Source: Candidatus Zixiibacteriota bacterium
Lineage (GTDB): Bacteria; Zixibacteria; MSB-5A5; UBA10806
DNA: 56,622 nucleotides
Assembly: GCA_020344055.1 (NCBI GenBank)
Contig: CP070813.1
Span: 540,326-596,947 of the forward strand
Direction of reading: 5' to 3'
Shown piece after piece: positions 1-56,622 of this stretch. Positions within the stretch are counted from its first letter, which is position 1. Each line of letters opens with the position of its first letter. The position numbers were made by a program, and so were the translations under genes. The notes under the pieces were generated by a model. That model made no database searches. It was not told where the DNA came from and was given only the letters and a program-made list of their open reading frames with translations.

Positions 1-43
1 GGCGCACCGGGAGGTACGCCAACCACTCAATCGCCCCTCGGGA

Positions 44-65
44 TTGCCAAGCAGGCGCTTGGCAA
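44..65. repeat. Short perfect palindrome (9-bp stem, 4-nt loop)
   Basis: TTGCCAAGC at 44-52 is followed, after the loop AGGC, by its exact reverse complement at 57-65. It has no T-run on either side, so it is not an obvious intrinsic terminator. It is the first of several palindromes packed into the 266 bases beyond the lptG stop codon. Confidence 0.5.
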
Positions 66-83
66 CCAGCGTGGGATGAGGAT

Positions 84-159
84 TGTCATTCCCGAAATCT
101 CTTATCGGGAATCTAGGAAGTGGCCCGGCTCTGGATCCCGGATTAAATCCGGGATGACA
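84..159. repeat. Inverted pair of palindromic repeats (REPIN-like)
   Basis: One unit runs from TGTCATTCCCG (84-94) to CGGGAATCTAGG (106-117). A second unit in opposite orientation runs from CTGGATCCCGGAT (131-143) to ATCCGGGATGACA (147-159). Each unit is itself an imperfect palindrome, and the GTCAT ends point outward. This outward-facing pair is the architecture of REP doublets, and the TGTCATtCCCG end resembles intergenic palindromes that are widespread in bacteria. No transposase gene is visible nearby. Confidence 0.6.
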
Positions 160-222
160 TTAAAAAATAAAAGGCTGCGTCAGTGGCAAGCTATGTAGTA
201 CCCCACCCGACGGGCCGGGCAA

Positions 223-254
223 TGTGTTTCGGGAATCATAGTTCCCGAAACACA
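223..254. repeat. Perfect 13-bp inverted repeat, 6-nt loop, 3' of lptG
   Basis: TGTGTTTCGGGAA (223-235) is matched exactly by its reverse complement at 242-254, with the loop TCATAG. It lies 12 bases beyond the lptG stop codon on the minus strand, so it could end or protect that transcript. The sequence after the stem on the minus strand is GC-rich with no T-run. Its core TTTCGGGAA resembles the neighbouring palindromes, so it may be another repeat unit. Confidence 0.5.
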
Positions 255-266
255 ATGGCCAGATGA

Positions 267-1364
267 TTATTTCCGGGCTTTGAAAAACAGAACCGCGCCG
301 ACCAAAATAAAGAATATATCGCCGATGGAGGCTGCCAGGAGCGGAGGGATTTTGCCGTTGTTGCCCAGGCTCTGGCCGGTGCGGATCAGGACGAAGAATA
401 TAAATGAAATTATAATAGAAAGACCAAAACCGACCGACGGGCCGGAGCGGCGGGGGTTGGCCGCCAGCGGAATGCCGATCAATACCAGAATGAAATTGGC
501 GAAGGGAAAGGTTATTTTCAGATACAGCTCCACCCAGTCCCGATGGGCCGGTTCGCCCAGAATCTCCTTCTCCTTGATCCTCCTTAGAAGATCGAAGAAG
601 TTCTCCTGGCGGGGCGGCACCGGGATCTCCGCCATCATCTCCGGCGTCTGCGTCAGGAAGGGGGCCCATAAGGTGTCGAAGGTAACGAAGCTTTCGGGCA
701 AACCCCTATCGACGTCCGGGTGGGTCTGCGCGACACCATTTACCAGCACCCAGCCGGAATCGCTTGGGGTGATTTTTTCGGCGACGTAGGTTTTCCTGAT
801 TTTGTTTTCCACCACCTGGTGGACCTTGATATCCTCCCCTATCTCGGTTTCCACGTTGTATTTTTTGCCGAGGATAATCCATCCCTGTTCCCCGGGCACC
901 TTGATATTGGTTCTTAGAACTTTCGCTCTGGTAATGTCCTCTTTTTTTTCGATCAGGACCTTTTTTATCTCGTCTTTTCTTCGCTCGGTCTTGGTCAGGA
1001 CGAATTCGGCGAAAAACATTACTCCCAGAGATAGTATGAAAGAGGCGGCGAGGACCGGGAAAGCGATCCGGTAGAGGCTTAGTCCGGAGGCTTTCATGAC
1101 GTCAAGCTCGCGATTTTTCGCCAGCGAACCGATGGAGAAAAGGGTGGAGACCAGCATGGCGACCGGGAAAGCGAGGATTATGTAAAAGGGCATATAGTTA
1201 ACATAGTAAAGGGCCACGATATCGAAGCCGATCTGGTACCGTTCGATCATCCTCCAACCCCTTTCCACGAAATCGACCACCAGCACGATCACGCTGAAGG
1301 CGAAGATCGCTCCCGCCAGGGCTTTCAGGAATTTCTTCAGGATGTAGATATCGAGGGTTATCAT
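267..1364 (-). CDS. lptG: LptF/LptG-family lipopolysaccharide export permease (probably LptG)
   Basis: This is a 365-residue YjgP/YjgQ-family inner-membrane permease. In known systems LptF and LptG form the transmembrane part of the LptB2FG ABC exporter that extracts LPS from the inner membrane. The layout is typical: three N-terminal membrane segments (about residues 10-35, 55-80 and 98-122), a soluble periplasmic beta-jellyroll region (about 130-265), and three C-terminal segments from residue 280 to the end. The N-terminal 'LDIYILKKFLKAL' resembles the amphipathic start of this family. It follows a second family member, the two ORFs being separated by 15 bases, so the pair is one operon. 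LptG is assigned because it is the second gene, the usual order; sequence alone does not separate F from G here. No clear Shine-Dalgarno precedes the start. Confidence 0.85.
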   Translation of the reverse strand: MITLDIYILKKFLKALAGAIFAFSVIVLVVDFVERGWRMIERYQIGFDIVALYYVNYMPFYIILAFPVAMLVSTLFSIGSLAKNRELDVMKASGLSLYRIAFPVLAASFILSLGVMFFAEFVLTKTERRKDEIKKVLIEKKEDITRAKVLRTNIKVPGEQGWIILGKKYNVETEIGEDIKVHQVVENKIRKTYVAEKITPSDSGWVLVNGVAQTHPDVDRGLPESFVTFDTLWAPFLTQTPEMMAEIPVPPRQENFFDLLRRIKEKEILGEPAHRDWVELYLKITFPFANFILVLIGIPLAANPRRSGPSVGFGLSIIISFIFFVLIRTGQSLGNNGKIPPLLAASIGDIFFILVGAVLFFKARK

Positions 1365-1379
1365 ATTAGAATAAGTTCA

Positions 1380-2726
1380 TTACGTCTGTTTCCGCCGGGT
1401 GAAAAGGCTTTTTACGCTATCGATAAAGGAGATGACTGCCGATTGTCTTACAAAAGCAATGGCCAGGAGTATGCCCGACCCGCCGACGACTATGTTGGGA
1501 AGCCACATGGCCCAGACGGCCGGGAGATACCCTTTATCTGCCAGCTGTTCGCCGAGTATCAAGAACGCCCAGTAGATTATAAAAAAGAAGATTGCGACGG
1601 CGATGCCGGCAGTGAAGCCGCCCTTTCGGGCTATCGATCCCAGGGGCGCGCCCATCAGAACAAAAGCTATACAGGCGGTGGGAATGGAGAATTTTTTATG
1701 AATCTCCACTTTCATGGAGTTGATCTCGCGGAAATAATTGCCGGCCGTCCTGGCATTAAAGGTCTGTTTGGCCTGGATTTTCCTGGATTCAGTCAAGACT
1801 TTGTTTATGGCGCGGATTCTGGGATCGGGGATTTTATCCGCCAGGCTCTCGTTTCCCGGGAAAAGGCCCGCGACCGCGGCCCTGGTGGTGCTATCGGTTT
1901 TGGATAAGTAGTCGGCCGCCTTTTCGTATCTTTCCCGGTTTCTTGCCATCATCATCGATACATTCATTTCCCTGTCGCCCCGGCTGCTTTCCGTGGTTCG
2001 CTGAAATTCGGATGCGGCGTTAGGGATCGATATGGTCTGTTTGGCGAAATCGGTGCGGGTGAAGGCCTGTTCGTTTTCGGCGCCGACCTCCAGGATTTCA
2101 CCCTCCTCCAGTTCCAGCATGAGCGTGGAACCATCCGGCCCGAAATACATCTTGCCCCGTTTGGCGGTGATGATCCGTTCGGCGTTCTTGGTCTGGATGA
2201 CGATGATGTCCTCTATCTCCGATGTTTTTCTGGCGATTGTCCTTACCCTTATGCTGTAACCCTCGAAATGGTCCAGGAAGATATTTTCCTCCAGCGACCA
2301 GGTCGGTTTTTTCCTGGTGATATCGGTTAGGAGCATTCTGGCCTTGTGGTTGGATTCCGGGAGCACGCGATCGTTAAACCAGATCATCGCCAGAGTCAGG
2401 ATGAAGGAGGCTCCCAGCATGGGGATCATCAGCCTCAAAAAAGAGACCCCGCAAGACCTGGACGCCGTTATCTCGTTGTCGGAGGCCATCCTCCCGAAGA
2501 CCATGAGGGCGGCAACCAGGACCGCCATGGGAACGGAGAGAGCCAGCATCCAGGCTAGGTTCAGGCCGAATAATTCCAGGACCAGAAGCGGCTTAACACC
2601 GCGCGAGATAATAAGATTCATTATGTCAACCAGGAAATCCATTACCAGGACAAGCGTGATAATAGAGAAGCCGAAAAGAAACGGCCCAATTGATTCCTTG
2701 AGGATGTATCGCGAGAGAATTTTCAT
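1380..2726 (-). CDS. lptF: LptF/LptG-family lipopolysaccharide export permease (probably LptF)
   Basis: This 448-residue permease starts 'MKILSRYILKESIGPFLFG', typical of the family, and has the same three-plus-three membrane layout around a periplasmic domain. It is about 80 residues longer than its partner. The extra length lies in the periplasmic and helical region around residues 230-330, where segments rich in Arg and Glu occur. It is the first gene of the lptFG operon and is transcribed divergently from the yhaM-like gene across an 84-base spacer. A consensus-like promoter puts the predicted transcription start at or beside the ATG, so the mRNA may be leaderless. The role, as in the family, is forming the membrane half of the LPS exporter. 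The ATPase LptB is not in this window. Confidence 0.85.
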   Translation of the reverse strand: MKILSRYILKESIGPFLFGFSIITLVLVMDFLVDIMNLIISRGVKPLLVLELFGLNLAWMLALSVPMAVLVAALMVFGRMASDNEITASRSCGVSFLRLMIPMLGASFILTLAMIWFNDRVLPESNHKARMLLTDITRKKPTWSLEENIFLDHFEGYSIRVRTIARKTSEIEDIIVIQTKNAERIITAKRGKMYFGPDGSTLMLELEEGEILEVGAENEQAFTRTDFAKQTISIPNAASEFQRTTESSRGDREMNVSMMMARNRERYEKAADYLSKTDSTTRAAVAGLFPGNESLADKIPDPRIRAINKVLTESRKIQAKQTFNARTAGNYFREINSMKVEIHKKFSIPTACIAFVLMGAPLGSIARKGGFTAGIAVAIFFFIIYWAFLILGEQLADKGYLPAVWAMWLPNIVVGGSGILLAIAFVRQSAVISFIDSVKSLFTRRKQT

Positions 2727-2733
2727 AAAATAT

Positions 2734-2762
2734 ATTATATTAGTGAGTTACCCTAATCTCAA
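2734..2762 (-). promoter_or_regulatory. Sigma-70-type promoter of lptFG
   Basis: Read on the minus strand, TTGAGA (2762-2757) is followed by a 17-base spacer and TATAAT (2739-2734). Only seven bases separate the -10 hexamer from the ATG at 2726. The transcript would therefore start at or next to the start codon, with no room for a ribosome-binding site. Confidence 0.6.
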
Positions 2763-2773
2763 GCAATTTCTCC

Positions 2774-2801
2774 TTGACTTGATAGACGTAAATTAGATTA
2801 T
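2774..2801 (+). promoter_or_regulatory. Possible promoter of the yhaM-tgt operon
   Basis: TTGACT at 2774-2779 is a good -35 match. GATTAT at 2796-2801 (16-base spacer) is a weak -10 match. The ATG is at 2811, so a transcript from here would have a leader of only a few bases. The -35 is more convincing than the -10. Confidence 0.35.
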
Positions 2802-2810
2802 TGAAGTTCC

Positions 2811-3759
2811 ATGAAATCCGATTATGTTGCTGGGCTTGCGGTTGGCGACGAGGTTTCCGATCTGTTCGCCGTAAGAACCGTTGAATTTAAAGAATATTCC
2901 GGCGGCAAGATGATCATCTTGGAACTGGTGGACCGTACCGGCAGGATTAAGGGGATTTTGTGGGAAGGCTCGTCGGAACTGATGCGGGATCTAAAAGCCG
3001 GCGGTATATATAAGGTCAGTGGCACGGTAACCACCTATAAAAGCGAAAACCAGATTACCGTAAACAAAGTAGAAACCTGTAAGAAGTTCGACCTGGACGA
3101 CTTCCTTCCCCGGGGCGAATATTCCTATGAAGAGCTTGAACGAAGGCTCGATAAAGCCATAGCCGGAATCAGCGATCCTGATTATGGCGGCTTATTGAAG
3201 AATCTATTTTCCGACGGGGAGTTGAAGGAATCGTTTTTAAACGGCGTCGGGGGAAAGTTATGGCATCATAACTATATAGGCGGACTTGCGGAACACAGCT
3301 TTGCCATGTTCGATTTGTGCGACGATTTCTGCCGATTATACAAGGAGCTTGACAGGGAGCTTCTTCTAACGGGCGCGATCGCGCATGATATCGGCAAAAT
3401 CAGAACGTACTCTCTTGAAAGCGCGATAGATTATACCAGCGAGGGGCGTCTTCTGGGGCATATAGTGATGGGGGATGAGATTATCAGGAATGTTATAGAT
3501 ACGATTGGTGATTTTCCCGATGAGAAAGCCCTCAAACTGAGACACCTGATTTTATCTCATCAGGGCACGCTTGAACAGGCATCGCCGGTGGTGCCGATGA
3601 TGCCGGAGAGCATGGCGCTTTATGCCGCGGATCTGCTGGATTCCAAGCTGGCGGCATTCAGGAGGATAAGAACTAAAGAGAAACGGCCCGGAGTCGAATG
3701 GTCGAATTACGTAAATCTCTTAAACAGGCATTTATACTTTGGATCTGAGGAAGACGAAA

Positions 3760-3767
<8 letters not shown>
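2811..3767 (+). CDS. YhaM-like 3'-5' exoribonuclease (OB fold + HD domain)
   Basis: This 318-residue protein has an N-terminal OB-fold nucleic-acid-binding region (about residues 12-95, with the tRNA_anti-like 'LVDRTGRIKGILWEG') and a C-terminal HD phosphohydrolase domain. Predicted metal ligands include the HH near residue 152, H162 in 'GGLAEHS', and H192-D193 in 'GAIAHDIGK'. This order and size match the YhaM/Cbf1 family, whose members degrade RNA and single-stranded DNA from the 3' end using a divalent metal. It is the first of three plus-strand genes. Its last eight bases overlap the likely start of the flavin-reductase-like gene. No convincing Shine-Dalgarno precedes the ATG. Substrate specificity here is inferred from the family. 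Confidence 0.85.
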
Positions 3768-5462
<1,695 letters not shown>

Positions 5463-5503
5463 AAGCAATAGTATAAACCATATCTGGAATTTGGAAAATC
5501 AGG

Positions 5504-6958
5504 CTATTTCAGTAAGATCATGCTTTTAACAATCTTTGAACCATCGACTTCAAGCTGATAAAAATATATAGCGGTAGATACCGGATTTCCGTTTATGTCC
5601 AGCCCCTGCCAAACATATTTATGTTCGCCTGATAATTGATGTTCATTATTCACCAACCTTGAAACTATCGCGCCTGTAATGTCAAAAATAGTCAAGCTTA
5701 CATTGGACGATTTCTGTAGATAATATGAAATGTTGGTTTGACCATTAAATGGATTTGGATAGTTTTGAAAAAGTTCAAATTTGTAGGGAGATGATTCAGT
5801 TTTCTCGTCAATAGCGGTGGTCTGATCAAAAAATAACGCGCCAATATCAACTCTTGTTGAATCAGGATCCAATGGCGAATCCGGATTGCCAGCATCTATA
5901 CAGGGTGACCCTGGAAGTAGATGATAGTCATCTAAAGCCGTATCCACGAACATGGGATCTGCGAAGATATCTGTTATGCTGGTCTCTGGAGCGATAATAT
6001 TAAAATCTTGGTTTCCAAAAAACAGGTTGTATCGCTCAATCATCGGAGCGGCCGACCAAGGACAATAATATAATCCGCCGCCCTCGTAGTTAAATGCGAT
6101 TATGTTGTTTTCCAAGATAACATTTCCGTTGGGATTTACCCAGACAAAAACCCCGGCTCCATCCTCTATACCGCCGCCGCCGTGTGCATAATTTTTGACA
6201 ACTGTATTATTATAAAAATACGTAGTTGGCCTACTTTGAGTACCATAAAGTACGGCTCCCCCGCCTTTACCAGCACCATCAGGCGAATTTATTGCCCAAG
6301 ATACGTTGTTATATATAAGATTTCTATAGATATTTGCTCCGTCCGCCGCTATTCCCCCACCCATCCCATGCCATGGGAATCCATATCCAGTCATATTGTT
6401 ACGGATTAAATTATGCGAGACTTCAGTCTCATAAATCGCCTCAATATATAGTCCCCCGCCGAATCCTACTCCCCAGTTATTCTCTATAATATTATGATTA
6501 GCTATTGCGCTTGATTGATATACGCTAATTCCGCCACCAAGTGAATTGAAAATATTATCTCGCAAGATATTGCCAATGATAATAGGTTTTCCGCTGTAAA
6601 TCTTAATTCCAGGTTTACCAGCAAACGGATCCCTGTCCTGTCCGATTTGCGTAAATCCCTGTATAGTGCAACCGGTAGTATCCGCAAAACCGGCAATTAC
6701 GATATGGCCCAAAATAAAGGTCTCATAGGGGCCGTGGGAACTTGTAAGAGTTATCTGTTTGCCCTGAATATCAACATTTTCTTCATATCTGCCGGGCGCC
6801 ACTAATACGGTATCCCCATTCTGGCTCGCCTCAATGGCTAATGAAATAGTGGGATATTCCCCAGGAACGTGAAGAGTTTCGGTTTTGGCGCTTCCCCCAA
6901 ATAGCAGGACGATTAACGTAGTAGTAGTTTTTATAGCTCTCATTGCAGGCATCCCCAA
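5504..6958 (-). CDS. Secreted right-handed beta-helix protein with T9SS-type C-terminal domain
   Basis: This 484-residue predicted exported protein has a hydrophobic signal segment (TTTTLIVLLFGG) near the start. It is followed by the pectate-lyase-like opening 'TISLAIEASQNGDTVLVAPG' and a long parallel beta-helix (about residues 45-330) with Asn-rich turns such as 'NNIIAFNYEGGGLYY'. The C-terminus (about 400-484) carries 'FELFQNYPNPFNGQTNISYY', the hallmark of the type IX secretion sorting domain, and ends in 'IVKSMILLK'. The frame opens with TTG at 6958, ATG at 6952 and ATG at 6943; the last gives the most ordinary signal peptide. It is probably a surface or secreted polysaccharide-binding or degrading protein, but no catalytic residues can be assigned. 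Confidence 0.75.
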   Translation of the reverse strand: MGMPAMRAIKTTTTLIVLLFGGSAKTETLHVPGEYPTISLAIEASQNGDTVLVAPGRYEENVDIQGKQITLTSSHGPYETFILGHIVIAGFADTTGCTIQGFTQIGQDRDPFAGKPGIKIYSGKPIIIGNILRDNIFNSLGGGISVYQSSAIANHNIIENNWGVGFGGGLYIEAIYETEVSHNLIRNNMTGYGFPWHGMGGGIAADGANIYRNLIYNNVSWAINSPDGAGKGGGAVLYGTQSRPTTYFYNNTVVKNYAHGGGGIEDGAGVFVWVNPNGNVILENNIIAFNYEGGGLYYCPWSAAPMIERYNLFFGNQDFNIIAPETSITDIFADPMFVDTALDDYHLLPGSPCIDAGNPDSPLDPDSTRVDIGALFFDQTTAIDEKTESSPYKFELFQNYPNPFNGQTNISYYLQKSSNVSLTIFDITGAIVSRLVNNEHQLSGEHKYVWQGLDINGNPVSTAIYFYQLEVDGSKIVKSMILLK

Positions 6959-6974
6959 AGCTAATGTTCTCTAC

Positions 6975-7003
6975 TAAAATACAAAAAAATAGATTTGTGT
7001 CAA
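6975..7003 (-). promoter_or_regulatory. Putative promoter of the beta-helix protein gene
   Basis: On the minus strand a perfect -35 hexamer TTGACA (7003-6998) is followed by a 17-base spacer and ATTTTA (6980-6975), a weak -10. The predicted start falls about ten bases before the first possible start codon. Confidence 0.45.
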
Positions 7004-7090
7004 GGATATTTTACCATTCTGAAAAAGCCCGAAATATCATAATCGGATTTGCGCTATCTACTATTTTATATTAATCTGTGGCGCGGAAAC

Positions 7091-7120
7091 AAAAAAGCCC
7101 CGGCACATGCCGGGGCTTTA
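7091..7120 (-). terminator. Rho-independent terminator of the 599-residue T9SS protein gene
   Basis: On the minus strand the stem GCCCCGGC/GCCGGGGC (7116-7109 and 7104-7097) has a 4-nt loop, is extended by three A-T pairs, and runs into a T6 tract at 7096-7091. It begins 19 bases beyond the stop codon at 7139. Confidence 0.85.
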
Positions 7121-7138
7121 AAGAAGAACCGGAAATTA

Positions 7139-8938
7139 TTACTTCAGAAGAGTCATCTGCTTGATTTCGGAGAAATCGCCGGCCTGGATTCTGTAGAAGT
7201 ACAATCCGGTCGCGACACCATCAGCGTTCCAGACGACTGAATGAGCGCCGGATGATTGATTTCCGTTCACCAGCGTTTCGATTTTTCTTCCAAGAATATC
7301 AAAGATATCGAGAGTTACATGAGAGTCATCCTCGAGGGTGTAATCGATTGTCGTGCTGGCGTTAAATGGATTGGGATAGTTCTGTTCGAGTCTGAAAGCA
7401 ATCGGTACTTCCGCATCCTCTTCGATATCGGTTATATAGAACTCGAGGAAGAAATCGTCGATATACCAGCCATCGCCGGTGATAACCGAGTTGTCAGAGC
7501 CATAGTCGAATTTGATCATAACAGATTCATATTCGTAGGGGGAAAGGTCAAATGATTCCTGTTGCCAGAAACCGTTGCTGCCGTAAAATGCTTCCTCGCC
7601 GCCTATAGGATTTTGGTAGCCTGTTGACAATACGCCGTCGTAACCGCCGGCCGGAGTGATCAGAGTCCAGCTAGCCCCGCCGTTTGTGGATATCTTGACA
7701 TTACCGCCATCGAAGGTGTTTTCCGTAGTATACCAATGGTAGAATGTCAGAGTTGCCTGCTCGCCGATAGTAACTTCCGGGCTTATCAACTCGGACAGCA
7801 GCGGGCCCAGTGTGTATTGACCGTTGATTAAAGTACCGACGAGATTATCTCCGGACCAGGCGCCTCCGGGACCGGTTGTGGGCATTCCATGTTGCCAATC
7901 ATTAGTCATGGTGAATCCGCCGGGGCCGCTTTCGAAGTCAACGAAGAAACCAGAAACCGCAATCGTGTTATAGGTGGCAAATGCGGAGTCATTGGCGTGA
8001 TTTTGATCGCCGGTCAGTTCTGCAACCGCTATGACGTCATATATGGCCTCAGCAGCAGGGGTGAAATCCGGGAAGGCAACGTCTACGGTGGCTCCGTATC
8101 CCGCAAGGTCAACGATTACAGTATCCTCGTCGTATACCGGTGATCCGTTCAATTCTATGATCAGGCTGGCGGTGAAAGTCTCGGTATTGGCGCCCATGTT
8201 GCCAAAGGTAGCCTCCGGGGTAACGGGAACGCCGACGTCGCCGGTTCCAATCGGGGCGAGAACCTCCACGGCGGCCACGTCATGTTCAAATGGCTGGGCC
8301 CCGTCGGATAGCAGGACATCGTCAAAATCGGCCTGCGCACCGTCAACACCTTGATAGACCAGTGCAACCTTAAAGTTTGGTTCTCCTACATAGGCGCTGA
8401 AATCAAGAACGACCTCATACCAGACCCAATTCTGGAATACTCCGTAGTCGTCCTCCGTCCACAACGGATTCGACCAATTGTTGCCGCCGTCGGTCGAGAC
8501 TACGATAATCATATCGCCGTTGTCATATGGGCTGACATGCCAGTAGTAACTGGTCAGGAACCAGAAACTGAGCTCGAGATCGGGGCTGGCCGAAGAGAGA
8601 TCGAGGATCGGTGAAATCATCCACTCATCCTGCGGCACCAGGGCGGGATCGTATAAGATTTGAGCGTTAAAAGCGCCTCCGTGCGGACTGTAACCTGACT
8701 GATTCCAGGTATAATTGCCATTTGTGATAATACGAGTCCAATTGGGGGGAAACCAGGTTTCGAAACCCTCGGTCAGGAAATCGACGAGAATTACATTTTG
8801 CGGCTGAGGCTTTTTAATAGTTCCATCGTGAGGGGCAGACTTCAGGGTGATGTCCTCAGCGCTGGCCATAGAAAAGCCGAACAGCACGATGCCGGCCAAA
8901 ATGGCTAGATTAACTAATACGTTTTTACAGTACTTCAT
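7139..8938 (-). CDS. Secreted adhesin-like protein with T9SS-type C-terminal domain
   Basis: This 599-residue exported protein has the signal peptide 'VLVNLAILAGIVLFGFSMASA'-like segment near residues 6-27. After it come a choice-of-anchor/cleaved-adhesin-like beta domain (about 50-210, with 'DEWMISPILDLSS'), a CARDB-like Ig domain (about 225-325), a second MAM-like jellyroll (about 335-500), and a T9SS sorting domain starting 'FRLEQNYPNPFNASTTIDYT' and ending 'EIKQMTLLK'. A strong AAGGAG site precedes the ATG. Upstream on the same strand lie a short leader ORF and an attenuator-like hairpin, and a terminator lies just downstream. It is probably a cell-surface binding protein. No protease or glycosidase motif is seen. 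Confidence 0.8.
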   Translation of the reverse strand: MKYCKNVLVNLAILAGIVLFGFSMASAEDITLKSAPHDGTIKKPQPQNVILVDFLTEGFETWFPPNWTRIITNGNYTWNQSGYSPHGGAFNAQILYDPALVPQDEWMISPILDLSSASPDLELSFWFLTSYYWHVSPYDNGDMIIVVSTDGGNNWSNPLWTEDDYGVFQNWVWYEVVLDFSAYVGEPNFKVALVYQGVDGAQADFDDVLLSDGAQPFEHDVAAVEVLAPIGTGDVGVPVTPEATFGNMGANTETFTASLIIELNGSPVYDEDTVIVDLAGYGATVDVAFPDFTPAAEAIYDVIAVAELTGDQNHANDSAFATYNTIAVSGFFVDFESGPGGFTMTNDWQHGMPTTGPGGAWSGDNLVGTLINGQYTLGPLLSELISPEVTIGEQATLTFYHWYTTENTFDGGNVKISTNGGASWTLITPAGGYDGVLSTGYQNPIGGEEAFYGSNGFWQQESFDLSPYEYESVMIKFDYGSDNSVITGDGWYIDDFFLEFYITDIEEDAEVPIAFRLEQNYPNPFNASTTIDYTLEDDSHVTLDIFDILGRKIETLVNGNQSSGAHSVVWNADGVATGLYFYRIQAGDFSEIKQMTLLK

Positions 8939-9012
8939 CTTTGCTCCTTAAAAAATCGACGAAAAGTCGTCATAACTTCATTTACCTCAATTAGATAGGA
9001 AATTTTATCCAA
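8935..9012 (-). CDS. Possible 25-codon leader ORF coupled to the T9SS adhesin gene
   Basis: A small minus-strand frame opens with TTG at 9012, immediately behind the very strong Shine-Dalgarno-like AAGGGAGGTGAG (9024-9013). It encodes about 25 residues ending 'FRRFFKEQR' and stops at a TGA that overlaps the ATG of the 599-residue gene (ATGA at 8938-8935). The hairpin and T-run at 8971-8950 lie inside its last codons. The strong ribosome site and the ATGA overlap are what suggest it is translated. The peptide itself resembles no family I know, and it could be fortuitous. Confidence 0.35.
   Translation of the reverse strand: MDKISYLIEVNEVMTTFRRFFKEQR
8950..8971 (-). promoter_or_regulatory. Attenuator-like hairpin plus T6 before the adhesin gene
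   Basis: On the minus strand GACGA (8971-8967), loop CTTT and TCGTC (8962-8958) form a 5-bp stem, followed two bases later by T6 (8955-8950). The AAGGAG ribosome site follows directly. The stem is weak for a terminator. Its position inside the putative leader ORF is what makes attenuation worth considering. Confidence 0.35.
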
Positions 9013-9025
9013 CTCACCTCCCTTA

Positions 9026-9247
9026 AAAAATACTGGCAAAGATCGATTAATATTTTTACCGTAACTTATCATATTACATTAAAAACCATGTCTTTCTTGC
9101 TGCCAAAAATCTGAAATTTAAGGAACTTCCTATATCTGCTCCGCTAAAATCAATATATGGATTTTCTCAAAAAAGACAACTAAATAATCTATCTTATTGA
9201 CTGTAATTAAATTACGGCAATATTCCCGAGGATTTTTCTATTCGGAC
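9026..9247. other. AT-rich divergent intergenic region
   Basis: This is the middle of a 392-base divergent gap between the T9SS adhesin gene and the unknown gene at 9331. I see no tRNA, small gene or repeat in it. A weak minus-strand promoter candidate (TTGGCA, 17 bases, TTTAAT, around 9074-9102) could serve the adhesin gene and its leader. Confidence 0.4.
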
Positions 9248-9276
9248 TTGCTTTAGCGGATATTTGTTGTTATATA
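9248..9276 (+). promoter_or_regulatory. Sigma-70-type promoter of the 375-residue unknown gene
   Basis: TTGCTT (9248-9253), a 17-base spacer and TATATA (9271-9276) give a good promoter. Its start would leave a leader of about 48 bases before the ATG at 9331, which carries an AAAGGA ribosome site about eight bases upstream of the start codon. Confidence 0.5.
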
Positions 9277-9330
9277 AGAAGGTTAAATTGTGTTTGGTTT
9301 TATTGGCAATTTGGTAAAAGGATAGATTTT

Positions 9331-10458
9331 ATGGCGCACGCGTACACACCGGGCTTGATGGTGACAGAAAGGCTGAAGATAGTAAAAAAGAGGATTTTGC
9401 CTCTTAAGGGCGAAGTTGTGGTCGGGGAAGGCGATAAGGTTTCCTCGGATACGGTGGTGGCACGCACGGAACTTCCGGGAGCGGTGGAACCGATAAATGT
9501 GGCCAATATCCTTGGAGTACCTCCCCAGGATGTTCCGGATACGATGCTCAAGAAAATCGGTGAGGAGGTAGAGGAAGGCGAGGAGATAGCCAAATCCAAA
9601 TCGTTTTTCGGTCTTTTTACCTCCGCGGCAAAGGCTAAAATAAGCGGCGTCGTGGAGAATGTTTCATCGGTGACGGGCCAGGTTCTTTTGCGGGGCGCGC
9701 CGATACCGATAGAGGTTAAGGCGTATATTAACGGCGTGGTGACGGACGTTTTTGAAAATGAGGGGGTGGAGGTCACGACCTGGGGAAGTTTTGTCCAGGG
9801 GATTTTCGGTATCGGCCCGGAGACCCATGGCCCTATTAAAGTCGTATCCAGAAGCAATACGGAGATCCTCACGGACAGGGAGATAGACGATTCCTGCAAA
9901 GGGCAAGTCATAATCGGCGGATCGCTGGTGACGGCCGATGGGCTGAAGAAGGCCATCAAGGTGGGCGCAGTCGGGATCGTCGTGGGGGGATTCAGCGACA
10001 AGGATCTGCGCGATTTTCTTGGCTATGATCTCGGAGTTGCCATAACCGGAAGCGAGGAGAAGGGGATAACTCTTGTAGTGACGGAGGGTTTTGGCGAAAT
10101 CAATATGGCCCAGAAAACGTACGATCTTCTTAAAAAACACGAGGGAGAGGAGGCCTGTATTAACGGCGCCACCCAGATCAGGGCCGGAGTTATCCGACCG
10201 GAGGTAGTCATTCCCAAACCGGGCGACCTGAGCGAAATAGATCATCATGAGAGCGCCGAAAATATAGGCCTCTCTATCGGCTCGCCTATCAGGGTCATAC
10301 GCCAGCCGTATTTCGGTAAGCTTGGCAAGGTGACGGAACTCCCCGCGGAGCTTCAAAAACTGGAATCGGAATCAAAGGCGCGGGTTCTCGAGGTGGAATT
10401 CGAGGACGGCAACAGGGCTATAATACCCAGGGCGAATGTCGAGATGATCGAGGAATAA
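9331..10458 (+). CDS. Conserved-looking cytosolic protein of unknown function (barrel-sandwich-like and KOW-like parts)
   Basis: This 375-residue protein has no signal peptide or membrane segment. I do not recognise its family. The N-terminal 150 residues are rich in short beta-strands with glycine turns, such as 'LPLKGEVVVGEGDKVSSDT' and 'AKAKISGVVENVSSVTGQVL', a pattern seen in lipoyl/biotinyl or RnfC-type barrel-sandwich folds. The attachment Lys-Met motif of true biotin or lipoyl domains is absent. The C-terminal 85 residues ('SPIRVIRQPYFGKLGKV' and onward to 'DGNRAIIPRANVEMIEE') resemble a KOW/SH3-like RNA- or protein-binding barrel. It is monocistronic, with its own promoter and terminator. 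Function unknown. Confidence 0.65.
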   Translation: MAHAYTPGLMVTERLKIVKKRILPLKGEVVVGEGDKVSSDTVVARTELPGAVEPINVANILGVPPQDVPDTMLKKIGEEVEEGEEIAKSKSFFGLFTSAAKAKISGVVENVSSVTGQVLLRGAPIPIEVKAYINGVVTDVFENEGVEVTTWGSFVQGIFGIGPETHGPIKVVSRSNTEILTDREIDDSCKGQVIIGGSLVTADGLKKAIKVGAVGIVVGGFSDKDLRDFLGYDLGVAITGSEEKGITLVVTEGFGEINMAQKTYDLLKKHEGEEACINGATQIRAGVIRPEVVIPKPGDLSEIDHHESAENIGLSIGSPIRVIRQPYFGKLGKVTELPAELQKLESESKARVLEVEFEDGNRAIIPRANVEMIEE

Positions 10459-10478
10459 CCTTAGGAAAATAGTCTTTT

Positions 10479-10503
10479 CAGGGGCCGCCAGGCCCTTTTT
10501 TAG
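10479..10503 (+). terminator. Rho-independent terminator of the 375-residue unknown gene
   Basis: A GGGGCC/GGCCCT stem with loop GCCA (10481-10496) runs into a T6 tract (10496-10501). It overlaps the stop codon of the convergent methyltransferase gene. Confidence 0.7.
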
Positions 10504-11204
10504 TTTTCCGGCTTTTTATAGATTACGATGATGTTGTTTTTGAATGAGCCTAAATGAAATTTATCGATAATTCTGAAAATAGACAGGGAGATAGAATACA
10601 GTAGCCTGGATTGGCAAAGAAGATCTTCGACGAGAATAATTTCATGCAGCCTTAAAGACCCCGGGTTTGATTCAATTGTATGAGGCGTATTCATCCTGTA
10701 ATAGGTTTTAAAGGTGCCCGAGGGAGTATTCTCAAAAATCCTTTTTAAAAGGGCTTTCTTTATTCTGAAGGGGATAAGCCGGGCGAGAAGAACAAGGGGG
10801 TTTTTTTTATTTGTGGTTTGCGCGGCGAGGGTTCCGCCCGGTTTCAGGACCCTGAAAATTTCGTTTAATGTAATGCCAGGGTTTTTCAGATGCTCGAAGG
10901 TGTATCTGGAAGTTATGAAATTGAAAGAATTATTTTTTAACGGCAATTTCCCGGAATCGGCAATGACATAGGCTCCGGTTTTGTGGTCTACATGCAATTC
11001 CGGATGTCTTAGAATATCCAGTCCGACCGAAAATTCCGCTCCGGGCTGTTCCTCGATCAGTATATTCGAGCCCGCTCCTATATCAAGCCAGTACGGTTTA
11101 TCGGCAATATTCTCGAGAATAATATCTGTATATATTTCCCAGCTGAATCTAAAGCCCGGAAATCTCCACTTTGTTTTATCGACCAGATTTTCGAAAACAC
11201 CCAC
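10500..11204 (-). CDS. Class I SAM-dependent methyltransferase
   Basis: A 234-residue Methyltransf_11-type enzyme. The SAM-binding motif I is 'WLDIGAGSNILIEEQPG' (about residues 39-55). An acidic residue follows strand 2 ('VGLDILRHPEL'), and motif IV is 'FNFITSRYTFEHLKNPG' with 'VLKPGGTLAAQT' after it. The start is GTG at 11204, with a GGAG about eight bases upstream. It lies at the edge of the polysaccharide region, so sugar or lipid-linked substrates are plausible, but the acceptor cannot be told from sequence. Confidence 0.8.
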   Translation of the reverse strand: MGVFENLVDKTKWRFPGFRFSWEIYTDIILENIADKPYWLDIGAGSNILIEEQPGAEFSVGLDILRHPELHVDHKTGAYVIADSGKLPLKNNSFNFITSRYTFEHLKNPGITLNEIFRVLKPGGTLAAQTTNKKNPLVLLARLIPFRIKKALLKRIFENTPSGTFKTYYRMNTPHTIESNPGSLRLHEIILVEDLLCQSRLLYSISLSIFRIIDKFHLGSFKNNIIVIYKKPEN

Positions 11205-11372
11205 GAATCCACTCCGTTATATGACCTCTTGCCTTTGCAATTATATAATTAATAGAGGATTATGGATAGCCATAACTATTGGCGCCTGAAGTCCTCGCCG
11301 GGATAGATTATTTTATATTGCCTGCGGCAGGGAATTTCTATTATATTAACCTCAAGGGATGCAGAAAGTTAA

Positions 11373-13097
11373 ATGAGGAAAAAACCATCGAACCCGAAAA
11401 CGGCGGCCGAACTTATAAGGCTATTGACTTCCCTGAAATTCTCGTTTTCGGCGGAAGACTCCAGGTTGAAAGCGGAAATTATAGAAGATCTGGCTTCGAA
11501 AAAGCTTCTGAATCCGTTCTTACTTATGAAATACCATGAAGCGTTATGCTTCGCCCAGGCGTATCCGGACAATCCCGAAATCAAAGGTCTTGTCGATAAG
11601 GAGCTTGCCGGATTCGCGGGTCGGATCTCCTATTTTAAAGAGGTTTACGGTGATGAGGACGAGAGAATCGAGGACGCCGGGCTGGTAGATACGTTTATTA
11701 GGTATCCATATAATTATATCATGGCTCGATGGCTGGTCGATAGATATGGCGATGATGTCGATATCGACTGGGAGTACTACGCTGAAAACGAAAGTGATCC
11801 GCTTTCGGGTCTACTAAATATCTTCGCTCTTTATGTCGAGAATGACGGGATCGACGATGAGGATCTCACCACCGAGGAGTGGGTAAATACCGCCCATGCG
11901 GAAAATCAAACCTCGTTGGAGTGGCTTTTGAAAAAGCTCGATAAGCTTCCGGCATCATTTGACGTCAAGCAATATCTTTATGACGGCGCCGAGCTGATGC
12001 TGAAATGGAGAATCGGAAAATCCCGGGCCGCGAGCACCCTGGCGATGACTTCCCGACCGGTCATTTATTATCAAAAAGGTCCATTGAAAAAACACCGTTT
12101 CGATCTGCGGCATATATCCAAAAGCAGGCCTCCCGATATCAGGCTTCTTTCAGAGAAGGATGGGAAAAAGGTAATTGAGACTCAGATTCTGGCGTTGTTG
12201 CCGAGGCACAGGGAACTTTATCCCACCTCATACGCGAATCCATCGGAAGTATATGTCACCTCGCCCGGCAGGGGGCTGGAAATCTACATGGTCGGGATGA
12301 AACCGCAAAATCGCATGCCCCTGGAGACGAATTACAGTGGTCTTTTGATAAAAAACGGCGTTCCTATCGGGTACGCCATATCGGTGCTGCTTTTTGAACG
12401 ATGCGAGATAGCCATCAATGTATTCGATATGTTCCGGTCGGGCGAAGCATCGATAATTTTCAATCATTTTTTCAAGGTATTTTATCATCATTTCGGCGGC
12501 CGGGCATTCCTGATGCGTAAATGGCAGGTGGGGCATGAAAACGAAGAGGGTCTGCAATCGGGATCGTTCTGGTTCTATTATAAGCTCGGTTTCCGCTCCA
12601 TTATTTCCGAGGTGGATGATCTGGCAAGAGCCGAAGCGGAGAAAATCAATAAAGATAGATCTTATAGATGCGATATTAAGACTTTAAAGCGACTGGCCTT
12701 GAGCGATCTTCTGGTGGATTTAAGACCAAAACCGAGAAAACCGTTTCGGGAATTACAGGTCGCTAAAATCGGTATGGCGGTAACGGAGATGATAGCGGCC
12801 GATTTCGGGGGAGATGGCAATAAGGCTTTTCGAGATTCGAAACGGCAGGTTTTATCGGCGCTGGGAATTACCGATTTGAATAAATGGCCCGGGAATGAAC
12901 GGCTTTGTTTTGACCGATGGTGTCCTCTTCTGAACCTGATCGGCGATCTAACCGATTGGAATAAAAGGGATAAAAGGCGGTTAATCGAGATAATTAAGGC
13001 CAAGGGCGCCAGGAGGGAAAGACGGTTTGTTTCTCTTATGCAGAAGCATGGTAAGTTTAACGATGCTTTAACAAAGGTCGCCGAGGGCCGTGATTGA
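11373..13097 (+). CDS. Uncharacterised 574-residue protein, possible divergent GNAT-like core
   Basis: I do not recognise this family. There is no signal peptide or membrane span. Residues 1-200 look helical and acidic, with many Asp/Glu ('EVYGDEDERIEDAGLVD'). Residues 285-420 alternate strands and helices in a way that recalls GNAT acyltransferases: 'LLIKNGVPIGYAISVLLFER', a helix, then 'SGSFWFYYKLGFRSI', which resembles the closing 'YxKLGF' of that fold. The final 130 residues are basic and helical. A GTC-type glycosyltransferase-like gene follows 27 bases downstream, so it probably belongs to the surface-polysaccharide set. Function is uncertain. Confidence 0.6.
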   Translation: MRKKPSNPKTAAELIRLLTSLKFSFSAEDSRLKAEIIEDLASKKLLNPFLLMKYHEALCFAQAYPDNPEIKGLVDKELAGFAGRISYFKEVYGDEDERIEDAGLVDTFIRYPYNYIMARWLVDRYGDDVDIDWEYYAENESDPLSGLLNIFALYVENDGIDDEDLTTEEWVNTAHAENQTSLEWLLKKLDKLPASFDVKQYLYDGAELMLKWRIGKSRAASTLAMTSRPVIYYQKGPLKKHRFDLRHISKSRPPDIRLLSEKDGKKVIETQILALLPRHRELYPTSYANPSEVYVTSPGRGLEIYMVGMKPQNRMPLETNYSGLLIKNGVPIGYAISVLLFERCEIAINVFDMFRSGEASIIFNHFFKVFYHHFGGRAFLMRKWQVGHENEEGLQSGSFWFYYKLGFRSIISEVDDLARAEAEKINKDRSYRCDIKTLKRLALSDLLVDLRPKPRKPFRELQVAKIGMAVTEMIAADFGGDGNKAFRDSKRQVLSALGITDLNKWPGNERLCFDRWCPLLNLIGDLTDWNKRDKRRLIEIIKAKGARRERRFVSLMQKHGKFNDALTKVAEGRD

Positions 13098-13124
13098 TCA
13101 GCGCTTTCCGGGATCGGAGCCACA

Positions 13125-14744
13125 TTGAATATTAAAGAAGAACACTCTAAATATCTGCCTCTTTTTATATTTCTACTTATTTCAATATTATATATCCTCA
13201 CCATGCCCGCGAAATTCATAATCCAGGATAGCGCGGCGGAGATCCGGCTGGCATTATCGGAACATCCGGGGATAAGATCCAGCCATCTTCTGACGACTCC
13301 GCTTTTCGGGCTTCTGTTGCGATTGGATCGCCTTTTCGGTCTCGGTGATAATTCGTTTATAATTGTCCAGATACTTAATATCATGCTAAGTATCGGATGC
13401 GCTGTCATACTGTATTTGATGCTGAAAAGGTTGCTTCGCGACCGGAACAGTGCGTTATACCTGGTTCTGTTTTTCAGCATATCCAATGTGGTCTGGAATC
13501 AGTCCATAGCGGCGGAAACCGGAATGCTATCTCAGGTATGTTTGACATTGTCACTGTATTTTCTACTTAATTGCATAAGCGCCCGGGGGAATCGTTATTT
13601 CTCGGCGGCGGTGTCGCTGGGGTTTGTCTCGATAGGCGTCTTATTTTCCACATACATGGCAATATTTGTTCCTTTCACGCTCGTTATATTGTGGGTCGCG
13701 GTTGATCGAAGCGTAGTTTCACGGGCAAAAATAATTATAATCATGTCGTCCACGTTATTGTTTTTTATGGCAATGCCGTTTTTAATCGGGGCTTACCTCG
13801 ACGGGGTGGATTCAATCTCGGGATTTTTGAAATGGATGACAACCCATTCGGAGCAGGACCGGCTGTCGGGAATTTCCATATTACGACCCGAGAGTATATT
13901 CAGAGCGGCGGCCGGTATCGTATCGACATTTGTTGACACCAGGGGCGGACTGACTTACGTAAAATTGCTGGCACGGGGAGAACCGATTGTCGGCATACCG
14001 GCGACTTCTTTGATATATCTGGCGGTGGGATTATTGATAACCGTCTCGGTTTTTTCGCTTTCGATCAGGGGAATCGCGAAAAACAGAAAAGGCTTGCTGG
14101 TGTATTATTGCATATTCAACCTGATATTGCTTTTTATTTTTAATCTATTCTGGCTGGGAAGCGACCCGCAATTCTGGATGCCGGGACTGCCGTTGTTATT
14201 GATTCTATCGGGGTACGGTATCGTGAGCATAAAGCAATCTACCATATCAAAAGTGTTAATGATTTTTTTTAAAGTCGGGTTGCTGAGCGGTTTATTGATA
14301 ATTAATACTCCCCGCGATCTTCCTTCGATCGCGTTTCCCGACGGAGGGGATGATTTAAAAAGAGCCAAACTTTTCGCGGAGGATCTCCAGGAAGGTGACG
14401 TTATATTTTCTCCCGGATGGAACTGGACCGAATACATTGTCAACCTGCGAAGAGATGTTCGCCTGGTTAACCTTGTATACAGCGATGAGATTGGGCGCGA
14501 TGAATCTTTTTACGTGGATCTGGATAATATCATATTGAAGACGCTGGCGGATGATAAGAAAGTGTATTTTGAGGGTTTAAGCGGGCCTAAGACGGCAAGG
14601 CAGTATGGCGCGTGGCAGATGTTTGAAAATCATCGAGGCCTATCTCGAGAGGAAGTGTTTAAATATTTAGATACGACATATAAAATTCGGCATATCGATG
14701 ATCGGGAGGGGAAGGATTTAATTTTATTATATTCCGTGAAGTAA
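13125..14744 (+). CDS. Multi-spanning membrane protein, GT-C glycosyltransferase-like
   Basis: A 539-residue protein with roughly ten predicted membrane segments and a short C-terminal soluble tail (about residues 410-539). An N-terminal acidic loop between segments 1 and 2 ('IIQDSAAEIRLALSEHPG') sits where GT-C enzymes carry their catalytic aspartate. The overall shape recalls the DUF2723/PMT group, which transfers sugars from lipid-linked donors on the outer face of the membrane. The start is TTG, preceded by CGGAG at 13115-13119. It is 27 bases behind the unknown gene and probably co-transcribed. The assignment rests on topology, not a clear family motif. Confidence 0.6.
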   Translation: MNIKEEHSKYLPLFIFLLISILYILTMPAKFIIQDSAAEIRLALSEHPGIRSSHLLTTPLFGLLLRLDRLFGLGDNSFIIVQILNIMLSIGCAVILYLMLKRLLRDRNSALYLVLFFSISNVVWNQSIAAETGMLSQVCLTLSLYFLLNCISARGNRYFSAAVSLGFVSIGVLFSTYMAIFVPFTLVILWVAVDRSVVSRAKIIIIMSSTLLFFMAMPFLIGAYLDGVDSISGFLKWMTTHSEQDRLSGISILRPESIFRAAAGIVSTFVDTRGGLTYVKLLARGEPIVGIPATSLIYLAVGLLITVSVFSLSIRGIAKNRKGLLVYYCIFNLILLFIFNLFWLGSDPQFWMPGLPLLLILSGYGIVSIKQSTISKVLMIFFKVGLLSGLLIINTPRDLPSIAFPDGGDDLKRAKLFAEDLQEGDVIFSPGWNWTEYIVNLRRDVRLVNLVYSDEIGRDESFYVDLDNIILKTLADDKKVYFEGLSGPKTARQYGAWQMFENHRGLSREEVFKYLDTTYKIRHIDDREGKDLILLYSVK

Positions 14745-14867
14745 TCCCTGACAATCCGGGTATTGCCGGCCGATTTTTCCCGCCATTAATAAAAACCATT
14801 TCTCAATTCAACCTTGATTTCAGGGTGGCGTGATTTAATCTGCAAAGGTCATATTAACGCGGCCTTA

Positions 14868-16313
14868 TTATTCCTTCTTTACTATCGTATATATATTATC
14901 GGAATATATTTTTCTACCGGAAAGGCCTCTCTCTTGAATCTGGCCGTAAGGATGGTTAATAAGGATATTAGAACCGTTCTCGTCGTAGTAAATTGACGTC
15001 AAAGGCAATCCGATATATTTTACGGGCCCGAAATTATGAGTCCCGACCTCGTTATAGGCGTCCTTAATATAGTTCAAGTTCCAGGCCCAGAGGGCTATAT
15101 GGCAGCCCAGAAGAACACTGGGAGGGTCATTGGTGTCGACAAACTCGGTTTTGATTGCCTGATCGTGAAAATTAGTTTTTAAAACACTCAGCGCATTTTC
15201 AAAAGGCCGGGCGTGCACGTTCCAGAACCTAAAGCTTACTATAATACTGGTGGAATAAGTGATTATCACCCAGAGGATAATAAGTTTTCGCAGTTTTTCC
15301 TCGGCTACGGACCACAGGGAAAATAAAGCGATTATCCCGATAAAAACGACTCTGGATCCGTGTTCCCAGGAGCCAAAAATCTCGCCGCGGGGGAGGATGA
15401 CCCCGAAAATACAAGTCGCGAAAGAAAAAACAAATAATCCGACCCGGGATTTATTCTTGTAAGCATATATCAAGGCGTTGACTGTAATGACCAGGCCGAG
15501 GGCAATAAGGAGAATGGATTCCCACCACCTGTCGGTCACGTATAAAGGCCTGATCAATTGTATTAATTGTTTTTTAAACGAAGACCATTGGATAAGGGTA
15601 TTTGTAGAAGGGGAACCCTCCAGAATAATCGAAAGGACAATGAATCCGATAGTCAGGCTCCATCCCGATAGCATGCTTTTCCAATTCCATGCGAGCGGAT
15701 TGTACCACATTCTGTTGTTGCCGGTATTCATTAATATCGTAATACAATCAAAAATAAATAACGCTATCAACGGAGTGGGATGCATCAAGAAAGTAAATAG
15801 CCTGGTCAACATGACCAATAGGAGGAAAAACCTGCTTCGAGCATATTTGATCGACACCGCCATACTGAACAACGCCATCGTTATTCCCAGGAGCAACGGC
15901 CAGAATCCCCAGTGGTAAAAATAGTTGAAAGTCAGGGGGAATCCAATCAACCTGGTCCATTTGCTCTCTGGATTGATGGCACTGACGAGGAAATAAACGG
16001 AAAAGGGGAATAAGACAGCGTATAACGACAACGCCAATTTTGTCCCGCTTACTACTCCGAAAAGGCCCATAAAACCGGCCAGTATCAGTTGCGGCAGCTC
16101 ATAGGTGGAGAGGGCCAGGTTCAGGATATAGGGATAGTCGCTCGGATTTGCATTGAAAAGTAAATCTAAAAGTGCTTTGGAGACGGCGGCATGCATGGGC
16201 ATATCTGCCGACAAAGGATGGCGATAAAACCAGACGAAGCTCATATTGATTAATGAAAAAAGAACTAATACACCATAGAAGATGGTATTTCCGTATTTGG
16301 TATCACTCGCCAT
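14868..16313 (-). CDS. Multi-spanning membrane protein, GT-C-like, function unassigned
   Basis: A 481-residue integral membrane protein with about ten hydrophobic helices and a C-terminal soluble segment (about 385-481). An early loop 'YRHPLSADMPMHAAVSKALL' carries Asp and His where GT-C proteins have catalytic residues. A conserved-looking 'FNYFYHWGFWPLLLGITMAL' lies near residue 128. It is convergent with the 539-residue GT-C-like gene and shares its layout. I infer a role in transferring or polymerising surface sugars, but no diagnostic motif is visible. Confidence 0.55.
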   Translation of the reverse strand: MASDTKYGNTIFYGVLVLFSLINMSFVWFYRHPLSADMPMHAAVSKALLDLLFNANPSDYPYILNLALSTYELPQLILAGFMGLFGVVSGTKLALSLYAVLFPFSVYFLVSAINPESKWTRLIGFPLTFNYFYHWGFWPLLLGITMALFSMAVSIKYARSRFFLLLVMLTRLFTFLMHPTPLIALFIFDCITILMNTGNNRMWYNPLAWNWKSMLSGWSLTIGFIVLSIILEGSPSTNTLIQWSSFKKQLIQLIRPLYVTDRWWESILLIALGLVITVNALIYAYKNKSRVGLFVFSFATCIFGVILPRGEIFGSWEHGSRVVFIGIIALFSLWSVAEEKLRKLIILWVIITYSTSIIVSFRFWNVHARPFENALSVLKTNFHDQAIKTEFVDTNDPPSVLLGCHIALWAWNLNYIKDAYNEVGTHNFGPVKYIGLPLTSIYYDENGSNILINHPYGQIQERGLSGRKIYSDNIYTIVKKE

Positions 16314-16592
16314 TAACGGTCGATCCTCGATAAGGCCTCTTTAGGCTTAATATTCTCCAACGTGGCCCATTTATTATATAATATCATTTTTCTGCGGTCA
16401 AGTGCCATCTATAAGCGTTTCGGGGATCGATTGCCCCGTCTTTTCGCGAACCGTTATTTTACGGTCATAAATTATTGTATTAAAAAAAGCGAGTTGGTTT
16501 TTTTCAATGGAATGTTATGGGGCGGTGCCGGGATAATCCCGGCTGTGCTTACGCTGGATTCTCCGAAAATAGGAAAATAATTAATTAATGTC
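16314..16592. other. Intergenic region without a convincing gene
   Basis: A 328-base divergent gap, of which the last 50 bases hold a promoter. A 72-codon open frame on the plus strand (16362-16580) lacks a ribosome site and protein-like composition. A perfect palindrome GCCGGGA-TAA-TCCCGGC is at 16527-16543. Confidence 0.4.
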
Positions 16593-16621
16593 TTGACGCG
16601 TTACGATATTACGATTATAGA
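16593..16621 (+). promoter_or_regulatory. Sigma-70-type promoter of the FemAB/GNAT fusion gene
   Basis: TTGACG (16593-16598), a 17-base spacer and TATAGA (16616-16621) lie just upstream of the ribosome site GAGGAG (16631-16636) and the GTG start at 16642. The predicted leader is about 14 bases. Confidence 0.6.
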
Positions 16622-16641
16622 ATTCGTATTGAGGAGAAAGT

Positions 16642-18351
16642 GTGTTAACAATAGAGATTGTAGACGACATTGCGGCTTTCGCGCGGCTGAAACCGATCTG
16701 GAACGATTTGCTGCGCCAGAGCCGGAATTATAATATCTTCATTTCCTTCGAGTGGCTTTACAGTTGGTGGCAGGTTTTTGGAGAGGGACGCCGGCTTTAC
16801 ATTCTCCTCGTTAGATCGGATGATGAGATCGTGGGTATCGCTCCGTTGATGCGAAGTCCCGGAGCAAAAAAAACCGTGATTGAATTTATAGGCACACCCG
16901 ACAATGATTATTCGGATTTTATCTTATCAGGCGAGAGCGAGAACATCGTTAACAAAATAATATCATATCTTCTGGAGCGTAAATGGGATTGGTCGGTTTT
17001 GAATCTTAGCCAGATTCCTGATTCGTCTCCGACGATTTCAATATTGGAGGGGATAACCGATTCATGGAAAAACAAATGCTTCATAAGGCAGGGCGATTTA
17101 TGTCCCACTTATATTTATGAGGGATCGGATGAAAAGAGGGGGGAATTTTCCGTAAAAATAAGCAGAAGGCATAAACCCAAAATAAATTACTTCAAAAAAA
17201 ACGGAGAGCCGGAAATCCATTACATTGGAGATCCCGAAAAGATTGAACGGAGATTAACAGATTTTTATACATTTCATATAAACCGCTGGCGCGGCACGAA
17301 TACGCCAAGCAATTTTACTCAGAAACGTTATCGCGATTTTTATTCCGGATTGATTCGGGAACTGGGAAGCGAAAAGAGAATTTTCTTGATGGAAATGATT
17401 TATAATTCAAGGCCGGTGTCGTTTTACCTTGGTTTTAATTTCGAAACGGTGGTTTATCTATATACGCCGACATATAACGTATATTACAGGAAATACTCTC
17501 CGGGCGAGATTATACATTATTACATTCTGGAATATTTTATCAGGAATGGATTTAATGAGGTGAATCTGGGCCGCGGTGGAGAGCCATATAAATATAGGTT
17601 TTCAAACAAGATCCGCTCCAATTATCGGGTCACGATGTACCGAAGCACCTTATCTTTTTTTATGGCGTTGTTATATAACAAATTGAGAGGCCTTTATATT
17701 ATCAATACGCTAAAAAAGCGATGGAACATTCGACGTTATTTGGAAGCGTTACGGCGAATTCTCCGAGGAGGAGGTTTGCTAAATATGATAAAGGGCATTT
17801 TTATCCGGTTTCTAAAGATGCTTTACGATTATAGAGGCGTTTTTCTTTTTGAAAGCTATAAGATTCAGGAGGCTTGCGAAAATTCCGGTATTTCGTTACA
17901 TAAGCTCGAAAGCGATAGGGCGGATGAAATATGCTCATTTTTGGGGTATACTATTGACTCAAGCGATCATAATAATATTCTGGCCAGACTGGACATGAAC
18001 CGGCAATGTCTGGCGGCGAAGCATCATGATTCTATCATCGGGCTATGCTGGTTATCCTATGACGAGATGCGCCTGGATGAAATAAACCGGACGATACGGT
18101 TATCCGATAATGAGGCCTTTGCATATGACCTGAATATTTCGCCTGTATTTAATGAGCAGGATATTTATTTCTTTTTATTAGCGCGCCTCGCAGCTGACCT
18201 TCAGCCTAAAAATATCAAACTGCTGATTTCGTGCAAATCTGATGATACCGTTATGATCTCCAGGCTCCAACAGGCAGGATTCAAATTGAACCGGGCCCTT
18301 CGATATGTTAGAATTCTGGGTATAAAAGTGTATACGCGCGGGCGGAATTAA
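16642..18351 (+). CDS. FemAB/CelD-like acyltransferase with an extra C-terminal GNAT-like domain
   Basis: A 569-residue protein. Residues 1-340 fit the FemAB-like/CelD (Acetyltransf_6) family: 'WNDLLRQSRNYNIFISFEWL' near the start, then the late block 'SFYLGFNFETVVYLYTPTYN' and 'EVNLGRGGEPYKYRFSNKI'. These enzymes transfer acyl or aminoacyl groups in exopolysaccharide and peptidoglycan pathways. Residues 385-565 form a second part with GNAT-like features: 'LAAKHHDSIIGLCWLSYDEM', and 'LQQAGFKLNRALRYVRILGI' at the end. A basic, Tyr/Arg-rich linker (about 335-385) joins them. The start is GTG with a strong GAGGAG. It has its own promoter and probably acts on the locally made polysaccharide. Confidence 0.7.
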   Translation: MLTIEIVDDIAAFARLKPIWNDLLRQSRNYNIFISFEWLYSWWQVFGEGRRLYILLVRSDDEIVGIAPLMRSPGAKKTVIEFIGTPDNDYSDFILSGESENIVNKIISYLLERKWDWSVLNLSQIPDSSPTISILEGITDSWKNKCFIRQGDLCPTYIYEGSDEKRGEFSVKISRRHKPKINYFKKNGEPEIHYIGDPEKIERRLTDFYTFHINRWRGTNTPSNFTQKRYRDFYSGLIRELGSEKRIFLMEMIYNSRPVSFYLGFNFETVVYLYTPTYNVYYRKYSPGEIIHYYILEYFIRNGFNEVNLGRGGEPYKYRFSNKIRSNYRVTMYRSTLSFFMALLYNKLRGLYIINTLKKRWNIRRYLEALRRILRGGGLLNMIKGIFIRFLKMLYDYRGVFLFESYKIQEACENSGISLHKLESDRADEICSFLGYTIDSSDHNNILARLDMNRQCLAAKHHDSIIGLCWLSYDEMRLDEINRTIRLSDNEAFAYDLNISPVFNEQDIYFFLLARLAADLQPKNIKLLISCKSDDTVMISRLQQAGFKLNRALRYVRILGIKVYTRGRN

Positions 18352-18519
18352 AGTGGAGCCTGGAAACCAAGTTCGCGCTGGATAGGTTTAATAGAGATTA
18401 GAGTTCTTTGCAATAAATAACTGAATTTTGCCGTAAGATTTTGCGTGGATTATTCCGATAATAGCCTTGGGAGCTACGACGGCAAGATCGATTCTTCACT
18501 CGAGTTAAGGAGGCTTTTC

Positions 18520-21033
18520 ATGCTGGTTAGAATTCTATTATTTTTGCTAATAAGCTCGACCTCGTGGGGATATATAATAACGACGGAGGACAACGTGACG
18601 TTGGAGTCGTTATCTCCGACGTCACGTGATACGGTTATAATTGCGGGAGGGGATACGGTACGTGTGGTGGGCAGCTGGCGGGCGTTGGATAGCGACACGA
18701 CCTGTCTGGCGATGTATGTTCGTGAGGGTGGGGTGTTGCAGTGGGTGGGGGGTTCCCGGGCCAATTTTGGATCATTATGGCTGGGAGGCAAGAGCGGATT
18801 TCCGTTTTCATCGGGGGGTGGCGGCAGGCTTTACATGTCATCGGGAGACACTCTGGGTTTGTGGAACACCAATGTTTTGGGGTCTGAGGATTTCAACTTC
18901 CGGGGAGGCGACTGTGGTGTACATATAGATGGGGGCTCGGCTTCCAGCCGGGCGGTGGTGATGGGGATGTCGGCCTGGAGCCGGCCGTATATATACAACG
19001 GTCAGTCGGATGGCGTATTCGAGGTGAATTATGCGAGGTTTTACCGTCTGGGGACCGACACCTGGACTCCGGGGATTACCCTGGGGAGCAGTGGTTCTCC
19101 TCGGACGGGATCCGGGGGTTTGATCGGTCACAGCGTATTTGATTCGGCGGGTGTATATTTTTATGGTGCCGGTGCCACGGTGGTTGACGGTTGTTCATTA
19201 TATGTTGATCATGACTGGCCTTATTCTCCTTTGTATCTGTACGGTTCGAAGGATACGGTCCGTGGCAGTTACATAGAGCATGACAACCGGAATTATCCGA
19301 CTCCGCACGGCAGTTACATGATGTTGAGGATTTACGCGGACAGTTCGTACATTTACAATACCGCTCTGGTGAATGTGAACACCAACGGAGAGGGTGGCCG
19401 TGCGGAGTACGGAGTGAGGCTATACGCCAATTACGTGACGTTGCGGGGTGTGACGGTTGACGGGTGTGTATGGGGCATCAACTCCAACGGTGACAAGCAT
19501 GACATATTGATAGACGGTTGTTTGATAATCAACAACAAGCATGAGGGCATATTGCGATTGGGCAACGGCGGGGATTCGTGCTGGACCATTCAGGGGAGCG
19601 TGTTTCGTGGCAACGGTCATGAGGTGGGTAGCGGGTACGCGGCGCTTTTGATGAACACCGGTCCTGATGATCCGGAGTATCTGGATTACCGGATATTGTA
19701 CAATACATTTTGTGATTATCTGGGTGGCGACATACCGGTATCATTCCGGAACCATGTGGGAGGAGTTTTTACATCCAGCGGTGTCTGGATGGTGGGTAAC
19801 ATATTTATCGGCAATTACTGCGACATCAGGATAGCCAGTTTTGCGGGGGGCACCGTAACGCGGGTGGAGTTTGAGGAGTTCAAGGACAACGCCTATGATT
19901 ATCTCAGGATTGAATCGGGCTGTTCGGTATGGATCAAGGATAATGCTTATGCCATATCGGATTCGAATCTGGACGACCAGAGCCAGTACGGTTTTGTGGA
20001 TTCGGCGGGATATGATTTCAGGTTGGCGGTTGGATCACCGATGCTGGATGCGGGGGATTCGTTGTACTGGGCGCAGGTATTTGGCGGTGGGGATGATGAT
20101 CCGGGTAATATCGGATATTACCAGGGTCCCGGTGTTGATCCCGGCAATCCCATTCAGGAGGGTTATGTAGATTCGTTGCACAACGATTATACGGGGGAGG
20201 AGGATTCGGTGCTGATCCGTTATGTGACGGGATCACAGAGCTGGCCGGACAGTGTGGTGGTGGCGTTATCGACTTTGGGTTTTCCCGACAGCGCGGCCTC
20301 CAGCCGGCTGGCGAGGGTATACAATCCCAACTCCACCGACACCCTGTTTGCGGTGGTCAGCGTCGATGAGCCGGGGTCGCTGTTCGTGAGCCTCTGGACC
20401 AAAGACCAGCAGAACAACTGGTCCTCCAGACATACCGCCTCCACCTTCTTCGACTCGGGGATCGGCATTTATGATATATTCCACATATCCGACGTATTGA
20501 GCATCGATCCCGACTCCATAAGATTGATCGTCGGCAATATAGTTCCCTCACCGTTTTATGACACCACGATAATGCGTTATGGCGATCATCTCCCCCTGGA
20601 CATATCCGATGGCTCTCTTTTATTGAGCGGCGGCCTGATTATAAATGACACAATGGATTGCCTAATTGATTTTAATCAACCCGGCTGGCTTTATATCAGG
20701 GCTTTTGCGAGTATAGAAAACTCGGGATGGTTTATCATAGGCACTGATAGCGCCTATATCAATGATACAATGCCGGGACAATGCGAATATGTTGTGGGCG
20801 ATGCCAACAATTCGGGAATTTACAACGGCTTCGATATTACATTTGGCGTCGCCTATTTTAAAGGAAGCGCTCCACCCGCGTACGAGTGTGAATGTACTCT
20901 GGGACAAGTCTGGCATGTAGCCGGCGATGTTAATGCCGACTGCGGCTTTAGCGGTAATGATATTACATATGGAGTGCGTTATTTTAAAGGGGGGCCGGGC
21001 CCGGATCCATGTCCTGACTGCCCCCCGCGCTGA
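18520..21033 (+). CDS. Secreted beta-helix protein with C-terminal dockerin-like doublet
   Basis: A protein of about 837 residues. The ATG at 18520 is chosen because a perfect AAGGAGG (18507-18513) precedes it and it opens directly into the signal peptide 'MLVRILLFLLISSTSWG'; the frame itself opens at 18445. About residues 25-520 form a beta-helix-like region rich in Gly, Asn and Ser. An Ig-like region follows. The last 85 residues hold two dockerin-like repeats, each with calcium-loop spacing: 'GDANNSGIYNGFDITFGVAY' and 'GDVNADCGFSGNDITYGVRY', each ending in 'YFKG'. The tail is Cys/Pro-rich ('GPDPCPDCPPR'). Codon wobble looks different in the beta-helix part and in the C-terminal part. Confidence 0.75.
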   Translation: MLVRILLFLLISSTSWGYIITTEDNVTLESLSPTSRDTVIIAGGDTVRVVGSWRALDSDTTCLAMYVREGGVLQWVGGSRANFGSLWLGGKSGFPFSSGGGGRLYMSSGDTLGLWNTNVLGSEDFNFRGGDCGVHIDGGSASSRAVVMGMSAWSRPYIYNGQSDGVFEVNYARFYRLGTDTWTPGITLGSSGSPRTGSGGLIGHSVFDSAGVYFYGAGATVVDGCSLYVDHDWPYSPLYLYGSKDTVRGSYIEHDNRNYPTPHGSYMMLRIYADSSYIYNTALVNVNTNGEGGRAEYGVRLYANYVTLRGVTVDGCVWGINSNGDKHDILIDGCLIINNKHEGILRLGNGGDSCWTIQGSVFRGNGHEVGSGYAALLMNTGPDDPEYLDYRILYNTFCDYLGGDIPVSFRNHVGGVFTSSGVWMVGNIFIGNYCDIRIASFAGGTVTRVEFEEFKDNAYDYLRIESGCSVWIKDNAYAISDSNLDDQSQYGFVDSAGYDFRLAVGSPMLDAGDSLYWAQVFGGGDDDPGNIGYYQGPGVDPGNPIQEGYVDSLHNDYTGEEDSVLIRYVTGSQSWPDSVVVALSTLGFPDSAASSRLARVYNPNSTDTLFAVVSVDEPGSLFVSLWTKDQQNNWSSRHTASTFFDSGIGIYDIFHISDVLSIDPDSIRLIVGNIVPSPFYDTTIMRYGDHLPLDISDGSLLLSGGLIINDTMDCLIDFNQPGWLYIRAFASIENSGWFIIGTDSAYINDTMPGQCEYVVGDANNSGIYNGFDITFGVAYFKGSAPPAYECECTLGQVWHVAGDVNADCGFSGNDITYGVRYFKGGPGPDPCPDCPPR

Positions 21034-21315
21034 TATAATACTTCTTGGAGAAATACCGTAGCCTGAAAAAGGGGGTATCCTGTTAAATTCATAGAGCCTG
21101 TCGATTCCGGCGATATCGGGAATTTCGGAAATATAACGACGCGTATATCGACCTGAACGAGATTGTTTCCAACACCTGAGGTTGCTGGCGTCAATATAAG
21201 TTTGCCGGCGGGTGAAAGTTAAAGGGCTTGCAGTTTTGCCTCGCGTGTCTTAATTTTAGCAAAATTTATGTAATTTAGACCTTACGGGTCATGGTAAAAA
21301 AAGCGGGATGAATAG

Positions 21316-22194
21316 TTGAGCAAGGTATTGATTACTTTATTGGTCATTTCGATTGTCGCAAACATGGTAGGTTTATACATTCTCTATAAATATTACCGTT
21401 CGGGTCGCGTAATCGATGATCTTATTGATTCGCTTGAGAGTATGACGGAAATTCTCGAACGGAAATGCTCAACCAGGATGGTTTTTATTCATCATTCGGT
21501 CGGGCATGGTATTCTCCAGCAGGGCGGATTGCGGGATAGCCTTTACGAAATGGGCATCTTCGTGAAGGGCGCGACCTACGGAGATAACATAGGAAATAAA
21601 ACCGATATCAAGCACTGGGCGCCGAAGTTTAGAGATAATATGGAATTAATAATCTCTTTTAAGACGCATCCTGATAAATATTACGATGACGGTACCGTTA
21701 ACGATATTATTATGTTCAAGTCCTGTTTTCCCAATAGCGATATTATAGAGGACGGTTCGGAGCCTGGAATACCCGGGGGAGAGATCAGGTCTCTGGCGAA
21801 TTACCGGGCCGCATTTACGGCGCTTAAAGAGGAATTCGTCCGGCATAAAGATCGACTTTTCATCTATATGACCGCGCCGCCTTTGGTTCCGGAGGCGACA
21901 ACCATGGAGGCGGCGGCGAGAGCCCGGAGATTCAACCGCTGGCTAACCGAGGAATTCGTTCCCGCCTATTATAAAGAAGATACGGGATTGGATAATTTTA
22001 TTGTTTTCAACCTGTTTGAAGTCCTGGCTGACGAGGACGGTTTTTTGAGGGAGGGATATCGTCTCGGCAGGCCCGGAGATTCGCATCCCAATGAAAAGGC
22101 CAATAAAATCGTGGCCCGAGAATTTATGGAATTTTTCCGTCCGGTATGGGCCGCCTGGCAGGAAAATCGAGGTATCTCCATATCCTATCAGTAG
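21316..22194 (+). CDS. Membrane-anchored SGNH/GDSL-hydrolase-like protein
   Basis: A 292-residue protein with one N-terminal membrane anchor (about residues 4-24). The soluble part has the blocks 'RMVFIHHSVGHGILQQGG' (about 54-71), 'NDIIMFKSCFPNSDI' (about 130-145) and 'GDSHPNEKANKIVAREF' (about 253-270). Together these look like a divergent SGNH set: the Ser block, the Asn block, and the Asp-x-x-His near the end. Members of this fold are esterases or O-acyl transferases, often acting on polysaccharide acetyl groups. The start is TTG at 21316, and a Gly-rich GCGGGA lies about nine bases upstream. It lies between a surface beta-helix gene and the flippase, which fits a role in polysaccharide modification. 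Specific chemistry is inferred. Confidence 0.6.
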   Translation: MSKVLITLLVISIVANMVGLYILYKYYRSGRVIDDLIDSLESMTEILERKCSTRMVFIHHSVGHGILQQGGLRDSLYEMGIFVKGATYGDNIGNKTDIKHWAPKFRDNMELIISFKTHPDKYYDDGTVNDIIMFKSCFPNSDIIEDGSEPGIPGGEIRSLANYRAAFTALKEEFVRHKDRLFIYMTAPPLVPEATTMEAAARARRFNRWLTEEFVPAYYKEDTGLDNFIVFNLFEVLADEDGFLREGYRLGRPGDSHPNEKANKIVAREFMEFFRPVWAAWQENRGISISYQ

Positions 22195-22330
22195 CATACA
22201 ATCCTCTTTCTTTTTCGCGGGAAGAATCGCGTCGAGAATCTGAAGCGTATCTCTGCATTTTTCGATAATGGAAAGGGACAATATTCCCGATGTAAAAAAG
22301 GGAGATATCATCAAAGTAATTTTATGATCT

Positions 22331-23812
22331 ATGGTTCATAAAAGCATTTACAGACGGATATTCAGGCATTCGGTGATATATGTGGCCGGGACGATACTTT
22401 CCCGGGCCATAAGTTTCATACTCCTGCCGATATATACGCGATATCTCACGCCTTCCGATTACGGCGTGGTGGGCCTGATCTCCATGACCTGTGACGTCAT
22501 AGCAATGATAATAGGAGTGGGAATTACCGCCGCCGTCCTGAGATTCTATTCGGAAAAGGAGTCTCCGGAGGAGAAAAAGAGGGTAATTTCCACCGCCCTT
22601 ATCGGCGGTTCGGCGTTTTTTATAATTGTTTTCGGGTTGACCTCCTTTTTTTCAAAATCCTTTTCAATACTGATTTTCGGGGAGGCGACATACACCTATT
22701 ATATGCAAATAGCCTTTATAACCATGATCTTTTATGCGTTCATAGAAGTCCCGCTGGCGTTTCTACGGGCCGACGCCAGATCGGTGGAATTCGTAATTAT
22801 TAATCTCGTGAAGCTGATAATACAGTTTTCCCTGAACGTATGGTTTATAGTCTTCCTGGGATACGGAGTCCTGGGAATTCTATATTCGTCGTTGATATCC
22901 TTTGTATTGATTTCAATTTATCTACTGGCCAGTACCGTCAAGGAGTGCGGATTTGGCTTTTCCAGAAGCATTTTCCGGGAGCTTCTGCAGTATGGCTACC
23001 CGCTCATTCTGGCGGACCTGGGGGCCTTCGTTCTGACATTTTCCGACAGGTATTTCCTGAGAGCATATCAGAATCTTACTGAGGTGGGCTTATATTCTCT
23101 GGGGTATAAGCTGGGGATGCTTCTGTCTTTCTTGCTGATCGCCCCGTTCCACCAGCACTGGGCGGCGGAGATGTTTCAGGTGGATAAGCGTGAGGACCGC
23201 AAAGAGGTTTTTGTAAGAGTGTTCACCATGATTTCCATTACCTCCCTGATTTTCATTTTCACCCTTTCGGTTTATATTAAAGAGATAATCAGAATAATAT
23301 CGGCCCCCGAATATCTGCAGGCCTATACGGTGGTTCCTTTTATCTGCGTGGCGTACTATTTCAACGGGATGATGGAGTATGTACAGCTGGGGTCGTTAAT
23401 CAGGAAGAAAACCAAATACGTGGCCTACTCGACGACAATTGCGGCAGTATCGAACATTATCCTGAATTTCCTACTGATACCGCCGTTCGGTATTTACGGT
23501 GCCGGCGTTTCAACCATTATCTCGTTCTACATAAGATTTATAATTGTCTATAAACTTTCCCAGAAAGTCTATCCGCTATCTTATAGATGGACAAGACTTA
23601 ATATTTTGCTTGCCTATAGCGCCGCCATATTGCTGGCGTCCTATCAGCTAACCTATTCTAACTTGGTGGCTTCCATTGCTAAGGACACCGCGTTTTTAGC
23701 CTTGTTTCTGGCCTTAACATTTTTATTCTGGTTGAGGGGGAAGGAGCGAGAATTGATATTGACCATAATTAAAAATCCTCGAAAGGCGGCGAAAGTCCTT
23801 GCGGAATCATAA
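22331..23812 (+). CDS. Wzx-like polysaccharide flippase (MOP superfamily)
   Basis: A 493-residue integral membrane protein with about 14 predicted helices. It shows the N-terminal signature of lipopolysaccharide biosynthesis flippases: 'YVAGTILSRAISFILLPIYT' followed by 'RYLTPSDYGVVGL'. A mid-protein 'YGYPLILADLGAFVLTFSDR' carries the conserved Asp-Arg of the second half. Such proteins move undecaprenyl-linked repeat units across the inner membrane. It follows the SGNH-like gene on the same strand and precedes a methyltransferase. An O-antigen ligase-like gene lies 2 kb downstream, consistent with a Wzx/Wzy-type assembly route. Confidence 0.85.
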   Translation: MVHKSIYRRIFRHSVIYVAGTILSRAISFILLPIYTRYLTPSDYGVVGLISMTCDVIAMIIGVGITAAVLRFYSEKESPEEKKRVISTALIGGSAFFIIVFGLTSFFSKSFSILIFGEATYTYYMQIAFITMIFYAFIEVPLAFLRADARSVEFVIINLVKLIIQFSLNVWFIVFLGYGVLGILYSSLISFVLISIYLLASTVKECGFGFSRSIFRELLQYGYPLILADLGAFVLTFSDRYFLRAYQNLTEVGLYSLGYKLGMLLSFLLIAPFHQHWAAEMFQVDKREDRKEVFVRVFTMISITSLIFIFTLSVYIKEIIRIISAPEYLQAYTVVPFICVAYYFNGMMEYVQLGSLIRKKTKYVAYSTTIAAVSNIILNFLLIPPFGIYGAGVSTIISFYIRFIIVYKLSQKVYPLSYRWTRLNILLAYSAAILLASYQLTYSNLVASIAKDTAFLALFLALTFLFWLRGKERELILTIIKNPRKAAKVLAES

Positions 23813-24164
23813 TCACGGCGGTTGATTTATAAGGTTATGAGGCGCTTTGGCGAAAAATAAATGGACGGGCCCCATGTGGTCCAGTGGCAAGGAAGATCAT
23901 GAACGGACAATTGATGACGAATTAATAAATAAGGGTTTATCATGAAAAGTCCGAGCAGCGCTTCAGACACTGATAATTGATAAATACTAAAGATGCATTT
24001 CAAGCAAGGATTTAAAAATGAAAGGATATTACGATATAATAAAATGAAAATTCAGTTAAATAATAGAGTAAAACGATTTTTTTAATTTGTCTGTAATTAC
24101 CTAAATACGGCATCAGTCTAATTGATCGGGAATCGGCACGATTTTGTCGGAAGTATGAACTAGA
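23813..24164. other. Intergenic region without a recognisable gene
   Basis: This 352-base gap between the flippase and methyltransferase genes is AT-rich after about 23980. Short open frames exist (for example from ATG at 23859) but none exceeds about 20 codons with a ribosome site. I see no strong hairpin or promoter. Confidence 0.4.
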
Positions 24165-25067
24165 ATGGGGATTAACCGGATGACTCGATTGACCAATGGG
24201 GAGTTTTGGAATGAAGCCCATAGAAAAGATGATAAAAATATAAAAGGCGAACGATCAAAGTCGACTCTAAAAAAGCTAATATTCAGAATTTTCGGATCAA
24301 GGATCCTGGAGTTAAGGCATAACTATCCCGATTATCTTCTATGGGATCATATTTATCAGAAACATCTGCCGGTGGAAAGAGGTTTAAGGGCGATTGAAAT
24401 AGGCAGCGCGCCGGGCTACCATTTAGTGGCGGCGAACAAGAGGTTCGGGTATGATCCTTACGGTATTGAATATTCTCAAAATGGCGTTGAAGCCAATCGC
24501 GAGGTATTCAGAAAAAGCGGTTTAAATCCCGACAATGTAATATTCGACGATTTTTTTTCCGACGATTTTTTAAAGAAATACAGCGGGTATTTCGATATTG
24601 TATTTTCAAGAGGATTTATTGAACATTTCACGAATATGGACGATGTTATTAGCAGGCATATCGGCCTGCTGAAAAAAGGGGGTTATCTTATTGTTAGCAT
24701 ACCAAATTTAAGAGGAATTAATTACTTATTGACCCGGTTTTTCGATAAAAGGCTCATTGCCATGCATAATTTAAATATCATGAGAAAATCTAATTTTGCT
24801 AATCTATTTGATCAGGAATGTTTGCAGACTTTATTCTGCGATTATTACGGTACTTTCTGGTTTGGATTGTTTCAAACCAAGCCCGCCTCCGTAAAGAATT
24901 TTATCTTGGCATTTTGCTTTAAGCTACAATTGCTGCTTAATATTATATTCCGGGTTTTGTTCAGGAATAAAGGTAAAGAAAGCAGCTTTTTCAGTCCGTT
25001 TCTATTGTTTGTCGGTAAAAGAGAAAGCGAAAATACTCCTTTTGACGCCGGGGAGAGTAAATTGTAG
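24165..25067 (+). CDS. Class I SAM-dependent methyltransferase
   Basis: A 300-residue enzyme. Motif I is 'LRAIEIGSAPGYHLVAANKR' (about residues 73-92), the ribose-binding acidic position is in 'YGIEYSQNGVEANREVF', motif IV is 'FDIVFSRGFIEHFTNMDD', and 'LLKKGGYLIVSIPN' forms strand 5. The C-terminal 100 residues are hydrophobic and basic, perhaps a membrane-associating helix. Alternative in-frame starts are at 24165 and 24180. It stands 61 bases before the hexapeptide acyltransferase on the same strand, so a sugar methylation role in the polysaccharide pathway is likely but unproven. Confidence 0.8.
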   Translation: MGINRMTRLTNGEFWNEAHRKDDKNIKGERSKSTLKKLIFRIFGSRILELRHNYPDYLLWDHIYQKHLPVERGLRAIEIGSAPGYHLVAANKRFGYDPYGIEYSQNGVEANREVFRKSGLNPDNVIFDDFFSDDFLKKYSGYFDIVFSRGFIEHFTNMDDVISRHIGLLKKGGYLIVSIPNLRGINYLLTRFFDKRLIAMHNLNIMRKSNFANLFDQECLQTLFCDYYGTFWFGLFQTKPASVKNFILAFCFKLQLLLNIIFRVLFRNKGKESSFFSPFLLFVGKRESENTPFDAGESKL

Positions 25068-25128
25068 AATTATCCGGATGACCTGTTCAAAGGGGAAGTT
25101 AAAAAAATAAACAATCGGTTTTTTGACT

Positions 25129-25845
25129 ATGGACGCTAATTTAAGAATGAAAGGGTTCTGGAGGTTTTTCAGGAAGCTGGGGAAAACCGTGATAAAATAC
25201 CGATTCTCGATTCCTAACTGGCTGGCCGGTTTTTTTTATAAGGAAAGATTTATAAGAAAGAACAGCTGGATGCTCCTGAAGTCAAAATTATACTATGAAA
25301 ACCTGTTGCGTTATCGCTGCGAACATGTAGGCCGGAATTTGATGTTATACGGCGAGGTGCCTTTTATCACCGGTACGGGGAAGATATATATCGGCGATGA
25401 TGTGGAGATATTCGATAAGGTCACTTTCTTCACGGGCGGGCACGTATATGAAGATTCGGAAATTAAGATCGGTAATGGCTGCAGCCTGGGTTTTATGGTG
25501 CAGTTGAGAGTGGCCCAGAGGATTGAAATCGGCAATAATTGTATGATAGCCGGTTGGGTCAGGATCAGCGATTATGACGGGCATCCGCTTGTTCCCGGGC
25601 GAAAGGAGAAAGGTCTTAAAGTCGGTCAGGAGGATGTGAAGCCGGTAATAATCGAGGACGACGTCTGGATCGGTGAAGGGGCCATAATATTGAAAGGCGT
25701 GACCATAGGCAAAGGCTCGATAATATCGTCGGGTTCGGTTGTGACCAGATCGGTTCCGCCCATGAAAATAGTAATGGGGAATCCGGGTCGAGTGGCCATG
25801 TGGGTTGCCGACGCCAAAGAAAGTCAATCCGGTGCTGATGGATAG
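25129..25845 (+). CDS. Left-handed beta-helix (hexapeptide) acyltransferase
   Basis: A protein of about 238 residues of the LbH/WcaF-Maa type. The C-terminal two thirds show the hexapeptide repeat rhythm, e.g. 'IYIGDDVEIFDKVTFFTGGH', 'IEIGNNCMIAGWVRISDYDG' and 'IEDDVWIGEGAIILKGVTIG'. The His in 'SDYDGH' is the likely catalytic position. The N-terminal 60 residues are basic and may contact the membrane. An in-frame TTG occurs six bases upstream of the ATG at 25129. Such enzymes use acetyl-CoA or related donors on sugar hydroxyl or amino groups. The stop overlaps the start of the O-antigen ligase-like gene by eight bases. Confidence 0.85.
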   Translation: MDANLRMKGFWRFFRKLGKTVIKYRFSIPNWLAGFFYKERFIRKNSWMLLKSKLYYENLLRYRCEHVGRNLMLYGEVPFITGTGKIYIGDDVEIFDKVTFFTGGHVYEDSEIKIGNGCSLGFMVQLRVAQRIEIGNNCMIAGWVRISDYDGHPLVPGRKEKGLKVGQEDVKPVIIEDDVWIGEGAIILKGVTIGKGSIISSGSVVTRSVPPMKIVMGNPGRVAMWVADAKESQSGADG

Positions 25846-27214
25846 GTTTTTCCTTACAGAACAGAAGCTTAAGAAAATTATTGGAGGCGCAGGCCTGGTA
25901 GCGATTTCAATCGGGCTGGCGCTGTCGCTGCTTTTTCTTCCTCCCTACATTACTTTCTTTCTGGTGATCGGCGTTGCCTGGCTGGCGCTTATCTTCAGAT
26001 GGCCTTTCCTGGGGTTGATAGGTTACCTGCTGGTGGTGCTCCTCAGGCCCAGTGAGGTGTACGGCATACCGTACGTAGCCAAAGCGGCGGCGGGATCATG
26101 TCTGCTGGTATTGCTGGCGCATATCGTCCAGCAAAGGAAGTTTCCGACGGTAAATTCGGCCTACAAGGCTATGCTGTTTTTCTCGGCCGCAGTCGCCTTA
26201 TCGGTTATGACAGCCTTCTGGTTGCAGCCGGTACTTTACATCTGGCAAAATACGTTAAAATTACTGGTTCTTTACACCCTGATCATTGCTTTCGCAAGCA
26301 CCGAACGACGGCTCGGGGCGCTTGGGGTCGTAGTTCTTGTCGCGATAGGTTATGCCGGATCGCATGTAATCTACCAATTGATAACCGGTTCCGCCGGCTC
26401 GGACCAACGTATTTATGATCTGGCCTGGGGCATGTTTGGAGATTCGAACGAATTTGCCCAGGTCGTGACCATGGTTATCCCGATACTGGTTTTGCTGTTA
26501 ATGGAGTCAAAGGGTATTATCTGGCGCGTTTTTTATACCGCAATGATCGGTATCAACATGACGATTTTTATCCTGGGAAAATCGAGGGGCGGATTTCTGG
26601 GCATGTTGGTGGTTGTCGTGGCGCTGATTTATAGCAGTTCGCGCCGGTTTATGTTATTGGCGATATTAATTCTGGTGCTGGGGATCGCGTTTTTATCCGC
26701 GCCATCGGCCTATTTTGAACGTCTGGGAAGCATTGCCGATTACGCGCAGGACGAATCGGCTACCGGCCGCCTTGACGCCTGGAAGGCCGGCATCAGAATG
26801 TTTTTGAGGAATCCCGTCACAGGAATAGGGGCCGGGTGTTTTGAGTTCGCCTCCCCGGACTACGGCCTGTCGGCTGGAATGGTAGCTCACAACAGCTTTG
26901 TAACCGCGCTGGCCGAAACCGGGCTTATAGGTTTCAGCGCCTTTATTCTTATTATGGTCTATACTTTTCGGGCATGCAGCCGGATCGATACAAATCTTAA
27001 GCGGTTGGGACGGCAGAAAGGCTTGTTGTATATCCTTGCGCGGGGATTGCCCATAAGCATGATAGGATATATCGTTACCGGGATATTCATTTCAACAATC
27101 TTCTATCCTCACCTGTATATTCTTAGCGCCATGGCCAGCGCCGGGGAGATTATGACCGATCGTTGGGTTACGGAGAAAAGCGCGGCACCGGCGGAAGCTA
27201 ATGTTAGCGGTTAA
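25838..27214 (+). CDS. O-antigen ligase/polymerase-family membrane protein (Wzy/WaaL type)
   Basis: A protein of about 458 residues with ten or more membrane helices and one large periplasmic loop. The loop block 'NPVTGIGAGCFEFASPDYGL' followed by 'VAHNSFVTALAETGLIGF' is the diagnostic O-antigen ligase motif, including the His-Asn that the family needs. The ATG at 25838 is preferred because it forms an 8-base ATGGATAG overlap with the previous gene; the frame opens with a TTG at 25805. With the flippase upstream it implies Wzx/Wzy-style polymerisation or ligation of the polysaccharide. The sequence does not separate polymerase from ligase. Confidence 0.8.
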   Translation: MDRFFLTEQKLKKIIGGAGLVAISIGLALSLLFLPPYITFFLVIGVAWLALIFRWPFLGLIGYLLVVLLRPSEVYGIPYVAKAAAGSCLLVLLAHIVQQRKFPTVNSAYKAMLFFSAAVALSVMTAFWLQPVLYIWQNTLKLLVLYTLIIAFASTERRLGALGVVVLVAIGYAGSHVIYQLITGSAGSDQRIYDLAWGMFGDSNEFAQVVTMVIPILVLLLMESKGIIWRVFYTAMIGINMTIFILGKSRGGFLGMLVVVVALIYSSSRRFMLLAILILVLGIAFLSAPSAYFERLGSIADYAQDESATGRLDAWKAGIRMFLRNPVTGIGAGCFEFASPDYGLSAGMVAHNSFVTALAETGLIGFSAFILIMVYTFRACSRIDTNLKRLGRQKGLLYILARGLPISMIGYIVTGIFISTIFYPHLYILSAMASAGEIMTDRWVTEKSAAPAEANVSG

Positions 27215-27347
27215 GTTTTAATTTTTTTACGTAAGGTCGAGTTCATATAAATCTTCAGGCATCCGGTGGCAGATAGGGCAGAATAATATTCCGGCCCGGT
27301 ATTGCGGTTACGAGAGCCGATTTTTGAGTAGATGATGTCTCGGCCTA

Positions 27348-29339
27348 TCAATCGTTATGTTCCCCGGATCTACCCAAATACCGCAGTACTTTCACAGAAT
27401 CATGGTCATAAACGGTCTCAAACATCAATCTGTTTTCCCAGAGGCATTCGGGGTGCAGCTGGTAGGTTTCCTGTTCGCGCGGCCCGATGAATAGGTAATC
27501 GATGTCAAAGCTATCCACTATGGCGGTGACTTTATTCAGCGATGCGGTTTGAAATAAAGTGTCGATAACGTGAAGTCTCTCAACTGCCGCGTTACCTCCG
27601 ACACCCCAGAGGGCTGCCATCATGTACGTTCCCACGGCTACCGGGCGTTCGGCCAGGGGCGGGACGGGATTGAATTCATACTCATATTCCGGATCGTAGC
27701 CATGTCGTCCCTGTACTATAGAATTGGGCGGGGTGTTTTCCTTTATCCACCTGAGCGCCCGCATCTCATTGGAGCCTATGTAGTTCTCCATGCCGCGGCT
27801 TCCTGCGAAACCGCCGAATGCCTGAATATCCAATCCAACGGTCGGTAGAGCGATCAGAAGCGCGATAACCACGATAACTTGAGTTCGTCGGTTGGCATGT
27901 AATACTCTCTCAAAAAGAAAAGCGGCGCCTACCAACAACACCAGTTGGAGCGGCTTACCCGCCTTTCTCAATATCACATTGATTTCAACTATATGCCGTA
28001 AGAGCAATCCTATGACCAGCGCCACCAGGCCCAATAGCCAGATCCGGCCTACAGGACTGCTTATCCTCTTTTTTATGGAAATCCACCAGCCGGTAATGCC
28101 AAACAGGAAAATCGGTCCATAATCCAGCATGAGATAAAAAGGGAGGATAGCAATTATCCCGGTCATGGGGGTCAGGGTCAAAAGCTCTTTCTGGCTGCCG
28201 ATCATGTTCAGCCCAAAAATATAGAAAAGCGAAAATCCGGCCGCCAGGGCGATACCTCCTGCAAGACGCAGAATTGACAACCTGGCCGCGCGATCTCCTT
28301 TCAAAAAACTGATAATATTATCGAGGCCGACCCAGAGAGCCAGGATGGTGCCAAGGAACGAATCACATCCGAATGCCACAAAAACAAGGGCACCAAGAAT
28401 TATGCCGCGCACCAAAGGGGGTATCCTGATCTGTCCGGCGCATTGTATCTGGACGGTCGTGGCGATGAACAAAATGGCCGCCGCGGCGTGCGGCTCCACC
28501 CAGAAGTCCCTGAGGTATCCGTGTGAGAGCCCTGAAAATCCTTCGAGTTTCTGCCACACCGGCCCCAGGTGGGGAATCATTTCGGTGATTTTCATCATAT
28601 TGCCGATGACGCGGCCGATGATGAAAATATCGACATAGCTGTAGAAAAACAGCGTCAGGGACAGGGCCGATACTACCGCCCGTCGGGATACGCCGCTTAG
28701 CCTTAGCAACTGCCCCAGTGTCAGGAAGAGCATGAGGACGTTGATACAATTCTGCATAAGCACCAGATTCCATACCGAAAGTTGCAGGTGCACAAGACGA
28801 TAAAACGAGGCTGGCACCACGTGGAAAAACCAGTAGTAATGGGCGGTAAGTCCATGGTAGTAGATGTTGGTCGGAGGCACATTCTTGGCCAGCTCGGCGG
28901 TAACGGAAACGTGGTTAAAATAGTCATAGACGAACATAGTGGGGAAGATGTGTACTTGGCCGTCGAGTCGGCCGGCGCGAGCAACCACGATGACGGTAAG
29001 AACGATGGCAACCATGGCAAAGATCAATTCCCACCGGCGCTCACAGACAAATGACAGCAGTCCCGCGCTATAATTCCGGGACTTCGAGCGGTTTGGGATG
29101 AAATAGATAGCGGTTAAGGCGGCCGAGCCACATGACAGGATCAACAAAGAGATATTGAAGCGCATGAAGAGTATGCATGCCAGTATAGCGTACGCATAGC
29201 CAAGGGCATACCCCCAGATCAACTGATCTGCGGTACTCTCGAGCCATCCCCGACGTCGGAAAACGGATGTCAGGGCAAAGCCGGGACTGATTATCGCCAG
29301 GAAGTACGGGACATATAATATGTATAGAAGCAAATCCAT
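27348..29339 (-). CDS. Large multi-spanning membrane protein, DUF2298/GT-C-like
   Basis: A 663-residue integral membrane protein with about a dozen helices and a C-terminal soluble domain (about residues 525-663). The first extracytoplasmic loop contains 'VYDYFNHVSVTAELAKNVPP' and then 'HGLTAHYYWFFHVVPASFYR', an Asp/His pattern seen in YYY/DUF2298-like and GT-C proteins. The soluble tail opens 'LRWIKENTPPNSIVQGRHGY', a motif commonly found at the end of these enzymes. It is the third GT-C-like protein in this window. It is convergent with the O-antigen ligase-like gene. The probable role is transfer of a lipid-linked sugar on the periplasmic face. Confidence 0.6.
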   Translation of the reverse strand: MDLLLYILYVPYFLAIISPGFALTSVFRRRGWLESTADQLIWGYALGYAYAILACILFMRFNISLLILSCGSAALTAIYFIPNRSKSRNYSAGLLSFVCERRWELIFAMVAIVLTVIVVARAGRLDGQVHIFPTMFVYDYFNHVSVTAELAKNVPPTNIYYHGLTAHYYWFFHVVPASFYRLVHLQLSVWNLVLMQNCINVLMLFLTLGQLLRLSGVSRRAVVSALSLTLFFYSYVDIFIIGRVIGNMMKITEMIPHLGPVWQKLEGFSGLSHGYLRDFWVEPHAAAAILFIATTVQIQCAGQIRIPPLVRGIILGALVFVAFGCDSFLGTILALWVGLDNIISFLKGDRAARLSILRLAGGIALAAGFSLFYIFGLNMIGSQKELLTLTPMTGIIAILPFYLMLDYGPIFLFGITGWWISIKKRISSPVGRIWLLGLVALVIGLLLRHIVEINVILRKAGKPLQLVLLVGAAFLFERVLHANRRTQVIVVIALLIALPTVGLDIQAFGGFAGSRGMENYIGSNEMRALRWIKENTPPNSIVQGRHGYDPEYEYEFNPVPPLAERPVAVGTYMMAALWGVGGNAAVERLHVIDTLFQTASLNKVTAIVDSFDIDYLFIGPREQETYQLHPECLWENRLMFETVYDHDSVKVLRYLGRSGEHND

Positions 29340-29600
29340 TCGCTGGTATTGTCGATGTTATTTCAGCATCGCCGTAAATGTGTTCATTAGTCTGGCATCT
29401 CCTGTCTGACGCCGGTTATCAGCGGCCGAATGTAACGCTTCAAAAATTTAGAGTAAAAAAGCGGTATGGGCAAGGTAAAAACCACGATATGGAGATGGGA
29501 AGGCCGGCGATTCTTACAGATCCTCTCGGATTGCGGATAGCGCACTTCAATTGATTCTTAAATGACAGTCTTTGACGTTACTGGTTCTCGATAGATTTAA

Positions 29601-30596
29601 TTATTGAGATATACCGGCTAATACCAGCTTAAAATTATCGACAGCTAAATTCCTGCCTACGCCGACTCTACCGAGAAGATATGGATTTCGATCAGGGCGG
29701 TTATGTCCATCGAAGGTGGTAACGGCGCTTCTGAATCCTCTTTTTGCGATTTCAATCGCTTCGTCGTTGATATCGATCATACGGCCGTTGGGATACGCGA
29801 AATCGTGAACATCGGTTTCTATCCTGTTTTCTATATCCTGTTTGCTCCCTGATATTTCGCCCTCGAGCTCGTCTATTTTAATCCTGCTTAGAATAGGATG
29901 GTTTCTGGTATGCGCGCCGATTGAAATCAGGTCGGAAGTCGACAGGCGTTTGACCTCTTCCCACGTCATGGGATGGTACGCCGGGAAAAGATCATGGTCG
30001 ATCATCCCCGGGGATTTTTCCTCGAGATATGAGATAATGTTATTTTTTTCACTCGAGCCGATCAATTTTAAGTGCTCAATTATTCTGTTGACCGAGATTC
30101 GTTGCCGTAAAGGATCCGAAATATCAAGATTGCCCAGTTTAAAATGAGACAGGTCGATTGTTGACAACCGGGACGATACAAGCAAGACCCTGACATAATC
30201 CGGCCAGATAAAGCGAACGTCTTTTCTGTCATTGCCGATAAAATTGCTGGTAATATATACGGTTGCGGGGATACCCAATTCCCGCAGAATGGGGAACGCC
30301 GTTTCATAAACGGACCTGTAACCGTCGTCAAAAGTAACAACCGCCAGATGGAGTCTGGTTTTTTTGTTTTTGAATATATCCAGCATATCGGAAATAGAAA
30401 TAACGTCGTAGTTCTCTTTTATATATAGCATCTGTTTCTTGAACTCGTCGGGATGGATCTGAGTCCAGTCGTCGCAGGATTTATCCTCGGTAAGCCCGTG
30501 ATACATCAAGATAACGCATTTATGCCGGTTTATATACTTTAACGGGCGCCAGAGGAACGTTTTGGAGATTAATTTCTTGAAAATACCCTTTACCAT
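29601..30596 (-). CDS. Polysaccharide deacetylase (NodB/CE4 family)
   Basis: A 331-residue carbohydrate esterase 4 protein. It has 'VVTFDDGYRSVY' with the catalytic and metal-binding Asp pair (about 89-91), and the metal site 'GAHTRNHPILSRI' (His229 and His233). A late block 'FAYPNGRMIDINDEAIEIA' is also family-typical. CE4 enzymes remove N-acetyl groups from chitin-like or peptidoglycan sugars. An insertion of about 70 residues (about 130-200) between the two motif regions makes it longer than minimal NodB proteins. No signal peptide is clear; the basic N-terminus may hold it at the membrane. The ATG is preceded by an RNA region able to form a pseudoknot. Confidence 0.85.
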   Translation of the reverse strand: MVKGIFKKLISKTFLWRPLKYINRHKCVILMYHGLTEDKSCDDWTQIHPDEFKKQMLYIKENYDVISISDMLDIFKNKKTRLHLAVVTFDDGYRSVYETAFPILRELGIPATVYITSNFIGNDRKDVRFIWPDYVRVLLVSSRLSTIDLSHFKLGNLDISDPLRQRISVNRIIEHLKLIGSSEKNNIISYLEEKSPGMIDHDLFPAYHPMTWEEVKRLSTSDLISIGAHTRNHPILSRIKIDELEGEISGSKQDIENRIETDVHDFAYPNGRMIDINDEAIEIAKRGFRSAVTTFDGHNRPDRNPYLLGRVGVGRNLAVDNFKLVLAGISQ

Positions 30597-30600
30597 CTAT

Positions 30601-30666
30601 GGCTTGTTAAAGGACGTTGAGGGAGGATCTAAAGGCCGGGGGAACAAGCCTTAAGATCCTCTCAAC
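30601..30666 (-). promoter_or_regulatory. Pseudoknot-capable leader directly upstream of the deacetylase ATG
   Basis: In minus-strand RNA order there is GTTGAGAGGATCT (30666-30654), then GGCTTGTT (30650-30643), then AGATCCTCCCTCAAC (30630-30616), then AACAAGCC (30608-30601). The first and third pair over 13 bp with a 2-base bulge. The second and fourth pair perfectly over 8 bp. The pairs interlock, which is H-type pseudoknot topology, and the last strand ends four bases before the ATG. An extended hairpin using AAGGC/GCCTT is a competing fold. No T-run follows, so it is not an ordinary terminator. Confidence 0.45.
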
Positions 30667-30686
30667 TTTGCGTAATTGGTAAAATT

Positions 30687-33600
30687 TTAGCGAATTACCA
30701 CCAATTTTCCACTTGAAGCGCCGCCATCAAAACTTATGGTGTATAAATACACGCCGGAGGACACCTCATTACCGCTATTATTTTTCACGTCCCAGACCCA
30801 ATCTCCGGCCTGCGTCGCTTTTTCTGTTCTGACGATATTGCCTGATACCGTGGCGATCGATATTTTCGCTTCCGAGGGAACGTTCTTGAAAACTATGTTC
30901 TGATGTCCGTCCGATACTCTAAAAGGAACGGGGTAGGCGTAAAGGTCAAAGATGGCGCTGAATTGGAAAGGCGAAGTATAGAGTATATTGTCCGAACTCG
31001 CCCGCCAGAAGTAATTCGTATTTGGTTCTATGGGGTCGGGAATTTGCCAATTGGTGGCCTGGCCCGGGGCAATGCTTAGAGCGCCGGATTCAATGGGAGA
31101 GTCAAATTGGCTGTTATCATCGACCTGGATATATATAAGATCGGTCCCGGGAACATAATCGACAACGAAGATCGGGCGCTCGGTATTAATAACGCTACCG
31201 TTGGGCGGGTAAATCATATCGCTCTCGGATACGCTGCCTGAAGCGTTGGGGGAGAGGGTGAAATTGGTTGTTGTCGACCAATCGCTGGAATCGCTGTGAT
31301 CGGAGGCCATGGCGCGACAGCGCCAGAAGTAAATAATGTTATCGGACAATTCCGAATATGTCACCGATGCTATAGAATCGGCCAGCAGATCGATCTCTAT
31401 TAAGGGCAGCGGAAATGCCTCGACGGTATCGAGGGCGAACTCGTAATAAACCGGGATCGAAGAATTCACGGTCCAGCAAGAGACCTCGACTGAATTTGTA
31501 ACCGGGTCGATCTCGGTCTCCCTCTGTTGCGGCACCGGAATACCGCTTGTAACGATGTCCGGGCAATTGGATATGGGCGATGAATTCCCCATTTCGTCAA
31601 AAGCCTTGATAGCTATATAATATCTCTGGCCGGCGTTTAATTCGAGGGTAACAGACTGAGCCGTACCGGGTGCAGCCGGCGATGGAGGATTATTTACGAG
31701 CCCCGCGGATGACCAGTTCTGCTCGGTGATCAGATTTGCAGAATGTCTGATTTCATAATGATGGCAGACTCCCGTTGAATCATCGCATCCGTCCTCGCCG
31801 GGGGCGCTCCAGGAGGCGATAATTTCACCCGCCTCCTCTCCGAGCTGTAGATAAAGACTGTCGATCCGGCAGGGGTCGGTGGTATCAATTGCGGCACTTG
31901 TAGGAATCAGGATGGCTCCATCGGAGTTCAGAAGGCTGACCTGATTGGTGGAATCGCCGAGGCTTCCGTCAGGCCACAATCTTTTATAATAACCGCCAAG
32001 GCTATAGGTGTCGATAGTGCTGGAATCGTAGGGGCTGTTCCATGAAGGTTTAAATTTTACAAGGACCAGGGCGTTTGCGAAATCCCTTGCGTAGATATGA
32101 TCATTCTGATTCCAAACGTACCATGAATGTTGAGTGGTATCCTCATAGTTATTGGGGATTACGGGCTGGCCGATATTAAAATCGATGGCGCGAATCCACC
32201 CCATTTGCCTGAAATCAGTGGTTACCCTGCAAATCCCAAAATAGATCCTGGGCCCGGCGATAAGATAATGGCAGGCCAGGGCGAAATTGTCCCACCTTGC
32301 TTTTTCATTGCCCCATTTGCTCGTCCCATAATAATGCAGCAACAGCATCGATTGGTCTTTTGACGCCCCAACAATAGGATAATGCAGGAATTCATCTTCT
32401 ACCATGCCGGCTTCCGGTCCGCCGTTTGTCACGCGGTTGTACATTTCAACAGAATGATAATGCATCGGCGCGTTTGTGGGACCTGTGGCGTAGTATAGCG
32501 GGATACTTCCAAGCTCGGATACGTTCCCGCCAACGAGAGTATCGGGCATGTTATTGACGACAAGCGTATCTCGAATAGCCTGGGCCTGATAATATACCGT
32601 CCAATGCCTGTAAGCCGAATCGGCCGCCGCCTGGCTCAGGAAATCTTCAAATCCGTCAACCTTATCCCAATCATTGGTGGGTAAACCCAGCCAGGGCCAG
32701 TCATCGCCCATGTATCCGCTGGCATTATTGTCTTTCACGTAATTAAAAATGAAGGTTTTAAAAATCCGCAAAAAGTCGGGATTGTTTTTCTGGAACCAAC
32801 CGTTTCTGGCCTTGAATACCCAGGTACCCTTGATCCTTGATTGCCAGCGGAAATCCGCGGTGGCGTTCGGGTTAATATTCGCATCCCTGACGCCGTCGTT
32901 GTTAGTATCATTGACAGGATCCCAGCCCGGTATTAAATAGCTGCCCCCTCCCAGAGAGGCTATATAAATCTGGCCTTTTACGGTCCCGAACGCGGGTTGA
33001 GAAGATCCGGGATTGGTGCATCTCAGTCTGATCCAGTAATCGATATAGACCTCGTCGTCAATGTAGGTCCTCTGCCATTGAGACGTTGTGGGCACCTGCC
33101 ATTCAACTTTGCCGTTCTGCATCATGTCGTTGGTTTCATCGCCGGTAATCTGAAGGGAGCTCCAGCCGGAACCGTTATAATATTCCCATACGCCCGACCA
33201 ATCCGAAGAAGCGGGCGAGGTCAATGTGAAATGGGCTTCCTTAAAACGTCCGTAGAAGCCGAGGTACAGGCAATCATTCAAGTCGGTACAGAACCCCTGA
33301 TTGGTTCCATTATAAGCGGCGTCGGTGACCTCAAGATAATTTTGAGTGGAGTTGTCGAAAACGAAGACTCCCTGCCCGGAAGGCCCCCATTGCCAGGCGC
33401 CGTTGCCGTATACATCCGTAAGGCCGAATTTATCTTCCGTCGGTACCGCGCCGCGTATATCCTGACTGCCGTTCTCTTTGAAATGGAGATATGAATTTTC
33501 GGGATTCAGACCTTCGGCGACGGCTCTTGGATAGGAATCTAAGGCGAAATCGAAAGACGAAAACGAATTATCGTTGTACAGGCAAATAACCATATCTGGA

Positions 33601-33824
33601 TTTCGATTGAGCAGGTATTCTATCTGCGAGTCACCGCCGCCTCCCTGAGCGGCATCATAGCCGTCGAGCCAGTCATACTGTGCCGCAACACTATCTAAAG
33701 CCTCATTGCTTAAGTCGTAAAACCCTAAGGCGTCATGTTTGGTAAGAATCCAGGATCTTAACTGGGCATATGACAGCGCCGGTATGGTTAAGATCAAAAT
33801 CGCAATCAAGTTAAGTTTTCGCAT
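30687..33824 (-). CDS. Large secreted glycosidase-like protein with fibronectin-type domains and T9SS tag
   Basis: A 1045-residue exported protein with signal peptide 'LIAILILTIPALSYAQ'. The N-terminal half (about 25-600) resembles putative glycoside hydrolases of the GHL15 type: 'ILTKHDALGFYDLSNEALDS', 'WQSRIKGTWVFKARNGWFQK' and a long (beta/alpha) pattern with Asp/Glu such as 'NASGYMGDDWPW' and 'GMVEDEFLHYPI'. Two fibronectin-III-like domains follow (about 655-765 and 770-855), then another Ig-like module. The C-terminal domain ends 'GEVSSGVYLYTISFDGG'-like and 'KLVVIR', as in T9SS sorting domains, although the classic 'YPNPFN' is reduced to 'AYPVPFRV'. A CTGGAGGA ribosome site precedes the ATG. 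Catalytic residues are not certain. Confidence 0.65.
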   Translation of the reverse strand: MRKLNLIAILILTIPALSYAQLRSWILTKHDALGFYDLSNEALDSVAAQYDWLDGYDAAQGGGGDSQIEYLLNRNPDMVICLYNDNSFSSFDFALDSYPRAVAEGLNPENSYLHFKENGSQDIRGAVPTEDKFGLTDVYGNGAWQWGPSGQGVFVFDNSTQNYLEVTDAAYNGTNQGFCTDLNDCLYLGFYGRFKEAHFTLTSPASSDWSGVWEYYNGSGWSSLQITGDETNDMMQNGKVEWQVPTTSQWQRTYIDDEVYIDYWIRLRCTNPGSSQPAFGTVKGQIYIASLGGGSYLIPGWDPVNDTNNDGVRDANINPNATADFRWQSRIKGTWVFKARNGWFQKNNPDFLRIFKTFIFNYVKDNNASGYMGDDWPWLGLPTNDWDKVDGFEDFLSQAAADSAYRHWTVYYQAQAIRDTLVVNNMPDTLVGGNVSELGSIPLYYATGPTNAPMHYHSVEMYNRVTNGGPEAGMVEDEFLHYPIVGASKDQSMLLLHYYGTSKWGNEKARWDNFALACHYLIAGPRIYFGICRVTTDFRQMGWIRAIDFNIGQPVIPNNYEDTTQHSWYVWNQNDHIYARDFANALVLVKFKPSWNSPYDSSTIDTYSLGGYYKRLWPDGSLGDSTNQVSLLNSDGAILIPTSAAIDTTDPCRIDSLYLQLGEEAGEIIASWSAPGEDGCDDSTGVCHHYEIRHSANLITEQNWSSAGLVNNPPSPAAPGTAQSVTLELNAGQRYYIAIKAFDEMGNSSPISNCPDIVTSGIPVPQQRETEIDPVTNSVEVSCWTVNSSIPVYYEFALDTVEAFPLPLIEIDLLADSIASVTYSELSDNIIYFWRCRAMASDHSDSSDWSTTTNFTLSPNASGSVSESDMIYPPNGSVINTERPIFVVDYVPGTDLIYIQVDDNSQFDSPIESGALSIAPGQATNWQIPDPIEPNTNYFWRASSDNILYTSPFQFSAIFDLYAYPVPFRVSDGHQNIVFKNVPSEAKISIATVSGNIVRTEKATQAGDWVWDVKNNSGNEVSSGVYLYTISFDGGASSGKLVVIR

Positions 33825-33870
33825 TTTGTCCTCCAGTTAGTAATCGTCAACAAGAATTATGCCGGCGCAC

Positions 33871-33900
33871 ATTCTACAATTTTAATCACTTGTTTATCAA
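33871..33900 (-). promoter_or_regulatory. Putative promoter of the glycosidase-like gene
   Basis: On the minus strand TTGATA (33900-33895), an 18-base spacer and TAGAAT (33876-33871) precede the ATG at 33824, leaving a leader of about 40 bases with GGAGG near its end. Confidence 0.4.
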
Positions 33901-34197
33901 TTAATTACAGAATTTAGGCGATGGGAAAGCCAACCGGTTGTTGGCCTTATTTTGCTCAGCCATCTTGCCTTTTTGCCGTAATCGCAATAAGTTCATGGGA
34001 TTATAAGCCGTATAAATAATATACATGTATAACATTCATTTATAGAAAGCTGTGCCTGACGATCCCTGCCAAGAATTGAGAAGCCTCCATTTTTCTAATC
34101 TGCCGCGACCTTATTTTATTATTGGTTATCGACATGAGATTCGAAATCTTCATTTCATTTCCGGGGGAATATATCCGATAATCTTCAGTGCTGGCAA
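33901..34197. other. Intergenic region without a recognisable gene
   Basis: This is the middle of a 446-base gap between the VanZ-fusion and glycosidase-like genes. It contains no open frame with a ribosome site and no tRNA. A terminator-like hairpin lies at the left edge and a promoter candidate at the right edge. Confidence 0.4.
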
Positions 34198-34198
34198 G

Positions 34199-34219
34199 AA
34201 AAATCCTCGCTAAGGCGAG
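34199..34219 (-). terminator. Probable terminator of the VanZ-fusion gene
   Basis: On the minus strand CTCGC-CTTA-GCGAG (34219-34206) is followed by GATTTTT. The stem is only 5 bp but GC-rich, and it lies about 50 bases beyond the stop codon. Confidence 0.45.
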
Positions 34220-34270
34220 TCAATATAGATTTTAAAATTCAAATTAATAGACGTTAAAATCTGGTCAATC

Positions 34271-35287
34271 TTATCTCAATTTGATATCGCCTATAAAAAG
34301 ACCGAAGGGCTTATCGGGGTACGAAGCAAATATATATAGCGCTTTTATGCTGTCTATATCCAGTTCTCGATATACCGATCCATGTTTTATATCATCCAGA
34401 GGGATTTGAATATCATTTAGGCCCGGAATAATGTTAAATTCATGGTTGAATCTATCCTGATATGTGCCGCGGTAATGAGTATCATCAATTCTTACATGAA
34501 GTATAAGTGGGTCTTTGAGCTCCGAGTATACCATAAAACCGAGGTATCTATAATCACTCCAGTCCGGGAAGGGCCCCTCGATTTTGAATCCCGGGTAAGA
34601 AGCGACGTCAAATTCGATGTATACAATATAGTCGATAGAGAAACCTGTCAGCCCCGTCGGAATTTCGGCTTTTTTAATTTTCGCGTGCGAAGCCTCCAGA
34701 TAATAATTTTCCCAGAACGAATCAAAGGTACAGATGGCAGGGGAAATTTCGTGGCGGCGTATGCACGCAATCCCTTTAAGAGCGATCGGAATTAAAGCTA
34801 AAACTATGGAGAGTGCAGCTGCGATAAATATCACGGTTTTCATTCGTCCTCTCCGGGCATTCCGGTATAATTCCATACGGCGGTCAAAGATGGCATAAGA
34901 GGCCAGGAAAGAAAAAGCTCCGGCGACGTCCTTGAGAAAATCCATCACGTCGGCGTCACGAGGCCCCGCGATCTGCTGGTATTCGCTTAAACCTCCTATT
35001 ATTACCGCCAGAACAAAGGCGATGAAGTAGTGCGTTATGCGTTTCTTTATAATTTTCCCGAAAATCCAGGTGATTAGACCCAGAAGAAGAAGCGACAAGA
35101 TTCCAAAAAAAGGAATATGCTTGAGGTTATTGATCTCTTTCAATAAAAAATCGCTGTTGGGGATTCTGGTATATTTGAGGGCCAATAATAACATTATGGC
35201 AATTGTAGCCGGTAAGATTTTATTTTTAAAGAGAGACGTTTTGCCGGAACGCGGGTTTCGGGAATTAAATGGGCCGGTAATGGACAT
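34271..35287 (-). CDS. VanZ-like membrane domain fused to a carbohydrate-binding-like domain
   Basis: A 338-residue protein. Residues 25-135 hold four membrane helices with the VanZ hallmark 'GGLSEYQQIAGPRDADVMDF' and 'LKDVAGAF'. A fifth helix (about 150-172) leads into an external C-terminal domain (about 180-338) of beta-strands. This contains 'YRYLGFMVYSELKDPLILHV', 'NIIPGLNDIQIPLDDI' and a final 'GLFIGDIKLR', a pattern like CBM11/galactose-binding-like jellyrolls. VanZ-type proteins commonly sit in exopolysaccharide and exosortase loci. The added domain suggests it contacts the polysaccharide. It follows the ATP-grasp gene by 12 bases on the same strand, so they are one operon. Confidence 0.7.
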   Translation of the reverse strand: MSITGPFNSRNPRSGKTSLFKNKILPATIAIMLLLALKYTRIPNSDFLLKEINNLKHIPFFGILSLLLLGLITWIFGKIIKKRITHYFIAFVLAVIIGGLSEYQQIAGPRDADVMDFLKDVAGAFSFLASYAIFDRRMELYRNARRGRMKTVIFIAAALSIVLALIPIALKGIACIRRHEISPAICTFDSFWENYYLEASHAKIKKAEIPTGLTGFSIDYIVYIEFDVASYPGFKIEGPFPDWSDYRYLGFMVYSELKDPLILHVRIDDTHYRGTYQDRFNHEFNIIPGLNDIQIPLDDIKHGSVYRELDIDSIKALYIFASYPDKPFGLFIGDIKLR

Positions 35288-35299
35288 GCTTGTTATAGA

Positions 35300-36514
35300 C
35301 TATTTTTTTCTCAATTTTTTCTTTATATAATTCTTCATATAATAGAAAATGGTGAAAATCCCGGCGAAAAAAGGCATTCTGTCATAGGGGGCATAAACGC
35401 AATAGTATCTAGGTCCCTTCCAGGTCCTGAGCCAGTCTTTAAACGTTATCTCTTTGGTTCTCATATAATAGATGCTTGAGAGGGTATCCCTGAAAGCGTG
35501 GATGAGGGTTCTTTCGCCGATTTCGAACTCCTTTTCCGGTATCGGCTTACCCAGAAGTTCGTTATACGCGACGTACGGCAGATTGACACCGCTGGTTTCC
35601 ACTACGCCCGACCATCGCGACATCCTGGGATTAACTTCGAACATCTTCATCCTGTTATCCACGGGATCGAATTTCATCTCCGCCCCCACCAATCCGTGAT
35701 ATTTCAGTTTTTGCAGAAACGGCACGACGATGTCGAGCATTTCCTGGTTCAATTCGGGTCGAAACATGGTACCGGTTCCGCACTTGGGAGGATATTGCCG
35801 CAAACGGCGGGCGGTATGGACGACCAGCGGATTATTATCTTTATCATAGTAACCCATAAAAACAAAGATGTTTAGATCCGGGCCTGTTATAAGCTGCTGG
35901 ATCATGACGTTATTCTGGAGATTATAGTTTTTAAGCATATTGTAATTTTGAACGAGTTCCGAGGAGTTATGGACCTTTATCGATTTCATACCCTTGAATA
36001 CGATATCCCAAACATGCCGGTAGATCGGTTTTATGATGCTGGGATAGATTACCTGTTCGGAGATCTGGTTTATATCCACCTCATCTTCGATAAAAGATGT
36101 CCTGGGGATAGGCACGTCATTTTCCATGCATAATTTATAATAGTTCTTTTTGTTCAGATAAGTCTCGATTGCTTTTTTATCAAGTTTATAGGTTATGAAG
36201 TATTCGGTTAGAACGTCGTAGTATTCGCCTATAAATGCGACGTAATCGTCCCTGGAGGGAAATATAAGGGGTTTGAGCTCTCTTTCCCCGGCGAACTTCT
36301 TCAGGATTTCCAGCAGTCTTTCCGGTTCTTTATTGGGATCGATAATGGCGAGCACCTTGCTGTACCTGGAGTAATTTGCCGGGGCGACAGCGGAAGGATC
36401 AACCGTCCAGATCTGAATGTCATGTTTTCCCAGGCTCCTTACGGTGCCCAGGCCGGTGGGGCAGGAACCCAGAATAACAACCTCATTTTTATTGGGGTCC
36501 GGCGAAAATCTCAT
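35300..36514 (-). CDS. ATP-grasp carboxylate-amine ligase-like protein
   Basis: A 404-residue protein with the N-terminal pre-ATP-grasp fold ('EVVILGSCPTGLGTVRSLGK') and an ATP-grasp domain. Recognisable parts are 'LNKKNYYKLCMENDVPIPRT', 'YPSIIKPIYRHVWDIVFKGM', 'VMIQQLITGPDLNIFVFMGY' and the metal-binding 'MKMFEVNPRMSRWSG' (Glu and Asn). Enzymes of this type activate a carboxylate as acyl phosphate and join it to an amine, for example D-aspartate ligases or amino-acid transfers onto sugars. A hydrophobic C-terminal segment (about 380-395) and a basic tail may attach it to the membrane. Its start overlaps the GT2 stop by 4 bases (ATGA), so the two are translated together. Confidence 0.8.
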   Translation of the reverse strand: MRFSPDPNKNEVVILGSCPTGLGTVRSLGKHDIQIWTVDPSAVAPANYSRYSKVLAIIDPNKEPERLLEILKKFAGERELKPLIFPSRDDYVAFIGEYYDVLTEYFITYKLDKKAIETYLNKKNYYKLCMENDVPIPRTSFIEDEVDINQISEQVIYPSIIKPIYRHVWDIVFKGMKSIKVHNSSELVQNYNMLKNYNLQNNVMIQQLITGPDLNIFVFMGYYDKDNNPLVVHTARRLRQYPPKCGTGTMFRPELNQEMLDIVVPFLQKLKYHGLVGAEMKFDPVDNRMKMFEVNPRMSRWSGVVETSGVNLPYVAYNELLGKPIPEKEFEIGERTLIHAFRDTLSSIYYMRTKEITFKDWLRTWKGPRYYCVYAPYDRMPFFAGIFTIFYYMKNYIKKKLRKK

Positions 36515-37644
36515 CTTTCAACCTCCCAGATTTCGGATTTTTTTCCCGATAAAAATTGAGCTATCCCGAAAACACAGGCGAGATTATATATGAAGAAAAA
36601 GTAGGGGATACTGAAGATCTTCGACTTTTGAAAACTCTTATTCAGCTTCGCCATAATGACCAGGAAATAAAACATTATCTGAGATATAAATGCAATGGAA
36701 TAAATTGTATCGTCATAAATAACAAATAGATTACTTATCAGAAGTCCTATCATCAACAGGAAGAAGAACCAGCGTGAGAGCTTGTGGCCGACAAGAAATA
36801 TGCCGGGCCAGAAATACCTGAAGGGATTTAAAAGCGAGCGCATGGCGTAAAGTACCGTTACTCCGGCGCGTACGGTCCTGATCTTCCTTCTGAATTCCGT
36901 TCCCGACGTTGGCGGCACCTCTTCGAAAGACATGGCCTCCGGCTCGTATACGGCCCTGCAGCCCCGGCGGATTATAAATAGAGGAGTGAGAAAATCGCTG
37001 GTGAGATCCTCTGGCAAAGGACGATATAGATCTCTTCTTACGGCATATATGGGGCCGTTTACGCCGATGATGCTATAAATAGAGGATTCGAAGATCTTGG
37101 TTTTCTGTTCGAACGAGGTATAGTAGTTTTTTTCGTCCACGAGGGATTTGAACGTATCGGCGACGTGAATAAGCCTGCCGCCCACGCAGCCGATTCCGGG
37201 ATCGTTAAAATTCCTGACAAGCTTTTTAATCGCCAACGGATCATAGACGGTTCCGGCGTCGGAGAATACCAGTATTTCGCCGGTGGCGGCGGTTAAGGCG
37301 TTATTCTGGTTGGCGGTCTTACCGCCCCTCGTTTCCAGCCGGGAAAGGACGATCCCCTTATCTTTGAATTCACGGACTATGTTGTCGGTGTTATCGTCGG
37401 AACAATCCGAGGCCACGATTATCTGTATTTTATCGGAGGGATAATCGAGATTGAGGGAGTTTTCCAGTTTTTGTCTCATCACCTTTTCTTCATTGTACGC
37501 CGCTATTATGAACGAAACCGAGGGCAGGAAATCCTTTTTATCCACGTTCTTGTGAACAAAGCGGGATATAAACCACAGGAAAATGAAATACCCCGGATGG
37601 ACTGAAAACATCAATAATAAGAATATCCAGAACAATATCTCCAT
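36511..37644 (-). CDS. Family 2 glycosyltransferase, membrane-associated
   Basis: A 377-residue GT2. The GT-A core has 'PSVSFIIAAYNEEKVMRQKL' (about 42-61), 'IIVASDCSDDNTDNIV' and the Asp-x-Asp-like 'EILVFSDAGTVYDPLAIKKL'. The acceptor-side 'EVPPTSGTEFRRKIRTVRAG' carries the R-x-x-R type signature of processive or chain-extending members. One N-terminal and about four C-terminal helices anchor it. It is the first gene of the GT2, ATP-grasp and VanZ-fusion operon. It probably builds part of the polysaccharide on the cytoplasmic face. Donor sugar unknown. Confidence 0.85.
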   Translation of the reverse strand: MEILFWIFLLLMFSVHPGYFIFLWFISRFVHKNVDKKDFLPSVSFIIAAYNEEKVMRQKLENSLNLDYPSDKIQIIVASDCSDDNTDNIVREFKDKGIVLSRLETRGGKTANQNNALTAATGEILVFSDAGTVYDPLAIKKLVRNFNDPGIGCVGGRLIHVADTFKSLVDEKNYYTSFEQKTKIFESSIYSIIGVNGPIYAVRRDLYRPLPEDLTSDFLTPLFIIRRGCRAVYEPEAMSFEEVPPTSGTEFRRKIRTVRAGVTVLYAMRSLLNPFRYFWPGIFLVGHKLSRWFFFLLMIGLLISNLFVIYDDTIYSIAFISQIMFYFLVIMAKLNKSFQKSKIFSIPYFFFIYNLACVFGIAQFLSGKKSEIWEVER

Positions 37645-37767
37645 AACAGTTCAACCGTTACGGCGCCCTATCTTTTTGACGCGTAATATTCAAGTTCCGC
37701 TTTTCGTACACAATAGTATTATAAGTATATCGGCCGGTTAAAAGTTCTATAAAAATCAGCGGAGCGT

Positions 37768-38994
37768 TTAATTTTCATAATCGTAGGGGCTCCGCACGCA
37801 ATTTTCCCAGGCCAGGTTCAATCTCTCCGCGATTATTCTCCAGTCGTATTCTTCAAGAACGGTCTTTTTCGCTTCGGCCGTCAACGCCCTGCCCAGCTTT
37901 TCGTCATCCAGGATTTTTAAGACCTGCTCGGAAAAATCCGAAGGGGAGTCGGCTATGAGGATATTTTTCTGATGGGAGACCTTAATCCCTTCGCAACCGA
38001 TTTCTGTTGAAACCAGCGGGATTTCAGCGGCCATGGCCTCCAGGATCTTAAGCCGGGTGCCGCCTCCCACTCTTAACGGGACGATATATACTTCGCTGTT
38101 GAAGATATAGGGGCGAACATCGGGTACACGGCCGGTAAGTACTACGCTGGCGAATTTGCCGCAGAGTGTTTTTAATTTCGCCGAGGGATTTTTCCCGACA
38201 ATGGTGAGTTTCAGGTTCGGCTTTCTGGAGAGGATTAAAGGATAGATGTCGTTCAGGAAGTATATCAGAGCGTCTTCGTTGGCGTGCCAATCGAGGGCGC
38301 CGGTGAAAACCAATCCCTCTTTATCTACGTTTACATTATTCGGCGTAAAATATTCTATATCGACGCCGTTGGGCACCACATCGATGGGTACACCGGGGGC
38401 GATCTTTGCCAGCTTATCCATGTCCTCGTCGGATACGGCGATGAGCCGGTTGAATCGGCGGCATGCCAGGCTTTCGAAAGCGTATAATCGTCTCCACTGG
38501 GAACGCCAGAAAGCCCTGGCGACGGGATTGGACTGGATTTCATAAATTCGCCGGAGAATTACGTTTTCCACATTATGCTGATTCAGAATGCGGGGCGGTG
38601 TCTTTAGACCCATCAAATTGGAGCTGACATGCAGGGTGTCCGCATGAACCAGGTCGAAGCTCTCACGCGCCAATATATTCTTTACGGCGCCGGTCATGGC
38701 CGCCGAATGAGAGATGGCGACGCTGTAGGGGTACTTTTCGAAAATGTTCCTGCATAATCTTAAGAGGATATTAGGCTTATTTTTTTTCAAACCTCGGGGG
38801 ATCAGAATTACCTCTTTGCAGAATTCGCGCAGGTATTTGCTGTTTTCCTCATCGGCCGGCGTATCGGAATATGTCAAAAATGTTATTTCATGCTTGTCGG
38901 CCAGCGCTTTCAGGAGGTTGTAAGTCCTGATACTGGCCCCATAATCGAGCGGATAGGGCAAACGGCCTCTTAATACCAGAACTTTCATTACCAT
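37768..38994 (-). CDS. GT4-family glycosyltransferase, similar to exosortase-associated sugar transferases
   Basis: A 408-residue GT-B enzyme. The N-terminus 'LRGRLPYPLDYGASIRTYNL' resembles the first sugar transferase (Stp1 type) tied to PEP-CTERM/EpsH systems. The C-terminal nucleotide-sugar site is 'VPLRVGGGTRLKILEAMAAE', with the family E-x7-E at its end. Two starts are possible, at 38994 and at 38988. The second makes a TAATG junction with the upstream gene, which is common in coupled operons. It is the last of three consecutive GT4 genes on the minus strand. The exosortase lies 5 kb away, which supports a link to that system, although the subfamily call is by eye. Confidence 0.8.
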   Translation of the reverse strand: MVMKVLVLRGRLPYPLDYGASIRTYNLLKALADKHEITFLTYSDTPADEENSKYLREFCKEVILIPRGLKKNKPNILLRLCRNIFEKYPYSVAISHSAAMTGAVKNILARESFDLVHADTLHVSSNLMGLKTPPRILNQHNVENVILRRIYEIQSNPVARAFWRSQWRRLYAFESLACRRFNRLIAVSDEDMDKLAKIAPGVPIDVVPNGVDIEYFTPNNVNVDKEGLVFTGALDWHANEDALIYFLNDIYPLILSRKPNLKLTIVGKNPSAKLKTLCGKFASVVLTGRVPDVRPYIFNSEVYIVPLRVGGGTRLKILEAMAAEIPLVSTEIGCEGIKVSHQKNILIADSPSDFSEQVLKILDDEKLGRALTAEAKKTVLEEYDWRIIAERLNLAWENCVRSPYDYEN

Positions 38995-40112
38995 CTCATC
39001 ATTTCGCTATATATGGCCGACAATTTATGCGTGTACGATTCCAGGGAGAAAAGCTCTTTTACCATTGTCAACGCGGCTTCGGTTATTTTGTTTTTTAAAG
39101 TAGGATCATTCAGCAGTTCGAGGCATTTCCGGGCCAGTTTGTCAGGATCATAAGAATCGACCAATCCTTCGGGGCAACATTCGCTCAATACTTCAGCGAT
39201 GCCGCCGGTTTTCACGGAAATAACGGGAGTTCCCATATTCATGGCCTCCAGCAGTGCCATCGGCAATCCCTCATGCAGGGAGGTGAACATAAGGACGTCA
39301 AGCATGCCTAACACCGAGGGGATATCGTTCCTGAAACCGGCGAATATAACCCGATCGGCGATGTTTTCCTTTTTAGCGTATTCTTTTAAATCGTTTTCCA
39401 GGGGTCCCGAGCCGACGATCAGCCCGATCACGTTTTTTTCCAATTCCGAAAGCCTCTTGATAGTATCGATAAACAGTCGATGATTTTTAACGGGAACCAG
39501 ACGACCGATAATCCCGATTATCCGCATTCCGGGTGAGATATTCAGCTCCGTTCTGATCTTGCGCACCGTTTCTTCGTCAGTCTCTTCCCCGGGACCGATA
39601 CTGTTGTGGAGATACAATACCTTTGTTTCAGGCAGAAATTCAAGGAGATAATCCCGAACATCCTTCGAAACAGCGATCACCCTATGCGTATGGCCGGCGG
39701 CTATTTTTCTGTCATAGTAGTCATACATTCTATATTTAAGCAGTTTGAAGCCGCTGAAGGGTTCGGGCAGACCGTGTTCGGACCTGATCCTGTAAATCCC
39801 CGGAATTTTCTTGGAGGCATGATAGGCCACAATATTGGCCTTATATCCATGGGAATGAACTATATCGATTTTTTCGGAGATCAATGTTTTGTTAATCATG
39901 TTTACCGACTTGAAATAACCGAAGAAACCGACCGGTATCACATGAACTTTTATGTTTTTTTCCCTTAACCTCCGGGCCAGTATTTCATCATGGAACAGAA
40001 TTACCTGCACCTTATTTCCGGAGAACTCATGCAAGCCCACGGCAGTATTCTGAACCTGATTCTCCAGGCCGGCGTATATTTTGCCCGAGGCTATTTGAGC
40101 GACGTTAAACAT
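38988..40112 (-). CDS. GT4-family glycosyltransferase
   Basis: A 374-residue GT-B enzyme. The acceptor half has 'GKIYAGLENQVQNTAVGLHE' at its start and 'DIVHSHGYKANIVAY'. The donor half has 'IIGIIGRLVPVKNHRLFIDT', 'RVIFAGFRNDIPSVLGMLDV' and the E-x7-E site 'SLHEGLPMALLEAMNMGTPV'. It overlaps the previous gene by eight bases (ATGTTTAA) and the following gene at its own stop, so translation of the three GT4 genes is tightly coupled. It should add one sugar to the lipid-linked repeat unit; specificity cannot be read. Confidence 0.87.
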   Translation of the reverse strand: MFNVAQIASGKIYAGLENQVQNTAVGLHEFSGNKVQVILFHDEILARRLREKNIKVHVIPVGFFGYFKSVNMINKTLISEKIDIVHSHGYKANIVAYHASKKIPGIYRIRSEHGLPEPFSGFKLLKYRMYDYYDRKIAAGHTHRVIAVSKDVRDYLLEFLPETKVLYLHNSIGPGEETDEETVRKIRTELNISPGMRIIGIIGRLVPVKNHRLFIDTIKRLSELEKNVIGLIVGSGPLENDLKEYAKKENIADRVIFAGFRNDIPSVLGMLDVLMFTSLHEGLPMALLEAMNMGTPVISVKTGGIAEVLSECCPEGLVDSYDPDKLARKCLELLNDPTLKNKITEAALTMVKELFSLESYTHKLSAIYSEMMRW

Positions 40113-41253
40113 TGGCCAGATATTTGAATTTTCTTTTTTTGCCTAAAAGCTCCATATAAATTTCGGTATAAGAATCGACCATTCGCTTTATGCTATAATC
40201 TCGCTCTACTTTGGATCGAGCGTCTTGACTGATCTTATTGTAGGTATCGCTGTCGTTGATCAGATCGACCATGGCCCGGGCAAGACCGTCGACGTCTTCA
40301 GGCCGAACTATAATACCGTCGGTCATATGGTCGATTATAGAGGGATTCCCCCCGACGTCAGTGGCAACGGGCGGGATCCCGGAGGCCATGGCCTCGAGCA
40401 ACGATATGGAGGTGCCCTCCGATAAGGAGGGCAAAACGAACAGATCGAAGAGATTTAGAATATAGGGGATATCGGATCTGAACCCGGGGAAAAACACCGA
40501 TTTCTCCAGACCGAGATCGCCGGCGTAATGCCTTAACTGTTTTTCCAGAGGGCCGTCGCCGACTATAATCAGGACGCTTTTTGGATGAGTTTGCTTAAAG
40601 ATTTTAAAAGCGCCTATTAAATCTCTCTGGTTTTTTACCTCGTCGAGCCTTCCCACGGTCCCGACAACCTTGAAGCCTCCATCCAATCCAAATTCGCTGA
40701 GTAATTCCGGATTTTTTTCTCCGGGGCGAAATTCGTCGGTATTTATCCCGTTTATAACCGTAATGATTTTTTTTTGGGGTAGTTTGACGACTCTTATAAG
40801 ATATTCCTCCAGTTCCTTCGAAACGGCGATTATTTTATCCGCGAAGAGAGAGGAGATTCGGTCGGTTATAACACGGTGCCGGGTGTCCCGGAGAAACCTG
40901 CCGTGATCGGTATAAACCATAACCGGTGTGTTTGCCAGGGCTCCCGCGATGGAGCCGAAGAAGTAAGAACCCGAATGCATCTGGAGGACATGTACTTTCT
41001 TCCGGCGCAGAAATTTCGCCAGACGATAAGGATACCGCATATCGAATTTTTCCTGGTTTTTCTGGAGCAGAGTGGTCGTAATCCCGATCTCATTCAAACG
41101 ATCGGCGAAGTAGCCCAGCTTATCGAAACAGCAGACCTCGACGTTGAAAGAGTCTCTGTCTATTACGCGGGAGGTCTCAAATATAAGCCGTTCGAGGCCG
41201 CCGGTGGTCAGCTCCTGAACCGCGTGCATCAGGTTGATCTTGCTTTTCAGCAT
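40105..41253 (-). CDS. GT4-family glycosyltransferase, similar to exosortase-associated sugar transferases
   Basis: A 382-residue GT-B enzyme beginning 'MHAVQELTTGGLERLIFETS' (from Met9), a start like the second sugar transferase family (Stp2 type) of PEP-CTERM/EpsH loci. The donor half shows 'VVGTVGRLDEVKNQRDLIGA', 'SVFFPGFRSDIPYILNLFDL' and 'SLSEGTSISLLEAMASGIPP' (E-x7-E). It is the first gene of the three-gene GT4 block. A 205-base stretch without a credible gene separates it from the hexapeptide acyltransferase upstream. Confidence 0.85.
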   Translation of the reverse strand: MLKSKINLMHAVQELTTGGLERLIFETSRVIDRDSFNVEVCCFDKLGYFADRLNEIGITTTLLQKNQEKFDMRYPYRLAKFLRRKKVHVLQMHSGSYFFGSIAGALANTPVMVYTDHGRFLRDTRHRVITDRISSLFADKIIAVSKELEEYLIRVVKLPQKKIITVINGINTDEFRPGEKNPELLSEFGLDGGFKVVGTVGRLDEVKNQRDLIGAFKIFKQTHPKSVLIIVGDGPLEKQLRHYAGDLGLEKSVFFPGFRSDIPYILNLFDLFVLPSLSEGTSISLLEAMASGIPPVATDVGGNPSIIDHMTDGIIVRPEDVDGLARAMVDLINDSDTYNKISQDARSKVERDYSIKRMVDSYTEIYMELLGKKRKFKYLANV

Positions 41254-41458
41254 CCTTTTGAAAACCGGAATCTTTAAAAAATAGTTCGAGTTATCTTTCT
41301 TTCGGGATCTCCATGTAATGATGGCGCCATTGGATTGCTGATAATAGGGTTCTCACCGGCATGTATGAAAGGAGTTTTATTAATCCGGAGTCTCGTCGAT
41401 CGCATTCGAATATTTTCTTTAAATCCGAGGTCCAGTCCCCTTATCCTATTACCCAATT

Positions 41459-42019
41459 TTAATCCTCCGTGGAACCTCTCCAGGAGGATACTTTTTTAAT
41501 CGCCCTGGCGGGATTACCGGCGGCGAAACTGTAGGGTGGGATTTCTTTGCTTACAACGGAACCGGCGCCGATTATGGCTCCTTTCCCGATCGTCACCCCT
41601 TTCAAAATAATCGCTCTGGCGCCGATCCAGACCTCGTCTTCGATTACAATCGGTTCTGATTCCGGCGGACCGCCGCCGGGAGCGTGATAATCGTACCCGA
41701 TAATATTTACATCCCACGATATCAAAACATAATTCCCGATAACGACCGAATTGCCACAATGTATCTCGGTGCGATCGCCGATGGAAGTGTAGTCGCCTAT
41801 GACAATGCTCGATACGTCTTTGCCTTTTCCGGGCACGATTGACAGTTTTACGTTGGGCCAGAGGCAGGAATATCCGCCTATTTTAATTACGCCGCCATCT
41901 TTTTCAACGATCGTCCTGCCATAGGATTTCAAAGGCCCGGAAACCTGGATTTTTGCCCGTAAAAGATATCCCCTCATATAGGCGATTATTTTTCCTATCG
42001 ATTCTCTAAATCTTGCCAT
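41459..42019 (-). CDS. Left-handed beta-helix (hexapeptide) acyltransferase
   Basis: A 186-residue WcaF/Maa-like enzyme. The hexapeptide rhythm is clear in 'IVIGDYTSIGDRTEIHCGNS', 'VVIGNYVLISWDVNIIGYDY' and 'IEDEVWIGARAIILKGVTIG'. The 'YDYHAPGG' loop holds the likely catalytic His. It ends with the Ala-Gly-Asn-Pro-Ala motif typical of these coils. It is the first minus-strand gene next to the 402-base AT-rich divergent region, and heads the GT4 block. It probably O- or N-acylates a sugar of the same polysaccharide. Compared with the acyltransferase at 25.1 kb it lacks the long basic N-terminus. Confidence 0.87.
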   Translation of the reverse strand: MARFRESIGKIIAYMRGYLLRAKIQVSGPLKSYGRTIVEKDGGVIKIGGYSCLWPNVKLSIVPGKGKDVSSIVIGDYTSIGDRTEIHCGNSVVIGNYVLISWDVNIIGYDYHAPGGGPPESEPIVIEDEVWIGARAIILKGVTIGKGAIIGAGSVVSKEIPPYSFAAGNPARAIKKVSSWRGSTED

Positions 42020-42340
42020 ATTCTATTATCGTCCCGTTCTCACATTTAACCATAATATTAGCTTGCAGGGCGCAAGTCAAATTTATTTTACTATTCGCAA
42101 GTGCCGTATTTTTCAGGCCAATAGCAAATAAACTAATAATCGCCTAAACAAGGTAATAAGGTTTAAGCTATCTTTATTAGTTAACTTAGGTTCGGCGGAT
42201 AAAGAATAATGAACTATAATATTGATTAAAATTGGAATAATAATTGCAATATTTCTTGCTTTATTGGGGGTAAGCGGGATTAACTAATTAATTTGTTTTT
42301 ACTTACAAAAAACGCGAAGGGGATAGTAAGAAAAAAGATG
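42020..42340. other. AT-rich divergent intergenic region
   Basis: A 402-base gap between the hexapeptide acyltransferase (minus) and the DNRLRE/SdrD gene (plus). It holds a small CTTGC/GCAAG hairpin at 42062-42076 and many A/T tracts. No gene is visible. The right end carries the sigma-54-like element, and the preceding 300 bases are where an activator of such a promoter would be expected to bind. Confidence 0.45.
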
Positions 42341-42347
42341 CACAACT

Positions 42348-42364
42348 TGGCAAGATCGGTGCAA
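42348..42364 (+). promoter_or_regulatory. Sigma-54-type (-24/-12) promoter
   Basis: TGGCAAG-ATCG-GTGCAA matches the RpoN consensus TGGCACG-N4-TTGCA. The invariant GG (42349-42350) and GC (42361-42362) are exactly ten bases apart. Transcription would begin near 42373, leaving a leader of about 48 bases with AAAGAAAGGA before the ATG at 42422. PEP-CTERM/exosortase loci in other bacteria are known to be controlled by the PrsK/PrsR system through sigma-54, which adds weight here. Confidence 0.65.
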
Positions 42365-42421
42365 ATTGTCTGCCATTTAATAATAATTTAACTTTAACTA
42401 AAAGAAAGGAAAACAAACCAA

Positions 42422-43831
42422 ATGAAGAACACCACAAAATTCCTGGCATTTGCGATGGGTTTTGCGCTACTGGCATTTGGCTGTAGCGGTGTGCAGAAGC
42501 CGGTGGAACCGGAGGTTCCGGGATTTATCGAAACCGCCGACCTGGCCATTCCAGATGGTGCCACTCTGGTATCGGCCACGTTTTATATTTACGCTCATTA
42601 TATCAGCGGCCAGACTGTGACCGTACACAGGATCACCGCTCCGTGGGATGAGAGCGTGGTCACTTACGCCAATTTCGGCAACGCCTACGATCCGGCAGTA
42701 TGGGGCTCTTTTACAGTCACCGCCGCCGGGTATCAGTCGGCTGATATTACCTTGTTGGTTCAGAGTTGGCTGGATGGGACCTATGACAACTACGGCATTC
42801 TGCTCATGCAGGGAGTCACCCCTTATACCTATTATGCATCCAGCGAGATCGGCGATGTTAACATGCGCCCGGCGCTGGAAATCTGCTATTCGCTGGGAGG
42901 CACGCAGTGCGTGACCATAAAGCGCGGCGTTTACGGCGAAGTACAGGACGCCTTTATTCTTGAGACGGTCCCCAATTTCAATTCCGGTGACGGCACCGAA
43001 CTCTACACCGGTCTGGTCTATGATTCGGAGAAGTTCAGCCTGCTTCAATTCGATCTTTTATTGGCAGCCATCGGCGATACTGTCTGGATCGACGAAAACC
43101 GGAACGGTATCCAGGATGCCGGCGAACCGGGAATGCCGGATGTGACCGTCAATCTTTATGATTGCCAGGACAGCCTGATCGCCACCACCACAACCGACGG
43201 TGACGGTTTTTATATCTTTGACAATCTTGCGCCCGGCGATTACTACGTGGAATTCATCGCCCCCGAAGGCTACGATATAACCCTTCAGGATCAGGGTAGC
43301 GACGACGCGGTTGACAGTGATGCCGATCCGGCCACCGGTCTGACGATCTGCACCACTCTCGACGCCGGCGAATACGACCCCACCTGGGATTGCGGGTTGT
43401 ATCTGATGGAGCAGGAAGGCTGCACCCTGACTATCGGGTTCTGGAAAACCCATGCCGGTTTCGGCCCGCAGGCCAATGTAGTAAGCCAGTACCTGCCGAT
43501 CTGGCTCGGCAACGCGGGCGGTTCGGAAAGCATCAATGTCGCCGATTCCGTCATTGCTCATGATATTCTCATGCGCAATGTTTACGGCCGCAACAGCAAC
43601 GGCATAACCAAGCTTTATGCCCAGCTGCTAGGGTCGAAACTGAATATCGCGGCCGGCGCCGACGACACCGACGTTGCCGCGGTTATTGCCGCCGCCGACG
43701 ATTTCCTGGCTGACCACTACTACACCGACTGGAACTCTTTAAATAAGCCGACCAAGCATATGGTCTTAGGCTGGATGTCGGATCTCGACGACTACAACAA
43801 CGGTATCACCGGCCCGGGCCACTGCGATTAA
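42422..43831 (+). CDS. Predicted surface lipoprotein with DNRLRE-like, SdrD B-like and 'FWKTH' domains
   Basis: A 469-residue exported protein. The signal sequence ends 'FALLAFGCSG', with a possible lipidated Cys21. Residues about 38-160 match the second half of a DNRLRE domain ('IPDGATLVSATFYIYAHYIS', 'WDESVVTYANFG'). About 165-215 resemble the first half of the same domain, ending 'FSLLQFDL'. About 217-325 are an SdrD B-like domain ('IGDTVWIDENRNGIQDAGEP', 'GFYIFDNLAPGDYYVEF'). About 332-469 start 'CTLTIGFWKTHAGFG', a module often found beside SdrD B domains. It has its own sigma-54-type promoter and a terminator, and sits directly before the exosortase. There is no PEP-CTERM tail. It is likely a structural surface protein. 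Confidence 0.75.
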   Translation: MKNTTKFLAFAMGFALLAFGCSGVQKPVEPEVPGFIETADLAIPDGATLVSATFYIYAHYISGQTVTVHRITAPWDESVVTYANFGNAYDPAVWGSFTVTAAGYQSADITLLVQSWLDGTYDNYGILLMQGVTPYTYYASSEIGDVNMRPALEICYSLGGTQCVTIKRGVYGEVQDAFILETVPNFNSGDGTELYTGLVYDSEKFSLLQFDLLLAAIGDTVWIDENRNGIQDAGEPGMPDVTVNLYDCQDSLIATTTTDGDGFYIFDNLAPGDYYVEFIAPEGYDITLQDQGSDDAVDSDADPATGLTICTTLDAGEYDPTWDCGLYLMEQEGCTLTIGFWKTHAGFGPQANVVSQYLPIWLGNAGGSESINVADSVIAHDILMRNVYGRNSNGITKLYAQLLGSKLNIAAGADDTDVAAVIAAADDFLADHYYTDWNSLNKPTKHMVLGWMSDLDDYNNGITGPGHCD

Positions 43832-43875
43832 CGGAGCCTGTTTAAGAAATCACGACTGAACAGTCTGATAAATTT

Positions 43876-43912
43876 CGCCCGCGGAGCTCGAGTTTCCGCG
43901 GGCGATCTTTTT
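43876..43912 (+). terminator. Rho-independent terminator after the DNRLRE/SdrD gene
   Basis: A perfect 10-bp stem CGCCCGCGGA/TCCGCGGGCG (43876-43885 and 43895-43904) with a 9-base loop is followed by ATCTTTTTATT. It separates this gene from the exosortase operon. Confidence 0.85.
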
Positions 43913-44069
43913 ATTATTATGATGTCGTTTTAATGTATACCGATGAGGCAAAATTATTCATAAATAGACAATATTTCAAAGAACGCGAAAAGCCTATATA
44001 CCTTCCTGTCAAAAACTGTATTATTGATCCTTTCAGTCCGACATGTTATTATAGCAGTTTCGAAAGGGG

Positions 44070-44927
44070 ATGAGATTGAGTCCGGACAATAAGAGCTTGG
44101 CAATCCACTGGGGCAAGCATAAATATCCCTATATCTTAATCGGGTTGATAACGTTGATAAACATCACTGTCTTTAAAGATCTCGTTTCGGTCTGGATAAA
44201 CAACGGCAATTATTCGCATGGATTTTTCATAATTCCGATAGCGACATATTTATTCTGGAGAGAGAGAAAAGAGCTGGTATTTCCATCCCGGCCGGCCGGA
44301 ATGGGAATTTTCCTGTTCGCGCTGGGATCTATAGGGTCGATAGTCGGAATCGCGGCAAGCGAGCTTTTTACCTCGAGGCTTTCGCTCCTGTTTATTATCT
44401 GGGGAGTATCTCTTTATTACCTGGGGAACCGGAATTTTAAAAAGGTCTGGTTTCCGTTCGCGTTTTTGATTTTCATGGTGCCGATTCCGGCGGTTGTCTA
44501 TTATTCGGCCACTTTACCCATGCAGTTATTTTCGAGTAAAATAACCGATGCGGTACTTCGTGTTATAGGAATGCCCTCCGTCAGGCAGGGCAATATCATA
44601 TATTTGCCCCAGTACACGCTGGAAATAGTCGAGGCCTGCAGCGGGCTGCGGAGCCTGGTTTCGCTTTTGGCCCTGAGCGCATTATATGGATACCTGACGC
44701 TCGCCGGCGTTATTCGTCCTCTTATTCTTTTTATGGCCGCGATACCGATCGCGATCATTATCAATATATTTAGATTGTTATTGACCGCCGTAATGGCATA
44801 TTCCATAAGCCCGGAATTCGCGGATAGTTTCATCCACGATGTTTCCGGACTGATAGTTTTCATAGTCGCTCTTATTCTGGTAGTAATTACAGGGACGATT
44901 TTAAAATGGTCAAGAAAACCTTCGTAA
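44070..44927 (+). CDS. xrtA: Exosortase (XrtA/EpsH-like transpeptidase)
   Basis: A 285-residue membrane protein with about eight helices. Family marks are 'GNYSHGFFIIPIATYLFWRE' (about 46-65) and the catalytic Cys190 in 'EIVEACSGLRSLVSLLAL', Arg235 in 'INIFRLL' and His256 in 'SFIHDVSG', i.e. the Cys/Arg/His triad of exosortases. These enzymes cut PEP-CTERM proteins and attach them at the surface, usually together with exopolysaccharide genes. ATG at 44070 follows AAAGGGG without spacing; a TTG at 44076 would give better spacing and may be the true start. Its end overlaps the EpsI-like gene by 22 bases. The A-type assignment rests on neighbouring genes. Confidence 0.85.
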   Translation: MRLSPDNKSLAIHWGKHKYPYILIGLITLINITVFKDLVSVWINNGNYSHGFFIIPIATYLFWRERKELVFPSRPAGMGIFLFALGSIGSIVGIAASELFTSRLSLLFIIWGVSLYYLGNRNFKKVWFPFAFLIFMVPIPAVVYYSATLPMQLFSSKITDAVLRVIGMPSVRQGNIIYLPQYTLEIVEACSGLRSLVSLLALSALYGYLTLAGVIRPLILFMAAIPIAIIINIFRLLLTAVMAYSISPEFADSFIHDVSGLIVFIVALILVVITGTILKWSRKPS

Positions 44928-45535
44928 TATTTCTCCTGGTGCAGATCCTGGTTTTCCTGTTTGGATTCGCCATTAAGCGTTTTCAACCGGATGTATCAAA
45001 TGTCGTCAATATTGACGATTTTCCTTTGGAAAAGGACGGCTGGATCGGCGCCAGAGATGATTTAATACCGGAAATGGTCGAAATGCTCAATCCCTCCGTC
45101 ATTTTTTCCGCGACATATACGAACAGGGAAGGGGTTCCGGTGCATCTGTTTTTCGATTATTTTAGAGGCCAGAGCAATCCCGGAGGACCTCATTCGCCCC
45201 GCAATTGCGTGCCGGGATCGGGCTGGACGATTCTGGAGGAGACCGAACGGGAAATAAAGATAGATAATCGCTTCATAGAAATCGGGAGCTTCAATATAAA
45301 CAGGGGCGGATCAACAATGATCATGGATTTCTGGTATATTACCAGATATGGCGAAACCGCCAACGATTATATATTTAAACTTTACAGCATGATAAGTTCC
45401 CTGACTTTCAAACCCAACGATGTGGCTTTTGTCAGGATTATCTATAACGGCGATGAAGAGGACCTCCGGTTTTTGGACGAATTTGAAAATTTATTCGTGG
45501 AGGAAATTTACAGACATCTGAATTTTGAATTATAA
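44906..45535 (+). CDS. epsI: EpsI-family exosortase-associated protein
   Basis: A 209-residue protein with one N-terminal membrane helix (about 5-23) and an external domain. The block 'PHSPRNCVPGSGWTILEE' (about 95-112) matches the EpsI/DUF3485 signature, whose Cys is conserved. In many exosortase A proteins this domain is fused to the C-terminus; here it is a separate gene overlapping xrtA by 22 bases, so the two are surely co-expressed. EpsI proteins are needed for exopolysaccharide production in methanol-utilising Methylobacillus. The exact biochemical role is unknown. Confidence 0.85.
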   Translation: MVKKTFVIFLLVQILVFLFGFAIKRFQPDVSNVVNIDDFPLEKDGWIGARDDLIPEMVEMLNPSVIFSATYTNREGVPVHLFFDYFRGQSNPGGPHSPRNCVPGSGWTILEETEREIKIDNRFIEIGSFNINRGGSTMIMDFWYITRYGETANDYIFKLYSMISSLTFKPNDVAFVRIIYNGDEEDLRFLDEFENLFVEEIYRHLNFEL

Positions 45536-45698
45536 ATCATAGACCGGAAATTCTATAATAATGTGATATTCATTAAATGTTATATGCGGTATCCGATAAT
45601 AATAACTGGATCTTTGCGGAGGGAGTCTGAGTTTGACATTTCGTAATGGTTATTATATTTTGGATTCGTTTAATCGGAGGGAAGGTTCAGGTTAGTTG

Positions 45699-47210
45699 AT
45701 GAACATTTTTTTACTCAGTGATTTTTTGATAAATTCGGCAACGGAATATCCCGATAAAATCGCGTTGTATTTCGGCGATGATTCTTACAGCTATGCCCGG
45801 CTATACCGGTATTCCCGGAATCTGGCAGGATTTATTTCTGCAAGCGGATTTAAAAAAGGCGATCGGGTTATCACCTACCTGGAGAACAGTCCGGAAACGG
45901 TCATTTCCATGTTCGGATCTCTTCTGGCGGGAGGCGCCTTCTCGGTGGTGAATCAGACCATAAAGGCGCATAAGCTGGCCTATATCATAGGGAATTGCGC
46001 GCCGAAATTCATCGTTACCGACAGCGCCCGGGTGGACGCGTTAAGGGAGTTGCGCTCGCAGGTCAATTTACCGCCGTTAATTTTGATCGACGGTAAAGTC
46101 GAAGGCACCTATGATCTTCGAGAGATTATTAATGGCGATCTGGAGCCTCCGGCCATGCGGATCGTTGATCTCGATCTGGCAGCGATTATTTACACCTCCG
46201 GATCGACCGGCGATCCCAAGGGGGTGGCGTTGAGTCATCGGAATATGGTAACGGCGGCGCGGTCGATTACGCAGTATCTCGAAAACGTGACCTCGGATAT
46301 AATTCTGGACGTTCTGCCGTTGTCTTTCGATTACGGTCTTTACCAGGTGCTTATGGCGTTTTTATTTTCCGGCACCGTGGTTCTGGAGAAAAAATTCGGT
46401 TATCCTTTCAAGCTTATCAAGCTGATTCAATCCAGAAAGGTGACAGGATTGCCATGCGTGCCCACGATGATGGCCATATTCCTGCAGATGGAGGGGCTGG
46501 AGAAGAAGGATCTTTCAAGCGTGCATTATATAAGCAATACCGGGGCCGCGTTGCCGCCCAGTTATATTCCCCGGCTGAATAAGATATTTCCAAATGCCAG
46601 GATTTATTCGATGTACGGGCTTACCGAATGTAAACGGGTCGCTTATCTTCCGCCGTCGATGATAGAAAAGAAGCCGGATTCGGTGGGGATCGCCATGCCC
46701 AATACCGAAGTCTACGTGATCGATGATAAAGGCGAGATCAGAGAACGGGACGCCATGGGGGAACTGGTGGTCAGGGGATCGAATGTTATGAGGTGTTACT
46801 GGAACGATCCCGAGGGGACCGCGAAGGTGCTCCAACCGGGTCGATACCCCTGGGAGCAGGTGCTTCATACGGGCGATCTGTTCCGGATCGATGAGGACGG
46901 TTTTCTCTATTTCAAGGGCCGGATGGACGATATCATTAAATGCCGCGGTGAGAGAGTGTCGCCCAAGGAAATAGAAAATGTGCTTTATGAACTGGAGGAC
47001 TTGGTCGCGGTCAGGGTCACCCCAGTCCCCGATGAGATAATGGGTAATGCCATAAAGGCGGAGGTGGTAAGGAAGCCGGGATCGAATATCTCGATCGATG
47101 AGATCCTTCGTCACTGCCGGGAAAATCTCGAGGATTTAATGCTTCCGAAATATATAGAGATAGTCGAGAGCCTTCCCAAATCGGAATCCGGGAAAATATT
47201 AAAAAAGTAG
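45699..47210 (+). CDS. AMP-forming acyl ligase, exosortase A-system type
   Basis: A protein of about 503 residues of the ANL adenylation superfamily. It has the P-loop-like 'IIYTSGSTGDPKGVALSHRN' (about 164-183), 'YSMYGLTECKRVAYLPP', the hinge 'LHTGDLFRIDEDGFLYFKGR' with 'MDDIIKCRGERVSPKEIENV', and the final catalytic Lys in 'PKSESGKILKK'. Ligases like this, named exosortase A system-associated, load an acyl or aminoacyl group, probably onto the carrier protein encoded 2 kb downstream. An in-frame TTG precedes the ATG at 45699 by one codon. The 160-base gap after epsI leaves room for a promoter, but I see none that is convincing. Confidence 0.85.
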   Translation: MNIFLLSDFLINSATEYPDKIALYFGDDSYSYARLYRYSRNLAGFISASGFKKGDRVITYLENSPETVISMFGSLLAGGAFSVVNQTIKAHKLAYIIGNCAPKFIVTDSARVDALRELRSQVNLPPLILIDGKVEGTYDLREIINGDLEPPAMRIVDLDLAAIIYTSGSTGDPKGVALSHRNMVTAARSITQYLENVTSDIILDVLPLSFDYGLYQVLMAFLFSGTVVLEKKFGYPFKLIKLIQSRKVTGLPCVPTMMAIFLQMEGLEKKDLSSVHYISNTGAALPPSYIPRLNKIFPNARIYSMYGLTECKRVAYLPPSMIEKKPDSVGIAMPNTEVYVIDDKGEIRERDAMGELVVRGSNVMRCYWNDPEGTAKVLQPGRYPWEQVLHTGDLFRIDEDGFLYFKGRMDDIIKCRGERVSPKEIENVLYELEDLVAVRVTPVPDEIMGNAIKAEVVRKPGSNISIDEILRHCRENLEDLMLPKYIEIVESLPKSESGKILKK

Positions 47211-47258
47211 TATATATACTGGGGCATAGTTTTGAGTATAAGCGACCGGGACCATTAG

Positions 47259-49250
47259 ATGTGTGGCATAGCGGGATATTTCAACCTTAGAGATGAATCG
47301 CCTCCCGACCGCGAATTGATCGGCCGGATGGTGAATATGATCCGGCACCGGGGGCCGGATGAATTCGGGGCGTATGTAGATAATCGATGCGCGCTGGGGC
47401 AGGCGCGGCTATCAATCATTGACCTGGCCACCGGTTCTCAACCCCTTTCCAACGAGGATGAGACGTTATGGATTACATTCAATGGCGAGATTTTCAATTA
47501 TATTGAGCTCCGCGGCGAACTGGAGAAAAAGGGGCACAGATTCAAGACTCGTTCCGATACCGAGGTGATCGTTCATTCATACGAGGAGTGGGGGGAAGAG
47601 TGCCTGAATCGATTCAACGGGCAGTTCGCTTTCGCATTATATGATAGAAAGGCAAAAAGCCTGTTTATCGCCAGAGACAGGTTGGGTATCAGGCCAGTTT
47701 TTTATACCGAGCTTAACGGCCGCTTTTATTTCGCTTCGGAGATAAAATCGATTTTCTGCGAGCCGGCGATACTACGGAGATTGGATTATCAGGGACTGGA
47801 CGAGATCTTCACCTGGTGGACGACATCCCCACCAAAGACGGCGTTCGAGAAGATCAATGAGCTCGAGGCGGGGACCTATCTCGAGATAAAGGATGGGCTG
47901 CTTCGGAAAAAACAGTACTGGTTTATGAATTTCCCCACTGAATTTGATTTGAGTCGGGATCTCGAATCCTGGGCCGAAGAGCTTCATGCTCTGCTTGTCG
48001 ACGCTGTCAGATTAAGACTGCGTGCGGACGTTCCCGTAGGGGCGTATCTTTCGGGGGGTCTGGATTCATCGGCCACCACGGCCCTGATAAGGAACTTCAC
48101 GGACACCAGAGTGGAGACTTTTTCCATCGCTTTTCACGATAAGGCTTACGACGAATCGGATTATCAGAACCAGATGGCTGAATTTCTCGGCACCAATCAC
48201 CATCAGATAAAATGCTCCTACAAGGATATCGCGGAGAATTTCCCGAAGGTTATCTGGCATACGGAGCGGCCGATCCTCCGGACCGCCCCCACGCCCCTTT
48301 ACATGCTGTCCGATCTGGTACGGGGGAATAATTTCAAAGTGGTTTTGACTGGTGAGGGTTCGGACGAGATTCTGGCGGGTTACGATGTCTTCAAGGAAAC
48401 CCTAATCCGCAGTTTCTGGGCCAAAGACCCTGATTCGGAATGGAGGCCGGCGTTATTGAAAAGGCTCTATCCCACATTGCCGCTTTCGGCATCGAGGGCC
48501 AGATTTTATCTGGAGACTTTTTATAAATCAGGTCTTTCCGAGTCGGAAAAGTTTTATTTTTCTCATATTCCCAGGATAAACACCACCACCAGGATAAAGG
48601 ATTATTTTACCGACGATGTTAAATCGTCGCTGATGGGCTATGATTCGGTAGGATCTTTTAAAGGCCATATACCGGAATCTTTCTATAAATGGCGCCAGCT
48701 TTTAAGGGCGCAATATCTTGAAGCGAGATCCTTGCTGTCAGGCTATCTTTTATCGTCACAGGGGGACCGGGTATCGGCGGCCAATTCCATCGAAGGGAGG
48801 TACCCGTTTCTGGATTATAGGGTCGTGGAGCTGGGAGCGAGAATTCCGACCTGGTACAAGATAATGGGACTCAAGGAGAAACTGGTCTTGAAAAAGGCGA
48901 TGAAAAAAGAGCTTCCCCCGGAAATCACGCAAAGAGTCAAGCAGCCGTACATGGCGCCGGATTCCAACAGCTTTTTTCAAGAAGATTCCCCCTCTTATAT
49001 AAAGGATATGCTCTCCGGGACATCTTTAAAGAAGACGGGGGTATTTAATCCCGATTACGTCTCCAAGCTTTCGGAAAAATGCGCGAGGCTTTATCACGCC
49101 CACCTGTCGTTCAAGGATAACATGTCCTTTATAGGGATTTTGTCCACTCAACTTCTGATAAACCAGTATATCGATAATTTTATTCCGGCCGCGTCCTTGA
49201 ACAAGGATTCCTACAAGGTGTGGCACGATTTTTCCGAACGGGCCAGATAA
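47259..49250 (+). CDS. Asparagine synthase-like glutamine amidotransferase, exosortase-associated type
   Basis: A 663-residue AsnB homologue. The N-terminal class II glutaminase starts at the catalytic Cys2 ('MCGIAGYFNLRD') and carries 'MIRHRGPDEFGAY' and 'WITFNGEIFNYIELRGEL'. The C-terminal synthetase domain has the PP-loop 'AYLSGGLDSSATTALI' (about 265-280) and 'VVLTGEGSDEILAGYDVF'. It converts a carboxylate to an amide with glutamine-derived ammonia. Homologues lie in exosortase A loci as 'amidotransferase 1'. Here it is 48 bases behind the ligase. I infer it amidates a sugar acid or an acyl group destined for the exopolysaccharide rather than free aspartate. Confidence 0.88.
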   Translation: MCGIAGYFNLRDESPPDRELIGRMVNMIRHRGPDEFGAYVDNRCALGQARLSIIDLATGSQPLSNEDETLWITFNGEIFNYIELRGELEKKGHRFKTRSDTEVIVHSYEEWGEECLNRFNGQFAFALYDRKAKSLFIARDRLGIRPVFYTELNGRFYFASEIKSIFCEPAILRRLDYQGLDEIFTWWTTSPPKTAFEKINELEAGTYLEIKDGLLRKKQYWFMNFPTEFDLSRDLESWAEELHALLVDAVRLRLRADVPVGAYLSGGLDSSATTALIRNFTDTRVETFSIAFHDKAYDESDYQNQMAEFLGTNHHQIKCSYKDIAENFPKVIWHTERPILRTAPTPLYMLSDLVRGNNFKVVLTGEGSDEILAGYDVFKETLIRSFWAKDPDSEWRPALLKRLYPTLPLSASRARFYLETFYKSGLSESEKFYFSHIPRINTTTRIKDYFTDDVKSSLMGYDSVGSFKGHIPESFYKWRQLLRAQYLEARSLLSGYLLSSQGDRVSAANSIEGRYPFLDYRVVELGARIPTWYKIMGLKEKLVLKKAMKKELPPEITQRVKQPYMAPDSNSFFQEDSPSYIKDMLSGTSLKKTGVFNPDYVSKLSEKCARLYHAHLSFKDNMSFIGILSTQLLINQYIDNFIPAASLNKDSYKVWHDFSERAR

Positions 49251-49416
49251 TAGTTGAATAATTGACATTAACGGAATAAATTTCGAGCTTGAATAAAGAA
49301 TATCTGGATGAGGTCGAAACTTGTTCTGGGATAGTTAAGTTCAAATACCGGTAAAATAATTGATCGATCAAAACGCCTTGCTTACGGCTCAAGCCAGATA
49401 GATTTCAGGAGGGATC

Positions 49417-49665
49417 TTGGAGATTCGGGAAAAGATTAGAGATTTCATTACGGATAATTTTATGATGGGTATGAATCCGGAGAGTCTTACTGACGGAGAT
49501 TCATTGCTGGATAAAGGAATAGTGGACTCGACGGGGGTCCTCGAGCTAATAGGGTTTCTGGAGGAGAGTTTTGAAATTCAGATCGACGACGAGGAACTTA
49601 TACCTGAAAACCTCGATTCCGTGGTAAACCTGGTCGATTTTGTCAACCGCAAGAAAGCCAGTTGA
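49417..49665 (+). CDS. Acyl carrier protein
   Basis: An 82-residue acidic phosphopantetheine carrier. The prosthetic-group Ser lies in 'LDKGIVDSTGVLELIGFLEE' (about residue 39), where the usual D-S-L is D-S-T. Start TTG at 49417, with AGGAGG four bases upstream. It lies between the amidotransferase and NAD-synthase-like genes and behind the adenylating ligase. The set reads as a loading enzyme with its dedicated carrier. It is not next to fatty-acid synthesis genes, so a specialised role is likely. Confidence 0.88.
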   Translation: MEIREKIRDFITDNFMMGMNPESLTDGDSLLDKGIVDSTGVLELIGFLEESFEIQIDDEELIPENLDSVVNLVDFVNRKKAS

Positions 49666-49668
49666 TTT

Positions 49669-50640
49669 ATGGCTTTGAAATTCTCAAAAGACTTGATTAA
49701 ACTAGACTGCCCCCGGGTTGTGGATGATCTTGTAGAAAAGCTTAACCAAAATGTTTATACCAATTTTCGGCGTCAGGGCGCCGTGGTCGGGACCTCCGGC
49801 GGCGTGGATTCATCGGTGGTGGCGGCGTTGTGCGTGAAGGCCTTTGGCCCGGACAAGGTGCTGGGCGCCATATTGCCGGACCAGGACAACTCCCCGGAAT
49901 CGACGGAATTCGCGGTCAGGCTGGCAAAGAAACTGGGTTACGAATATGTCATAGATGATGTCACGGCGCCGCTCGAGGCCGCGGGATGCTATAAAAACCG
50001 GGATGACGGATTCAGGATGGTATTTCCGGAATGGAGGGAAGGCTGGAAAGCCAAGATAGTTTTGCCCTCCAACCTTCTCGAATCCGGCAGGATGAACGTT
50101 TTCCGGCTGGCGGTGGAGTCTCCTGACGGCGAGAAGATGGAGAAACGCCTTCCCCTGAAAGCGTATCTGAATATCGTGGCGGCATCCAATATGAAGCAGC
50201 GCATAAGGATGCTTACACTATATTACGAGGCGGAAAAACGCAACTATGCCGTTATCGGTACGGCCAATAAAAATGAGTACGAGCAGGGATTCTTCGTTAA
50301 ATACGGCGACGGCGGCGTGGATATCAAGCCTATAGTGGGTTTCTACAAGACCCAGATATTTCAGCTCGCGGAGTACCTGGATATACCGAAGGAGATACGT
50401 TCCAGGACGCCGTCGGCGGAAACATATCCGTCGGATGTAAGCCAGGAGGAGTTCTTTTTCGGGCTAGATTTTAAGATTATGGATCAATTGTGGTTCGCCA
50501 AGGAAGGCGGATTCGCCATCGATGACGTTGCGGAGGTAACGGGGTTGACGGTCGAACAGGTGGAGAGGGTATGGCACGACCTGGATCAGAAGAAACGAAC
50601 CACGGAGTACCTCAGGCATCCGCCGATATTATTTAAATAA
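49669..50640 (+). CDS. NAD(+) synthase-like ATP pyrophosphatase in the exosortase locus
   Basis: A 323-residue homologue of ammonia-dependent NAD synthases. The PP-loop is 'GAVVGTSGGVDSSVVAALC' (about 38-56), and the downstream 'VIGTANKNEYEQGFFVKYGD' with 'GGVDIKPIVGFYKTQIFQLA' matches the NadE core. A segment of about 60 residues (about 100-160, including 'GMLK'-free basic stretches such as 'GWKAKIVLPSNLLESGRMN') makes it longer than typical NadE. There is no fused glutaminase. It starts three bases after the carrier protein stop, so they are coupled. It could be the cell's only NAD synthase, but this placement suggests a dedicated adenylating amide or amine ligase acting on the carrier-bound group. 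Confidence 0.75.
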   Translation: MALKFSKDLIKLDCPRVVDDLVEKLNQNVYTNFRRQGAVVGTSGGVDSSVVAALCVKAFGPDKVLGAILPDQDNSPESTEFAVRLAKKLGYEYVIDDVTAPLEAAGCYKNRDDGFRMVFPEWREGWKAKIVLPSNLLESGRMNVFRLAVESPDGEKMEKRLPLKAYLNIVAASNMKQRIRMLTLYYEAEKRNYAVIGTANKNEYEQGFFVKYGDGGVDIKPIVGFYKTQIFQLAEYLDIPKEIRSRTPSAETYPSDVSQEEFFFGLDFKIMDQLWFAKEGGFAIDDVAEVTGLTVEQVERVWHDLDQKKRTTEYLRHPPILFK

Positions 50641-50775
50641 ATTATCCCGATTTGCTGCAAGACTAATATAGAATCGCCTTGTTTTATTTGATCTCAATTT
50701 GATATCCAGGACGCCGTAAATTTGGCGTTCAGGCGAAAGAAGCTGTCAGCCTGCAGGGACAAAGAGAAAACTAAA

Positions 50776-50804
50776 TTGCCTTTTGGAGGGTATTTATGTA
50801 ATAT
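50776..50804 (+). promoter_or_regulatory. Sigma-70-type promoter of the tRNA-Leu gene
   Basis: TTGCCT (50776-50781), a 17-base spacer and TAATAT (50799-50804) place the start about ten bases before the tRNA. The same transcript may read on into tig, whose start is 26 bases beyond the tRNA. Confidence 0.6.
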
Positions 50805-50821
50805 AAGGTTTTAGACGATTT

Positions 50822-50903
50822 GCGAGAGTGGCGGAATCGGCAGACGCGCTGGATTTAGGATCCAGTCCCGCAAGGGGTGGGGGTTCAAATCCCCCCTTTC
50901 GCA
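50822..50903 (+). tRNA. tRNA-Leu (anticodon UAG)
   Basis: An 82-base class II tRNA. The acceptor strands GCGAGAG and CTTTCGC pair with one G-T, and the discriminator is A. The D-arm region is GGCGGAATCGGCAGACGC. The anticodon stem CTGGA/TCCAG encloses the loop TTTAGGA, giving TAG, which reads CUA leucine codons. A long variable arm (TCCCGCAAGGGG) and the T-arm GGGGGTTCAAATCCCCC complete it. The 3' CCA is not encoded. Confidence 0.95.
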
Positions 50904-50928
50904 TTAGAAGTTAAAATAAAGGTTTAAG

Positions 50929-52266
50929 ATGATGAAAGACGCTGATGACAAGAAGAAAAACGACGTCACCGATAAGGAGCGGGAATCCGGCGACGCCATA
51001 AAGGATTTAAAGGTAGATATTAGCAAGGGGCAATCCTGGACGAGATTTCTGAATATCGAGGTTCCATCCGATAAAGTGGATGAGAAATTCAAGGAGGTTT
51101 ACGGCGATTTTCGCAGGAAGGCCAATATCCCGGGATTCCGTGCGGGCAAGGCTCCCATGAATTTAATAGAGAAAAAATTCGAGGCCGATGTCAAGGTAGA
51201 GGTGCTGGAATCGCTGGTCGAGGAGGCCTACAGGCAAGCCATTATGATGGAGAAGATCTGGCCGCTGGCCGATCCGAAGGTGACCGGTATTGACTTTGAG
51301 AAAAACAGGCCGTTGAAGTTTAAGGCCGAGATCGAAATCAGGCCGGAAGTGAAGTTGAAAAAGCATAAGGGATTCCGGGTTGAGAAAACGGTGCGCAAGG
51401 TGACCGAAAAGGATATGGATGATTCCATAGAGTACATGCGTGAAAAGATGGCGGAGTTCGAAACGGTGGAGCGTCCGGCGATAAACGGCGACCAGGTGAA
51501 AATCGATCTATTGAAGAAATTCGATAAACTAGAACGGTTGAAAGAAGATAAACTCGAAGATGTGGAGATTGTGCTGGGTTCCGAAGGGATCTTGAAGGAG
51601 TTTCAGGAAGGCCTGCCGGGCATGGGCATCGGCGAGATGAAGGATATTACGGTCAAGTATCCTGGGGATTATTATGATAAAAATCTTGCCGGTGATGAGA
51701 TAACGTACACGGCTGTTGTCAAAGAGGTAAAGAAGAGGAATCTGCCGGAGGTCAATGACGAGCTGGTCTCGAAGGTCTCCTCGTATAAGACGGTTGATGA
51801 ATTCCGGGAGTCGTTAAGGGAAAACCTGAAGAAGCAGGCCGAAAACGAGGCCACCAGGACGTTGAGGGGTGAGATAATCAGGAGAGTGGTCGAGGCCAAC
51901 AGTTTTGATGTCCCGATATCTCTCATAGACAAATACCTGAATTCGGTTGTGGAGGACTATAAATCGAGCGGCGAAACTGTCGATGAAAGTTCCATAAGGA
52001 ATCAATACCGGCCGGTGGGCGAAAATATGATCCGCTGGAATTTCCTGTATTACGAGATAGCGAAGACGGAAAATATTACGGTTACAACGGAAGACAGGGC
52101 GAAATGGGTTCATGATTTCGCGATCACTCACAGCCTGACTCAGGAAAAGGCCCGGGAGATTCTGGGCCGGTCAAAAAGGCAGAACGAGATAGATGATTCC
52201 ATCCTGGAGGGGAAGGTTCTCGAGCATATAATCGATAATTCGGAAATAATAAGAACGGAAAAATAG
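50929..52266 (+). CDS. tig: Trigger factor (ribosome-associated chaperone)
   Basis: A 445-residue trigger factor. The ribosome-binding loop carries the signature 'GFRAGKAP' (residues 69-76). An FKBP-like PPIase domain (about 180-265) has 'EFQEGLPGMGIGEMKDITVK', and a helical C-terminal domain follows. About 25 extra, highly charged residues precede the usual start, so the true start may lie downstream, although AAAGG stands at a good distance from ATG 50929. It binds nascent chains at the ribosome exit. It is followed by clpP after 13 bases, the common tig-clpP-clpX arrangement. Confidence 0.95.
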   Translation: MMKDADDKKKNDVTDKERESGDAIKDLKVDISKGQSWTRFLNIEVPSDKVDEKFKEVYGDFRRKANIPGFRAGKAPMNLIEKKFEADVKVEVLESLVEEAYRQAIMMEKIWPLADPKVTGIDFEKNRPLKFKAEIEIRPEVKLKKHKGFRVEKTVRKVTEKDMDDSIEYMREKMAEFETVERPAINGDQVKIDLLKKFDKLERLKEDKLEDVEIVLGSEGILKEFQEGLPGMGIGEMKDITVKYPGDYYDKNLAGDEITYTAVVKEVKKRNLPEVNDELVSKVSSYKTVDEFRESLRENLKKQAENEATRTLRGEIIRRVVEANSFDVPISLIDKYLNSVVEDYKSSGETVDESSIRNQYRPVGENMIRWNFLYYEIAKTENITVTTEDRAKWVHDFAITHSLTQEKAREILGRSKRQNEIDDSILEGKVLEHIIDNSEIIRTEK

Positions 52267-52279
52267 AGAGGTAGATTAA

Positions 52280-52873
52280 ATGACATTAATACCGATGGTT
52301 GTGGAGCAGACCGGGAGAGGCGAACGGGCCTACGACATATATTCCAGACTGCTTAAGGACAGAATCGTTTTCGTCGGAACCCCCATTGATGACAACATCG
52401 CCAACCTGGTCATAGCGCAGCTTCTTTTTTTGCAGGCGGAAGATCCCGAGAAGGATATTTTCGTCTATATAAATACGCCCGGTGGATCGGTTACCGCGGG
52501 CATGGCGATCTATGACACAATGCAGTTTATCAAGCCGGACGTCAACACCACCTGCGTCGGCATGGCGGCATCGATGGGCGCCCTGCTGTTGGCAGGAGGG
52601 GCGCAGGGGAAGAGGGCGGCTTTGAAGAATTCGAAGATCATGATCCATCAACCCTGGGGAGGATTCCAGGGTGCCGCCTCGGATATCGAGATACACGCCA
52701 AGGAGATCGTCAAAACCAAGGAACAGATAAATCAGATACTCGCCAGGCATACCGGCCAGCCCTATGAAAAAATCATAACCGATACCGACCGGGACAATTT
52801 CATGTCCGCCGAGGAAGCCAAGGCTTATGGCCTGGTGGATGAGGTTTACGAGAAAAAAGACAAAAAGAAATAA
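52280..52873 (+). CDS. clpP: ATP-dependent Clp protease proteolytic subunit
   Basis: A 197-residue serine peptidase with the full triad: Ser98 in '[18 protein letters not shown]', His123 in '[13 protein letters not shown]' and Asp172 in '[18 protein letters not shown]'. It forms the tetradecameric chamber fed by ClpX. Length is normal for the family. The stop codon TAA overlaps the clpX start as TAATG, indicating coupled translation. A purine-rich AGAGAGG precedes its own ATG. Confidence 0.97.
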
Positions 52874-54138
52874 TGCCGGATAAAAAGGACGGGTCATTTC
52901 ACGACGGCGGAGAACGGCGCTGCGATTTCTGCGGCCGCCCGGCGGGGCAGGCGGGCAGGCTGTTCGGGGGCGGAAACGCGGTCATATGCGAGGTTTGCGT
53001 CGATCTGTGCCATACCGCCTTGACCGAAGATCAAAAGGTATCGAAACCGGAAAAATTCGATATACCGGCTCCGGGTGAGATAAAAGAGTTTCTCGATAAA
53101 TACGTTATCGCCCAGGAACGCGCCAAGAAGATAATTTCGGTCGCCGTATATAATCATTATAAACGGATTCTCAATCAGTCGCCGGCCAACCAGGACGAGG
53201 TGGAGCTGGAGAAATCGAATATACTGCTTGTAGGACCCACCGGCACCGGCAAGACGCTGATAGCGCAGACGCTGGCGAAGATGCTGCATGTCCCGTTTAC
53301 CATTGCCGACGCCACGGTACTGACCGAGGCCGGATATGTGGGCGAGGACGTGGAGAATATCCTGGTCAGGTTGCTGCAGGCGGCCGATTATAACGTAGAA
53401 TCGGCCGAAAGGGGTATCATCTATATCGACGAGCTCGATAAGATAAGCAGGCGCTCCGCCAATCCATCGATAACGCGCGATGTATCGGGCGAGGGCGTAC
53501 AGCAGGGGCTTTTAAAGATACTCGAAGGAACGATCGCCGCCGTCCCGCCCAAGGGGGGGCGGAAACATCCCGAGCAGCCGCTGGTGCAGATCAATACCAA
53601 AAATATTCTATTTATCTGCGGCGGGGCGTTTGACGGACTGGAGAAGATCATAGCGCGGCGGGTGGGCAGAAAGATAGTCGGGTTCCGGACCGATACCGAG
53701 GCCATCAGCGGAAAGATCTCCGAACTGCTGAAGTTTGTGGAGAACGAGGATCTTCTGGAATACGGGCTTATTCCCGAAATAATAGGCAGGATCCCGGTGG
53801 TGTGCGCCCTGGAGGAGCTCGATAAGGAGGCTCTTATAACAATTCTTGAAGAGCCGAAGAACGCGCTGGTGAAGCAGTATAAAAAATATTTCGAGCTCGA
53901 GGGCGTGGAGCTGGAGTTCGAGGAGGCGGCCCTGGAAGCGATAGCCGACGCCGCCTTGAAGAAAGGGACCGGCGCCCGGGGGCTTCGCTCCATAGTGGAA
54001 AACGTCATGATCGATATCATGTATGATATCCCCTCGAAGAAGGATATCGAAAAATGCGTGATTTCCAAAGAGGTTATCGAAAAGAAATCCCCGCCGCAGC
54101 TGATCTACAAGGCTGAAAAGAAGCGGAAGTCGGCGTAG
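52873..54138 (+). CDS. clpX: ClpX, ATPase subunit of the Clp protease
   Basis: A 421-residue AAA+ unfoldase. The N-terminal zinc-binding domain has Cys17, Cys20, Cys39 and Cys42 ('CDFCGRP' and 'CEVCVDLC'). Walker A is 'GPTGTGKT' (121-128), the pore-loop 'GYVGED' is near 154, Walker B is '[10 protein letters not shown]' (182-191), the substrate-gripping 'GGRKHPEQP' loop is near 230, and sensor 2 is in '[16 protein letters not shown]'. It unfolds tagged substrates and delivers them to ClpP. It ends the tig-clpP-clpX operon. No clear terminator follows in the 95-base gap. Confidence 0.97.
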
Positions 54139-54183
54139 CCTGAGATATTTAATATCTTACCAAAAATAAAATTTATAATTATA

Positions 54184-54211
54184 TTGACAAAGTAATCCAT
54201 CTGAGTATATT
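54184..54211 (+). promoter_or_regulatory. Sigma-70-type promoter of the FG-GAP/dockerin gene
   Basis: A perfect TTGACA (54184-54189), a 16-base spacer and TATATT (54206-54211) lie immediately before the AGGAGG ribosome site (54224-54229) and the TTG start at 54234. Confidence 0.6.
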
Positions 54212-54233
54212 GAATTTATAATCAGGAGGCGGT

Positions 54234-55724
54234 TTGAAAACGCTGATATTGATAACGCTACTTTGCGGGAGCCCAATATGGGCGGGTGATCTAACCGTGC
54301 CGCCCGGCTATGAGATCGTGAAGGTCGAAGGCAACCGGGTGGAGATTAAAGACTTAACGACCGGCTATATTACGCCATACTGGACCAATTTCGAGAGAGA
54401 TTCATTAGACATTCCTGTTATCGACGACACCGAGGATGAAACACCGCGGGCATGGTATTACCTGGAGACATTGGCGACTCTTCCCTGGTTTGTGTATGTG
54501 GTTACCGGCGACCTGAATAATTCCGGTTTTGCGGAAATCTACGGTAGATATCAGGGTGAAGCATATCTGGATACCCTGGTTACTCCCTGGCAGTTTGACC
54601 ATATAAGCCTGGACAATCTCGGCGCGCCTGAATACCTTGGAGATACCGATCTCGACGGCAAGGGCGAATTATTGACATTAAGAGACGACGGTTTTTATCT
54701 TTACGAATCACCTGCATACAACAGCTATCCCGAAAGCCTCATATGGTATTATGCCGATAATATATACCAGGAAAGAGACGCTAAATTGGGCGATACCGAC
54801 GGAGACGGCTTTGGCGAAGTATTGTTCTACTTTGGCCAGCGGGCCTTAGGCTACCAGATATTCGAGCTTGACAGCACGGGCAATTATACTTGGAGGACGG
54901 CGATTCCTTTTTTCGACCATGTATATGATTACACCGGAGAAGCGAGCTTCGGCGATGTCGACGGTGACGGATTAACGGAAATCTTCGCCGGAGGGATTCA
55001 CGGTGAGGTTATCGTTTATGAGAATACGGCAGACGATTCATTTGAATTTGTCTGGATGGATTCGGTAGGGACGCCCGACGCCTATTCCACCGAGTTCCTG
55101 GGGGATACCGACGGCGACGGATATAACGAATTTATGGTGGCCGCCAATTATATTTTTGGATCCGGCATATTGTTTAGTATATACGAAGCGGAATCTAACA
55201 ATAATTATAGGATGGTTTATAATAACAATATACATGGTTATTGGGCGTCCAGGGGAGATATATGGGTGGGCGATTTTACGGGCGATGGATATAATGAGAT
55301 CGCGCTCGGAACCGGTACCAGCATAATGATATTGCGCGCTATTGAGGACAACGACTGGAAGGAGCTTATAAGATATAGAAATGAAGTCACTTTCGATATT
55401 TACAATTACAAGATCAGCAGTAGCTATCCGAATTTCCTGTTAAATGTAATTTGGTCTACCGACTGGATAATGAAATTGCTTGCTGTTGGGGATTCGTTTT
55501 TACCAGGGGACGTTAGTAATAACGGAGGTCTAAATGGAATAGACGTAGTCTACCTGGTTTCAAATTTGAAAACCGGCATGCCGCCGATTCAAAGCCCCGA
55601 AATTAGGGCGGATGCCAACGGTGATTGCGAGGTTAATCTCGTCGATGTAACTTATCTTGTTAATTATTTCAAGGGCAGGTTACCGGCTCCTGAGCCGGGC
55701 TGGTGTCCTTATCTTGATGAATAA
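54234..55724 (+). CDS. Secreted FG-GAP/VCBS-like beta-propeller protein with dockerin-like C-terminus
   Basis: A 496-residue exported protein with signal peptide 'MKTLILITLLCGSPIWAG'. The middle (about 90-400) holds repeated Asp-rich calcium-loop motifs of FG-GAP/VCBS type: 'GDLNNSGFAEIYGRY', 'GDTDLDGKGELLTLRDDG', 'GDTDGDGFGEVLFYF', 'GDVDGDGLTEIFAGGIHG', 'GDTDGDGYNEFMVAAN' and 'GDFTGDGYNEIALG'. The C-terminus has two dockerin-like repeats, 'GDVSNNGGLNGIDVVYLVSN' and 'ADANGDCEVNLVDVTYLVNY', then 'FKG' and a Cys-Pro ending 'PGWCPYLDE'. The start is TTG with a strong AGGAGG. It is probably surface-exposed. No cohesin partner is in the window. Confidence 0.8.
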   Translation: MKTLILITLLCGSPIWAGDLTVPPGYEIVKVEGNRVEIKDLTTGYITPYWTNFERDSLDIPVIDDTEDETPRAWYYLETLATLPWFVYVVTGDLNNSGFAEIYGRYQGEAYLDTLVTPWQFDHISLDNLGAPEYLGDTDLDGKGELLTLRDDGFYLYESPAYNSYPESLIWYYADNIYQERDAKLGDTDGDGFGEVLFYFGQRALGYQIFELDSTGNYTWRTAIPFFDHVYDYTGEASFGDVDGDGLTEIFAGGIHGEVIVYENTADDSFEFVWMDSVGTPDAYSTEFLGDTDGDGYNEFMVAANYIFGSGILFSIYEAESNNNYRMVYNNNIHGYWASRGDIWVGDFTGDGYNEIALGTGTSIMILRAIEDNDWKELIRYRNEVTFDIYNYKISSSYPNFLLNVIWSTDWIMKLLAVGDSFLPGDVSNNGGLNGIDVVYLVSNLKTGMPPIQSPEIRADANGDCEVNLVDVTYLVNYFKGRLPAPEPGWCPYLDE

Positions 55725-55734
55725 GGAGGGAGAA

Positions 55735-56622
55735 ATGTTTAGAACGATTACTTACTGTGCCACGATTTTATTAATTTTAATCGTAACAGTTCAAGCGGAT
55801 TGGACGGTCCCAGAGCAGATAAATAAACACGAATATGAATACGGTCTTTCGGCTTGCAGAGATACTGATACCCCTTGGGGAATAGCAGTTGATTATTCGG
55901 GCAACGTTCATTTTGTAATAGAAACGCAGGGCGAAAGCAATCCTCCCAGTTGGGTTTTAGATATTCATTACAGGGTGAAATTTGTGTCGGGAGTATGGAG
56001 CAATGAATTACCAATTACTACTAATGAACCGACACTATACGACCCGAATTATCAAAATCACACTCATAGTTTTGGGCATCCGTCGATCATATTCGATAGT
56101 CTCGGGCGAGGTTTAATCGGATATCTGATGGATCAGGGTGTCGTTTCACCGCTAGAAATGCGAGCCGTTGATTTTAATTTTACAAATTACCCCGAGCCAT
56201 TCGGCGATTTTCATTTTATGTCTGAGGAAGGTTCTCCCTATATTAAATCGTGGTTTGGCGGGGCTAGAAAAGTACCGGTTATGTCAATGGATAGCAACGG
56301 GAAAATATATTGCTTTTGGCCGTATTATATTGATTTGGGCGGCGGTAGCGGTACTTACAACATATATTTCCGGACCTATGACAACGGCTCTTGGTCCTCC
56401 GAAGGCGAGTTGCCCCCGCTAAGTGAAGAGGATTATATAGTTTCCGCAATCAATACTCTGGCCGATCCAAACGGCGACATTCATTTGGCAATTGACATGC
56501 AATACGACCCCCAAAATGAGAGCCGCGAGATCTACCACTGTTGGTATGATGTCTTATACGACGAATGGTCGGAATTAGAAATAGTATCAGAGGTATCGGA
56601 ACCTGATGGCAATAATTCGATA
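55735..56622 (+). CDS. Secreted protein, 3'-truncated by the window end
   Basis: A frame of 296 codons opens with ATG at 55735 behind AAGGAGGGAG (55723-55732) and stays open to the last base. It starts with a signal peptide ('MFRTITYCATILLILIVTVQ', cut near Ala-Asp). The mature part shows recurring units such as 'DYSGNVHFVIETQGES', 'DSLGRGLIGYLMDQG', 'DSNGKIYCFWPYYID' and 'DPNGDIHLAIDMQYD', each beginning with Asp/Ser-Asn-Gly and a beta-strand. This suggests a beta-propeller of BNR/sialidase-like architecture. Given the preceding gene, a C-terminal dockerin or T9SS tag may lie beyond the window. It is 10 bases downstream of the FG-GAP gene and probably co-transcribed. Confidence 0.7.
   Translation, partial: MFRTITYCATILLILIVTVQADWTVPEQINKHEYEYGLSACRDTDTPWGIAVDYSGNVHFVIETQGESNPPSWVLDIHYRVKFVSGVWSNELPITTNEPTLYDPNYQNHTHSFGHPSIIFDSLGRGLIGYLMDQGVVSPLEMRAVDFNFTNYPEPFGDFHFMSEEGSPYIKSWFGGARKVPVMSMDSNGKIYCFWPYYIDLGGGSGTYNIYFRTYDNGSWSSEGELPPLSEEDYIVSAINTLADPNGDIHLAIDMQYDPQNESREIYHCWYDVLYDEWSELEIVSEVSEPDGNNSI

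What the first reader, a model, noticed from the sequence alone, without database searches (positions are those of the whole stretch)
44070..50640. Exosortase module carrying a dedicated ligase, carrier protein, amidotransferase and an NAD-synthase homologue
The sequence shows, all on the plus strand, XrtA (Cys/Arg/His triad), a separate EpsI protein, an adenylating ligase, an AsnB-like amidotransferase, an acyl carrier protein and an NadE-like ATP pyrophosphatase. Ligase, carrier and amidotransferase are known exosortase A partners. The NadE homologue, only three bases behind the carrier protein and carrying an insertion relative to typical NadE, is not a standard member. Two independent PP-loop enzymes plus a carrier suggest synthesis of an amidated acyl or aminoacyl decoration. 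This is inference and could describe an unreported surface-modification pathway.
Basis: partly seen in the sequence, partly recalled or inferred. Interest (0 to 1): 0.75.

Follow-up and report, generated by a model that had tools for sequence, protein, structure and literature searches.

The report
Repurposed NAD-synthase cassette for surface sugars
This Zixibacteria genome carries, beside an exosortase gene, a set of four genes (an activating ligase, a carrier protein, a glutamine amidotransferase and an NAD-synthase look-alike) that recurs in related genomes and in nitrogen-fixing rhizobia; the look-alike probably does not make NAD, and the set likely builds an amide-bearing group predicted to be put on cell-surface sugars.

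Summary
The genome has a second, ordinary nadE, so this NadE-like protein is an extra paralogue. It belongs to NCBIfam NF002048 (425 bits, cut-off 313). It keeps the NadE fold and the ATP/adenylation residues, but has about 55 extra residues, a hydrophobic residue at E. coli Lys261 and a changed loop. The exosortase frame does not hold: over the phylum and on alphaproteobacterial plasmids the recurring unit is NadE-like + carrier + AMP ligase + AsnB, in changing order. An exosortase was found within 10 kb in only 3 of 79 phylum loci (many cut by contig ends) and in 0 of 12 alphaproteobacterial loci, though both tend to occur in the same genomes. New here: in 20 of 22 genomes with a second NadE-like type the cassette AsnB is missing, whereas 44 of the other 49 have it, which suggests that a NadE-like enzyme can replace the amidotransferase. 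Polysaccharide markers flank 16 of 37 cassette loci. A Sinorhizobium operon very probably of this kind is in print; the passages seen give no product. Best reading: a carrier-dependent amide-forming pathway, probably for surface-glycan decoration; substrate and product unknown.

The parts
44070..44927 (+). exosortase (EpsH family); lineage-specific neighbour, not part of the recurring cassette
   Evidence: PF09721 225.4 bits; TIGR03109 188.5 bits against cut-off 208; within 10 kb of a NadE-like gene in 3 of 79 loci
44906..45535 (+). EpsI, exosortase-associated protein
   Evidence: PF11984 and TIGR02914
45696..47210 (+). AMP-forming acyl/aminoacyl ligase of the cassette
   Evidence: PF00501/PF13193; best NCBIfam match TIGR03098, below cut-off; best PDB match linear gramicidin synthase, 252.7 bits
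47259..49250 (+). AsnB-like glutamine-dependent amidotransferase of the cassette, Cys2 present
   Evidence: PF00733/PF13537; relatives at 48% identity or more in 52 of 132 phylum genomes at E 1e-130 or better; best PDB match 7ylz hydroxyamidotransferase
49417..49665 (+). acyl carrier protein of the cassette
   Evidence: PF00550 21.9 bits against cut-off 20.8; Asp37-Ser38 kept in at least 97% of 74 aligned carrier rows, the window counted twice
49528..49530 (+). Ser38 codon, predicted phosphopantetheine attachment site
   Evidence: conserved DS motif; role of the motif from established knowledge
49669..50640 (+). NadE-like ATP pyrophosphatase, predicted amide synthetase
   Evidence: NF002048 425.1 bits, cut-off 313; AlphaFold pLDDT 91.6; NadE fold
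49987..50148 (+). inserted segment (residues about 107-160) with Tyr108, Arg111, Pro120, Asn143 and Arg160 kept in 90% or more of each NadE-like group

Best explanation
The ligase, carrier protein, AsnB-like amidotransferase and NadE-like enzyme form a recurring four-gene cassette that likely makes a carrier-bound, amide-bearing acyl or aminoacyl group, predicted to decorate surface polysaccharide, and the NadE-like member probably activates a carboxylate other than that of deamido-NAD. Proposed steps: the ligase adenylates a small carboxylic or amino acid and loads it on the carrier (inferred here; PMC7232532 states that co-expressing the Sinorhizobium ligase SMb20650 gave acylated carrier SMb20651 in E. 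coli). AsnB (from glutamine) and the NadE-like enzyme (from ammonia or an amine) each activate a carboxylate with ATP and form an amide (inferred from family chemistry). In some lineages a second NadE-like type would take AsnB's place. A GNAT- or FemAB-type acyltransferase would then transfer the group to a glycan (inferred from neighbouring genes). The exosortase is a neighbour in this genus.
For: Second, canonical nadE in the genome; canonical nadE also read from 13 other NadE-like genomes. ATP/Mg residues kept (SGGxDS in 99-100 of 101 rows; Arg140, Arg142, Thr160, Glu165 and Lys189 in 101 of 101) while Lys261 is Leu/Ile/Phe in 101 of 101 (Lys in 21 of 22 canonical) and Leu214 is Thr in 101 of 101 (Leu in 22 of 22 canonical). 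The canonical rows are one side of a branch in the tree, support 99. Carrier or ligase within 6 kb in 30 of the 32 phylum loci with 6 kb on both sides. All four genes in 12 of 12 alphaproteobacterial plasmid loci examined, S. meliloti twice among them. Cassette AsnB in 46 of 71 NadE-like genomes against 6 of 61 others. Exchange: AsnB in 2 of 22 genomes with the N2 type, in 44 of the 49 other NadE-like genomes. Polysaccharide markers in 16 of 37 cassette loci against 0 of 20 control stretches. A GNAT-type or remotely GNAT-like protein within about 2.5 kb of the cassette in 9 of 12 alphaproteobacterial loci.
Against: No substrate, product or phenotype is known. The NadE-like protein passes the general nadE model TIGR00552 (168.2 bits, cut-off 63.65) and keeps Arg140, Lys/Arg173 and Asp180, three deamido-NAD sites that I recall from HAMAP. 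AsnB passes the asparagine synthase model TIGR01536 and is the only match to itself at E 1e-30 in its genome, so it could simply make asparagine; I did not look for another asparagine route. 21 of 37 cassette loci show no polysaccharide marker, and the Sinorhizobium cassette lies beside min genes. G090 and G112 have both AsnB and the N2 type; G014, G021, G031, G062 and G079 have neither by my counts; the counts are not corrected for shared ancestry. The GNAT partner is not universal.
Confidence: 0.5

Rival explanations
1. The cassette makes a small soluble amide or peptide (osmoprotectant, siderophore-like or signalling molecule), or just asparagine and a derivative of it, that is not attached to a glycan.
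For: Sinorhizobium and Mesorhizobium cassettes show no polysaccharide genes in the annotated stretches. AsnB passes the asparagine synthase model TIGR01536 and resembles the N-acetylglutaminylglutamine amidotransferase model TIGR03104 (369.3 bits, below its cut-off 570.1); it is the only such gene found in the window's genome.
Against: Polysaccharide markers in 16 of 37 phylum loci against 0 of 20 control stretches; glycosyltransferases and a polysaccharide deacetylase beside the Azospirillum cassettes.
Confidence: 0.27
2. The NadE-like protein is a real second NAD synthase (or NMN synthetase) that happens to sit beside carrier genes.
For: TIGR00552 above cut-off; NadE fold, with the F. tularensis NMN synthetase 3fiu among the best matches; ATP and several substrate-side residues kept.
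Against: Canonical nadE elsewhere; Lys261 lost and Leu214 changed to Thr in 101 of 101, about 55 extra residues; recurring linkage to carrier, ligase and AsnB in two phyla.
Confidence: 0.1
3. A dedicated exosortase-A accessory module: the four genes make a group needed for exosortase substrates.
For: Contiguity in this genus and in G112; genome-level co-occurrence, 61 of 71 against 29 of 61; exosortase 22-29 kb away on the same contig in G028, G040, G021 and G083 (coordinates); one PEP-CTERM protein in the genome.
Against: Within 10 kb in 3 of 79 loci and 0 of 12 plasmid loci; G025, G026, G079 and G107, each a single contig (completeness 95, 80, 83 and 74%), have NadE-like, carrier and ligase genes but no exosortase of 100 bits or more.
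Confidence: 0.08
4. The NadE-like PP-loop enzyme moves sulfur (thioamide or thioacid formation) rather than nitrogen.
For: Weak match to the LarE sulfur-transferase model, 30 bits.
Against: Clear NadE-type match and fold; exchange with an AsnB amidotransferase points to nitrogen transfer.
Confidence: 0.04

Closest known systems
Sinorhizobium meliloti pSymB ligase/carrier pair SMb20650-SMb20651 and its operon (PMC7232532, passages read; Ramos-Vega 2009, cited there, not held)
   Same: Adjacent AsnB, carrier, AMP ligase and NadE-like genes; 47, 41, 46 and 43% identity to the window proteins.
   Different: Order AsnB-carrier-ligase-NadE, no exosortase in the stretch, beside min genes. That L122 is this operon is inferred; that the 2009 abstract names asnB and nadE1 is recalled.
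Exosortase-A partner genes TIGR03098 (ligase) and TIGR03108 (amidotransferase)
   Same: Among the two best NCBIfam matches of the cassette ligase and AsnB, in Sinorhizobium too.
   Different: All below the curated cut-offs; the partner set is not known to me to include a NadE homologue (recalled).
NAD synthase, NadE (PF02540)
   Same: Fold, P-loop and adenylation residues.
   Different: About 55-residue insertion, Lys261 to Leu/Ile/Phe, Leu214 to Thr, gene linkage.
F. tularensis NMN synthetase (PDB 3fiu)
   Same: A NadE relative titled NMN synthetase in the PDB; fold match at target TM 0.87, a precedent for substrate change.
   Different: Shorter (238 residues in the chain); no carrier-protein linkage known to me (recalled).
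Dlt system (D-alanylation of teichoic acids)
   Same: Works alike in outline: ligase plus dedicated carrier feed a surface-polymer decoration (recalled).
   Different: No amide synthetases (recalled); DltB/DltD-type transferases were not looked for here.

Membership tests
NAD synthase NadE | NadE fold with SGGxDS P-loop and adenylation residues | tested here: met
   also TIGR00552 over cut-off
NAD synthase NadE | conserved substrate-side residues, with Lys261 and Leu214 (E. coli numbering) | tested here: not met
   Lys261 and Leu214 are replaced in 101 of 101 NadE-like proteins; Arg140, Asp180 and Lys/Arg173 are kept. Assignment of these sites to deamido-NAD is recalled from HAMAP.
NAD synthase NadE | makes NAD from deamido-NAD | not testable with these tools
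   needs an enzyme assay
NCBIfam NF002048 (PRK00876 subfamily) | score over the curated cut-off | tested here: met
   425.1 bits, cut-off 313
Exosortase A (XrtA, TIGR03109) | score over the curated cut-off | tested here: not met
   188.5 bits, cut-off 208
Exosortase/PEP-CTERM system | EpsH-family protein and at least one PEP-CTERM substrate in the genome | tested here: met
   PF09721 225.4 bits; one PF07589 match, a 236-aa protein ending in VPEP, a hydrophobic stretch and RKRKRS
Exosortase-A partner ligase TIGR03098 and amidotransferase TIGR03108 | scores over the curated cut-offs | tested here: not met
   440.7 of 592.35 and 474.8 of 816.9 bits
Asparagine synthase (TIGR01536) | score over the curated cut-off (AsnB-like protein) | tested here: met
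   521.8 bits, cut-off 267.1; activity not testable here
AsnB/carrier/ligase/NadE-like cassette (Sinorhizobium type) | all four genes adjacent, NadE-like over NF002048 | tested here: met
   window; Sinorhizobium
AsnB/carrier/ligase/NadE-like cassette (Sinorhizobium type) | ligase acylates the neighbouring carrier | not testable with these tools
   reported for SMb20650/SMb20651 in PMC7232532; not shown for the window's pair

The most novel reading that the evidence does not exclude
A widespread class of carrier-protein-dependent amide synthesis in which a NAD-synthase fold has been recruited, twice, to amidate carrier-linked acyl groups for surface glycans: one NadE-like type is the near-constant core enzyme, and a second type can replace the glutamine amidotransferase outright, so an ammonia-dependent and a glutamine-dependent amide synthetase trade places in the same pathway.
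Probability: 0.4. Interest if true: 0.72.

Novelty: new variant of a known kind. Interest (0 to 1): 0.55.

Why it matters
Proteins of this subfamily are annotated 'NAD(+) synthase' in databases, which may hide a pathway present in about half of the phylum's genomes searched (71 of 132) and in many rhizobial plasmids. If right, it would show that NadE chemistry was reused for amide decoration, and it makes the orphan Sinorhizobium carrier SMb20651 testable: the AsnB/N2 exchange predicts amide formation, and the carrier gives a handle to catch the intermediate by mass spectrometry.

Tried and rejected
Exosortase-specific module: rejected as the general frame, because adjacency is lineage-specific although genome-level association exists. 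NadE-like as the sole NAD synthase: rejected. Literature: no held paper has exosortase + NAD synthase + acyl carrier protein, exosortase + amidotransferase + acyl carrier protein, or Zixibacteria + exosortase; nadE + asnB + acyl carrier protein gave one phytoplasma review (listing only); (four of five terms) gave none. The library lacks most subscription journals. A haloarchaeal plasmid match is ordinary NadE by its annotation and weak score and was left out. Promoter patterns were at the chance level and terminator patterns little above it; not used. The only genome-contig scan gave three loci, one of them a distant relative at 25%. The last protein search listed mostly unnamed or Zixibacteria proteins, plus one called Terriglobales, and added no safe taxonomic breadth. 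How far the cassette reaches beyond these two phyla is therefore not known.

Choices that bear on counts: NadE-like rows cover more than 250 profile positions; shorter fragments were left out of the 101. N1/N2 labels came from score thresholds. The N2-clade set of 22 genomes was then taken from the tree, so it includes four genomes (G100, G101, G102, G107) with a single NadE-like gene placed there at 80-88% support. Without these four the count is AsnB in 2 of 18 against 44 of 53. In one search only AsnB matches at E 1e-130 or better count, so AsnB genes cut by contig ends (G062, G031) are scored absent. Of the six genomes with AsnB but no NadE-like match over the cut-off, two (G022, G046) hold NadE-like genes cut by contig ends. 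'Exosortase of 100 bits or more' is my own cut. Loci L006 and L007 repeat L102 and L104 and were not counted. Several genomes give more than one of the 79 loci. The polysaccharide markers were named by eye from their translations, without a family search. The window was left out of the 37 marker loci because seven markers came from it (the eighth, Wzz-like, came from L098, which is too short to be among the 37). The 20 control stretches were placed by me at arbitrary positions in eight genomes.
Full report
1. What is there. The window lies at 540326-596947 of a 3.83-Mb single-contig genome. Its closest named relatives are Zixibacteria (86% identity to CP070742.1, Candidatus Zixiibacteriota); that the unnamed 'phylum' genomes are Zixibacteria is inferred from this. 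On the + strand stand an EpsH-family exosortase, EpsI, an AMP-forming ligase, an AsnB-like amidotransferase, a carrier protein and a NadE-like protein. Trigger factor, ClpP and ClpX follow by the look of their translations (no family search run).

2. Is it the genome's NAD synthase? Probably not. A full-length canonical nadE (260.4 bits to PF02540) lies at C1:3459814-3460533. The window protein belongs to NF002048, 425.1 bits against a cut-off of 313. In 132 genomes of the phylum, 71 hold a match over that cut-off; of the tool's 14 control genomes 1 does. I read 21 canonical genes from the phylum: the window genome's own, 13 from other genomes that also hold the NadE-like gene, and 7 from genomes without it.

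3. How it differs. I aligned 101 NadE-like proteins (89 from the phylum, 12 from alphaproteobacterial plasmids; fragments left out) with 22 canonical NadE (21 from the phylum and E. coli). The ATP and Mg residues are kept. Consistent changes: Lys261 (E. coli numbering) is Leu, Ile or Phe in 101 of 101 and Lys in 21 of 22 canonical; Leu214 is Thr in 101 of 101 and Leu in 22 of 22; Thr172 is Val or Cys in 101 of 101 and Thr in 21 of 22. The span E. coli 110-136 is 76-78 residues long instead of 22 (20 of 22 canonical; the others 26 and 61), with residues inside it kept across the family (Tyr108, Arg111, Pro120, Asn143, Arg160 of the window protein). Against a loss of nucleotide binding: Arg140 and Asp180 are kept in 101 of 101 and position 173 is Lys or Arg in 101 of 101 (I recall these as deamido-NAD sites of HAMAP). 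Only 3 and 7 of the 22 canonical enzymes have Lys173 and Asp180, so these two sites do not discriminate. In the tree the canonical rows are one side of a branch with support 99, and the 101 NadE-like rows are together with support 99; three canonical-labelled rows (L123-L125) branch nearest to them, and long branches were warned of.

4. Structure. AlphaFold gave mean pLDDT 91.6 and pTM 0.90. Foldseek finds the NadE fold first (2e18, 1xng, 3fiu; target TM 0.83-0.87). 3fiu carries the title NMN synthetase, a precedent for a NadE relative with another substrate. The inserted part is a helix and strands, with a hairpin at 146-160.

5. The recurring unit. Around 79 NadE-like loci of the phylum, counted whatever their contig length, a carrier lies within 6 kb in 60, a ligase in 61, an AsnB in 28, a second NadE-like gene in 15, and an exosortase within 10 kb in 3. 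Many of these loci are cut by contig ends. In the 32 loci with at least 6 kb on both sides the numbers are 26, 27, 12, 9 and 1, and 30 of 32 have carrier or ligase. Of 164 neighbouring pairs of cassette genes less than 1 kb apart, 157 are on one strand. The order changes: the commonest are NadE-carrier-ligase-AsnB and NadE-carrier-ligase-NadE2; the window has ligase-AsnB-carrier-NadE.

6. Outside the phylum. tblastn on plasmids finds the protein in 232 records, with at least 80% of it covered in one place in 117; listed hits of 41-47% identity are in Sinorhizobium, Ensifer, Shinella, Rhizobium, Mesorhizobium, Nitratireductor and Azospirillum, and the weaker ones I saw listed look like ordinary NadE. 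In 12 of 12 such loci examined (chosen for genus spread; S. meliloti twice) AsnB, carrier, ligase and NadE-like genes are together, without an exosortase in the 19-22 kb stretch.

7. AsnB and a second NadE-like type exchange. Of 12 genomes whose fetched locus showed no AsnB, seven have one elsewhere at 53-77% identity (G116, G037, G018, G040, G058, G121, G119) and five do not (G089, G077 and G107 no match at E 1e-30; G079 and G102 only matches of 38 and 35%). Over the phylum the cassette AsnB occurs in 52 of 132 genomes. It is present in 2 of 22 genomes with the N2 clade and in 44 of the 49 other NadE-like genomes (Fisher p 4e-11, not corrected for ancestry). With the stricter N2 set it is 2 of 18 against 44 of 53. 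The N2-bearing genomes span 14 genera; in 12 of these no N2-bearing member has AsnB. Exceptions: G090 and G112 have both. I read this as functional replacement, which implies that both enzymes form the same kind of bond; this step is inferred. A caution: in the window's genome the cassette AsnB is the only AsnB found at E 1e-30 and it passes the asparagine synthase model, so plain asparagine synthesis is not excluded for it; I did not search for other asparagine routes.

8. Where the cassette sits. Eight polysaccharide markers, named by eye (glycosyltransferases, flippase, polymerase-like protein, deacetylase, chain-length regulator), hit 16 of 37 cassette loci of 15 kb or more (12 of 37 with two or more markers) and 0 of 20 arbitrary control stretches. 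Azospirillum cassettes follow annotated glycosyltransferases and a polysaccharide deacetylase and are followed by a GNAT-type protein. A 370-aa protein near the cassette in Shinella, Nitratireductor, Mesorhizobium ciceri, two Rhizobium records and S. fredii is a remote relative of it (hhalign E 4e-6, probability 87%), with only marginal GNAT matches in Pfam. In the phylum a FemAB/GNAT-type protein related to window 16642-18351 lies near some cassettes (L062 and L099 at about 0.2 kb; others at 5-6 kb).

9. Exosortase link. EpsH of 100 bits or more (my cut) occurs in 90 of 132 genomes; with NadE-like in 61, NadE-like alone in 10, EpsH alone in 29, neither in 32 (Fisher p 4e-6, not corrected for ancestry). 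On the nine shared contigs that I found the distances are about 5 kb (G000, G115), 1 kb (G112), 22-29 kb (G083, G021, G040, G028), 484 kb (G063) and 1.98 Mb (G089). G025, G026, G079 and G107, each one contig, have NadE-like, carrier and ligase genes and no EpsH of 100 bits; G027 has one of 66.6 bits. The own genome has one PEP-CTERM protein, 3.2 Mb from the exosortase along the contig. So the link is more likely shared polysaccharide biology than a dedicated module.

10. What is published. PMC7232532 (passages read) says that SMb20650, a ligase of S. meliloti pSymB, is cotranscribed with carrier SMb20651, that co-expression gave acylated SMb20651 in E. coli, and that SMb20650 does not replace the fatty-acid ligase FadD. 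PMC5686131 (passage read) says that the function of SMb20651 needs further study. PMC10315480 (passage read) lists smb20650 among genes down-regulated under predation by Myxococcus. PMC7646526 (passages read) mentions a third NadE isoform of A. brasilense without a glutaminase domain that PII did not bind; that this is the cassette protein is only a guess. PMC9386255 and PMC12794305 cite the 2009 paper in their reference lists. The held pSymB record has no gene labels, so that locus L122 is the SMb20650/20651 operon is inferred from gene content. I recall that the 2009 abstract names asnB and nadE1 in the operon; that paper is not held.

11. Mechanism, with marks. Shown: gene content, co-occurrence, exchange pattern, residue changes, predicted fold. 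Reported by others for Sinorhizobium: ligase-dependent acylation of the carrier. Inferred: amide formation by AsnB and NadE-like, transfer by a GNAT/FemAB-type enzyme, glycan target. Unknown: substrate, product, whether the insertion docks the carrier.

12. Verdict. Observation confirmed; interpretation partly supported. It is a new variant of a known kind: a ligase-plus-carrier pathway with a probably repurposed NadE, in print (as far as I saw) as an orphan ligase/carrier pair of one rhizobium, and here found in about half of a phylum's genomes and shown to be modular.

Noticed in passing
L041, L043, L102 (genome G117, same family as the window): One genome holds three NadE-like loci; two of them group with the alphaproteobacterial type in the tree, which suggests horizontal transfer.
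   Followed up: partly
L172:877-1587: A 236-aa PEP-CTERM protein (VPEP, hydrophobic stretch, RKRKRS), the only PF07589 match in the genome, 3.2 Mb from the exosortase along the contig and near a glycosyltransferase-like gene on the other strand.
   Followed up: partly
window 16642-18351: A 569-aa GNAT/FemAB-type protein (PF13480) whose relatives lie near several cassettes in the phylum; candidate transferase.
   Followed up: partly
window 42422-43831: SdrD B-like protein with a DNRLRE/CBM96 domain just upstream of the exosortase, without a C-terminal sorting helix by eye; relatives near NadE-like loci L084 and L103.
   Followed up: no
G000:C1:3765202-3765549: A second, short exosortase/archaeosortase-like match (30.4 bits) in the genome; many phylum genomes show a similar short one.
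   Followed up: no
window 47259-49250: The cassette AsnB is the only AsnB found at E 1e-30 in this genome, and three of the N2-type genomes checked (G089, G077, G107) show none at all, so how these bacteria make asparagine is open.
   Followed up: no
window 54234-55724 and 18445-21033: Large secreted-looking proteins that end in dockerin-like GD.N..G repeats (by eye, translations).
   Followed up: no
L145:4105-5211, L147:3945-5054, L146:10027-11139: An unannotated 370-aa protein family beside alphaproteobacterial cassettes, remotely GNAT-like.
   Followed up: partly
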